IMG/VR virus record: IMGVR_UViG_3300036851_000187
Location: 1-36,080 of that record
Direction: 5' to 3' (one strand)
DNA from: a virus
DNA length: 36,080 nt
The notes below the pieces were generated by a model. It searched no databases. It had not been told where the DNA came from and saw only the letters and a program-made list of their open reading frames with translations. This document shows positions 1 through 36,080 of this stretch, piece by piece. Every line of letters starts with the position of its first letter. Position 1 is the stretch's first letter. Both the position numbers and the translations under genes were made by a program.

Positions 1-202
1 TGAGCCCTGCGTTCAGGATCTTCCGAGCAAGCCCGAATTGGTCAGACACGAGAACGGTTTCACCGTGGCGATTCTGCTTCCACTCGGTACGTGACACGTC
101 CTCGCGCTCTCTCCATGTGAGCGTGCGCAGGCGGAATACGGTTCCGCTCTCGTCGTCCTTGAGCGTGTAGTCGAACTCGCCTAGGGAGGGCGCGGTGGGC
201 AT
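1..202 (-). CDS. Tail assembly chaperone-like protein, 3' end cut by window edge
   Basis: An ATG at 202 opens a frame that runs without a stop to the left edge, giving about 67 residues. It begins MPTAPSLGEFDY and contains FRLRTLTWRERED, resembling the Trp-Arg-Glu block common near the start of tail assembly chaperones that sit just after the tail tube gene. Such proteins usually bind the tape measure protein before tail assembly, and many are made in two forms by a programmed frameshift near the 3' end, which would lie outside this window. The start lies 2 bases after the stop of the endonuclease VII-like gene. The position after the tail tube gene is the main support; the similarity is from memory. 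Confidence 0.6.
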   Translation of the reverse strand, partial: MPTAPSLGEFDYTLKDDESGTVFRLRTLTWREREDVSRTEWKQNRHGETVLVSDQFGLARKILNAGL

Positions 203-204
203 GA

Positions 205-774
205 CTAACTTGCCCACATAGACGTGGGCTCTCCTTTGGAACGAGACGCAGCGGCTTCGAGATAGCGCACAGCGACCATAAGGCCCGTCAGGTTGTCACC
301 AAGAATGCCTATAGATGTGTTGCACGCGAGGCACAAAACCCCCCTTATGTATCCGTGCTCGTGATCGTGGTCCGGTACGAGCTTGCAGCCAGAGCGGCCA
401 CAGATTTGGCAACTCTTGTGGAGGGCAAGAAGGCGCGCAGCCTCGACAGGGTCTATGCCCTGCTTCGCGTGCAGCTTAGCGCGCACTCGAGCGTGATGGC
501 GTTGCCTGTAACGCCTTCCAGACTCTATGGTTTTTTCCTTGTTGGCCGCCCTGTAGGCTCTCTCGCGCTCGAGTATTTGCTCACGAGTCCTTCCGCGCCT
601 TCGGCCATTCTGGTAATCACGGAACTTTTGAGGGTCGGCAGCGTACTCGGCGGCCTTCATGGCAAGCGTTCTATCTCTGCGCTTTCTATACTGCTCTGCT
701 TGATAGCCAGGATGAAGCAAGTACCACTGCGCAACGTATTCTCGATGCTTGCGTTTTTGTTCTTCAGTCTTCAT
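205..774 (-). CDS. Recombination endonuclease VII-like HNH homing endonuclease
   Basis: This 189-residue protein carries a C-terminal zinc-bound beta-beta-alpha nuclease module. CQICG and CLAC pairs (about residues 123-151) flank a DHDHEHGYIRG stretch and are followed by a conserved Asn, the layout of phage T4 endonuclease VII. The N-terminal half is very basic, with repeated Tyr/Arg segments such as YRKRRDR and ERAYRAANKEKT, typical of DNA-contacting arms of free-standing phage homing nucleases. It would cut a specific DNA site or branched DNA. It sits between the tail tube gene, whose stop overlaps its ATG as ATGA, and the tail chaperone gene, a pair normally adjacent. That makes a mobile homing gene more likely than a packaging resolvase. 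Confidence 0.82.
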   Translation of the reverse strand: MKTEEQKRKHREYVAQWYLLHPGYQAEQYRKRRDRTLAMKAAEYAADPQKFRDYQNGRRRGRTREQILERERAYRAANKEKTIESGRRYRQRHHARVRAKLHAKQGIDPVEAARLLALHKSCQICGRSGCKLVPDHDHEHGYIRGVLCLACNTSIGILGDNLTGLMVAVRYLEAAASRSKGEPTSMWAS

Positions 775-1955
775 CTGAAATACAAGGCATAGTCATTGTC
801 AGTTAATACGGACCGATTCACAAAGAGCGTCAGCCCCGCCGCTTGCCGTCCCGCCCTCACGCTCTCAGAGTGCTCGCGGATCTGGCACTTCGTAGCCGCG
901 ATCTCGATTAGGTTCGGCGTCGTCCCAACGATGGCGGAGAACGTGACCTCCGTGCCAGCGCCAAGAAGCCCGTAATCGTCGAGGACGCTCGTCTTCTGGC
1001 GGAGTGGATCAATCACGATTTTAGGCTCGCGCCTGGAGATACGTGCCGCGATATATCCACTCGTCCCGCCGCTCGTCGTAGGGTCGGGGTCCACCTCAAT
1101 GACGTTTCCAAAGTCGAGCGAGATCGAGGATGGAATACCGGCGACACCGTTAATCTGCACGATAGAATTCACGAACTTAGGCGCCGAGCTCGACTCGTAA
1201 GTAACCCCGGTGAAAAATGCGCCGGCGCCAATGAAGTCCACAGGCCCCTGAAACTCAGCCGAGAACCTCATGGCGTCGAGCGCGGCCATCGTGATCTTGC
1301 CCGTGCCCGCCGCCCCGCGGAGCCGATAGAGCTGGTCCTCGTTGGCCGTCCCCTGGTCGTTCTTCGCGGCCCGCTGAACCGTCAATGTCTTGAGGCCGCT
1401 CGAGCGCGGGCGGTACTTGACCGCGTAGGCCGTCGTCGCGCTCGAAGAGGTCGCGGATCCCGCACCCACGGTGATCGTGTCGCCGTTCGCGATATCCCCA
1501 CCGGATGTGACAACGTAGCGGAGGACGCCGGCGCCGTTACGGTCTTGCTCGATCGTGCCAGTCTTCCCACCCGTCGCCGAGTAGGAGGCACCGGCAAGAA
1601 AGATGCCGCCCCCGCCTGTAATCGTGCCGATCGTTATCTGTCGGACTTGCTCCTCGATCAGCCCGCACCCCTGAAGATAAGGGCCGATCTTCGGAGCCGT
1701 GCCGAGCACGCCACTCGTCTTACACTGAAATCCAACGCCAATCGTCGCGAGCTTCCCCGCGACGAAGTCGGCTGCCTGCGCCAAGTCCTCCGCCACCTCG
1801 TCATTGGTAGAGCGCGGGTAATTCGTCCCGAACGTGAACTCGGAACGAAACGGCTTGAGAGCCACGTCCGCCGCGGCGAGCGTCTCAGCCGTCCCGGAGG
1901 TCGCCTCGAGCTTCGCGGCCAGTTGCTGGTTCTGTTCTAAGAAGTTGTCAGCCAT
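771..1955 (-). CDS. Major tail tube protein
   Basis: This 394-residue protein has the composition of a tail tube subunit: rich in Gly, Thr, Ser and Ala, no signal peptide and no membrane segment. The N-terminus (ADNFLEQNQQLAAKLEATSGT) resembles tail tube proteins of lambda-like and P22-like siphoviruses. Residues near 290-340 hold a charged stretch followed by a C-terminal beta-rich segment ending NDYALYFR. It would polymerise into the hexameric ring tube through which DNA passes. It lies between the tail terminator-like gene and the endonuclease or chaperone pair, as expected. An internal Gly/Ser/Thr-rich part (roughly 110-180) could be an inserted surface domain. The ATG at 1955 has only a weak ribosome site. 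Confidence 0.75.
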   Translation of the reverse strand: MADNFLEQNQQLAAKLEATSGTAETLAAADVALKPFRSEFTFGTNYPRSTNDEVAEDLAQAADFVAGKLATIGVGFQCKTSGVLGTAPKIGPYLQGCGLIEEQVRQITIGTITGGGGIFLAGASYSATGGKTGTIEQDRNGAGVLRYVVTSGGDIANGDTITVGAGSATSSSATTAYAVKYRPRSSGLKTLTVQRAAKNDQGTANEDQLYRLRGAAGTGKITMAALDAMRFSAEFQGPVDFIGAGAFFTGVTYESSSAPKFVNSIVQINGVAGIPSSISLDFGNVIEVDPDPTTSGGTSGYIAARISRREPKIVIDPLRQKTSVLDDYGLLGAGTEVTFSAIVGTTPNLIEIAATKCQIREHSESVRAGRQAAGLTLFVNRSVLTDNDYALYFR

Positions 1956-1962
1956 GGCGCGT

Positions 1963-2433
1963 TTACCCCGAGGTCGGGTCTCCTATCTTTTCGTTATACG
2001 TAATAGAGAAACTTAGCTGCGGCCCCGGTAAGAGCACCTGCGACTCCGGATCTGTTATGTCCACGGTCCACTCGTGAAGGCGGCTGTTCCCGGTCCAGTC
2101 AGTAGCGAAGAGAGCGCGGACCATGTCCTCGATCGCCTTACCTACGTCTTCGCAGTTCGTCTTGTCGGCGAGCTTGAAGAGAATCTGGAAGGTCTGCTGG
2201 CGCGCGAAAGTGGCTACGTCGTCACCACCGGCCGGAGTGTTCGCGCCGCGGAGAATGATGATCTTCGGCGTGTCTCCGATCGCGTTGACGGAGAACTGCT
2301 CGCCGTCTTGCTCGAGGATCTGACGTTCCACGCCGACGAGCGTGTTCCCGTAGTTATAGGTGGCGTCGCCCTTGATCGCTTCGAGGCGGGTCTTGACTGC
2401 CTGGAAGAGCAGCTCTAGTTGGGAGGTAGCCAT
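1963..2433 (-). CDS. Tail terminator-like protein
   Basis: This 156-residue protein starts MATSQLELLFQAVKTRLEAI, the amphipathic helix typical of tail terminator or minor tail proteins (gpU-like), and continues with alternating beta segments around FQILFKLADK and LHEWTVDITDPE. Such proteins cap the growing tail tube and dock it to the head. Its ATG overlaps the stop of the upstream gene as TGATG, with a GGGAGG ribosome site about 8 bases before the start. The position immediately before the tail tube gene supports the role. I assign it by shape and order, not by a catalytic motif; another tail completion role is possible. Confidence 0.6.
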   Translation of the reverse strand: MATSQLELLFQAVKTRLEAIKGDATYNYGNTLVGVERQILEQDGEQFSVNAIGDTPKIIILRGANTPAGGDDVATFARQQTFQILFKLADKTNCEDVGKAIEDMVRALFATDWTGNSRLHEWTVDITDPESQVLLPGPQLSFSITYNEKIGDPTSG

Positions 2434-3113
2434 CAGGCGGCCTCCCTCTGGCCGCCCGAGCCGGCCTTCCTTCGCGTCGCGGCGAGAGCGAAGCGGATGC
2501 CCTGATTAAAGAGTTTGATCGCTGTGGGACGGAACTCTTTCCAGAGCGCGAAGAACCCGAGGAGGGGCCTATTGACGACTTGCTGCTCGAGGTGAAAGAG
2601 GAACTTGATCCCGCCACCCCGCGCCTCCGCAAGGAAGCGGCGGCCGTCCTTTCGGCGAATCACGAAGAGCCCCTTGACCTTGCGGCCCTTCGAGCCCACG
2701 AGATTAAAGCCCTGGCTTCGAGCCTGAAGAACGTTTCGTGTCTGGCGAAGAAGAGCCTTCGCTCTCTTCTGCTCAGCCTTGGATAGGCTCGAAAACGGCA
2801 CGGCGAGGCCTCCACCAGAGGACCTGGTCGTACCTCCGCGCTCGTGAAGGATCGCGACCGGCGAGCGCGTGCCTATGTCCACCCTCAAGCGATCGAGCTT
2901 CGTACCCGTCACGTCCACGCGAAACTGGCGAGGGAGCCCGCGGTTCGTGGCGCGCACCCCAGGAGGACCGCGCATGCGCCTTGCGCGGTGGAATCCGAGA
3001 TAGCGATACCCGATACGGTTCGCCACCCCCACCATGGCACGGTCAAGCTCCTGCGGCGCTGCCTTGAGGACGCGCAGGAGTCTTACCGCATCGATCTTTA
3101 CGTCGAGCGCCAT
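2433..3113 (-). CDS. HK97 gp10-like tail completion protein
   Basis: A basic 226-residue protein. The first part (helix about 5-35 with RVLKAAPQELDRAMVGVANRIG) resembles the HK97 gp10 or lambda gpZ group, which joins head and tail. LHERGG near residues 90-95 is reminiscent of the conserved histidine-containing turn of that group. Residues 110-230 are rich in Arg and Lys and may contact DNA or RNA in the neck. The upstream gene ends TAA directly against this ATG. It sits between the head closure gene and the tail terminator, the usual place for gp10-like proteins. Family membership is moderately sure; the function follows from order. Confidence 0.6.
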   Translation of the reverse strand: MALDVKIDAVRLLRVLKAAPQELDRAMVGVANRIGYRYLGFHRARRMRGPPGVRATNRGLPRQFRVDVTGTKLDRLRVDIGTRSPVAILHERGGTTRSSGGGLAVPFSSLSKAEQKRAKALLRQTRNVLQARSQGFNLVGSKGRKVKGLFVIRRKDGRRFLAEARGGGIKFLFHLEQQVVNRPLLGFFALWKEFRPTAIKLFNQGIRFALAATRRKAGSGGQREAA

Positions 3114-3446
3114 TTACTTGACACACCTGAGCTGATAGAGCCCGGAGCCTCTCGTGAGGACCTCGGACACCCGGTAAACTGGATTCGTTCCTCCCCCTGC
3201 GGGCTTGTCGGCCAAGAGCCTGAACTCGTCCTGGCCGATGGTTACTTTCACAACGTCCGTCCGCGAAACCACGAGCTCGATCGTGTTCGCGAGCACCTGC
3301 CCGATCGCATCGACCGGGTTCCGCGTGACCATGGCCTTTAGTGGGGACCATAGAGCCCGCCCGGCCGCGCGGTACTCTATGGCCTCACCGAGGGCATGGT
3401 TGGCAATGAATGTGGCGTTTGCTTTCTGGAGATCGGCGAAAGCCAC
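3114..3446 (-). CDS. Head-tail joining (head closure) protein-like
   Basis: A 110-residue protein starting at GTG with an AGGTGAG ribosome site. It has a short N-terminal helix (FADLQKANATFIANHALG) followed by beta strands containing VVKVTIGQDEFRLLADKP and a C-terminal YRVSEVLTRGSGLYQLRCVK. This size, the beta-barrel pattern and the place after the capsid and cement genes and before the gp10-like gene match the lambda gpFII or SPP1 gp16 type of head closure protein, which plugs the portal vertex and receives the tail. No diagnostic motif is visible, so the call rests on length, fold impression and order. Confidence 0.55.
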   Translation of the reverse strand: MAFADLQKANATFIANHALGEAIEYRAAGRALWSPLKAMVTRNPVDAIGQVLANTIELVVSRTDVVKVTIGQDEFRLLADKPAGGGTNPVYRVSEVLTRGSGLYQLRCVK

Positions 3447-3456
3447 TGGCGCTCAC

Positions 3457-3759
3457 CTACTTGTGCTTGTGGGGCTCGTGCGAGTGATGCGCAGCTTTGG
3501 CTTCCTTCTCTTCTTTCTCCCTGGCTTCCCTGGCAGCGTCGTCGGCCGTCTTGTCCGCCTTTTCGAAGACCTCGTGGCACTTCGCCACGTCCTTCTCGAG
3601 GTGGCGCGCGGCTTCGAGCTCACGCTTTGCGCGGACGAGCGCTTTCGGATCATCATCCGGAGAACCTGAAGCCTCGAGGTTCGCGTGCGCCGTCTCTGCC
3701 TGCCTGACGAGGAGAGCAACGGCGTTACCCACAGCGTCGAGTTCGGTTTTAAAGTTCAT
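3457..3759 (-). CDS. Small charged helical protein of the head operon, unknown function
   Basis: A 100-residue protein that should be almost entirely alpha-helical. A long run of Ala, Glu, Lys and Asp from about residue 40 to 90 (EKADKTADDAAREAREKEEKEAK) predicts a coiled coil, and the last ten residues are His-rich (HHSHEPHKHK). I do not recognise the family. It lies between the DUF2190 cement gene and the head closure gene, with an AAAGG ribosome site about 11 bases before the ATG. Its place suggests a head-assembly accessory, perhaps analogous to lambda gpFI, which helps packaging; this is inference. The His tail could bind metal ions. Confidence 0.6.
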   Translation of the reverse strand: MNFKTELDAVGNAVALLVRQAETAHANLEASGSPDDDPKALVRAKRELEAARHLEKDVAKCHEVFEKADKTADDAAREAREKEEKEAKAAHHSHEPHKHK

Positions 3760-3795
3760 GTGTTCGGTGCCTTTCGTTTCTCAGGTGAGAGGGCC

Positions 3796-4161
3796 TCACG
3801 GCATGTTCAGATACACGTCAGCCGTGGTGTCGCCGCTCGCCTTCGTCTTCGCGCAACGGCCCGCCAAGTTGTGCGTCGCGGCCGTTGTAGTGAGGCGATT
3901 GTTCGACACATCAAAGTAGAGAAGGTCTCCAGGCGATGCTGTATCGGTGGAGAGTGCGGCATACCGCACGACTACCCCACCGAGAAGGCATGAGACGCCA
4001 TCCGCGCTGGATGCCGCGTCTGCCGTGAGGAGTGCTACGGGACTGAGGGCTGCGGCTGTTGGCGGGAAGACGATGATGTCTCCGCTCAGCTTCGCTGAGG
4101 CGATGTTCTTGCAGGTCCCATAGAGTGGGGCGCCCGCGTCTCGGACTACATTCTTAGCCAT
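3796..4161 (-). CDS. DUF2190 capsid cement protein
   Basis: This 121-residue protein begins MAKNVVRDAGAPLY and is followed by short beta strands with Ala, Gly, Thr and Val (GDIIVFPPTAAALSPVALLTAD, GDLLYFDVSNNRLTTTA, AGRCAKTKASGDTTADVYLN). This matches DUF2190 proteins, small trimeric cement proteins that stabilise expanded phage capsids on the outside of the shell. The gene follows the capsid gene in the expression direction and has a strong AAAGGAG site 8 bases before the ATG. Between it and the capsid stop lies a 110-base spacer with two hairpins, which could set the ratio of cement to capsid protein. Confidence 0.78.
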   Translation of the reverse strand: MAKNVVRDAGAPLYGTCKNIASAKLSGDIIVFPPTAAALSPVALLTADAASSADGVSCLLGGVVVRYAALSTDTASPGDLLYFDVSNNRLTTTAATHNLAGRCAKTKASGDTTADVYLNMP

Positions 4162-4196
4162 GAATCAGACTCCTTTGTGGACCCGGTAGGCCGGAT

Positions 4197-4244
4197 CCGG
4201 TTATGAGCTCCCGAACCGGAGCCGGCTGCTAAGGGTCAGCCGGC
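4197..4244 (-). promoter_or_regulatory. Two adjacent hairpins between capsid and cement genes
   Basis: Inverted repeats form two stems in the 110-base spacer. GCCGGCTG at 4221-4228 pairs with CAGCCGGC at 4237-4244 around an 8-base loop, and CCGGTT at 4197-4202 pairs with AACCGG at 4214-4219. Neither is followed by a T-run in the direction of transcription, so a strong intrinsic terminator is unlikely. They may stabilise or process the mRNA, or attenuate read-through from capsid into the cement gene. The pairing is directly visible; the function is inference. Confidence 0.5.
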
Positions 4245-4271
4245 CCCAGCCCGGAGGCTCTCTCTTCACTG

Positions 4272-6383
4272 CTACGCGCCCTTGGTTCTGGCCCAGCCGC
4301 GGTGCTCGATGAACTTCACTCCGAAGTCGAGGAAGACCGCCCACTGAGTACCGAGGACGTTGTCACCTTGGATTGTCATCATGGTCGGCATCTCGTTGCC
4401 GTTCAGGAACGCGACCTCGGCACCTTCCGTCACGTCCGGCGAGGCGACGAGGTACCAGGCCGTGCTTCCGTTTGTGGCAGCGTCAAGACGCGGCTCGACG
4501 ATCAGCGTGAGCATGTTCGTGAACGGGTTCCGCGTGATATCGTTCGACTTCGCCGGATCGGCAATCGAGCCCACCGTCTGGGCCGCCAGGATCTCGAGCG
4601 CCGCTGGAACGAGGAGGAACCTCGGTTGGACGTTGAGAATCGGTGCCGTCTCGCCGGTAGTCACGAGACCCTTCTGGAGCCTCATGAGCTTCATGAGAGC
4701 TCCGAGGCCGGTGACCTCCGGTGTTCCCGTGGATGCGATGTAGTTCGATCCGCTCGTGTGCGTCGTCGCGAATAAAGCGACGCTATCTTCCGCCATCGTC
4801 GGTCCGACTCCGGACGCGGAAATCAGCAGGTTGTAGAACGTGTCGGTGACGGTTCGCGCCGCCTGATTTCCCATTCCAGTTGGGATGCGATCGAACGCGG
4901 AGAGGTCATCATTGATGATCGCCTGGCGGCCGATCCCGAAGCGCTTGGTGTAGGTGCCGATCGAGAAGCTCTCATTCACGTCCACCGTGGAGCCTTCGGC
5001 CATGGGTACTAAATCTGGTGTTAAAACCAAATTCCCCATATCGCCGAACTTGGGGCGGTTCAGCGGCTTGAAGTCGGCGGCGTTCCCGATCCTGACGAGC
5101 GGTCGCCACGTACTCGGAGCCTCTTGGTATGCAGCCAGAAGCCGCTTGTTGGCCGCGTCCTTCAAAATCGCTGGGAAATCCGAGGTGCTGTGGCTGAACG
5201 CGCGCGACATGAGATCCTCGCGCGTGCCGCGATCGGAAAGACCGCAGGAGCGGAGAGTCGTCCGCATGAGATCGAAGAGCGAGTATCCGCACACGTCGCG
5301 CGCCTGCTGATGCCTCGACTCCCAAGCCGAAGGAAGCTCGCCCTTCTCCTGACGAAGGCGGTTACAACGAAGGAGAAGACTGTCCGCCGCGGCGCGCCGG
5401 AACTTCGGCCTTGCGTCTTCCCCATACTCGATGCCGCTTGAGACCACAGGCGTCAGGGGCCGATCGCGCTTGAGCTGCTCAAGGATTTCGCCTCTTGCTT
5501 GCTCGACCGTGTAATTGTCGCGAATCATGACCACGATCTGATCGCGGTACTGTGGCCACTGGCCGATCATCTCTGCCATTTCGGTGGCACGCTCGCGCTC
5601 GCGAGTCTCCGCCGCATGCGCAAGCCGCACACTTGATTCGGTCGGAGGCGGCGGGGGATTTGTCGGCTCATCACCATTTGGCTTCGGAGCCGGCTTCGGG
5701 TCCTCCGTCGCCATGCGTAGCATGAACGCTTGCGCCTCTTCGTCGGTGGCGTTGGGATCGAGCCCTCTTTTGACGAGAGCATCCATAAGCTTCGGTTCCA
5801 TCTGGAACTCCTTCTGTTCGGGCTCTCGCCCTTGGGTAGAGCGTCCGACTCCAACTTCTGAGTCAGCCGCGATAGGGGTCAGGGAGAATTCGAGAATCTT
5901 CCACTTGCTGCCGAGGTCCGCTGGCCCTTCGAACCTCTGCCCGCCAGGACTGAACCACTCCTCTCCGCGCTCAAGAAATTTCCACTCCGTCACCTTGAAG
6001 CCAACGGAAGCGCCGCGAAGACTGCCGCTTTGGACCTTCGCGAATGCCTCTTGAGCCCGAGCGTCTTTGTCGAAGACGATTTCCGCGCGCACTCGGCGAG
6101 ATTCCTCGTCGATCCGTATGTTCTCGGGTCTCCCGAGAATCACAGCCGCATCATGATTGAGGAGGACCGCGCCAACGTCGCGCAGCGGCGAGATGTCAAC
6201 GGAGCCCCTTTCGTGAACAAGAATCTGTGGTACCCCGCCGAACCTGATACCGTCCGTCTGACTCGAGATGCTTACAGCCACGCGCTGCTGCTCGATATCG
6301 ATGTCCTCAGCACGAAGCGTGACGGATCGGTGAAAGACCTGATCCGGCCTTGCGAGCTGCTTCTGTCGCGATCTTTTTTTCAT
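4272..6383 (-). CDS. Prohead protease / major capsid protein fusion
   Basis: This 703-residue protein joins three head-assembly roles. Residues 20-180 look like an HK97-type (S78) prohead protease, with the likely catalytic His77 in LLNHD and Ser126 in LRGASVGF. Residues about 195-330 are charged and helical with a Pro-rich linker (PNGDEPTNPPPPP), resembling a scaffold or delta domain. Residues about 345-703 resemble the Mu gpT-like capsid protein, with GRQAIINDDL, LFATTHTSGSNY and a C-terminal FLDFGVKFIEHRGWARTKGA. Protease-capsid fusions are known in phages; the protease part normally cuts itself and the scaffold away to release mature shell protein. It follows the portal, with a GAAGGAAAG site before the ATG. 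Confidence 0.88.
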   Translation of the reverse strand: MKKRSRQKQLARPDQVFHRSVTLRAEDIDIEQQRVAVSISSQTDGIRFGGVPQILVHERGSVDISPLRDVGAVLLNHDAAVILGRPENIRIDEESRRVRAEIVFDKDARAQEAFAKVQSGSLRGASVGFKVTEWKFLERGEEWFSPGGQRFEGPADLGSKWKILEFSLTPIAADSEVGVGRSTQGREPEQKEFQMEPKLMDALVKRGLDPNATDEEAQAFMLRMATEDPKPAPKPNGDEPTNPPPPPTESSVRLAHAAETRERERATEMAEMIGQWPQYRDQIVVMIRDNYTVEQARGEILEQLKRDRPLTPVVSSGIEYGEDARPKFRRAAADSLLLRCNRLRQEKGELPSAWESRHQQARDVCGYSLFDLMRTTLRSCGLSDRGTREDLMSRAFSHSTSDFPAILKDAANKRLLAAYQEAPSTWRPLVRIGNAADFKPLNRPKFGDMGNLVLTPDLVPMAEGSTVDVNESFSIGTYTKRFGIGRQAIINDDLSAFDRIPTGMGNQAARTVTDTFYNLLISASGVGPTMAEDSVALFATTHTSGSNYIASTGTPEVTGLGALMKLMRLQKGLVTTGETAPILNVQPRFLLVPAALEILAAQTVGSIADPAKSNDITRNPFTNMLTLIVEPRLDAATNGSTAWYLVASPDVTEGAEVAFLNGNEMPTMMTIQGDNVLGTQWAVFLDFGVKFIEHRGWARTKGA

Positions 6384-6517
6384 GCGTGACTTTCCTTCGC
6401 CCTTGAGGCAAACTGAAGTGCGAGTTGACTGGAATGGGAAGGACAGGAGATGACCGGCGATGACGGGAATGGAGTGGAGGGTACGGGAATAGAAATGACT
6501 GGGTTTTCTTTGTTCAT
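6380..6517 (-). CDS. Possible 45-residue linker gene between portal and capsid fusion
   Basis: This short frame fills the whole gap between portal and capsid fusion. Its ATG abuts the portal stop as TAGATG and its TGA overlaps the capsid fusion start as ATGA, the same coupling seen across the window. The peptide starts MNKENPVISIPVPSTPFPS and is rich in Ser and Pro, with a more helical end (QLALQFASRAKESHA). There is no clear ribosome site, so it would depend on re-initiation after the portal stop. I recognise no family. It could equally be a non-coding spacer that happens to be open. Confidence 0.38.
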   Translation of the reverse strand: MNKENPVISIPVPSTPFPSSPVISCPSHSSQLALQFASRAKESHA

Positions 6518-8050
6518 CTAAGCCACCTCCGCCTCGTCCTCTTCGTCATCGGGCTGCTCCTCTGGAGCCTCCACTGCTTTGGGTTCCGGCTTCGGCTGCG
6601 CTTTAGCTTCGGCCTTTGCGACCATGTCGGGGAAGATTTCGAGCGTGAGCTTCTTCGCCGTGGCTTCCTTCTTGAACGCCTCGATATCCGTCAGCACCTG
6701 GAACCAATCGCGTCCGTGCTTCGCGGCGGCTTCCTGCGGCGTCATGAGGCCGGCCTTGATCGCCTCGATTTCTCCTGCCACGTCCTTCGAAGGATCGATC
6801 CAGTCCCAGCCGTCGGTAATCCAATCGGCGGCGCACATATCGAGGCGGCCGTAAGGAACGCGCCACATGCCCATGAGCGAGCCCATGCGGATGAACTCGG
6901 TCCATATCGGACAGTTGAATTGCCGGTTCAAGTCCTCTTGCTGAGGCTGCCAGTGCCGGCGGTCCTGGTTCTCGCCTTGGCGCGCTGAGAGGTACGTCAC
7001 CTGCGACAGGTCGCGCGAGATCAGCTCATACGCGGCATCCATGCCGCGCCCGCACTGGCGAAGCAGGATCTGCATGAGCTTGTCTACCTGCGCGGGCTGG
7101 ACGGATGAGTTGACCCCCTTGATGTCCTCCCCGGGATCGCCGTGGAAGATCATGCCGCCCTCGACGTAATCGAGGGTGTTCCCTTGCTCGTCCGTCTGCG
7201 GCGCGTTCCCGTCGGGTGAGGGGAACTGAAGCCCTTGTTGCCGCGTGATCATGAGCGCGAAGGCAGACGCCACGCGCTCTTTCGTGAGTACGAAGTCGAG
7301 GTATTGAGCGATCGCCTCGAAGGTGCCCGCGCACGTGAGAAAGCGAGTCATCCCACGGATCTGGCCGGGCTCAAGTGCATCAAAGATGTGGAGGATCTGA
7401 TCCGCCGGGTAGCGGACAGGGTTCGCCTCGACGAGCGCCTGGTCGCTCGCGTTTTCTGGATAGACCCAGTACGCAGCAGGCCGGCCGTCCGCCCCGAACT
7501 CGATCCCCTGGACGACGTTCGGCGCCCGGCGGCGAAAGTTGTCGTTCGTCGCGAGCCGTTCGCTACGGATCAAATCAAGCGAGAGGGGAATCTCGCGGCC
7601 ATCATCCACCGTAACTTTCCGAACAAGGATCTCGCCAGAAACAAGCTTCTCTTGCTGCACCATTCGCTGTTTCGCGTAGTAGTTCTCAGCCTCAGCCCAG
7701 CGCTTCCAGGCCTCGTCCACGCGGTCGTTAAAGTCGGTGAGTGGCTCATAGAGGCGCGGCTTCATGACGCGCGATTGCGGACGAATGCCGCAGCCGATGA
7801 GGTTCGCCACGATCGAGTTGACTACCCCGCGCGCGTAAGGGTTGTGGCGGTAGAGCTCGCGCGCCTGAGAGCGGGTGATGGCAAGATCGCGCTTCGCCTT
7901 CTGGTTGATTGTTTCTTGCGCCTTGGCACGCCACCCGGAGGTACGATCCGATGGGCCGGCAGGGAAAGAGCGCTTGATCAGCTCGAGGCGCGCGCGCGCC
8001 ATTGCACGTTTCAGCGCCCAGGTGGGAGCTATGCGGGAGAGAAGACTCAT
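6518..8050 (-). CDS. Lambda-type portal protein
   Basis: A 510-residue protein of the lambda gpB portal family. Support: the N-terminal block with RSQARELYRHNPYARGVVNSIVANLIGCGIRPQS (about residues 58-92), DLIRSERLAT, the GQIRGMTRFLTCA segment and SQVTYLSARQGENQDRR. It forms the dodecameric ring at one capsid vertex through which DNA enters and leaves and to which terminase docks. The acidic, Pro/Glu-rich C-terminus (about 470-510) is probably disordered. The length fits the family (about 500). Its ATG overlaps the stop of the gpW-like gene as ATGA, and the capsid fusion follows. No separate protease gene is present because that activity is in the capsid fusion. Confidence 0.93.
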   Translation of the reverse strand: MSLLSRIAPTWALKRAMARARLELIKRSFPAGPSDRTSGWRAKAQETINQKAKRDLAITRSQARELYRHNPYARGVVNSIVANLIGCGIRPQSRVMKPRLYEPLTDFNDRVDEAWKRWAEAENYYAKQRMVQQEKLVSGEILVRKVTVDDGREIPLSLDLIRSERLATNDNFRRRAPNVVQGIEFGADGRPAAYWVYPENASDQALVEANPVRYPADQILHIFDALEPGQIRGMTRFLTCAGTFEAIAQYLDFVLTKERVASAFALMITRQQGLQFPSPDGNAPQTDEQGNTLDYVEGGMIFHGDPGEDIKGVNSSVQPAQVDKLMQILLRQCGRGMDAAYELISRDLSQVTYLSARQGENQDRRHWQPQQEDLNRQFNCPIWTEFIRMGSLMGMWRVPYGRLDMCAADWITDGWDWIDPSKDVAGEIEAIKAGLMTPQEAAAKHGRDWFQVLTDIEAFKKEATAKKLTLEIFPDMVAKAEAKAQPKPEPKAVEAPEEQPDDEEDEAEVA

Positions 8051-8274
8051 CCGCCAGGCCTCAAGTTCGCGAGGTGAAGGCGCGAGCCGCCGTTCGCCGC
8101 GATAGTCTCGTCAGCCGCCTTCTTCTTCATGTCCGCCTCGAGCTTGAAGAGCGTCTCGAGCGAGCACATGGAGAGGCTCGTCCCACCGATCGAGTAGCTT
8201 TCGACCTCGCCCCCGTTCAGGCGCGCAGTGATTGCCGCTTGTACCTTCGCGAGGGTATCGGCATAGAAGCCCAT
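8047..8274 (-). CDS. gpW-like head-tail joining protein
   Basis: A 75-residue protein with the plan of lambda gpW: an N-terminal helix (YADTLAKVQAAITARLNGG), a short beta hairpin (EVESYSIGGTSLSM) and a second helix (LETLFKLEADMKKKAADETIA). gpW binds the portal after packaging and prepares the head for tail attachment. The size matches gpW (about 68 residues). As in lambda it directly precedes the portal gene, overlapping it by 4 bases. The region just before its ATG carries the twin palindromes at 8318-8359 and no obvious ribosome site. Confidence 0.83.
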   Translation of the reverse strand: MGFYADTLAKVQAAITARLNGGEVESYSIGGTSLSMCSLETLFKLEADMKKKAADETIAANGGSRLHLANLRPGG

Positions 8275-8317
8275 GGCGCGAAGTGTTGCGCCTACAGAAC
8301 CGCCCCGAAATAGCCTT

Positions 8318-8359
8318 AGTGCATTACTGCACTATTCTTGCAAAGTGCATTACTGCACT
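8318..8359. promoter_or_regulatory. Twin 16-bp palindromic operator-like sites
   Basis: AGTGCATTACTGCACT occurs twice without mismatch, at 8318-8333 and 8344-8359, 26 bp from start to start. Each copy has inverted half-sites AGTGCA and TGCACT around TTAC. Two identical palindromes in a 75-bp gap before the head operon look like paired sites for a dimeric regulator. The second copy overlaps the stop of the zinc-ribbon gene that ends at 8350. There is no T-run, so a terminator is unlikely. The repeats are directly visible; operator function is inference. Confidence 0.6.
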
Positions 8360-8565
8360 GTGGCTTCCCAGGTCTGGAATTCACGGGCGCAGAAGAGGCA
8401 CTGCCTCACTCGCATCTTGTTCCTGTAGGTTCTCTTCACTGGGTGGTTGCCAACCTTGTGGCACCACTTGCAGGCTATGCCTACGTGCGCAAGCTGCTTC
8501 TCCGGCGGCTTCTCTTCGATCTCGACTTCCTCTTTCTTTTTCTCCTCGAGCACTGTATCGGGCAT
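8350..8565 (-). CDS. NrdR/Ogr-like zinc-ribbon protein
   Basis: With the ATG at 8565, preceded by AGAGGAG, the product has 71 residues; a GTG at 8616 would overlap the upstream stop and add 17. The N-terminal third is acidic (EEKKKEEVEIEEKPPEK). The rest is one zinc ribbon with Cys32, Cys35, Cys56 and Cys59 and a basic stretch (RTYRNKMRVRQC) before the second pair, ending REFQTWE. This resembles the zinc ribbon of NrdR repressors and small phage regulators. A DNA-binding role is likely but not proven. The twin palindromes at its 3' end could be its own targets. Confidence 0.62.
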   Translation of the reverse strand: MPDTVLEEKKKEEVEIEEKPPEKQLAHVGIACKWCHKVGNHPVKRTYRNKMRVRQCLFCAREFQTWEATVQ

Positions 8566-8612
8566 AGGGTCTCCTCTGTTCTGGGGGTGGGCCATTCGGT
8601 TGTGGGGGTGTT

Positions 8613-8894
8613 TCACTTCTTTCCCTTCGCGTGCTCCAGATCGGACACGTCGATTAGGTCAATCTCTACAAGTCCAGGAAGCCGCTGATAAAGACGGCAC
8701 TCCGCCTCTATGCCGTCCGTAAGCGCGCTCTCTCGATCTACGGCAAGTTCTATCCGAGTGATCGTCTTAACGACGAATCCCTTCACGGCTGGGATCTCTT
8801 CCATGACCTGCCTGATATGGCCCTCGATAGAATCGCGGAAGCTATCGAAGGTCTCGGTTGTGACCGGCCCAGTGATCTCTATGTGCTTTGTCAC
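8613..8894 (-). CDS. Small conserved-looking protein, unknown function
   Basis: I choose GTG at 8894 because it overlaps the upstream stop as GTGA and has a GGAG site 8 bases before it, giving 93 residues; longer starts would run through the upstream gene. The protein has a beta-alpha-beta look: KHIEITGPVTTE, a helix around FRDSIEGHIRQVMEEI, FVVKTITRIELAV and a final LVEIDLIDVSDLEHAKGKK. No motif or membrane segment is visible and I do not recognise it. It is the third of four coupled small genes between terminase and gpW. Confidence 0.6.
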   Translation of the reverse strand: MTKHIEITGPVTTETFDSFRDSIEGHIRQVMEEIPAVKGFVVKTITRIELAVDRESALTDGIEAECRLYQRLPGLVEIDLIDVSDLEHAKGKK

Positions 8895-9130
8895 GGCTTC
8901 CACTCCGGCGGCGACTCGCCGCGCTTCCACCAATACTCGGGGTTGGACTCCTCGATCATGCTGCGAACGCACTTGAGCGTCATCTGGTCTGGGTTCTTCG
9001 AAGCCTCGAGCCTCTGAAGAAGGCTGCGAAGCAAGAACTGGGTGAAGATTCGCTCATAGCATGCATGGCACACGTCAAAAGCCCACTGCCGGTAAGGTCG
9101 GCGGCAGTGCTGGCAGATGTGGCGGTTCAC
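8891..9130 (-). CDS. Small CxxC zinc-finger protein
   Basis: A 79-residue protein starting at GTG, overlapping the upstream stop as GTGA. CQHC at residues 6-9 and CHAC at 21-24 probably bind one zinc ion. A helical segment follows (ERIFTQFLLRSLLQRLEAS), then a Trp-rich end (NPEYWWKRGESPPEWKP). The single small zinc ribbon plus helix suggests a nucleic-acid-binding or protein-interaction adaptor. I do not recognise the family. Its stop overlaps the next start by 4 bases, so the two are almost certainly translated together. Confidence 0.62.
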   Translation of the reverse strand: MNRHICQHCRRPYRQWAFDVCHACYERIFTQFLLRSLLQRLEASKNPDQMTLKCVRSMIEESNPEYWWKRGESPPEWKP

Positions 9131-9297
9131 TCTGGGAGCTTCTCAGGCTCGGGAACAATGTCAGGCTCGAAATGGGCGGTCTCCGGCGACCTCAAGCTCT
9201 CCTGCGCCTTCCGCACCTCTCTCGTAAGCGCGCGGATCTCCTTCCGGAGCTGTTGAATCTCTTTTAGCAAGGCCTTCTCAGACGCTGACTGTCTCAT
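9127..9297 (-). CDS. Short coiled-coil protein
   Basis: The ATG at 9297 has a strong AGGAGG site 5 bases before it and gives 56 residues; a longer GTG start at 9408 would overlap the small membrane-protein frame. The first 40 residues form a heptad-like coiled coil (EKALLKEIQQLRKEIRALTREVRKAQESL). The last 15 are acidic and Pro-rich (FEPDIVPEPEKLPE). It may be a dimeric accessory of packaging or head assembly, but this rests only on position after terminase. Family not recognised. Confidence 0.6.
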   Translation of the reverse strand: MRQSASEKALLKEIQQLRKEIRALTREVRKAQESLRSPETAHFEPDIVPEPEKLPE

Positions 9298-9326
9298 GTG
9301 GCCTCCTTGGCGAACACACCGTGTCT

Positions 9327-9500
9327 TCACCCGATCCACCTTGCGACCATGAACCCCAGGTAGAACCAGCTTCCCCATACCCAAAGCTCGAAAGCGACGA
9401 TACGCCACAGTCCATGCGCCCTCTCAGGTTCGATGTGGAGGATCATGCCAGGCTTAATTTCTTCCAAGTTTAGTTCTTCTCTTCCAATGCTATCTTTCAA
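9327..9500 (-). CDS. Possible small membrane protein after terminase
   Basis: A frame of 57 residues starts with TTG at 9500, overlapping the terminase stop as TTGA, and ends at 9327. It begins with a charged part containing GREELNLEEIKPGMILHIEPE and then has one hydrophobic, Trp-rich segment (WRIVAFELWVWGSWFYLGFMVA), likely a single membrane helix. An internal ATG with a GGAAGAAA sequence about 9 bases before it would give 38 residues that keep the helix. Coupling and the membrane helix support a real gene. The function is unknown. Confidence 0.45.
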   Translation of the reverse strand: MKDSIGREELNLEEIKPGMILHIEPERAHGLWRIVAFELWVWGSWFYLGFMVARWIG

Positions 9501-11404
9501 CTGAAAAACCTCGTCTTTATCTGCTGAAATCGCGGCCTTTTGCGCACGTTAGAACCCATTGCAGCGTCCTTAGACTCGCTTAGAGCCTCTTTAGCCTCAC
9601 TTCCACGCGCTGCAGGGGCAACGTAGCGGTGCTCAACGTCGAGAATGTCGGCGGCTACTAGCGAGTACGTCAAACAGTCGAGAAGATGGTTCGGAGCCCC
9701 CGCAGGGATCCTCCTCCACGGAAAAAGCACGCGCCCAGTCTTCTTGTCTTGCTCCCTCACCCGCTGCTCGCTGATGACGTGCTCGTAGAACTCCTCGTCG
9801 AGTCCTCCGATAGTTTCGCCGAGCTCGTTCACCACTCCTGGCAGGTGCCACGCGCTGGGGTCCTCGTCCCGCTGGCGGATAAGCCGGTGGAGCTTCGCCT
9901 TGTAGTACCCCGTATCGATCATGACGAGCGGCGAAACCGTCCCGTCCGCGTGCTGGTGCTTCGACACCGTGAACGCTCGCTGAGGCGCCGCGGCACCCTT
10001 CACGGCCTGGCAACCCGTCCGCCGGCAGAACTCGAACACTTCATCCGTCCTGTACCCCATGTCGATCAGGACGCACTTGACCGCGACGGGATCGGCCCCG
10101 GCCAGGTAGCGCGAGTGGAAGAGCACCTGATTGAGCGCCTCCCAGCCTTCGACCCGGCCGGCGCGAATGACCCAGCTCTCGCCGAAGGCGCCCCAGGCCT
10201 GAATCACGTACCAGAGGTGATCGAGCTGAACGTCCACCCCGGCCGTGAGGACGTGCGCCTCTGGTGGCACAGTCCCGATCTCGTAGCCACCAACCCGAGC
10301 GCGGACGTGGGCGGCCGTGACCTCATCAACTTTGTCCTCCCAAATCTCGGCGAGCCAAGAGTTACGGAAGTTCATGAGCTTCGAAGGGAACTTCTCGGAG
10401 CGAAGGAACTCGGCGGCTATATGGCTCCACGATAGCCACGGCGAGTAAAGCGCCGAGAGGTGGTAGCCAGACCTGCGCCGCGGCGGGATCTTCCCCTCCA
10501 CTTTCCCATCAACGATCTCGCAGCCCTCGGGCACCCACAGGCCCTTCCTCAGCATGGGCGCCTTGTGGCGATCGAGGATCTTCCCCTGGCACCCCGCGCA
10601 CTCGTACCAAGCCGGCTTCTCGTCGAGGATCTTCTCGGGGTCGCGCATGTCGGCAGGCCACTTGATCCCTGGCGTGCCAGGATCCTTCAAGCCGAGCACA
10701 AGCTGCTGGAAGTGGCCGCAATGGGGGCAAGGCACCTCGTAGCGACGACGGTCCGACTCCTGGTACTCGCGCCAGATATACCCCCGCTCCGTGGTTGGCG
10801 TCGAAGTCTTGAGGATCTTCCGGTGAACGAAGGTTCTCGTTCGCTCCCGCGCGAGCGCGATCGGATCCGCCTCTTTCCCCGAGAACGGCGGATACTTGTC
10901 CGTCTCGTCGAGAACGAGGATCCCGATAGCCCTCGAGGCAAGCGCCGCGGGAGAGTTGGCGCCGGCGAACGTGACCACGGCACCGTTCAGTCTCAGCGCC
11001 TCGCGGGTCATGTCGTGCGAGGCGCCCGTAAGGTGGCGCGCGAGCGCAGGCGACTCGCGAATGATCCGCTGGTAGCGGTCAGTGTTGATCGAAACCGCGT
11101 CGTCCTCCCGCGGCATGACGTGGAGCGCGGGCCATGGGTCCTGGTCCACGAAGTAGAGGACCGCGAGGATAGCGGCGAGGGTCTTCCCGACTTGCGTGGA
11201 GAAACAGAGCGTGATTTCCTCGACTTCTGGATCCGTGACGGTGCGAAGGATTTCGCGCAAGTAGGGCGTGCGGTCCAAGGACAGCGGGCCAGGCTCCGAG
11301 GAGACGGAGCGCGGAAGGATCACGGCGCTCTCCGCCCAGTCGTCGATCGTGATCTCGGGCGGGGGCAGGATTGCGGCGGATTCGTAGTCGAGGAGGATGG
11401 TCAC
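9497..11404 (-). CDS. Terminase large subunit, GpA family
   Basis: A 635-residue packaging motor of the lambda gpA family. Residues 66-75 (LCFSTQVGKT) form the Walker A-like ATP loop and LVLDETDKYP (163-172) the Walker B motif with catalytic Glu. The C-terminal part holds the nuclease, with TAGVDVQLDHLWYVIQAWG and LIDMGYRTDEVF supplying likely acidic metal ligands and LLDCLTYSLVAAD near the end. It cuts concatemeric DNA and drives it into the prohead. Four Cys near 220-280 (CPHCG and CAGC) suggest a zinc-binding insert known in this family. It starts with GTG overlapping the small subunit stop. The length matches lambda gpA (641). Confidence 0.95.
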   Translation of the reverse strand: MTILLDYESAAILPPPEITIDDWAESAVILPRSVSSEPGPLSLDRTPYLREILRTVTDPEVEEITLCFSTQVGKTLAAILAVLYFVDQDPWPALHVMPREDDAVSINTDRYQRIIRESPALARHLTGASHDMTREALRLNGAVVTFAGANSPAALASRAIGILVLDETDKYPPFSGKEADPIALARERTRTFVHRKILKTSTPTTERGYIWREYQESDRRRYEVPCPHCGHFQQLVLGLKDPGTPGIKWPADMRDPEKILDEKPAWYECAGCQGKILDRHKAPMLRKGLWVPEGCEIVDGKVEGKIPPRRRSGYHLSALYSPWLSWSHIAAEFLRSEKFPSKLMNFRNSWLAEIWEDKVDEVTAAHVRARVGGYEIGTVPPEAHVLTAGVDVQLDHLWYVIQAWGAFGESWVIRAGRVEGWEALNQVLFHSRYLAGADPVAVKCVLIDMGYRTDEVFEFCRRTGCQAVKGAAAPQRAFTVSKHQHADGTVSPLVMIDTGYYKAKLHRLIRQRDEDPSAWHLPGVVNELGETIGGLDEEFYEHVISEQRVREQDKKTGRVLFPWRRIPAGAPNHLLDCLTYSLVAADILDVEHRYVAPAARGSEAKEALSESKDAAMGSNVRKRPRFQQIKTRFFS

Positions 11405-11892
11405 AGCTTCGCCAATCTCGTCAACTGCTCCCTTGCCACAGCCCGGATAATCACCTTCATTTCCTTCGCCGTGAGCCCCTCGAGCCGCGGCGGAAGATAC
11501 TGCTCGAGCGCAAGGAACCCGCGGCGGAAGACCGAAATGAGCGCGAGGCGGTGCTCTTTGACCTCGGCGTGTGGGACGTACTCGCCGCGTTCGATCGCAA
11601 GCTGGAGCTCCGCAAGGGCCGCCTTGGCCTCCTTCTCGTCGGCTTGGGCCTTGAGGAGGCGTTCCGCATCAGAGCCCTCGGAGGGCTCGCGGCGATCGCG
11701 CCTGGACCTCGGCTCCCGAACATTCCGCGATGCCCACTCGAGCATGGCCTCCGGATCCCAGCCTTGAGCCGTCTTCCCTGGGCATCCACGCGATAGCCAG
11801 TCGTCGATCGTAACTGGCGATCTCCCAAGGAGTTTCGACAACTCTCCCTTGGTGCGTGCATACTGCTTCTCTGCCAGAGCTGCCTCGCTCAT
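11401..11892 (-). CDS. Terminase small subunit, Nu1-like
   Basis: A 163-residue protein. Residues about 12-35 (RTKGELSKLLGRSPVTIDDWLSRGCPG) form a winged helix-turn-helix as in lambda Nu1, which recognises the packaging start site. Residues about 75-110 (AERLLKAQADEKEAKAALAELQLAIERGEYVP) are a long helix for oligomerisation, and the C-terminal part is helical and should contact the large subunit. It sits directly before the large subunit with a 4-base overlap. A cos or pac site is usually near or inside this gene, but I cannot identify one by eye. Confidence 0.85.
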   Translation of the reverse strand: MSEAALAEKQYARTKGELSKLLGRSPVTIDDWLSRGCPGKTAQGWDPEAMLEWASRNVREPRSRRDRREPSEGSDAERLLKAQADEKEAKAALAELQLAIERGEYVPHAEVKEHRLALISVFRRGFLALEQYLPPRLEGLTAKEMKVIIRAVAREQLTRLAKL

Positions 11893-12035
11893 GTCCTAAG
11901 TGCCTTGGCCATCATGGCTTGGGTGAGTTGAGATTTTCTTCGAAAGCGCGCAGCCACCGGCACTTCTCCGGCCCATGGCTGGACTAGGACCCCCATGATT
12001 GCAATCCATATGAGACTGTAGCAGTGTTCTGTCAT
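11889..12035 (-). CDS. Possible 48-residue membrane peptide before terminase
   Basis: An ATG at 12035 opens a 48-residue frame whose TGA overlaps the terminase small subunit start as ATGA. It begins with a short hydrophobic segment (CYSLIWIAIMGVLVQPW), then a basic part (ARFRRKSQLTQAMMAKALRT). There is no ribosome site, which weakens the case. The alternative is that this 167-base gap holds a promoter or packaging signal. I see no clear promoter pair in it. Confidence 0.3.
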   Translation of the reverse strand: MTEHCYSLIWIAIMGVLVQPWAGEVPVAARFRRKSQLTQAMMAKALRT

Positions 12036-12059
12036 GGTGGGCGTGGTGGTTCATGCCAA

Positions 12060-12359
12060 TCAACAAGCTCTAACCTTTAGCTTTGCGCAATAGTCTTTGT
12101 TCTGACCTAGACTGGTAACTATGTTGAGCTTTACCTCATAGTCTTGGTCGATAACTCCACCTGTAGCCTTGCTCTCTACGAACCTACCATTTATAGCTGC
12201 TGCACCCCATACAACATGAGATCCTCCAGTGGGAGTAGAAGATACTGTCGCAGTTGTAATTGTCTCCCCTGTAGCAAGATGGTCTGCCGGTACCTCCCAT
12301 GGAAAGATACTAGCCTCAGTAGGCGTCTTGAGGAACTCTTCTGCCGCCCATGTTGCCAT
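12060..12359 (-). CDS. Phage fibre-tail adaptor-like protein
   Basis: A 99-residue beta-rich protein starting MATWAAEEFLKTPTEASIFPWEV. Its layout (Trp, a GETITTATVSSTPTGG strand pair, then DYEVKLNIVTSLGQNKDYCAKLKVRA) resembles small Ig-like phage proteins called fibre-tail adaptors, which link fibres to the tail tip. It lies directly after the tail fibre group in expression order. The DNA here is less GC-rich than the terminase genes, so it may have come from elsewhere. A GGGAG site lies 9 bases before the ATG. Similarity is from memory. Confidence 0.5.
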   Translation of the reverse strand: MATWAAEEFLKTPTEASIFPWEVPADHLATGETITTATVSSTPTGGSHVVWGAAAINGRFVESKATGGVIDQDYEVKLNIVTSLGQNKDYCAKLKVRAC

Positions 12360-12362
12360 GGT

Positions 12363-12683
12363 CTACACTCCCAGTGATTCCTTGAGCGCCTCCACTTTGG
12401 GGATCAAGGCCTCCACCCTTGCGCGTGAGTACTCGAGCATGCGGGTATACTCCTCGCGCTGAGCCTTGCCACGCTCATCCTCCCCATCGCAGAGTGGTAT
12501 CATGTGCTCTGCCCTGTCGCCGTCGTAGGAGACAGCAAGGAGTTCTTCTGCAAGCGCCATGTACTCATCGACGAGCTTCCTTTTCTCAGGCTTCCCTACC
12601 GTGGCCCTAAGCAGGGCAGGCCTTTCCCGGTAGAGGGCTTGCGCCTGAGATTCGTACTCTGCTTTTCGTCCCTTGAGATCCAT
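12363..12683 (-). CDS. Small helical protein in tail-fibre block, unknown
   Basis: A 106-residue, almost fully helical and charged protein (residues 1-25 DLKGRKAEYESQAQALYRERP; 75-106 EEYTRMLEYSRARVEALIPKVEALKESL). No signal, membrane segment or known motif is visible. An AAGG site precedes the ATG. It sits between the HNH endonuclease and the adaptor-like gene, suggesting a tail accessory, but the function is unknown. Confidence 0.6.
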   Translation of the reverse strand: MDLKGRKAEYESQAQALYRERPALLRATVGKPEKRKLVDEYMALAEELLAVSYDGDRAEHMIPLCDGEDERGKAQREEYTRMLEYSRARVEALIPKVEALKESLGV

Positions 12684-12689
12684 TTGACC

Positions 12690-13304
12690 TTACCTTTCTT
12701 GTCCCCTGTTGTTGGTTGGCTCTCCCAAAACGCGCTGTGTTGGCCACCCAGCATGCACCCTGTAAAGGATGGTCCTCAGCTTGATCCCAGTGCGCTTTGC
12801 CCAGGAATTAGCCGACATGGTTTCGCCGTCCATCGTGAGCGGCACCCTACCTCCGCCCTTATGGCGTTGTGGTTTTGTGAGGGCCTTCTCCACAGACCAT
12901 CCAAGGCAATCCAGCCGCGCCGATATCGTAATCCTGTTGATTCCAGTTTTTCTTTCCCAGTCTACAAGGTCAAGTGTTGTGCCGTTAAGAGTGAGAAGTC
13001 TTACGCGACGGCTGTTGTATGACTGCTGTTTTGGCGTAGCCCATCGCACGTTGCCTGGTTCGTAACCGCGATCGTTGTCGATTCGGTCTATCGAATGCCT
13101 TGGTGTTGGAGCACGGCCCACGTGATCAAGAAACGCCTGGAATGAGCCGCGCCATTCGGGACAGACCGAGATGCCTCTGTCGGCGTAGTTCTTTCTGTCT
13201 TTGTCCGTGACTGGTCGATGGCATCTATCAATCATGTGAGCCCAGGCACGGTATTCTTTTGTCTCACCAGAAGCCAAACAATGACCGTGTTGCAGTTTTG
13301 CCAT
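12690..13304 (-). CDS. HNH homing endonuclease with two helix-turn-helix repeats
   Basis: This 204-residue protein has an N-terminal nuclease of the AP2/HNH type: RHSIDRIDNDRGYEPGNVRWATP (about 69-91), where His70, Asp73, the Asn residues and the downstream RWAT motif match the family of phage homing HNH enzymes. Two related 43-residue modules follow (about 104-147 and 155-197), each starting LTLNG or LTMDG, with a WERKTG or WAKRTG turn and a final GWSVEKAL or GWPTQRVL. These look like duplicated DNA-recognition helix-turn-helix units. It lies between tail-fibre genes, a typical place for a mobile homing gene. It would cut at a target site lacking the insertion. Confidence 0.8.
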   Translation of the reverse strand: MAKLQHGHCLASGETKEYRAWAHMIDRCHRPVTDKDRKNYADRGISVCPEWRGSFQAFLDHVGRAPTPRHSIDRIDNDRGYEPGNVRWATPKQQSYNSRRVRLLTLNGTTLDLVDWERKTGINRITISARLDCLGWSVEKALTKPQRHKGGGRVPLTMDGETMSANSWAKRTGIKLRTILYRVHAGWPTQRVLGEPTNNRGQER

Positions 13305-13310
13305 TTCGAA

Positions 13311-13730
13311 TCACGAACCCCCTATCGAGATATCAAGATCACCTGCCGGCACCTTTGCCGTATCGCCGTTCAGGACGGGCTTCGCTACGGTGAGAGCCTT
13401 GAACCCAAGGAACGTGCCTGCTGTGGCCGCATCGAAGAACACCATGTGGGTCAGGTTGACCGCAGAAAGCCAATTCGCCGTTGCCTGCGGGAACGCCTGT
13501 TCCGCGTTGGTGGTGTTAGCCGATGACGCAGCGGCATCGAACTCAGCAGCCGTCACCTGAACGCGGGCGTAACCGTCGCCTGTCGATGGCTCCGTTACGT
13601 TCCCTCCGGCTTTCGTTGGCGTTGTGGACGAAAGCCCTATCCATGTAGCGTTGGCGGTACGAGCCGCCCATGTCGCCTTTGTGACGAAATGGTCCAAAAT
13701 ACTATTGTCGATGGCTGTGCTGAAAGGCAT
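13311..13730 (-). CDS. Small tail fibre-like protein
   Basis: The ATG at 13730 has a GAGGA site 5 bases before it, giving 139 residues. The sequence (MPFSTAIDNSILDHFV, TWIGLSSTTPTKAGGNVTEPS, GDGYARVQVTAAEFD, NAEQAFPQATANWLSAVNLTHMVFFDA) matches the short phage tail fibre or gp53-like proteins in which a GYARV strand and a FPxATANW strand recur. It is probably a trimer at the tail tip. It is the last gene before the HNH insertion and follows the giant repeat protein, whose stop codon TGA lies inside its ribosome site. Confidence 0.65.
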   Translation of the reverse strand: MPFSTAIDNSILDHFVTKATWAARTANATWIGLSSTTPTKAGGNVTEPSTGDGYARVQVTAAEFDAAASSANTTNAEQAFPQATANWLSAVNLTHMVFFDAATAGTFLGFKALTVAKPVLNGDTAKVPAGDLDISIGGS

Positions 13731-13737
13731 TTGTTCC

Positions 13738-16700
13738 TCACTTCTTGATCGTCCATGTACGGCCCCCTTCGGGGTGCCATGTACGGCCTGGGCTCTTCGG
13801 TCTCCAGGTACGCCCACCCTCTGGACGCCACGTGCGCCCTGGGCTCTCTGGCCTCCACGTGCGCCCACCCTCAGGGCGCCAAGTATCTTTTATTCCTTCG
13901 ACGAACTCTGGAACGCTCGTAACCGTGATATCAGCCAATAGACTCGCGAGCGCTTGGAGGTTCGCGGCAATGTTCGCGTCCCTGCTAATGCTTGCGGCGA
14001 GAAGCGCGTCTGACACCATGGACACGAGGATGCCGCGGTCAAGATTGACATTGGCTGATAGATTAGCGTCACCTTGCAGAGCTGCGGCAAAACCCCTGTC
14101 AATCACTACAGCCGCAATAAGGTTCGAGTGCCCTTGTAGACTCGCAGCGAGTCGCCTATCCACGCTCAAGAGCGCGGCGATATCGGCAGTGGAGTTCAGG
14201 CTCGCGGCAAAGAGCTTCTGCTCGAATACGGTGAAGTCGGCGGCCAAATTCGCATCGGCCGTCAAGGCGGCAGTGATCCTCCGGTCCACCTTGACCACCG
14301 AGAGCAGGTTCGCGTCCCCCGACATGGACGCGGCAATGCGCCTGTCAGCGGCAAGCGAGTTCACGAGGTTCGAATCGGCCTGTAGGGCCGCTGCCATTCT
14401 CCGATCCACGTTCACAAAGCTCGCAATGTCTGCCGTAGCGAGCAGGCTCGCGGACAGATTCACCTGACCGTCTATCGTGAGCGCCGCTTCGAGGTTGGCG
14501 TCGCCCTGGAGCGTGACGGATAGATTCCTGTCAACCTTAACTATGGTGCCGAGGTTAGCGTCACCTGTGAGCGAGGCCGCAAGCGGCCTGTCGGCCTTGA
14601 GAATGGCGCCAATGTCTGCAGTGGCCGTGAGTGCCACTTGAAGACGCTTATCCTCGATAATAAGCGCTGCGAGGTTGGCGTCGGCTTGGAGCGCGGCCGT
14701 AATGCGCCGATCCACCTGAACGAGAGCTCCAAGGTTCGCATCGGCTTCGAGTGGCGCCGCGAGCCGCCTGTCTACGTTAACGAGTGAGAGGAGATTCGAG
14801 GTCGAAAGGATGCTTGCCGCTATCGTCCGATCCGCCCTCAACATGGCAGCGAGGTCAGCCGTGGAGGTAAGAGCAAGGGCCAGCGGCCGATCCGCATTGA
14901 CCTTTGCTGCAAGATCCGCCGTGATCGTCATAGAGACAGCGAGGAGCTTCTCGCTTATCGCCGGGAAAATGGCGGCTTCAGCCAGACCACGTGACCAGAA
15001 TTGTCTCGTGCCAGTATCGTTACCGGACTTCCTCGCCCCCCTGAAGACGAGCCCTCTTATCCAGAACTTTTGCGAGCCCTGCGGGTCTGAACCGCCGGTA
15101 GGACTAGTGACATCGATACTCGATACGATATTCGCGTCCCCGATAAGGGACACGGCAAGCGGTCTATCAACGTTCGCAAGCGACTGCAAATCTCCAGTGG
15201 ACGTTAGAGCGGCCTGGAATCTCTTGTCCTCGATGATCCTTGCGGCGATATCCGAAGTAGCCTGGAAGGCGATCGCCAAGGCTCTATCGACGTTAATGAG
15301 CGATGCATGGTCTGCGGTCGCCTGGAGATTTGCTGCAATCGCCCTATCGACCCTTGCCATGGCGGCAAAGTCGGATGTTGCGATGAGGCTGACAGCGAAA
15401 GTGACCTGGCCCTCAACGGTCAACGATGCCAGTAGGTTCGCATCGGCTTGGAGTGCCGATACAATTCTTCTGTCAACGTTCAGAAGACACGAATAATCAG
15501 AGGTCGTAGCAAGGTTAGCAGCTATAGCCCTGTCCACCGCTGCCATAGCAGCAAGATCCGCCGTCGCCTGGAGGATCGCCGCTATGGACCTATCCATACG
15601 GGCCACGGCGGCAACGTCTGACGTTGCGACGAGGCTGGCCGCTATGAGCCTATCCACCTGTGCCGTTACGGATATGTCGGACGTAGCGACGAGGCTTGCG
15701 GCGAAGGTGACCTGACCTTCGACTGTTATAGCCGCAAGCAGATTAGCATCAGCTTGGATCGTCGCGACCAGTCGCCTATCGACGCTCACTAAGGCGGAGA
15801 CAGTTGCGTCGGCGGTAAAGGTCATTGACAGCGGCCTGTCAACGTTTACCCTTAGATCCAAGTCGGCAGTGCCGGATAGTGCAGCCTGCAGACTCTTGTC
15901 CTCTATGAGGCGCGCGGAAAGGTTGGCATCGGCCTGAAGAGTCGCAGCAAGTGGCCTATCAACTGCGGTCGAAACCGCAAAGCTAGAGTCCGCTTGGAGC
16001 GCAGCTTGGATCTGCCTGTCAGCATTGGCGTTTACAACAATATCTGCAGTGCAGGTCATGGAGGCGGCCATGAGCCTATCAACGCCGCCGGCTGCAGAGC
16101 CGAACGCCAAGTAGAGTATCTCTCTTGATGTAGCGTCTACTGTAGTGTTGTTGATAGTGAACCCTGAAGCATCCATGGAGACGAAGTCGGCAGCCGCATC
16201 TACGGTCGGTGTGCCCTCCGTCATCAGCTTCAGGCATTTCGCCCTATCGAGATCAGCGTCGGTAACGCTGAAATTCTGACCGTCTAAGTCCCCGGACCAT
16301 ATCGACGCTCTCTGCGTAGAGCTAACTGCAGCGCCGATTGTCAGACGCGAAAACGATCTAGATATGGTGGAGGATGCAAGGTTGGTGCTCTTGAAGAGAA
16401 CCAACTTTGGAGTAAAACCTACGCCTGTAATAGCTTGATTGCCTGTCGATGTGTTCTGATTGAAAGCCCCTACATCAAATTGCCCGCCCTTAATGGCAAT
16501 GTATCCAACCAGAACTGCCGTGGTACCCACCACGGACCAGTTGAGCGTGAACCCATTCGTATCGAAGGAGACGAAGTCCGCTACGCGCGGTATTGTGCCG
16601 GTTCCGCTCAGGTTGTTGAATGCCGAATCTGTTCTCTGGTAAGAATATGTATCTGAGCTTCCCTGCGCATCCTCGCGAAAGAGAGTACTGCTATTTCTCT

Positions 16701-17277
16701 TGGTCGTGCTTCTTATGAAGTGGAGACCAAATGGCGAGTTGGTCGCATTGCCAACCGCTGTGGGGAATGAGGTCGATACGCAATCGAACAGAATCAGCGC
16801 GTCGGGTTGAAAGCCAGGGTCCGTTACAGCAGAGTTGCCGGTGGCTGTTGGGGTCGAGAACTGCCCGACCTTTGCGTTTGTTACGTCGCTTCCACCCAAA
16901 GCTACGTAGTTGACTATGCGCGCTGTGGCGTCAACCGTTGTCCAGTTGACGGTGAAGCCGCCAGAGTCCATGGAGACGAGGTCGGCCTCGGCTGCTAGTA
17001 CCGGCGTCCCGGCCGTGAGGAAGCTGATGCACTTCGTGTTCTCGTAACGGCGATCGCATTCTGACGTGCCGACGTTGTCCGTCGAATTCACGGCGACGAC
17101 GCCGCGCTGCGATGAGGAACTAGCAGCCCCAAAGAACTTAGACGCTCCGACAGCGCTCCCATCTGCAGTAAGGTAGTTACCAAAGAAGATCACGAGCTTC
17201 GGTTGAAAACCAACGCCGGTGATTGCCTGGTTTCCCGTGCTTCCTGGTTGAGCGAAACTACCTATGAAGGCGTCCAC
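13738..17277 (-). CDS. 1179-residue repeat protein, likely tail tip or spike
   Basis: It starts with GTG at 17277, preceded by GAGG. Residues 1-400 contain three related blocks of about 130 residues; each starts with a phrase like TGNQAITGVGFQPKLVIF and ends with FTVNWTTVDATARIVNYVALGG, suggesting a beta-sandwich repeated three times. Residues about 403-1122 are about thirty copies of a 20-residue unit with the pattern VDRrLAAsLqADANLlAavk, interrupted once by a Gly-rich segment with FWIRGL and FWSRGL. The end (about 1130-1179) is a tandem TWRPEGGR/TWRPESPGR repeat. The alternating hydrophobic pattern suggests a long beta-rich stalk. It lies in the receptor-binding block. I do not recognise the repeat family. 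Confidence 0.72.
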   Translation of the reverse strand: MDAFIGSFAQPGSTGNQAITGVGFQPKLVIFFGNYLTADGSAVGASKFFGAASSSSQRGVVAVNSTDNVGTSECDRRYENTKCISFLTAGTPVLAAEADLVSMDSGGFTVNWTTVDATARIVNYVALGGSDVTNAKVGQFSTPTATGNSAVTDPGFQPDALILFDCVSTSFPTAVGNATNSPFGLHFIRSTTKRNSSTLFREDAQGSSDTYSYQRTDSAFNNLSGTGTIPRVADFVSFDTNGFTLNWSVVGTTAVLVGYIAIKGGQFDVGAFNQNTSTGNQAITGVGFTPKLVLFKSTNLASSTISRSFSRLTIGAAVSSTQRASIWSGDLDGQNFSVTDADLDRAKCLKLMTEGTPTVDAAADFVSMDASGFTINNTTVDATSREILYLAFGSAAGGVDRLMAASMTCTADIVVNANADRQIQAALQADSSFAVSTAVDRPLAATLQADANLSARLIEDKSLQAALSGTADLDLRVNVDRPLSMTFTADATVSALVSVDRRLVATIQADANLLAAITVEGQVTFAASLVATSDISVTAQVDRLIAASLVATSDVAAVARMDRSIAAILQATADLAAMAAVDRAIAANLATTSDYSCLLNVDRRIVSALQADANLLASLTVEGQVTFAVSLIATSDFAAMARVDRAIAANLQATADHASLINVDRALAIAFQATSDIAARIIEDKRFQAALTSTGDLQSLANVDRPLAVSLIGDANIVSSIDVTSPTGGSDPQGSQKFWIRGLVFRGARKSGNDTGTRQFWSRGLAEAAIFPAISEKLLAVSMTITADLAAKVNADRPLALALTSTADLAAMLRADRTIAASILSTSNLLSLVNVDRRLAAPLEADANLGALVQVDRRITAALQADANLAALIIEDKRLQVALTATADIGAILKADRPLAASLTGDANLGTIVKVDRNLSVTLQGDANLEAALTIDGQVNLSASLLATADIASFVNVDRRMAAALQADSNLVNSLAADRRIAASMSGDANLLSVVKVDRRITAALTADANLAADFTVFEQKLFAASLNSTADIAALLSVDRRLAASLQGHSNLIAAVVIDRGFAAALQGDANLSANVNLDRGILVSMVSDALLAASISRDANIAANLQALASLLADITVTSVPEFVEGIKDTWRPEGGRTWRPESPGRTWRPEGGRTWRPKSPGRTWHPEGGRTWTIKK
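13747..13884. repeat. Tandem 24/27-bp repeat encoding TWRPEGGR
   Basis: At the 3' end of the giant repeat gene, units of 24 and 27 bases alternate, giving a 51-bp period over about 2.5 copies. They encode TWRPEGGR and TWRPESPGR in turn. Copies differ mostly at synonymous or single positions, suggesting recent slippage or conversion. Trp, Arg and Pro regularity suggests a short extended collar at the end of the protein. Confidence 0.75.
13912..16085. repeat. About thirty 60-bp tandem repeats inside the giant gene
   Basis: Successive units of 60 bases encode the 20-residue pattern VDRrLAAsLqADANLlA. Some copies carry a 7-residue insert such as TVEGQVTF and then lack the VDR start. Copies have diverged at the DNA level, so the array is old, but the period is maintained. 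It covers about 2.2 kb, interrupted near 14970-15120 by a non-repeat segment. Confidence 0.85.
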
Positions 17278-17286
17278 TCATGGCCT

Positions 17287-19872
17287 CTAAGTAAATGCCC
17301 AGTCGTCGCAATTGACAACCCCGTTGACATTGCTCGAATCGACGACGAACTCAAAGACCCCGTCATCGGTCGCTGTTGGGGTCGCCACCCCAGCAGCATT
17401 CAACTGTTGCCACAAGGTATCGTCCACGGCTTCGACCCCGATCAACGTATCGGCAGTAACACCCATAGCTGGATTCTTCTTCAGCATGATTCGCGGCCGG
17501 GTAGCCTGGGTGCCATTGGCCCCTGACTTCTTCACCCAAACCTTGGGTATGGTGGACTGGCCGTTTTGAATCGCGATGGCAACAGGGCTCGACTCGAGGC
17601 GCGTCGTCGAGTTCGGCGTGAGCTTCTCCGTAGGCTGCGCACCGCCGGTTCTTGGTGTGGTCACACTATCGAGCTCGACTATGCCGTAGGGGAAATGGGT
17701 CTTGTGCTGACCGTTCGTCTGGTCCGCGCGCTGCATGCGGATCCACGATCCGGCAATCATGCTCGCCGCGCCTGCGACTTCGGTGGTCGATCGAAAGGCG
17801 CAGTTCTCGAAAAGCGCCTGGACGAAGGAAGAGCCCCCGATTTCTATGTCTCCAACACTATGCGTTGTCTTCCCGCCAGAATCAGGGCTCGTTCCGAATG
17901 TAGTGTTGATAAAGGAGAGGCCGGCCCTTGACCCGTCAGCAATCGAGATACCAGCCTCGTGTACTGCACCACCACCCGTCTTACTGTCCCCGTCGATCGA
18001 TGCATTCTCCACAACGAAACTGCCGACAGAGCACTGGGTCCCGTACATCTTGATATTGTCGTAGCACCCAAAGAGTATCAGCCCCTTACCGCCGGCGAGG
18101 CCCGTGCCGTTGAACGTGATCCCCATGAGTGAGCCACCTGGTTGCAAAATGCATATCCCGCCCTGGCTCGTAGCGTCCGCAGAGCTAGCCCGGTAAATCG
18201 TCGTATTAGTGAAGGTGAGGTTCTTCACCTGGCTCTGGAAAATGATCCCAGCGCGGCGCGAGTTGTGGATCACGAGCCCCGTCACTGTCCAGGCCGTTGG
18301 GTTATTCGCGCGCGTTACTGCGAGCCCGTAGAAGCCGCCTACGATTGTGTTCGAATCGAAGGTTACTAAGTCCCCAAGGATCACGTTATGAATGGCGGAG
18401 GAGGAGACGCGCTGAAGGAAGACATTCCCCGTGATCGTGATCGTCCCTACGCCCGTCGTCTGAGGTATGGTGAGCCCGTTCCCGCTACCTGCAGGAGCCG
18501 CGGTCCTCCCAACGAAGTTGAAGGTCACGCAGTTCGTGATAGAGACGTTCGCGACTCCGGCTCCGGAGAGGAAGAGCCCGTTACTTGAGAACCCGTAGAA
18601 GGAGCAGCGATCGAAAGTCGCCGAGCCCGTCGTCGTCTCGATCTCGATCCCGCGCTTCCCGGGAACCGTAGTCCCGAGATCCGCGAACGAGGCCCATGAA
18701 GCGTTGAAGACTGCCGTCGGATAAAGCCGGACGTATCCCACAACCCCCGTTGTCGGGGTGACGTGGGTCCCCTGCTGCGTAGCACGGACGCGGACATTGC
18801 GCGTGAGGAGGACCACCTCTCCTTTCACGTCGTCAGTGCCCTGGTGAGCGAATGCGGTCGCCCCTACCGGGAGCGATGTCGTCCCGGCTCCTGTCAGGGT
18901 ACGCGCTTCGCATTGCTGGTCCGTGTCCACCCGGACCGTGGCGGCGATAGCTATCAAGTCGCCCGAGGCCCAGCCCGTATTGTCGGCCACGTCGAGGCTC
19001 GTGGATCCGGCCGCCTCGTCGGCAGTGAGCTTCGTTCTATCGAAGGTCTTTGTCGCGCCGTAGGCGTTCCACGTCCCGCGACACTCGATCCCGGCCGTAC
19101 CGTCCGCGCCCAGCGATGTAGAGCCGAGCTGAATCTCGCAGCTCGAGGTCGAGGGCATCCTCGTCCCGCTCGTCCCCATGTTGAGCGTGCCGCCCTCGGA
19201 GATCGTGAGCACCCCCACGGTCCTGAGAATGTAGTTCGTGGATGCCGCCGTGAGGGACTCGAGCGTCCCGCCGCTTCCAATGTCGATGGGTCCATAGTCA
19301 ACCCCCGCCGTCGTATCGATAAAGGCCTTCCGGGTGTTCTGCGTACCGGCTCCGGTCTTCTCCCCGCAGATCCAGAATCGATCGGCCGCGGCAAGGGAGC
19401 CCGGGGACGTGACGAGGCGGAGTAGCCGGTTCCAGTTGCTCGCCGTGCCGTTCCTCACCATCGTCACCTGGGAGCTCGCCGAGGTGGAAAGACCGATGGC
19501 GTAGCTGTTCCCGGATGTGAGCGGTCCTATGGTTCCCGAGAATTTCAGAAAGACCCAGCCGCCATTTAGCGGCAGGTCGGCAACGTTGACCGTGACAACA
19601 CTGCCTGCGACATCGGAGGCGGGAGAGTTCGTCTTTCGGACAACGAGCCTGAAGGTGCCAGAGGGGGATGCGGACCTCGATAGGACTTGAACGAGCACCC
19701 CGTCGTAAGTCCCTGAATCGCCAGTCCACGTTGAAGAGTAGAGTACAGTCGTCGTGAGGAGCGTCGAGAGCACGCCGGCAATCTGGGGCTGCCCCGTAAC
19801 GACGCCGCAGCTGTACCACGACCCTACGGCCGAGAAGTTCACTGCATCCGAGCGTAGGATCAGATTCGCCAT
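17287..19872 (-). CDS. Large G8-like / right-handed beta-helix tail protein
   Basis: An 861-residue protein rich in Gly, Ser, Thr and Asn. Residues about 1-190 form a beta-sandwich-like head (MANLILRSDAVNFSAVGSWYS). About 200-340 resemble a G8-type domain, with GVLTISEGGTLNMGTSG, GIECRGTWNAYG and ALAIAATVRV-like strands. About 380-720 contain irregular helix-forming turns of the pectate-lyase type (ATFDRCSFYGFSSNGLFLSG, VTFDSNTIVGGFYGL, LTFTNTTIYR). The end is a globular beta domain. Such proteins are tail spikes or host-surface-binding fibres, sometimes with hydrolase activity; I see no certain active site. A TGAGG site precedes the ATG. Confidence 0.7.
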   Translation of the reverse strand: MANLILRSDAVNFSAVGSWYSCGVVTGQPQIAGVLSTLLTTTVLYSSTWTGDSGTYDGVLVQVLSRSASPSGTFRLVVRKTNSPASDVAGSVVTVNVADLPLNGGWVFLKFSGTIGPLTSGNSYAIGLSTSASSQVTMVRNGTASNWNRLLRLVTSPGSLAAADRFWICGEKTGAGTQNTRKAFIDTTAGVDYGPIDIGSGGTLESLTAASTNYILRTVGVLTISEGGTLNMGTSGTRMPSTSSCEIQLGSTSLGADGTAGIECRGTWNAYGATKTFDRTKLTADEAAGSTSLDVADNTGWASGDLIAIAATVRVDTDQQCEARTLTGAGTTSLPVGATAFAHQGTDDVKGEVVLLTRNVRVRATQQGTHVTPTTGVVGYVRLYPTAVFNASWASFADLGTTVPGKRGIEIETTTGSATFDRCSFYGFSSNGLFLSGAGVANVSITNCVTFNFVGRTAAPAGSGNGLTIPQTTGVGTITITGNVFLQRVSSSAIHNVILGDLVTFDSNTIVGGFYGLAVTRANNPTAWTVTGLVIHNSRRAGIIFQSQVKNLTFTNTTIYRASSADATSQGGICILQPGGSLMGITFNGTGLAGGKGLILFGCYDNIKMYGTQCSVGSFVVENASIDGDSKTGGGAVHEAGISIADGSRAGLSFINTTFGTSPDSGGKTTHSVGDIEIGGSSFVQALFENCAFRSTTEVAGAASMIAGSWIRMQRADQTNGQHKTHFPYGIVELDSVTTPRTGGAQPTEKLTPNSTTRLESSPVAIAIQNGQSTIPKVWVKKSGANGTQATRPRIMLKKNPAMGVTADTLIGVEAVDDTLWQQLNAAGVATPTATDDGVFEFVVDSSNVNGVVNCDDWAFT

Positions 19873-19879
19873 TTACGCC

Positions 19880-21646
19880 TCAGCAAAGCATCTCCTGCCC
19901 GACTGCGGCGGCAGGATCGCCAGCACGGAGATAGGCTAAAAAGCCCTCGACAATCGCCGGCAGGTGGATCTCTGAGGCCGTAGGAATCTGCGCCTTTGGA
20001 ACGAGCACGAACGAGCCGCCGCCATAGTTAGTCGCACTGATGAGGATCGCAAAGCTCACCCTCCAATCTTCACCGGCATCCTCGACTCCTGTAATCTTGA
20101 TACGTAAGTTGCCGCTGATCGGCTCCCTACGCTGTAGCGCCCCTATGTCGATAGCTTGCGGAAGTGCGCCAAAGGGGAATGACCGCGGCCAGCCCTTGCC
20201 TTTCATCAACACGCCGACTCTCCAGTCGCGCCCGGTCTCGTTCGTGATCCGCCCGCGAAACTCAGGATCTGCTATAACGTCGTTCGGGCCAGCGGAGATA
20301 TTCGTCAACTCCCTATCGCTACGGTAGGCATTATAGTCCGCCATGGATACGGCAATGTCTGAGCCTGCCAACGTCTGAATATCGGGGTTCATGTCATAGA
20401 AGATGTTATTCCGTATGATGGCGTTCCTGAGGACTGCAATGTTCGTCTCGACGTTGATACCTATGGCGCCCTCTTCGAAAACGTTATTCTCAATCAATGC
20501 CCAGCGCGCCGTAGCCGCGGTCTTGAATTCGATGTGCTCCGCAAAGTTGAAGAAGCAACAAGAGCGCACTATGAGGTTCGGAGAGCCCGTGATCTCGATG
20601 CCCGTATGCGCTGTAGATGTGACGTGCGATAGATGCGAATTCTCGATGAGAAGAATGGTCGGGGACCCGGCGCAGAGTATCGCAGAATCGGAGCAATCAC
20701 GAATGCTGAGACTATGGAAGTGCAACCTGCCCGTGACACTGGAAATAATCGAAATCCCATAAGTCATGACTTCGCCGGTAGTGTTGAAGTCACAATCTGA
20801 AATAACAATGTCCGTCGCGTTACTCGTCTCTAATACAATACCTGCAAGACAGTTCGAGAAGGCTAGGCCACTAATCGACTGAAGTGCGCTCGATAGCTTG
20901 AAGATGTCGTTAGTCGCGTTGCCTTTGATGAGGGGCTTCCCGCCACCAGACCCGCGTATCGTGATTCTGCCGCTCGTAAAATCCCCAGCGCCCGCGAGGT
21001 TCCTCACTGCCGTCGTCGTGTAGAACTTGTCCTCGACGTAGGCGAAGTCGATGATCCAACCTGGCTTCACGTCCGCCCAGAGCTGGGCAGAGTTATCGAT
21101 GTCGAGCCGGTATCCGCCGACAGCCCAAGCGACAGACGTGTTGACGATGAGCGAGTCCTCGATGGTGAATTGCCGCGGATCTTTAACTGCGGCAGTAGTG
21201 ACTGTCGTCCCGGCATTGTCTTTAAGAGTTATCTGCGCCCCGGAATCGACGGTGAGGATTTCCGAGTAGAGATCGACGCCCCCCGCGCCCGCCCCGATGA
21301 CGCGTACCACGTCGTCGGTTGCCATGCCAGTCGTGGACGGCATCGAGGTCACCTGAGGGAGCCCGCTCGTCATATTCCCCTGAGAACCTTGATCTGTGTC
21401 CTTGACTGCCGTGATCTTCGACCAGCGCCGGCCGCTCGCTTGCTCAAGCCAAAGGGAATGGAGCCCGGTAGTGTCCACTCCGGAGAAGTCCGGGGATGTG
21501 CTATCGAAGAACCCGACGCGGGTACCGCCGGCGGAGACCCTGTTCCGCGCAATCGTCCCAAATTGTGCCGTCTCGGGCCCGGCGCCGGAGGCCTCCGTGT
21601 CCGAGCCAAGGAGGATGTGGAACTTGATAGTCGGGTGGTTAGCCAT
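19880..21646 (-). CDS. Right-handed beta-helix tail spike-like protein
   Basis: A 588-residue protein. The middle (about 230-470) is a clear parallel beta-helix with repeated short strands and Asn-rich turns: ISGLAFSNCLAGIVLE, IVISDCDFNTTGEVMTYGISI, LLIENSHLSHV, LIVRSCCFFNF and IIRNNIFYDM. The Asp/Gly turn DPEFRGR near 480 is often seen at the end of such domains. The first 200 residues are a beta-rich head, and the last 100 carry RIKITGVEDAGEDWRVSFAI. It most likely forms a trimeric spike that binds or cleaves surface polysaccharide. Catalytic residues cannot be assigned by eye. Confidence 0.75.
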   Translation of the reverse strand: MANHPTIKFHILLGSDTEASGAGPETAQFGTIARNRVSAGGTRVGFFDSTSPDFSGVDTTGLHSLWLEQASGRRWSKITAVKDTDQGSQGNMTSGLPQVTSMPSTTGMATDDVVRVIGAGAGGVDLYSEILTVDSGAQITLKDNAGTTVTTAAVKDPRQFTIEDSLIVNTSVAWAVGGYRLDIDNSAQLWADVKPGWIIDFAYVEDKFYTTTAVRNLAGAGDFTSGRITIRGSGGGKPLIKGNATNDIFKLSSALQSISGLAFSNCLAGIVLETSNATDIVISDCDFNTTGEVMTYGISIISSVTGRLHFHSLSIRDCSDSAILCAGSPTILLIENSHLSHVTSTAHTGIEITGSPNLIVRSCCFFNFAEHIEFKTAATARWALIENNVFEEGAIGINVETNIAVLRNAIIRNNIFYDMNPDIQTLAGSDIAVSMADYNAYRSDRELTNISAGPNDVIADPEFRGRITNETGRDWRVGVLMKGKGWPRSFPFGALPQAIDIGALQRREPISGNLRIKITGVEDAGEDWRVSFAILISATNYGGGSFVLVPKAQIPTASEIHLPAIVEGFLAYLRAGDPAAAVGQEMLC

Positions 21647-21655
21647 CGCTCAGCA

Positions 21656-22339
21656 TCAGGCCACCCCAAGCCGCGTCTTAAGCGCCGCAACGGATGCCAA
21701 AGGAGGAATCCCTTCGCGCACGAACATCTCCGCCAGGCAGAGCACCTCGTGAAGCACCTCGGCACGCATCTGCCCGTTACGCGTGATCCTGATGTTCCCG
21801 CCGTAGTAGAAGGCGTCGTCGGCGGTCGCCGCGGACTTGCAGCGCACTCGCAGGATCTTGAGGCCTGCGGCCATCGGGCTCGTGGCCGGCGTGAAGGTCT
21901 GGGTCTGGTTTTTGTTGTCGCCGACTCCGGACGTCGAGAGGACCCCGATCTGCGCCGAGTCCGTCTCGTTCCAGAGCTGCCAATCGAGCTGCCCCGCGGA
22001 GAGCTGGTTATAGCGGAGGTTGAGCTCGAGTCCCGTGATCCCGAAGCACTCGAGCCGCACGTAGCCGAGCGACTTCGCGGCCGGGATCGTGTCGTAGGCC
22101 GTGCCTATGTTGGTGAGGGTCACGCCGCCAGGGAGTACGTAGAGTTCCGGCAGCGGAAAGAACTTGGCCTTTAGATTGTCGAGGTCGGTCTCCTCTGAGG
22201 CGGAGAGCGCGAATGCGGCAATGACCTCAGCGCGAGTCATCTTGCCTCGGTCCCATTCTCCGAGGCAGGCCATGAATTGATGGACAGGGATCTTCGGGGT
22301 CGTCTCGTCTGCCGGCACCAATCGATCCCAGAGACTCAT
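21656..22339 (-). CDS. Tail-associated protein, unknown function
   Basis: A 227-residue protein. The first 70 residues are helical (IPVHQFMACLGEWDRGKMTRAEVIAAFALS, then ETDLDNLKAKFF). A beta domain follows (LPGGVTLTNIGTAYDTIPAA, VRLECFGITGLELNLRYNQL), and the end is helical (VLHEVLCLAEMFVREGIPPL). It overlaps the nuclease stop by 4 bases and is followed by the beta-helix gene, so it belongs to the tail-spike operon. I do not recognise the family; an N-terminal helical part plus beta domain would fit a spike anchor or chaperone. Confidence 0.65.
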   Translation of the reverse strand: MSLWDRLVPADETTPKIPVHQFMACLGEWDRGKMTRAEVIAAFALSASEETDLDNLKAKFFPLPELYVLPGGVTLTNIGTAYDTIPAAKSLGYVRLECFGITGLELNLRYNQLSAGQLDWQLWNETDSAQIGVLSTSGVGDNKNQTQTFTPATSPMAAGLKILRVRCKSAATADDAFYYGGNIRITRNGQMRAEVLHEVLCLAEMFVREGIPPLASVAALKTRLGVA

Positions 22340-22740
22340 GCCTCGAGCTCCGGCTTGACGTTCGGATCCAAGGTGGCGTGGCCAGCATCAACGAGAGCAA
22401 GGCCCACGTCTTTTCCGTCAGCGAATACGCGAGCGAGCCAGCGCCCGTATTTGTCCCCGGCGTAGGTCCAGAGCTTGACGACCTTGCCGACGGGAAGGAG
22501 TTGCGCAAGGAAGGCTTTCGCCTCGAGTCCGCGGGCCTTCTCGGCGCCCACCACCTCCGGCGCATTCACGCCGTAGAGGCGGAATGGAGCCGTGTAGGTT
22601 TGATAGAAACCCACGTCCACCTGAAACCAGGCGGTATCCCCATCCGTCACGCGGACAACTTGCGCCCTGTCGTATCTGTACCGGGCCGTGGTGAGGGTTA
22701 CACCCCTCGGCTCGTCCGCATCATCGTAGAGGAGCGGCAT
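22336..22740 (-). CDS. Staphylococcal nuclease-like (SNase) thermonuclease
   Basis: A 134-residue protein with the SNase core: VTDGDT (31-36), FRLYGVNAPE (53-62) and DKYGRWLARVFADG (96-109). Arg54, Glu62 and Arg100 correspond to the catalytic Arg35, Glu43 and Arg87 of the Staphylococcus enzyme, and Asp35 to a calcium ligand. Asn59 replaces the second usual Asp ligand, a change seen in some homologues. There is no signal peptide, so it probably acts inside the host cell or is carried in the tail. Its ATG has no clear ribosome site and lies 44 bp past the palindrome at 22784-22805. Its stop overlaps the tail-associated gene start. Confidence 0.88.
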   Translation of the reverse strand: MPLLYDDADEPRGVTLTTARYRYDRAQVVRVTDGDTAWFQVDVGFYQTYTAPFRLYGVNAPEVVGAEKARGLEAKAFLAQLLPVGKVVKLWTYAGDKYGRWLARVFADGKDVGLALVDAGHATLDPNVKPELEA

Positions 22741-22783
22741 GGCTGGAGTGTGACCAGCCGTGCGGAGTTAGCAACGGGCGAGA

Positions 22784-22805
22784 GTATAGGGTATATACCC
22801 TATAC
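22784..22805. promoter_or_regulatory. Perfect 22-bp palindrome, operator-like
   Basis: GTATAGGGTAT followed by its exact reverse complement gives a 22-bp perfect palindrome with a TATATA centre, in the 59-base gap between the nuclease start and the zinc-ribbon gene. Its right end overlaps the zinc-ribbon stop at 22800-22802. Lack of a T-run and of a GC-rich stem argues against a terminator. It could be a regulator-binding site or part of a promoter for the tail-spike genes. The symmetry is directly visible; the function is inference. Confidence 0.6.
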
Positions 22806-22985
22806 CACTTTTGGCGGTGTACTCTTGAACCGCTTCCCGCAGTTGGGACAGACGTGCCTCCGCTTACGCTTTCGCGTGCTCACGGTCAAAGCAGGTTTCC
22901 CGCACCGTGGGCAAGGAGCCATGGCTATCTCTTTTGGCGGAGGCTCCCAGATCAGAGGGCTGTCCTCGTCTTCGGCGCTCTTCAC
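22800..22985 (-). CDS. NrdR-like zinc-ribbon protein
   Basis: I choose GTG at 22985, with a GGAAGG site 4 bases before it; a TTG at 22997 has none. The product has 61 residues: an acidic and Pro-rich first part, then one zinc ribbon with Cys25, Cys28, Cys46 and Cys49 and a strongly basic stretch STRKRKRRHVC before the second pair, ending KRFKST. This resembles the DNA-binding ribbon of NrdR regulators. The protein is too short to have an NrdR ATP-cone. A perfect palindrome overlaps its stop codon, a possible autoregulatory site. It is similar in plan to the zinc ribbon at 8350-8565. Confidence 0.65.
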   Translation of the reverse strand: MKSAEDEDSPLIWEPPPKEIAMAPCPRCGKPALTVSTRKRKRRHVCPNCGKRFKSTPPKVV

Positions 22986-23000
22986 TTCACCTTCCAAACG

Positions 23001-23984
23001 TTACGGTGCCCCCAGCATGTCCGCGATCGTGTTCCCCGGCACCGTGCCGATCTGCCAGTAAGTAAACATGACCTCGCGCACGTATCCGACCGTGAAGTCG
23101 CCGCTCTTCCTCCCCGGGTTGTAGCATCCTATGCTCGGGTTCAGGTCCTGGACCGTCTCGCCGTTCAGAATCCTCGGGTTACAGGTCGGGCCGCTGTGAT
23201 TGAAGGGCGTGAGCACGCCGTCCCTGTAGACCTTGAGGAACCCGTCGGAGCCGGGAGACCACTTGACGTGAATCAGGATCTTCGACTCCGAGCGCGGCGG
23301 CCTCCCGATGTTGATGGTCTTCGTCTCCCTACCCTTCACCGCGAGGACACCGCGCATCACCTCGCCGTCGGCGGAGGTCTTGATCTGCTCGAAGCTGAAC
23401 GGCGGCGAGACGATGCCGCCCTCGTTTCCCTGGTGGATCTGTCCCGTGACGCACTTCCGGTTGCCCCACTGAGAATCGAAAACGTACGTCGGCGGCAGGT
23501 AGATCCCGAAGGCGTAGAAGCGCTCGCTTCCGATCGGGTCGCGGCGCGGGGTTCCGCCACCACCGACGATGGCGCGCATCACCATCTGCGCCCGCATGTC
23601 CGTGAGGTCGCTCGTCGCCTTCCAGCGGAAGAGGCACTGACCGTTCGCCACGCTCACAGTCCCCGCTTCGCCGTCCTTGTCGATGTAGAAGACATCCATG
23701 TTGAGCGGCTTGTCGAACCGCTCATCGAGGATCTTGGGAGCGGTGCCTGTTGGAGGCGGAGGCGGAGGAGGAGGCGGCGTCACCCCGCCCTCGAGCTCGG
23801 CGATGCGCGCCTTGAGCACGTTGATCTCGGCCTGGAGCGCGGCCTTCACCGTGTCGCAGCTGCGGACTAACTCCGCGACGCGTTGCGCCAGTAATAGCTC
23901 AAGCTGCGTGATCTCGTCAGGGAGGAGGACGGAGGACTTTGCACGGGCCGCGATGGCGGCGAGTTGTTCTTCAATTGTTGGCAT
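23001..23984 (-). CDS. Polysaccharide lyase-like tail protein with coiled-coil stalk
   Basis: A 327-residue protein in three parts: an N-terminal helical coiled coil (about 25-66: LELLLAQRVAELVRSC and EINVLKARIAELEGG), a linker of about ten prolines (70-78) and a C-terminal beta-jelly domain (about 84-327). The latter has the pattern of the heparin-lyase I-like polysaccharide lyase family: FYAFGIYLPPTYVFD, SPPFSFEQIK, ILIHVKWSPGSDGFLKVYRDG and CYNPGRKSGDFTVGYVREV. It would bind or cleave acidic host-surface polysaccharide and be anchored to the tail through its stalk. There is no signal peptide. Substrate and catalytic residues cannot be told by eye. Confidence 0.72.
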   Translation of the reverse strand: MPTIEEQLAAIAARAKSSVLLPDEITQLELLLAQRVAELVRSCDTVKAALQAEINVLKARIAELEGGVTPPPPPPPPPTGTAPKILDERFDKPLNMDVFYIDKDGEAGTVSVANGQCLFRWKATSDLTDMRAQMVMRAIVGGGGTPRRDPIGSERFYAFGIYLPPTYVFDSQWGNRKCVTGQIHQGNEGGIVSPPFSFEQIKTSADGEVMRGVLAVKGRETKTINIGRPPRSESKILIHVKWSPGSDGFLKVYRDGVLTPFNHSGPTCNPRILNGETVQDLNPSIGCYNPGRKSGDFTVGYVREVMFTYWQIGTVPGNTIADMLGAP

Positions 23985-24339
23985 TGGACTTCCTTCCTGG
24001 CGGGACGAGCGCCAGCTCCTTGTATCCTCGATCTCCGGTCGGGTTCCCGTATCGGTGCTGCATCTCGACGATCTTCAGCAGCTTTCCGCTGGCGTTGACG
24101 ACGGCGTTTCCGACTTGCGGAGAAATGCGGCCGTTGATGAGGTCCGAGATGAGCGCGAGCATGAGCGCCGCGAACTCGCTCGCCGAGTAGACGCCGTGGT
24201 TCGAGAGCGGGACGCACTGGGCTTTCCTTCTGCGAGGCACTTGCGCGCCTCGCGCAGGAGTCTTCGCCCTGTCGCCAGAGCTTCGTCCTCGCGTCTCCGC
24301 TCCTGTTCCCTGGATTCCTGTCTTGCCGTTTCCAGACAT
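23971..24339 (-). CDS. Conserved-looking small phage protein, overlaps upstream gene
   Basis: The ATG at 24339 has a clear AAAGGAG site 8 bases before it and gives 122 residues. The first 40 are basic and disordered. The rest (SASEFAALMLALISDLINGRISPQVGNAVVNASGKLLKIVEMQHRYG) is a well-formed helix pair resembling small phage proteins of unknown function. From about 24220 downward the third codon positions are almost all G or C, which supports this frame there. It overlaps the 3' part of the previous gene by 265 bases and the lyase start by 14. A frameshift joining the two frames is the main alternative. Confidence 0.65.
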   Translation of the reverse strand: MSGNGKTGIQGTGAETRGRSSGDRAKTPARGAQVPRRRKAQCVPLSNHGVYSASEFAALMLALISDLINGRISPQVGNAVVNASGKLLKIVEMQHRYGNPTGDRGYKELALVPPGRKSNANN

Positions 24340-24830
24340 ATCTCTGTCTCCTTTCGAAGCAGATCCTTGCATGACATGGAAGGGCACCATGCCTTTCCAG
24401 TTATCTTGTCGAGTACCAAATGACCCCAACTACCCTCTGGTCCAAACCTGAGTACATCATCATGAAATGGAGGCGCAGGACTGTAAAGCGACGTTCCACA
24501 TCCGGAGCATTGGATCCAGGTCCAACACGGAGGAGCTACGTACACTGATCGCCCCTGAAAGTTGTCCCAAACCAAGACAGGGGATCCTACGATCTTATAA
24601 AGACCCAGATCCTGCGGGTAGAAACCTCCACGGAATGCAAATAGGCCAATCTCGGCCAGCTCATACATGAGCTGGCTAGTCATTTGTGGTTTGTTCCAAA
24701 TACAATTGAACGCTTTCAACTCCAGGATGCCAAACCATGGAATCGCAACGTCACGTGCGTACTTCATGTAGCAGAGTTCACACGTGGTGTTTCCGTGGCA
24801 AGAGATGATGATCCGCTTACGCGGAATCAC
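24075..24830 (-). CDS. Zinc-binding protein with doubtful 3' end
   Basis: A GTG at 24830 overlaps the upstream stop as GTGA. The first 165 residues look like real protein with three Cys pairs (CELC, CSGC, CPSMSC), probably zinc ligands, and FAFRGGFYPQDLG and PVLVWDNFQGRSVYVAP segments. A helical charged part follows up to about residue 205 (ETARQESREQERRREDEAL). The last 45 residues are a Ser/Arg run that looks like the off-frame reading of the overlapping gene. The true product may end near residue 205 by a frameshift into the next frame. This DNA is less GC-rich than its neighbours. Function unknown. Confidence 0.6.
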   Translation of the reverse strand: MIPRKRIIISCHGNTTCELCYMKYARDVAIPWFGILELKAFNCIWNKPQMTSQLMYELAEIGLFAFRGGFYPQDLGLYKIVGSPVLVWDNFQGRSVYVAPPCWTWIQCSGCGTSLYSPAPPFHDDVLRFGPEGSWGHLVLDKITGKAWCPSMSCKDLLRKETEICLETARQESREQERRREDEALATGRRLLREARKCLAEGKPSASRSRTTASTRRASSRRSCSRSSRTSSTAAFLRKSETPSSTPAESC

Positions 24831-25177
24831 GCCGTCCCCCCTGGAATGCTCGGTATCCCCAGCGCGCCCTTGAGCACCACGAACACCCCACGCGCGATGC
24901 CCGCAAGCAGAGCCTCGAAGAACTTCCCCTTCGCGGTCTGCGCCTTGAGCGCGTACCGTTGGCCCAAGGACTCACCAGCCTCCAGAAGCCATTCCAGGTC
25001 CTCCTTGGCGTTCGGGTCGCCCGCAAGCTCGCGTTCCGTGAAGAAGCTGTAATCGACAGCCATTGCATCCATCCTGCGCCGCACTTCCGGAGTGTCCCGA
25101 AGGAGCGGAAGGAAGGACGCATTCAACGCCTCGAGAAACGCTGCTCTCGCCATCTCCTTCACGTCAACGTGCGGCAT
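24827..25177 (-). CDS. Helical protein, unknown function
   Basis: A 116-residue protein: MPHVDVKEMARAAFLEALNASFLPLLRD at the start, a charged middle (ERELAGDPNAKEDLEWLLEAG) and a hydrophobic C-terminal segment (KFFEALLAGIARGVFVVLKGALGIPSIPG, about 85-113) that could be one membrane helix or an amphipathic helix. It overlaps the tiny lipoprotein gene by 14 bases and the next gene by 4, so it belongs to the same operon as the possible lysis genes. An AGGTGA site precedes the ATG. I do not recognise it. Confidence 0.65.
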   Translation of the reverse strand: MPHVDVKEMARAAFLEALNASFLPLLRDTPEVRRRMDAMAVDYSFFTERELAGDPNAKEDLEWLLEAGESLGQRYALKAQTAKGKFFEALLAGIARGVFVVLKGALGIPSIPGGTA

Positions 25178-25391
25178 GGTCTTTCACCTCCATGAGAAGA
25201 GCCTCGAACTCGTCGATGCTTCCGAGACGGTTCGCCTTCGAGCGCTCATCGAGCCGCGGGTCGTCCGTGATCCCCTTTCGAGCCGCGGCGCCCACGAGAC
25301 GCCAGTGGGATTGGAGCTGCTCCGCGGCACCTTGCGGCACGGAGCAGCACCCGGAGACCATCAACATCGCCATGAGAATCAGACTTCGCAT
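25164..25391 (-). CDS. Small lipoprotein, possible Rz1-like outer-membrane spanin part
   Basis: With the ATG at 25391 (AAGGAAG before it) the product has 75 residues. It begins with a signal peptide, MRSLILMAMLMVSGC, whose VSGC lipobox puts the modified Cys at residue 15. The mature part is about 60 residues, hydrophilic and charged. Small phage lipoproteins of this size next to membrane genes are often the outer-membrane half of a spanin (Rz1-like), which joins inner and outer membrane in the last step of lysis. No matching inner-membrane partner is clearly seen. The lipoprotein call is firm; the spanin role is inference. Confidence 0.6.
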   Translation of the reverse strand: MRSLILMAMLMVSGCCSVPQGAAEQLQSHWRLVGAAARKGITDDPRLDERSKANRLGSIDEFEALLMEVKDHAAR

Positions 25392-25433
25392 TGGTTCACT
25401 TCCTTCTCCCACGTTGCCCTGATTTAGGATGCT

Positions 25434-25661
25434 TCAATCCTTTGGCCTTATGGCCCTCCGCGTAGAGACTCCTTTCGTTGAACGCCAGCAATAAAACGTC
25501 CCGACCCCTGCGAGGTAGAGCACATAAGCCGATAGCGCGAGGAGCCACGAGCTCCTGAACATCTCGGCCAGCACAAAACCGACAATCGAATATCCGATGC
25601 CGTTCCACAACCCGCGGTTGTATGCCCTGCCCTCTTCCTCGTTGCTCATGCCTTGGGGCAT
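25434..25661 (-). CDS. Two-helix membrane protein, holin candidate
   Basis: A 75-residue protein with a strong GGGAGGTGAT site 4 bases before the ATG at 25661. It has a short charged start (SNEEEGRAYNRG), two hydrophobic segments (about 20-36 GIGYSIVGFVLAEMF and 37-59 WLLALSAYVLYLAGVGTFYCW) and a basic tail (RSTKGVSTRRAIRPKD). This is the build of class II or III holins and of many small phage membrane proteins. It directly follows the caspase-like gene and precedes the lipoprotein gene, a possible lysis block. No endolysin is recognisable nearby, which weakens the holin reading. Confidence 0.5.
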   Translation of the reverse strand: MPQGMSNEEEGRAYNRGLWNGIGYSIVGFVLAEMFRSSWLLALSAYVLYLAGVGTFYCWRSTKGVSTRRAIRPKD

Positions 25662-25662
25662 A

Positions 25663-26451
25663 TCACCTCCCCTCGCCCAGAACAGCCCATCGCTTCTGGA
25701 ACAAGGGACCAGTCAGCATGGGATTCTGCGGGAACTCCGCCGTTGGCAGTTTGGTCCTAATTTTCCTGTGCCATGCCAGGTAATCCGCCGGCGAGTGCAT
25801 CTCCTCCAGTGACGCCAGCGCCGCGAGTGTGAAGGCGCCGCCCGTGCCGGTTGAGAATGAATATTCGTCGTCCGTGGAACCTGAGAGCAAGAGCGATGCC
25901 GACGCAGCGAGAATGCGGCCCGTCGAGCGCAGGCCCGCAACAGCCTTGGCGCCCTTCAGCTTCTCGCCCTTCAAGAAGTTCTCGGGCGGCATGAAGCGAA
26001 CGCGCCGCTCGCTACCCTGCGGAGACGGCGCGAACCTGGACACGCTGCCGGAAAAACACGAATCGCTGATGAAGAGGACCCTCGCGCCCATGGCACGGGT
26101 GGAGAAGATTTCCCCGAGATCGTCGTCCACGAGTGGCCCCTCCGTGAACACGTCACTCGGGCAAAGGGCTTCGTCCCTGCCGTCTGCCTCGTCGCCGTCG
26201 TCATCGGCTAGCCACGTCCCGTGGCCCGAGTAGCACAGCACTCCGAGATCCCCGTACTTGAGCTTCGCCACGAGCTCGCCGATTTCAGCGATCATGGCAG
26301 CCTTGGTCGCGGCCGAGTCGAGAAGCGTCGTGACGGTGAAGCCGCGGGCCTTCAGGGCTTCGGCCCAGCGATTTGCGTCTATGACGCAATCTGGCAATTC
26401 TGAAGAAGTGCCACTGTAGTCTATTCCTATGCAAAGCCCATGCTTGCTCAT
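25663..26451 (-). CDS. Caspase-like (C14, metacaspase type) peptidase
   Basis: A 262-residue protein made of one caspase p20-like fold with no signal or membrane segment. The catalytic dyad is visible: His77 in LCYSGHGTW and Cys132 in ISDSCFSG. The Asp-rich loop DDDGDEADGRDEALCPSD (83-100) between them is typical of bacterial metacaspase or orthocaspase peptidases, which usually cut after Arg or Lys and often need calcium. The start CIGIDYSGTSSELPDCVIDANRW matches the family. It lies in a coupled chain with the methyltransferase before it (ATGA overlap) and the holin candidate after it, so it is a phage gene. Its target is unknown. A host-derived pro-death or a phage-defence role is inference. 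Confidence 0.88.
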   Translation of the reverse strand: MSKHGLCIGIDYSGTSSELPDCVIDANRWAEALKARGFTVTTLLDSAATKAAMIAEIGELVAKLKYGDLGVLCYSGHGTWLADDDGDEADGRDEALCPSDVFTEGPLVDDDLGEIFSTRAMGARVLFISDSCFSGSVSRFAPSPQGSERRVRFMPPENFLKGEKLKGAKAVAGLRSTGRILAASASLLLSGSTDDEYSFSTGTGGAFTLAALASLEEMHSPADYLAWHRKIRTKLPTAEFPQNPMLTGPLFQKRWAVLGEGR

Positions 26452-27110
26452 GATTCAGATCCTTTCGTTGTGAACGAAAACACTTCCTGGGAGAGACGCT
26501 TCGCTGCGATCTCGCAGTAACGTTCCTCGATCTCGATACCGATGGCCTTCCGGCCAAGGTCTTTGGCGGCACGGAGGGTGGTGCCGCTGCCCATGAATGG
26601 GTCGAGAATAACTCCGTCGCAGTCGGCTTGCTGAATGCACCATGCCATTAGCGCCACAGGCTTCTGCGAAGGGTGCAATGTTCCTTCGGAGGACCAGCGT
26701 GCCACGCCGTGCCACATTTGGCTGAACATGCGGACAGACTTCCTCGGTAGGTTTGTCCATGCAAGCTCACAGTCACCGAAACAAACCTCGGACACCTTGC
26801 CATCGCCGCGCTTGTTGAAGACGAGCCACGCTCCGTTGTCTTGCAGCCGTGAGGCAAAGTGATTGGCTCCCCAAAGCACAACACGCTTAAATCGAAGGAA
26901 TGGAGCTGGGTCGAAAGGCTTATCGTCGCCAATGACTCGAGGCCAGTCCTTCCCATTGCTGCGCCAGCCTTTGAATCCGCTGTAGTCTGTGTCGAGATCC
27001 ATGCCATACGGCGGGTCGGTAACGAGAACGTCTGCCTGGACGCTCGGCAGCACCTCTCGGCAATCCCCGTGGTAGATCGTGATGCCCCCGTGCTGGTAGT
27101 ATGGTTTCAT
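26448..27110 (-). CDS. Beta-class DNA methyltransferase (N6-adenine or N4-cytosine)
   Basis: With the ATG at 27110, coupled to the patatin stop as ATGA, the product has 220 residues. Motif IV DPPYG lies near residues 32-36, and motif I DPFMGSGTT at 170-178 comes after it, the order of beta-class amino-methyltransferases. HPSQKPVALM (146-155) is the usual segment preceding motif I. It transfers a methyl group from S-adenosylmethionine to adenine N6 or cytosine N4 in DNA. No restriction enzyme gene is next to it, so it is an orphan, commonly used by phages to protect DNA from host restriction or to change host expression. Confidence 0.9.
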   Translation of the reverse strand: MKPYYQHGGITIYHGDCREVLPSVQADVLVTDPPYGMDLDTDYSGFKGWRSNGKDWPRVIGDDKPFDPAPFLRFKRVVLWGANHFASRLQDNGAWLVFNKRGDGKVSEVCFGDCELAWTNLPRKSVRMFSQMWHGVARWSSEGTLHPSQKPVALMAWCIQQADCDGVILDPFMGSGTTLRAAKDLGRKAIGIEIEERYCEIAAKRLSQEVFSFTTKGSES

Positions 27111-28162
27111 TCCAGGAGAACCCTTGTCGCATCCGCCACGCCTGGAGGCCGATCCTCCCACCTACCTTCCGACACGAATCGTCTCCCAGCCTCGAATACC
27201 CGCCGCATCTCGACAGGAACAAACTCCTGCGCTCCGAAGTCAAGCGGCACGTAGTCAGGTATTCTTGCAAGCCTCCAGTCCACACCGAGATCCTTCGCCG
27301 TCGCGTAACTTTGCCAGAGTGTTCCAACCGCACTGGCGTTCGCCAGGACCTCGACGCTCCTAAGCGCGATAGCGAGAAGGTTCGGCTGGACGCAGACCTC
27401 ACCTACCGAGATTTGGCCGTTCAGGATGACATGGACCGTCAACTGCGCCCGGGAGCGCGCAAGCTCCAACATCGTTGCCCGCAGAAGCGCCTGCTCCCTC
27501 ACTCCGCCGTCGCAGTGATGGACCCCGCCGATGTATACTGCAGGATGGAGTCCCGGCACAGAGCACGAAGCCAGCAACACAGCACGGTAGGTTTCGTAGT
27601 CCTTCGCCTTAGCAAGCGCCACCATATCCCACGCTCGCATCCGTCCAGCGTCCAGGGAGACGGTTCCAACGAACATCGCGCGGCCACCGCTCTCCGCCGC
27701 GACCCTATCGATGAGCGAGTCCGGCACCTCCCGCGCGATGAGTTCGCGGAGCGGCTTCAAGGTGGTGAGGCTATCTGAGAACGGAACAGCGAGGATGGAA
27801 CGCGTGCGGAAGATGTCCGAGTTCGTCACGGTGGTGTACGTCTTGGCGAGAACCGCGTCATCTTCAGGCTGGCCCAAGAATGCATGGCTTGCGAGTAGCG
27901 CGCCAGTAGAGACACCCGTCACCACGCCATAGCGGGGCCTCTTCCCGGAGTCGCGTAGCCCCGTGAGGATGCCGGCAGTGAAAGCCCCACGGCTCCCGCC
28001 GCCAGAGATGACCAGCACATCCACGCTTGCCGCGTTCTCGAGCCGTGCCAGCGCCGCGCGCACTGTGGAGGCTTCGCCGCGCACGGCGGCCTTTGGCGGC
28101 GGGCACTCTCTTTGCGCGCAACCGACGAACGGCAGCCAGGCGCAGAGCCAGGCGAGCTTCAT
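27107..28162 (-). CDS. Patatin-like phospholipase lipoprotein
   Basis: With the ATG at 28162 (AAAGGAG before it) the product has 351 residues. It starts with a short signal sequence ending LPFVGC, which fits a lipoprotein with modified Cys15. The patatin core follows: oxyanion loop GGGSRG (54-59), nucleophile motif GVSTG with Ser85 and the catalytic Asp218 in HHCDGG. Such enzymes cut acyl chains from phospholipids using a Ser-Asp dyad. The lipid anchor would place it on the outer side of the inner membrane or in the outer membrane, suiting membrane breakdown late in infection. It overlaps both neighbours by 4 bases. Confidence 0.88.
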   Translation of the reverse strand: MKLAWLCAWLPFVGCAQRECPPPKAAVRGEASTVRAALARLENAASVDVLVISGGGSRGAFTAGILTGLRDSGKRPRYGVVTGVSTGALLASHAFLGQPEDDAVLAKTYTTVTNSDIFRTRSILAVPFSDSLTTLKPLRELIAREVPDSLIDRVAAESGGRAMFVGTVSLDAGRMRAWDMVALAKAKDYETYRAVLLASCSVPGLHPAVYIGGVHHCDGGVREQALLRATMLELARSRAQLTVHVILNGQISVGEVCVQPNLLAIALRSVEVLANASAVGTLWQSYATAKDLGVDWRLARIPDYVPLDFGAQEFVPVEMRRVFEAGRRFVSEGRWEDRPPGVADATRVLLE

Positions 28163-28545
28163 GGGGACTCCTTTAACTGCACTCCCAACATGCGGCGGAG
28201 CCGTGGCCACCAGCCAACGTGCTTTCTGGCTTGCTCCTGAAGTCGCTCCGCCTGCTTTCGTTCCCATTCCTTTCTCTCGTAATCGCTAATCTGCTCTTGG
28301 TAATCACTCGCTCTCTTCATGGCGCCATCGAGCGTCGTGAAAACGTCCGACTGATTCACTCCGAACAGCTCAAGCCCGCCAGTCTGGACGCCACACCGAC
28401 CGTTGGAGAGGTCCCACTCAAGCAATGTTCCCTTGCCGATTTTCACTCGGCTACAGTAGTAGCCGTCCCACGACCCATCAAACGTCTTGGTCACATAGTA
28501 GACCTCGGTGCCTATCAGCGAGACGTTATCTCCAACGTGAATCAC
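28159..28545 (-). CDS. Small protein with beta-barrel start and helical end, unknown
   Basis: A GTG at 28545 (AAGGAG before it) overlaps the upstream stop. The 128-residue protein begins with SH3-like strands (VGDNVSLIGTEVYYVTKTF, CSRVKIGKGTLLEWDLSNG, GGLELFGVNQSDVFTT) and then forms a long charged helix (DYEQI-type EQISDYERKEWERKQAERLQ) with a Trp-rich end. The start resembles small beta domains that bind nucleic acid or peptides. It is the last small gene before the patatin. Family not recognised. Confidence 0.6.
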   Translation of the reverse strand: MIHVGDNVSLIGTEVYYVTKTFDGSWDGYYCSRVKIGKGTLLEWDLSNGRCGVQTGGLELFGVNQSDVFTTLDGAMKRASDYQEQISDYERKEWERKQAERLQEQARKHVGWWPRLRRMLGVQLKESP

Positions 28546-28796
28546 GCTTTCTCCTTCTCAACAAAGCAGCGGCTTGGCCGGCGGGACGTGGATAAGGTTG
28601 GCCTTTGGCGGGAGCCGCCGCATAACTTTCTCAGCCGTGGATTCCAACGTGGCGAGAGTGCCTTCATGCACGCGGTCAGTACCGCGATATCCCACTTGTC
28701 CATGCGCTTCTTGATCTCACCGAGCGTGATGAGCGTATCGAGCCACCGCGCGACCTTCACCATGGTGGCGGATTGCTCGCGCTCGAGGGGGGTCAT
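28542..28796 (-). CDS. Small helical protein, unknown
   Basis: An 84-residue protein starting MTPLEREQSATMVKVARWLDTLITLGEIKKRM, with GGAGG about 10 bases before the ATG and ATGA coupling to the upstream stop. It is mostly helical and basic, and its last 30 residues (CGGSRQRPTLSTSRRPSRCFVEKEKA) look disordered. No motif is recognised. It is one of several small genes here that begin with MTP because the same junction ATGACCCC recurs. Confidence 0.55.
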   Translation of the reverse strand: MTPLEREQSATMVKVARWLDTLITLGEIKKRMDKWDIAVLTACMKALSPRWNPRLRKLCGGSRQRPTLSTSRRPSRCFVEKEKA

Positions 28797-29155
28797 CGGA
28801 ACGGGTCCTCCGCAAGAGCCGCGATGGTCTTCCTCGTTCGCTGCTTCACCGCCGCCTTGACCTCATCTGTGGTCTTCAAGTCGCCCCACTTCGCCATGCC
28901 GTAAATCCGAAGCGCGAACACCATCGCCGCATCCTTGGACAGAAACGTCCCTGGGAACTTGAGACCTGTTGGTATGTGCGTGACGGTCCACTCTCCCAGG
29001 AATAAGAGGTGCTTGTGGACACCAAGACCGCTTCCGATACGTTCCCCTGCCATGCGCTTCGTCTTGTCCCCGTAAAGGATGCGGATTCTTGCCTTGCGCC
29101 ACCGGAGCTTCCCAGCGTCCGCAATGAGCTTGTCACGGCGCTCGCGGGGGGTCAT
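28793..29155 (-). CDS. Small basic protein, unknown
   Basis: The ATG at 29155, coupled to the upstream stop and preceded by GAGG, gives 120 residues starting MTPRERRDKLIADAGKLRWRKARIRI. The middle has GVHKHLLFLGEWTVTHIPTGLKFPGTFLSKDAAMVFALRIYGM, a beta-beta-alpha look, and the end is helical (VKAAVKQRTRKTIAAL). No family is recognised. A nucleic-acid-binding role would fit the positive charge but is inference. Confidence 0.6.
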   Translation of the reverse strand: MTPRERRDKLIADAGKLRWRKARIRILYGDKTKRMAGERIGSGLGVHKHLLFLGEWTVTHIPTGLKFPGTFLSKDAAMVFALRIYGMAKWGDLKTTDEVKAAVKQRTRKTIAALAEDPFR

Positions 29156-29355
29156 GGCTTCCTCAGCCCCCACACGTACCGGATCGCTACGTCGGCGCAG
29201 ATCAGCTCCTCCTCGAGTCTCGGGTCAGGGAAGATTTGCCCGCGCTGCTTCCGCGTGACCGCGGCCTTCCACGCCTCGAGCTTCTCCACGGCCGCGGCGA
29301 TGGCTTCGTTCCAGCCGAGCTTGTGATCGATGGACCATTGTGGGTTTGGGGTCAT
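29152..29355 (-). CDS. Small helical protein, unknown
   Basis: The ATG at 29355 overlaps the upstream stop as ATGA and gives 67 residues (MTPNPQWSIDHKLGWNEAIAAAVEKLEAWKAAVTRKQRG). It has a GWNEAI turn and a helix containing conserved-looking Trp and Leu, then FPDPRLEEELICADVAIRYVWGLRKP. Short GWNxAI helical proteins occur in many phages without known function. No catalytic motif is seen. Confidence 0.6.
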   Translation of the reverse strand: MTPNPQWSIDHKLGWNEAIAAAVEKLEAWKAAVTRKQRGQIFPDPRLEEELICADVAIRYVWGLRKP

Positions 29356-29801
29356 GGTGCTTGCCTCCCTGCCTTCCACTCATCGCCTTCCTCCGGCTCG
29401 TCCTTCAGGCTGTTCAGAACCTCCGCAAGTCCCATGGCCTGCATCTTCCAGCCGAAGGCAAGCCTCTCCATTGACAGCGCATTCATTTCCCAACGCTTTG
29501 CCTGCCATTTCAATTCCTCCTCGCGGGCATGCGCCTGCTCGAGGAGACCAGCGAGCCGCTCAGCCTCCGCCCGTGCGCGACGTAGGGCGAGCCAGGGGGT
29601 GAGGAGCCATACTGCCAAATTGACAGGCCTCAGGAATACCCCTGGCTTCGATTCTCTTTCACGATTTTTATCGGACGTGTCCGAAGTCACATCAGCCTCG
29701 CTTCGCACGGCCTGGCGGCAATCAGACCGAGTGGCGGTGGGTAACCCAGCCCGCCGCGCGATGGGTCGCGCCGGGCCGATTTCTCTCTCCACCTTTTTCA
29801 T
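29352..29801 (-). CDS. Single-helix membrane protein with coiled-coil end
   Basis: The ATG at 29801 has GGGAG 7 bases before it and gives 149 residues. The start is basic (MKKVEREIGPARPIARRAG). A hydrophobic segment near 57-75 (FLRPVNLAVWLLTPWLAL) could be a membrane helix. A long charged coiled coil (RRARAEAERLAGLLEQAHAREEELKW) follows up to an acidic end. The build, one helix then a coiled coil, is that of an inner-membrane spanin (Rz-like) as well as of many other small phage proteins; it lies 4.4 kb from the lipoprotein gene, so a spanin pair is only a possibility. Confidence 0.55.
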   Translation of the reverse strand: MKKVEREIGPARPIARRAGLPTATRSDCRQAVRSEADVTSDTSDKNRERESKPGVFLRPVNLAVWLLTPWLALRRARAEAERLAGLLEQAHAREEELKWQAKRWEMNALSMERLAFGWKMQAMGLAEVLNSLKDEPEEGDEWKAGRQAP

Positions 29802-29863
29802 AAGAGCTCCCACCGTTTAACTCGCCCCGGGCAGCACGGCGCCACCCGGGGCATCGACCAAGA

Positions 29864-30064
29864 TCACTCCGAACCACCGTCCTCTGTCTCGTACTCTGTC
29901 CACACATGCGCACCGTTGTCCGGGCCACCGTAGAAGCAGTCCTCTCCGCCGTAGCAATGGAGGCAGTCGCCGCAACGGTCGCAGAAATCTTCCCCGCAGA
30001 CAGGCTCGGCCTCCTCCTCGCGGAGAAGGTTCACTCCGGTCTTGTCGTAGACGCGGCGCTTCAT
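29864..30064 (-). CDS. Small Cys-rich zinc-binding protein
   Basis: The ATG at 30064 overlaps the upstream stop as ATGA and gives 66 residues. Seven Cys residues lie in the short stretch 23-43 (CGEDFC, CGDC, CYGGEDC), enough for one or two zinc sites. The end is acidic (YETEDGGSE). It resembles no family I recognise. Small Cys clusters like this are frequent in this window and may act as regulators or adaptors. Confidence 0.55.
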   Translation of the reverse strand: MKRRVYDKTGVNLLREEEAEPVCGEDFCDRCGDCLHCYGGEDCFYGGPDNGAHVWTEYETEDGGSE

Positions 30065-31110
30065 CCATCCCCCTCCGGCAGGCACGCGCGGAGCTGGGCC
30101 TCGATAGCGTCCCGCCTCTCGCTAATAGGCTTAAAGCTCCCGACATACGAGACTTGCCCAAGAGCGAAAAGACCAATCGTTTCCTCCCCGCCCAGCGCCG
30201 CCCGGCACGCGGCCTGCGCGGCGGCGAGCTGGCCCCGCGCCTCGTTCCGCTCGCGTATCGTCTCGACCAACACCGCGCCGCTCGCAAGCTCGGCGCACTT
30301 CCGGCCAAGCTCATCGGCTCGCTTCGTTGCGGCCTCAGCCTCGTCGCGGTATTTCGCATACTCGGCGGCAACCTTGACCTGGCGCTCGTAAAGTTCCCGC
30401 AGGTCAGCAACCTCGGCCCGGGCCTCGTCGCGCTCGCGGCGGAGTGTCAGCCAGTCCTCCGTGCGCCTCTGCAAGTCGTCGAGCACGCGGTCGAAGAAGG
30501 GATACTCTCCCCTGCGAATGGGCTGCTCGGGCGTAGAACCGCGACCCCCGCCCCCGGCTGACAAGCCGGCAGGCTCGGGCTTACCTCCCGAGCCTGTGGA
30601 CCGAGCGGGGGCCGCATCTACAATCTTGGGTCGTTCGTCTTCCCCTCGTGGGTCAACGTCATTGGGCATCACCTCCTTGGGATTCAAAGAGCCCGGGGCC
30701 GGATTTGAACCGGCGTCTCCAGCTTTGCAGGCTGGCCCCTCGCCACTCGGGCACCCGGGCGGGGTGTAGTCCTGGGCGGCACACGCCGCCTGAAAGACAG
30801 GCCGGAATGCAGGGTGACCCCTGAATGCCATCGTGACGATCAGGCGAAGGACCTTGAGGTCTTCGGCGGTAAGCGGCCCAGCCCCGGCCGTGGGCTTCAC
30901 CGTCTCCGCCGCCCCCTCGGCTAGCCGCTCGGCAGCCGTGCGGGGGGCGGGGGGACCCATAGACCTATCCCTGACACCACCGGGCATCTCCGCGCACCGT
31001 TCGATGCACCTTTCCGCGTGCTCGACCTCCTCGCGCAGGTGCGGCATGGTGTCCTCCACATGCGAGAGAAACTCCAGCGTCCGCTCGTGGAGGGTGCGGT
31101 CGGCGGTCAT
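30061..31110 (-). CDS. Coiled-coil protein frame containing a tRNA gene
   Basis: An ATG at 31110, coupled to the upstream stop as ATGA, opens 349 residues. Residues 1-115 look like real helical protein. About residues 117-140 coincide exactly with the tRNA-Cys at 30690-30760 and read as low-complexity Gly/Pro/Ser. A second start at 30669 has an AAGGAGG sequence just before it, spaced only 2-3 bases away, and opens residues 148-349, a Gly/Pro-rich linker and a long coiled coil (RRERDEARAEVADLRELYERQ). Two genes with the tRNA between them, or one gene interrupted by tRNA insertion, are both possible. Function unknown. Confidence 0.55.
   Translation of the reverse strand: MTADRTLHERTLEFLSHVEDTMPHLREEVEHAERCIERCAEMPGGVRDRSMGPPAPRTAAERLAEGAAETVKPTAGAGPLTAEDLKVLRLIVTMAFRGHPAFRPVFQAACAAQDYTPPGCPSGEGPACKAGDAGSNPAPGSLNPKEVMPNDVDPRGEDERPKIVDAAPARSTGSGGKPEPAGLSAGGGGRGSTPEQPIRRGEYPFFDRVLDDLQRRTEDWLTLRRERDEARAEVADLRELYERQVKVAAEYAKYRDEAEAATKRADELGRKCAELASGAVLVETIRERNEARGQLAAAQAACRAALGGEETIGLFALGQVSYVGSFKPISERRDAIEAQLRACLPEGDG
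30690..30760 (-). tRNA. tRNA-Cys (anticodon GCA)
   Basis: On the minus strand a 71-base cloverleaf folds cleanly: acceptor GCCCGGG with CCCGGGC, a three-pair D stem with a GTGG loop, anticodon stem CCAGC/GCTGG with loop CTGCAAA (anticodon GCA), a 4-base variable loop, T stem GCCGG/CCGGC with loop TTCAAAT, and discriminator base U73, as required for cysteine tRNAs. The CCA end is not encoded. It lies inside an open frame. Phage tRNAs often compensate for codon bias; the many Cys-rich small proteins here would use it. Confidence 0.85.
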
Positions 31111-31349
31111 TGTGGTGGCCTCGCGCAAGAAGTATCCGGCTCATCCTCGGGCTTCGCATTCGGCCCGTAGAAGTCGAGGATCACCTGCTTGTCGTTCTCT
31201 GGATCGTCGCAGTCCTTGTCCTCATGCTTCCAGTAGAAGTGCTTACACTTCCAACACTGGACGGAGGGATAATCGCTCTCGCCGCCTTCGCTGACCCAGT
31301 TGGCCTTGCCACACGACGGGCAGGTGTATCGTGTCCAGGAGTCGCTCAC
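31107..31349 (-). CDS. Small zinc-ribbon protein
   Basis: A GTG at 31349 overlaps the upstream stop as GTGA and gives 80 residues. CPSCGK (10-15) and CWKCK (32-36) form a single zinc ribbon, followed by an aromatic stretch (HFYWKHEDKD) and an acidic tail. Family not recognised beyond zinc ribbon. It probably binds nucleic acid or a protein partner. It lies in the chain of small coupled genes. Confidence 0.65.
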   Translation of the reverse strand: MSDSWTRYTCPSCGKANWVSEGGESDYPSVQCWKCKHFYWKHEDKDCDDPENDKQVILDFYGPNAKPEDEPDTSCARPPQ

Positions 31350-31645
31350 GGCTGGCCTCCGATAACCAGGATGATTCTCTTCTCCTCTGGAATCAGCCCG
31401 AAGATTTCATCGAGCGTCGGAGCGGGCTTGTCCTTCAGGAACTCCGCACGAAGATTCTCAGGCCAAGCAAACTCGTGCGTCCAGACGGGCCTCCCAAGAG
31501 CCTTTTCGATGGCCTCGTGATAGTCACTGAATGGCATACAGAGGAGGTCGGTGAAAAGCTGGAAGCGGACAACCTCTTGCGCCGTCTTGTCCTTCCACCA
31601 GCCGCTTTTGCAAAGGGCTATCGCCTGCTCGTGCGTGATGCTCAT
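31346..31645 (-). CDS. Conserved-looking phage protein of unknown function
   Basis: A 99-residue protein with the distinctive phrase ITHEQAIALCKSGWWKDKTAQEVVRFQLFTDLLCMPFSDYHEAIEKALGRPVWTHEFA, which recalls a small protein group I have seen in many phage genomes without known function. The end has LIPEEKRIILVIGG. Helical first half, beta end, no signal. It starts with ATG coupled to the upstream stop as ATGA. The similarity is from memory only. Confidence 0.65.
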   Translation of the reverse strand: MSITHEQAIALCKSGWWKDKTAQEVVRFQLFTDLLCMPFSDYHEAIEKALGRPVWTHEFAWPENLRAEFLKDKPAPTLDEIFGLIPEEKRIILVIGGQP

Positions 31646-31899
31646 CGCGGCTCCTCCGATCCTGCCGGCGCGGGCTGGGCGGGCTCTGAAGCAGCTCGCT
31701 CAGCCTGTGCCTTCGCAATCACAGCGCGATAGACCTTCAACTCCTTCAAGAGGGAGTGGATCGTCGTCATCTGCATGAAGAGGTCAGAAGGCATGTTGAA
31801 AATCGACTTGACGATGTGCTTCCCCACCGTGGCGATAGCCTCGTCGAGCTCCTTGTCGCTTCGTGGCTTCCCGGTCTGGTCGATCATTTCAATGCTCAT
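31642..31899 (-). CDS. Small helical protein, unknown
   Basis: The ATG at 31899 overlaps the upstream stop as TGATG, with GGGGAGGGG before it, giving 85 residues (MSIEMIDQTGKPRSDKELDEAIATVGKHIVKSIFN). It is helical with Met-rich and Leu-rich segments (LFMQMTTIHSLLKELKVYRAVIAKAQ) and a Pro/Ala-rich tail. No known motif. Could be a dimeric regulator or adaptor; unknown. Confidence 0.55.
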   Translation of the reverse strand: MSIEMIDQTGKPRSDKELDEAIATVGKHIVKSIFNMPSDLFMQMTTIHSLLKELKVYRAVIAKAQAERAASEPAQPAPAGSEEPR

Positions 31900-32120
31900 C
31901 ACGTCCCCTCCCCCCGCCCCGGCAGCTTCGCGGCCTCTGCGATCTGCGCCAGGCGATCCCGCGTGTTCCACGCCGCACGCGCCGTGACCGGGATCGTCAC
32001 CGTCGGAGGGTCAACGGTCGCATCGATGATCGCCGTGTGCCAAGGGCAAGGAAGCGGGTAGCCGCACATGAGCTTCGCGCAGTCCCTATCCGGATGGCGG
32101 CAGGTCAGTCGATTAGCCAT
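31899..32120 (-). CDS. Small Cys/His protein, unknown
   Basis: The ATG at 32120 overlaps the end of the upstream gene by 8 bases and gives 73 residues (MANRLTCRHPDRDCAKLMCGYPLPCPWHTAIID). Four Cys and two His in residues 7-28 suggest a zinc site. The rest (VDPPTVTIPVTARAAWNTRDRLAQIAEAAKL) is a strand then a helix. Family not recognised. Confidence 0.55.
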   Translation of the reverse strand: MANRLTCRHPDRDCAKLMCGYPLPCPWHTAIIDATVDPPTVTIPVTARAAWNTRDRLAQIAEAAKLPGRGEGT

Positions 32121-32535
32121 CGCTCGCCCCCTTCGGCCCGATGGCGGCGCGCGTGTGCTCTCGAATCGTGTAGAGCGCGCGGTGGAACTCAGTGTGAGCG
32201 TCATCGCCAACGCGAGAGTAGGCGCTGTCCGCCCTGTCATGGACAGAAGCGAGTGTCAAGCTAAGTCGCCCAATCTCCTTGTCGCGCTCGATGGCAGCGG
32301 CTCGCAGGTGATCCCGCTCGCCCTCGCACTCCAAGAGCCACCGCTTGTAGTCGGCGATCTCCTCGTCCTTCAAGCGCTCGACGTTGCGGATCGCTCGCAC
32401 CATGACGTACACGGCCGAGGCGCTGATGACAGTTGCGCTCTTATCCTCGTGAGCTATGCAGTTCCCGCTGCCATTTGGGACGGGCTCGATTCGCACCCCG
32501 CCACGTTCCAGGGCGGCATCGTCAGGTGTGGTCAC
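32113..32535 (-). CDS. Charged helical protein, unknown
   Basis: A GTG at 32535 overlaps the upstream stop as GTGA and gives 140 residues. The start is acidic (TTPDDAALERGGVRIEPVPN). The middle has SATVISASAVYVMVRAIRNVERLKDEEIADYKRWLLECEGERDHLRAAAIERDKEIGRL, a long coiled-coil-like helix, and the end (VGDDAHTEFHRALYTIREHTRAAIG) is helical with His. No motif recognised. Confidence 0.55.
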   Translation of the reverse strand: MTTPDDAALERGGVRIEPVPNGSGNCIAHEDKSATVISASAVYVMVRAIRNVERLKDEEIADYKRWLLECEGERDHLRAAAIERDKEIGRLSLTLASVHDRADSAYSRVGDDAHTEFHRALYTIREHTRAAIGPKGASDG

Positions 32536-32738
32536 TTCGCCCCCTCCCTTGCCCGCTCGAACTCCGCGCGCATCCGCCGCGCCTGACGCTTCGCCTCGTG
32601 CGCACTCGCCGCCTCGACCTCGTACTCGACAGAGCCAGGCCACGGAGCCGCCTCCAGCCGCCCGAGGACCGCCAGGACCTTGCCGCCCTCGAGCCAGGCG
32701 CAGACGTGGTAGGTTTTGGGTTTGCCGTAGGGGCTCAT
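32532..32738 (-). CDS. Small basic protein, unknown
   Basis: The ATG at 32738 overlaps the upstream stop as ATGA and gives 68 residues (MSPYGKPKTYHVCAWLEGGKVLAVLGRLEAAPW). A small alpha-beta domain is followed by a basic helix (ASAHEAKRQARRMRAEFERAREGAK). A nucleic-acid-binding role is possible but only suggested by charge. Family not recognised. Confidence 0.55.
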   Translation of the reverse strand: MSPYGKPKTYHVCAWLEGGKVLAVLGRLEAAPWPGSVEYEVEAASAHEAKRQARRMRAEFERAREGAK

Positions 32739-32965
32739 GACGTGCCTCCCCCAATTACAATTCCTATCCTCAGCGCCTCGAGCCACACGAGCGCCCAGAG
32801 CGGCCAACGAAGGACCCTGGCCGCATACTTGACGGTCTCCCACGCGAGCTTCTTTCGGTAGAGCGGCAAGAACGCGTCCTTCTCCGCCGGGGTCATCTTG
32901 TTCCAGCCGGCAGCGTCCAGCTCGTTCATGAGGTCAGCGATACTTTCAAATCCGCCTCGGCTCAT
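32735..32965 (-). CDS. Small single-helix membrane protein, unknown
   Basis: The ATG at 32965 has GAGGAG just before it and gives 76 residues. A helical first part (SRGGFESIADLMNELDAAGWNKMTPAEKDAF) precedes a hydrophobic segment (about 53-72: WPLWALVWLEALRIGIVIGG) near the C-terminus, likely one membrane helix. Small membrane proteins like this are common in phage accessory blocks. Function unknown. Confidence 0.55.
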   Translation of the reverse strand: MSRGGFESIADLMNELDAAGWNKMTPAEKDAFLPLYRKKLAWETVKYAARVLRWPLWALVWLEALRIGIVIGGGTS

Positions 32966-33171
32966 GGCTCCTCGCACTCAGGACACACACAGCCGCGTCC
33001 TGCCGGCATACACTCCGGGCAACCATTACGAGCACACTCCGGGCACTCAAAGATGAACTGTTCCTCGGATGACTTGCCGCAGAATGGGCAGGGCTTCCAG
33101 AATGTCGGCCGCGGCAAGGCAGGTGGAAGTTGCGCCTTCTTTTTCTTTGTGGCCTTCTTGGTAGCGCTCAT
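32962..33171 (-). CDS. Cys-rich double zinc-ribbon protein
   Basis: The ATG at 33171 starts a 69-residue protein with a Lys-rich beginning (SATKKATKKKKAQ). Four Cys pairs follow: CPFC (28-31), CPEC (43-46), CPEC (51-54) and CVCPEC (61-66), able to bind two zinc ions. It is coupled to the next gene by ATGA. The basic start and zinc ribbons suggest a nucleic-acid-binding regulator or adaptor. No family recognised. Confidence 0.65.
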   Translation of the reverse strand: MSATKKATKKKKAQLPPALPRPTFWKPCPFCGKSSEEQFIFECPECARNGCPECMPAGRGCVCPECEEP

Positions 33172-33353
33172 GACAGCCCCTTCGTCGCCACAGCAATAGC
33201 CTTCCGCACGACGGCCGGCGTGGCGGCGCGGAGGGCGTGCAGGTAAGCATTCTCAGTAGCTGTCTCAAATAAACACATTCGCTTATCTCCAGCTTCAGGG
33301 GAATACCATGCAGGGCTGTCCACCTCTGGTAGCCGCTTAACTGCGGCCAACAA
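33168..33353 (-). CDS. Small protein, unknown, start uncertain
   Basis: A TTG at 33353 gives 61 residues: MLAAVKRLPEVDSPAWYSPEAGDKRMCLFETATENAYLHALRAATPAVV. The middle reads as coherent protein with LFETATENAYLHAL as a helix. An ATG at 33278 with GGAG 8 bases before it would give 36 residues. No ribosome site precedes the TTG, so the shorter form may be made, but the coherent longer sequence favours the longer gene. Family not recognised. Confidence 0.42.
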   Translation of the reverse strand: MLAAVKRLPEVDSPAWYSPEAGDKRMCLFETATENAYLHALRAATPAVVRKAIAVATKGLS

Positions 33354-33359
33354 TGCAGG

Positions 33360-33515
33360 TCAGCCAGCGCCTTTTCTATTTACGAAATACTCCGCATCCT
33401 TCCCGCAGCAAATCGGCGTCTTCTTCTCCAGGTGCCAGCGGAGCCGCAGCTTGTCCGCGCGCGGCAGGGCGGAGAAGGCGGTCGTGAGAATGGAGAGGGA
33501 CGAGCGGGGGGTCAT
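33360..33515 (-). CDS. Very small protein sharing a start with nearby leader ORF
   Basis: The ATG at 33515 has GAGGAG about 6 bases before it and gives 51 residues starting MTPRSSLSILTTAFSALPRADKLRLRWHLEKK and ending CCGKDAEYFVNRKGAG. Its first part matches the 22-residue frame at 34101-34169 (SSPLATLTRAFRALLK), suggesting duplication. The remainder is basic. No known function. Confidence 0.5.
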   Translation of the reverse strand: MTPRSSLSILTTAFSALPRADKLRLRWHLEKKTPICCGKDAEYFVNRKGAG

Positions 33516-33525
33516 GACATGCTCC

Positions 33526-34104
33526 TCAGCATGAGCATGTGAACGGTGCTCCTTTCCATTCCGGAGAGGCAACCCCCGTCAGCTCCGTGAACGCCTTCCA
33601 GAACGGCGCACCAAACTCAACGTCCTTGTAGCCCTCGGTGTTGTCGTACTCGTACTCGCTGCCGCCGCTCTCCGCGTGCAGGAGCGCGGCGTCCATCATT
33701 CGCTCGAAGGAGATGCCGCAGCCGTCCGCCGCTTTCTGGATGACCGCCTTCGCTTTCTCCTCCGCTGTCAGCTTCGGGGCTTTTGCCTTCTTCGCCACCG
33801 GCTCGTCGGCCTTGCCAGTGAACAGAGGATGCTCCCACTCGTGCCGCATCCCGGTGATGGTCCCGGGGAAGAGGAGCAGCCAGAACCGTTGTCCAGCCGG
33901 GACGCCGTGCGTCAGGAACGGGTCTACGATTCCGATGGTGCGCTCTATCGGCACGTCGCCCACCGTGCCCGCGTCCGTCTGGCCTACTCGCTGACCGGGG
34001 TAGAGCGTCTCGGCCGCAATGGCTGGAGCGACGGCGACGTGGATGGCGTCCCGTGCCGCGTCGGTGGTGATGAGCTTGCCGAGTTCTGGGCTGTTACCGC
34101 TCAT
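33526..34104 (-). CDS. Conserved phage protein of unknown function
   Basis: The ATG at 34104 has AAAGGAG 4 bases before it and gives 192 residues. The first part (GKLITTDAARDAIHVAVAPAIAAETLYPGQRVG, IGIVDPFLTHGVPAGQRFWLLLFPGTITGMRHEWEHPLF) has the look of a common phage protein of unknown role that occurs in many siphovirus accessory blocks. A Lys/Ala-rich linker (about 110-130) follows and the C-terminal part is helical with acidic ESGGSEYEYDN. No catalytic motif is clear. Confidence 0.7.
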   Translation of the reverse strand: MSGNSPELGKLITTDAARDAIHVAVAPAIAAETLYPGQRVGQTDAGTVGDVPIERTIGIVDPFLTHGVPAGQRFWLLLFPGTITGMRHEWEHPLFTGKADEPVAKKAKAPKLTAEEKAKAVIQKAADGCGISFERMMDAALLHAESGGSEYEYDNTEGYKDVEFGAPFWKAFTELTGVASPEWKGAPFTCSC

Positions 34105-34169
34105 GGGGCTCCTTTCAGCAGGGCACGGAAGGCGCGGGTGAGGGTGGCGAGGGGGGAGGAGTGGATCAT
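34101..34169 (-). CDS. 22-residue coupled leader peptide gene
   Basis: The ATG at 34169 overlaps the upstream stop as ATGA and its own TGA overlaps the downstream ATG at 34104 as ATGA. The peptide MIHSSPLATLTRAFRALLKG is amphipathic and basic. The next gene's ribosome site AAAGGAG lies within its end. The coupling at both ends argues for translation. It shares SS-x-L-x-x-L-T-x-AF-x-AL with the start of the gene at 33360-33515. It may only serve to re-start translation; function unknown. Confidence 0.45.
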   Translation of the reverse strand: MIHSSPLATLTRAFRALLKGAP

Positions 34170-34420
34170 ATACTCTGCACGGCGCGCCGTGCCGCCTCCC
34201 TGATTTCCTTTGCGGCTTGGTCGTAGCCCTTCTCGAACTCCCCCTCTGCGGCCTTCTCGATGGCGTCCGCGACTTCTCGCGGGGTTGGGCCAACATCGTC
34301 CCAAGAGAGACAGCCGTTTACCTCGTGGGACGGCAGGAACTGCCGAAGGGTCAAGATGATTCCACGCTGGCGCGGGGTGAGCGATTCATAGTTAAGCATG
34401 AGGGTGGCGATGGGGGTCAT
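34166..34420 (-). CDS. Small helical protein, unknown
   Basis: The ATG at 34420 overlaps the upstream stop as ATGA and gives 84 residues (MTPIATLMLNYESLTPRQRGIILTLRQFLPSHEV). It contains an NYESLTPRQR turn, a Leu-rich helix and then a charged C-terminal helix (EVADAIEKAAEGEFEKGYDQAAKEIREAARRAV). No family recognised. Part of the small coupled gene chain. Confidence 0.6.
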   Translation of the reverse strand: MTPIATLMLNYESLTPRQRGIILTLRQFLPSHEVNGCLSWDDVGPTPREVADAIEKAAEGEFEKGYDQAAKEIREAARRAVQSI

Positions 34421-34512
34421 GGCTCTATCTCCCGAAATACCGCGTACCCCGCGAGCGCCACGAGGAGGAGGATGATGAAGACGCCGAGGAGGAAGCGGGT
34501 TAGGTCGGCCAT
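34417..34512 (-). CDS. 31-residue membrane peptide
   Basis: The ATG at 34512 overlaps the HNH gene stop as TGATG and gives 31 residues (MADLTRFLLGVFIILLLVALAGY, then AVFREIEP). Almost the whole peptide is one membrane helix. Its TGA overlaps the next start as ATGA, so translation is well supported by coupling. Short membrane peptides in phage operons can regulate host proteins, but no role is known here. Confidence 0.55.
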   Translation of the reverse strand: MADLTRFLLGVFIILLLVALAGYAVFREIEP

Positions 34513-34922
34513 CAGTCCACCTCCACAAGAATCACGTCCACGCCGTTCGCCTCTCTGCCGCGACCCGGGATTCTTTTCCAGCCATTCGCCCAATGCCAAC
34601 TCAGGTGGCACGATATACAGAGCGTCTTCAGGTTGGCAGCGTCGAGGTTGAATCGGTTGCCATCGACGTGGTGAACCTGGAGTCTTGTGGTGGTCCCACA
34701 TGCTTCGCAGGCGTCTTTCCTAAAGCGCCGCGATCTCGCGCAGAGGGCTGACTGGCTCGGGTTGCTATGGATCTTGGCCTTCGCATAGCAAGCCCGATCG
34801 CAGAACTTGTATTTGCGAAAGAGCGCCAAGGACATCAGCAATCCTCGGCTCCGCTTGCGCACGAGTCTCTGCCCACAATAGGCGCAGACCTTAAACGGAT
34901 CCGGCTTCCGAGGCGTCGGCAT
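34512..34922 (-). CDS. HNH homing endonuclease with copied 3' end
   Basis: A 136-residue protein. A first zinc pair lies at CAYCG (13-17) with CDRAC (41-45). A second zinc-bound HNH core runs over about 72-110 (CEACGTTTRLQVHHVDGNRFNL, then CISCHLSWH): catalytic His84/His85, the Asn near 95 and His106 fit the HNH pattern. It would cut double-stranded DNA at a specific site. The end (residues 126-136, NGVDVILVEVD) is not part of HNH proteins but repeats the end of the upstream DUF1064-like gene (YGVDVILVEMD), evidence that the gene entered here as a mobile insertion with copied flanking DNA. Confidence 0.8.
   Translation of the reverse strand: MPTPRKPDPFKVCAYCGQRLVRKRSRGLLMSLALFRKYKFCDRACYAKAKIHSNPSQSALCARSRRFRKDACEACGTTTRLQVHHVDGNRFNLDAANLKTLCISCHLSWHWANGWKRIPGRGREANGVDVILVEVD
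34513..34543. repeat. 31-bp imperfect direct repeat, copy 1 (copy 2 at 34923-34953)
   Basis: The 31 bases at 34513-34543 match those at 34923-34953 at 27 positions. Both encode the end GVDVILVE-x-D in frame, at the 3' ends of two adjacent genes. The four differences are at third codon positions except one, so the shared reading frame has been kept. The likely origin is capture of the upstream gene's 3' end during homing of the HNH gene. Confidence 0.75.
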
Positions 34923-35305
34923 TAGTCCATCTCCACTAGAATTACATCCACGCCATACAACTGCTTAACCTGCTCCCTGTCCCTGCGGAACCTATCAAGC
35001 GAGCCACGAGGACCGCCGCGCCCCTTCACGTCCTCAATCACGATGGCCCCCGAGGAGCTGACGACGAGGAAGTCCGCCCTGTAGACGACTCCGGCCAGGT
35101 CGAAGACGGGTTGGCGCAGGAACCACCGGATGATCCCGCGAGCCTTTGCCGCCTTGAGCTCGCGGTAGCGCTTCAGCTCCGCCTTCGAGCTGAAGGTGAT
35201 TCCGTCCTCGGTCCGCTCCGTGGCCTTCGAGCGCCGATACCAGCCGGTCCGACGCTTCGGCTTGAGCTTGGCGAGGTCCTTGGCTTTGAAGACAGTTTGC
35301 GTCAC
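34922..35305 (-). CDS. DUF1064-like small nuclease
   Basis: A GTG at 35305 overlaps the upstream stop as GTGA and gives 127 residues. It has TFSSKAELKRYREL (36-50), FLRQPVFDLAGVVYRADFLV (62-81) and IVIEDVKGR (88-96), the pattern of DUF1064 phage proteins. Asp78, Glu91 and Lys94 could form a PD-(D/E)xK nuclease site, which would suit Holliday-junction or other DNA cleavage in replication and recombination. It lies next to the replication-like gene. Its end (YGVDVILVEMD) is copied in the HNH gene that follows. Confidence 0.75.
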   Translation of the reverse strand: MTQTVFKAKDLAKLKPKRRTGWYRRSKATERTEDGITFSSKAELKRYRELKAAKARGIIRWFLRQPVFDLAGVVYRADFLVVSSSGAIVIEDVKGRGGPRGSLDRFRRDREQVKQLYGVDVILVEMD

Positions 35306-36080
35306 GGCGCGGCCTGCGTTTCAGGTGGATGGGTTTTAGCCGCGGAGTCATCCGGGATTCCCGTACGGGCCTTCGCCTCCCTCCATTCCGCGCGGCGCTC
35401 CTCCTCGGTCATTGGAGCCTCCCGCTCAACCTCCCGCTCATACTCCCGCTGCCGGCGGCGCCGCTCCTCGTCCCGCTGGCGAAGCACCTCCTCGTAGTCA
35501 TCCACGGGCCCCTTCGCCGGCCCTTCGGCGAGGACCGCGCGGAGGTTCACCCCCTGGCGGACGAGCGTCTTCAGGTACGCGGTTCGGTCCTTGGCCCCAT
35601 GGAAGAACTCGGGCCGCCGGTGGAGCTCCTCGAGGGCGGCGAGGTCCTCGGGTCCGAAGCCCCCCTGAACGAGCGCCAGCGCCTCGCGAGCGCCGAAGCC
35701 CCAGGTCCCCCGGAGCGCCACGAGGACCCCCGCGCCTTGGGGGTCGGGTCCGGAATCCCCTTCCGAAAAAACCACCCCGCCGCCCCCTCCGCCGGAGGGG
35801 GTAGGGGGTGGTTCTTCTGGCGATGGCGATGGCGGTGGCGGTGGTATGCTACCAGTAGGCTTGGTGGCCAGCTTGGTGGCCAGCTTGGTGGCATGCTTGG
35901 TGGCATGCTTGGAGTCTCCAAGGCGCAGCCGTGCCGTAACTTGGCCTCCCTTGCGGCCTCCCTCGACCCGACGCCTGAGAGCCTCGAGTTCCTGGCGGTA
36001 AAACTCCTCGCATTGATCGTTAAAGATGGCCCCATTTTTTTCAGTAAAGAACTGGTTAATCCCGGGCAGTCCAGGCCGAC
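35302..36080 (-). CDS. DUF1376-like replication protein, 5' part outside window
   Basis: An open frame runs from the right edge to 35302 without a stop, so the gene begins outside the window; the GTG at 35775 is not the likely start. About 259 residues remain. The first visible part (INQFFTEKNGAIFNDQCEEFYRQEL, then RRRVEGGRKGGQ) resembles the end of the DUF1376 domain found in phage replication proteins. A linker of KHAT/KLAT repeats, runs of Pro and then six Gly follows. The C-terminal part (FGAREALALVQGGFGPEDLAALEEL, then YLKTLVRQGVNL) is helical and ends in a charged helix. A role in replication start is inference. Confidence 0.6.
   Translation of the reverse strand, partial: RPGLPGINQFFTEKNGAIFNDQCEEFYRQELEALRRRVEGGRKGGQVTARLRLGDSKHATKHATKLATKLATKPTGSIPPPPPSPSPEEPPPTPSGGGGGGVVFSEGDSGPDPQGAGVLVALRGTWGFGAREALALVQGGFGPEDLAALEELHRRPEFFHGAKDRTAYLKTLVRQGVNLRAVLAEGPAKGPVDDYEEVLRQRDEERRRRQREYEREVEREAPMTEEERRAEWREAKARTGIPDDSAAKTHPPETQAAP
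35861..35908. repeat. Four tandem 12-bp repeats in replication gene linker
   Basis: TTGGTGGCCAGC occurs twice (35861-35884) and then TTGGTGGCATGC twice (35885-35908). They encode a repeated four-residue unit, HATK or LATK, in the linker. Nearby at 35822-35843 lies a GGCGAT/GGCGGT triplet repeat giving alternating Pro and Ser. Such short repeats change length by slippage, and repeats inside a replication gene can also act as an origin; neither can be judged here. Confidence 0.7.

Follow-up and report, generated by a model that had tools for sequence, protein, structure and literature searches.

The window analysed here, a 36,080-nucleotide stretch of viral DNA (IMG/VR record IMGVR_UViG_3300036851_000187), encodes a protein that carries a long array of 20-residue repeats behind three larger N-terminal blocks. 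This locus raises the question of what structure such repeats build and what purpose the whole protein could serve on a virion.

Anatomy and setting of the array gene

An earlier note on this DNA had placed an open reading frame of 1179 residues at exactly 13738–17277. The frame exists and lies on the minus strand, which that note left unstated, and the opposite (plus) strand carries 25 stops over the same interval. The gene, its parts and its neighbours are as follows.

13738–17277, minus: array gene, whole (1179 residues; GTG start at 17277, TGA stop at 13740–13738)
16090–17277, minus: N-terminal head of three predicted beta-sandwich blocks of about 130 residues each (residues 1–396; from alignment, AF2 and VIA)
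15112–16083, minus: first half of the array, 16 units of 20 residues (residues 399–722), two of them lengthened by 2 residues
14960–15081, minus: central insert QGSQKFWIRGLVFRGARKSGNDTGTRQFWSRGLAEA, starting at residue 733, which the sister phage keeps while both flanking arrays are replaced
13924–14955, minus: second half of the array, 17 units of 20 residues (residues 775–1118), with two 2-residue expansions
13741–13887, minus: C-terminal tail with six TW motifs (residues 1131–1179)
13311–13730, minus: next gene, similar to the podophage GP4 fibre I protein gp80 (PF23140), its ATG start about 10 bases past the array-gene stop
12060–12359, minus: gp77-like fibre-tail adaptor (PF23148; Pfam)
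17287–19872, minus: right-handed beta-helix protein, the upstream neighbour (Pfam Beta_helix, just under the curated cut-off)
19880–21646, minus: second right-handed beta-helix protein
23001–23984, minus: protein with a polysaccharide lyase domain (PF14099)

The three 130-residue blocks described before are real, the first being 47% identical to the third and 33% identical to the second. What had been counted as about thirty repeats is an array of 33 units, in which 16 and 17 units flank a 50-residue insert containing QGSQKFWIRGLVFRGARKSGNDTGTRQFWSRGLAE from residue 733. A TVEGQVTF insert was said to occur often; it is present, but its frequency was overstated, as there are two exact copies and two relatives (TIDGQVNL and TVFEQKLF). 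Each of these marks a unit longer by 2 residues, and such expansions number exactly two per array half. The six TW motifs of the tail, which comprises the last 49 residues, are mostly RTWRPEGG or RTWRPESPG.

The surroundings of the array gene are an adsorption cluster, a location that suits a tail fibre or adsorption protein. Downstream, the gp80-like fibre gene is followed by an HNH endonuclease gene, the gp77-like adaptor gene and then the terminase, portal and capsid genes. Because the neighbours comprise beta-helix proteins, a polysaccharide lyase domain, a GP4-type fibre and a fibre-tail adaptor, the tail shaft proposed earlier is unlikely, and a fibre or spike is suggested instead.

The window has two other features of note. 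Small endonuclease genes are scattered amid the structural genes on the minus strand (205–774, 12690–13304 and 22336–22740), one of the endonuclease VII type, one HNH and another. At 25663–28267 (minus) lie three neighbouring genes, one for a caspase-domain protease (PF00656), one for an N6/N4 DNA methylase and one for a patatin-like phospholipase (PF01734) that also matches PADLOC phospholipase effectors; the trio is possibly a defence or host-takeover island. Its patatin region is kept in the sister phage described below (27105–28163, 90%) and its caspase region is not.

The repeat unit and its predicted fold

The array is far more periodic than chance would allow: at lag 20 residue identity reaches 0.309, whereas 200 shuffles gave no more than 0.146 at any lag. 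The units share a mean pairwise amino-acid identity of 37%, and where they use identical four-fold codons their third positions agree at 0.261, against 0.271 predicted from composition, while Tandem Repeats Finder run on the gene reports the C-terminal tail only. On these grounds the units are old, with a pattern held at the protein level. Recent tandem duplication or an assembly artefact is ruled out, as four-fold sites are saturated and Tandem Repeats Finder detects the tail only.

Within the unit, aliphatic or aromatic residues fill positions 5, 9 and 15 in 100, 100 and 97% of copies, the odd positions from 5 to 19 are essentially uncharged, and D and R occupy positions 2–3. Pentapeptide-repeat proteins, which form a right-handed quadrilateral beta-helix, have a period of five residues with the pattern A(D/N)LXX. 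The strongest identity lags of the array are 20, 40, 60, 62, 30 and 10, and lag 5 falls outside the top twelve, so the array is not of the pentapeptide-repeat kind.

Searches of the array and head against Pfam, PHROGs and NCBIfam gave no match that passed the cut-off (the best, from PHROGs, had E 0.012 across 19 residues), and the protein matched no named repeat family among PDB sequences. Pfam and PHROG models, those of the GP4 proteins included, do not match the array protein itself, and INPHARED, which covers cultured and deposited phages, has no match to the whole protein or to the L025 protein described below. The earlier view that the repeats belong to no named family is thus upheld in profile and sequence searches. 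To call them of an unrecognised kind is too strong, however, as the same unit occurs in an unrelated siphophage protein (L025), and other arrays, of 18–23-residue repeats, recur beside phage head domains.

L025 (IMG/VR 3300044783_000109), a siphophage, has the only other array of this type that we found (an unambiguous array-profile score of 31.6, against a null maximum of 2.4 ± 3.1), in a gene within the structural operon, between connector and tail genes. It shares the 20-residue unit and the TW..P C-terminal tail, and differs in its N-terminal head, which is made of two blocks of some 215 residues each, in its 20 units and in its phage type. Evidence linking the array protein and L025 to a 20-residue phage repeat of the commoner GxAG type is suggestive only: one such repeat (L032) matches in phase with p of about 0.007–0.01, a second (L015) gives p of 0.06–0.11, and a third (L031) shows no match at all. 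The loci L030–L034 were retrieved with an approximate consensus as the query. L031 itself encodes (200–880) another phage protein with 33 units of 20 residues, of the GxAG type, and an internal YRSFLAFWLGG insert. An array search of 296 Nitrospirota genomes was empty, a result that we regard as uninformative.

Alternating hydrophobic residues had been taken to predict a beta-rich stalk or solenoid. The beta-rich stalk gains support from the Kyte-Doolittle hydrophobic moment, which at 175 degrees (beta) stands above shuffles with z of 7.6 and 8.3 and at 100 degrees (alpha) lies slightly below them, and from an AF2 model of ten units built on a small alignment (pLDDT 86.1), in which 204 residues form 20 strands of a two-strand beta-solenoid rather than a disordered chain. 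Of the two results that the note had named as refuting its reading, a match to a described repeat family and a disordered prediction, neither arose. The curlin-like two-strand solenoid has two strands per coil of 18–23 residues, with side chains alternating inward and outward. VIA-align ranked CsgA first against this model (8c50; Z 19.5, rmsd 8.0) and 3p4g second (Z 15.9, rmsd 2.6, 193 aligned); Foldseek returned nothing at E below 0.001. The AF2 model agrees with the strong sequence alternation, but the solenoid itself is a feature of that model only, confident in three of five models, and AlphaFold2 gives confident but unrealistic beta-solenoids for perfect repeats (PMC11795689). Because of this over-prediction, the two-strand solenoid reading is provisional.

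The solenoid could instead be an AlphaFold2 artefact and the array an alpha-helical or disordered spacer, a reading that we consider unlikely. The abundance of helix formers (Ala, Leu, Arg and Gln), the known bias for perfect repeats and the two failed models of five speak for it. However, the moment is strong at 175 degrees and absent at 100 degrees, units that are 37% identical are imperfect repeats, and the buried stacked charges that mark such artefacts are absent from the array. Additionally, the expansions are of 2 residues, and the alternation is therefore preserved through them. Given imperfect repeats and a predicted core without charges, beta structure is likely, and we conclude that the array is probably beta-stranded with two strands per unit, which its sequence supports, the exact fold being a matter of prediction.

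The head, its relatives and array exchange

An AF2 model of the head, from a 19-sequence alignment, contains three tandem beta-sandwich domains (pLDDT 91.9, pTM 0.93). Its best VIA match is a single-chain C1q trimer (5hzf; Z 6.1, 226 aligned), and others include a single-chain adiponectin trimer (Z 5.3) and an APCbeta domain (Z 4.8); these span residues 1–397 of the model, at Z under 8, a range that the tool calls common. The C1q and adiponectin single chains and the APCbeta domain are each three-domain beta assemblies, and because the best matches are all of this kind they suggest a fused pseudo-trimer. The C1q/TNF-like domain is a ten-strand jelly roll that assembles as a trimer. Such weak fold matches, of modest Z, suggest a C1q/TNF-type trimer fused into one chain; Pfam and PDB sequences gave no C1q sequence match for the head. 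Its putative role is most likely to bind a cell-surface ligand.

Scanning IMG/VR with the alignment of the head gave 104 relatives, of which 80 were kept. Among these 80, 47 have fewer than 45 residues after the head and no array, while about a dozen carry periodic arrays, mostly with periods of 17–23 residues and very varied chemistry: one is RRRRRVAAAVAGVSSTAVTT-like (L081), another is built of 22-residue units with RVYAVPGESR motifs at their ends (L086) and a third has 18-residue units (L091). Beta alternation is not a general trait of such arrays, as none of eight others examined was strongly beta and two looked alpha-like. Other contexts differ further. The podovirus record MW202725 encodes a fusion in which the head comes C-terminal to a beta-helix, an Acidobacteria MAG has it within a protein carrying a C25 peptidase domain, and in a Nitrospirota MAG (L035, 7263–9212) a three-block head follows what we read as a pilin-like N terminus, a part without a Pfam hit. 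The head is a widespread, unnamed phage module joined to many kinds of repeat stalk.

Some of these relatives, and other array proteins, show features of separate interest. The N terminus in the Nitrospirota MAG looks type IV pilin-like, and its union with the head suggests a bacterial tip adhesin. Stand-alone heads (L047–L125) often close with short C-terminal motifs, RNLLGVGL and LLGVGS among them, that may serve as a virion-docking peptide. In many array proteins the C terminus consists of short repeats in succession (YRTVKTIVTQ, VHVEFDSDVQ, RVYAVPGESR and RTWRPEGG in L030, L032, L023, L086 and the window at 13741–13887), possibly a common docking tail.

A sister phage (IMG/VR 3300036851_000363, 34.4 kb) is colinear with the window, and long matches across the structural genes are mostly 84–95% identical, with the head at 91–92%. 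Nucleotide similarity ends at 16085, where the head ends, and returns at 12060. The array, its tail and four further genes (the gp80-like one, the HNH one, a small one and the gp77-like one) lie in the replaced stretch, whose sole similarity to the sister is the insert (14960–15074, 73.9% DNA identity). The HNH endonuclease gene mentioned above falls inside this exchanged cassette.

In place of the array, the sister carries a different, Ala/Pro-rich 20-residue repeat of the ATPAAAPATATAPDPTARVR type, without beta alternation and with a G+C content of 73% against about 60% nearby. Nevertheless it, too, has 33 units, two 2-residue expansions per half and the insert, and its protein is 1181 residues long against 1179. 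It is not a frameshifted copy, as tblastn of the protein against the sister DNA hits residues 1–398 only and a stretch read in six frames lacks the unit. Homology of the two arrays was also rejected: they match best when in register, but their profiles are not significantly similar (p 0.93). The same comparison between the L025 and sister arrays gave p 0.25.

The replacement of stalk chemistry while period, unit number and length are kept amounts to a natural experiment. One could read the array as a sequence-independent molecular ruler, in which entire stalks of unlike chemistry, beta type for Ala/Pro type, are swapped beside an unchanged head and central insert, about 33 units are kept, and length rather than sequence is selected. 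We consider this unlikely on present data, and with only two phages compared the equal lengths may have arisen by chance. The natural exchange makes what is selected in a fibre stalk (length, stiffness or surface) directly testable by array swapping.

A predicted fibre with an exchangeable stalk, and known systems

Taken together, the array protein is, in our judgement, probably a virion adsorption fibre or spike whose head binds and whose repetitive stalk can be exchanged. The three modelled beta-sandwich domains of the head would bind a cell-surface ligand, the array of 33 units of 20 residues would act as a replaceable repetitive stalk giving reach, and the C-terminal tail, with the gp80-like fibre and the gp77-like adaptor, would dock this stalk on the virion. 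If the stalk sets reach, its sequence would therefore be exchangeable and its length about constant, as in the one phage pair. Modularity of the head is supported by its place after a beta-helix, on a pilin-like protein and alone in 47 of 80 relatives, and interchangeability by the unrelated array on the sister's kept head and by the occurrence of this array type on another head in L025.

Most known tail fibres attach to the virion by a conserved N terminus and vary at the tip, and a conserved head with a variable array could also fit that pattern. The N-terminal head would then anchor to the virion, and the array and tail would point outward and be swapped for host range. That the sister keeps the head and replaces all that follows, including the next genes, is the classical tail-fibre pattern, and the head begins at residue 1 of a protein with no other anchor domain. 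We nevertheless judge this reverse polarity improbable, because in MW202725 the head follows a beta-helix, in the Nitrospirota MAG it caps the pilin-like protein, the stand-alone relatives consist of the head and a short C-terminal tail, and low-complexity arrays, for example of SPSASL, would presumably be poor receptor binders. Least probable is a head fibre or capsid decoration, a long capsid tether giving weak surface adhesion: the gp80-like protein also matches PHROG phrog_240 ('head protein'), the L025 array gene lies between connector and tail genes, and flexible capsid fibres are known in phage 7-7-1 (PMC12796354), but the fibre-tail adaptor, the GP4 fibre I homologues and the beta-helix neighbours point to the tail.

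The array protein has partial parallels in several known systems. In the podophage GP4 tail fibre set (gp80 and gp77; PF23140 and PF23148), both proteins have homologues directly downstream of the array gene. The predicted two-strand coil of the array resembles curli CsgA (8c50) and an Antarctic bacterial antifreeze beta-helix (3p4g); the likeness is to a predicted model only, at 7–12% identity, and we claim no kinship. The long tail fibre of Agrobacterium phage 7-7-1 (9rkv, PMC12796354) combines a beta-helical stalk with a triple jelly-roll head, much as the array protein is modelled with a beta-rich stalk and a triple beta-sandwich head. However, that fibre is a homotrimer with an N-terminal anchor and a C-terminal head, whereas the array protein has the opposite order, with all three head domains on a single chain.

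Marine phages carry fibre-specific repeats in their tail fibres and C1q-domain receptor-binding proteins (PMC3909814). The likeness extends to a structural gene beside fibre genes, to protein-specific repeats without sequence similarity and to a C1q-like fold proposed for recognition. In those phages the C1q domain sits in a separate protein by the tail fibre and is preceded by a more conserved N-terminal end, whereas here three beta-sandwich domains in one chain are N-terminal and stand directly before a 33-unit array. Phage fibre-specific repeats and C1q-like receptor binders are thus already published (PMC3909814). What is new is a unit without a family model, a single-chain triple head preceding the array and a same-length exchange, and the array units offer defined building blocks for stalks and may aid the annotation of many hypothetical phage genes.
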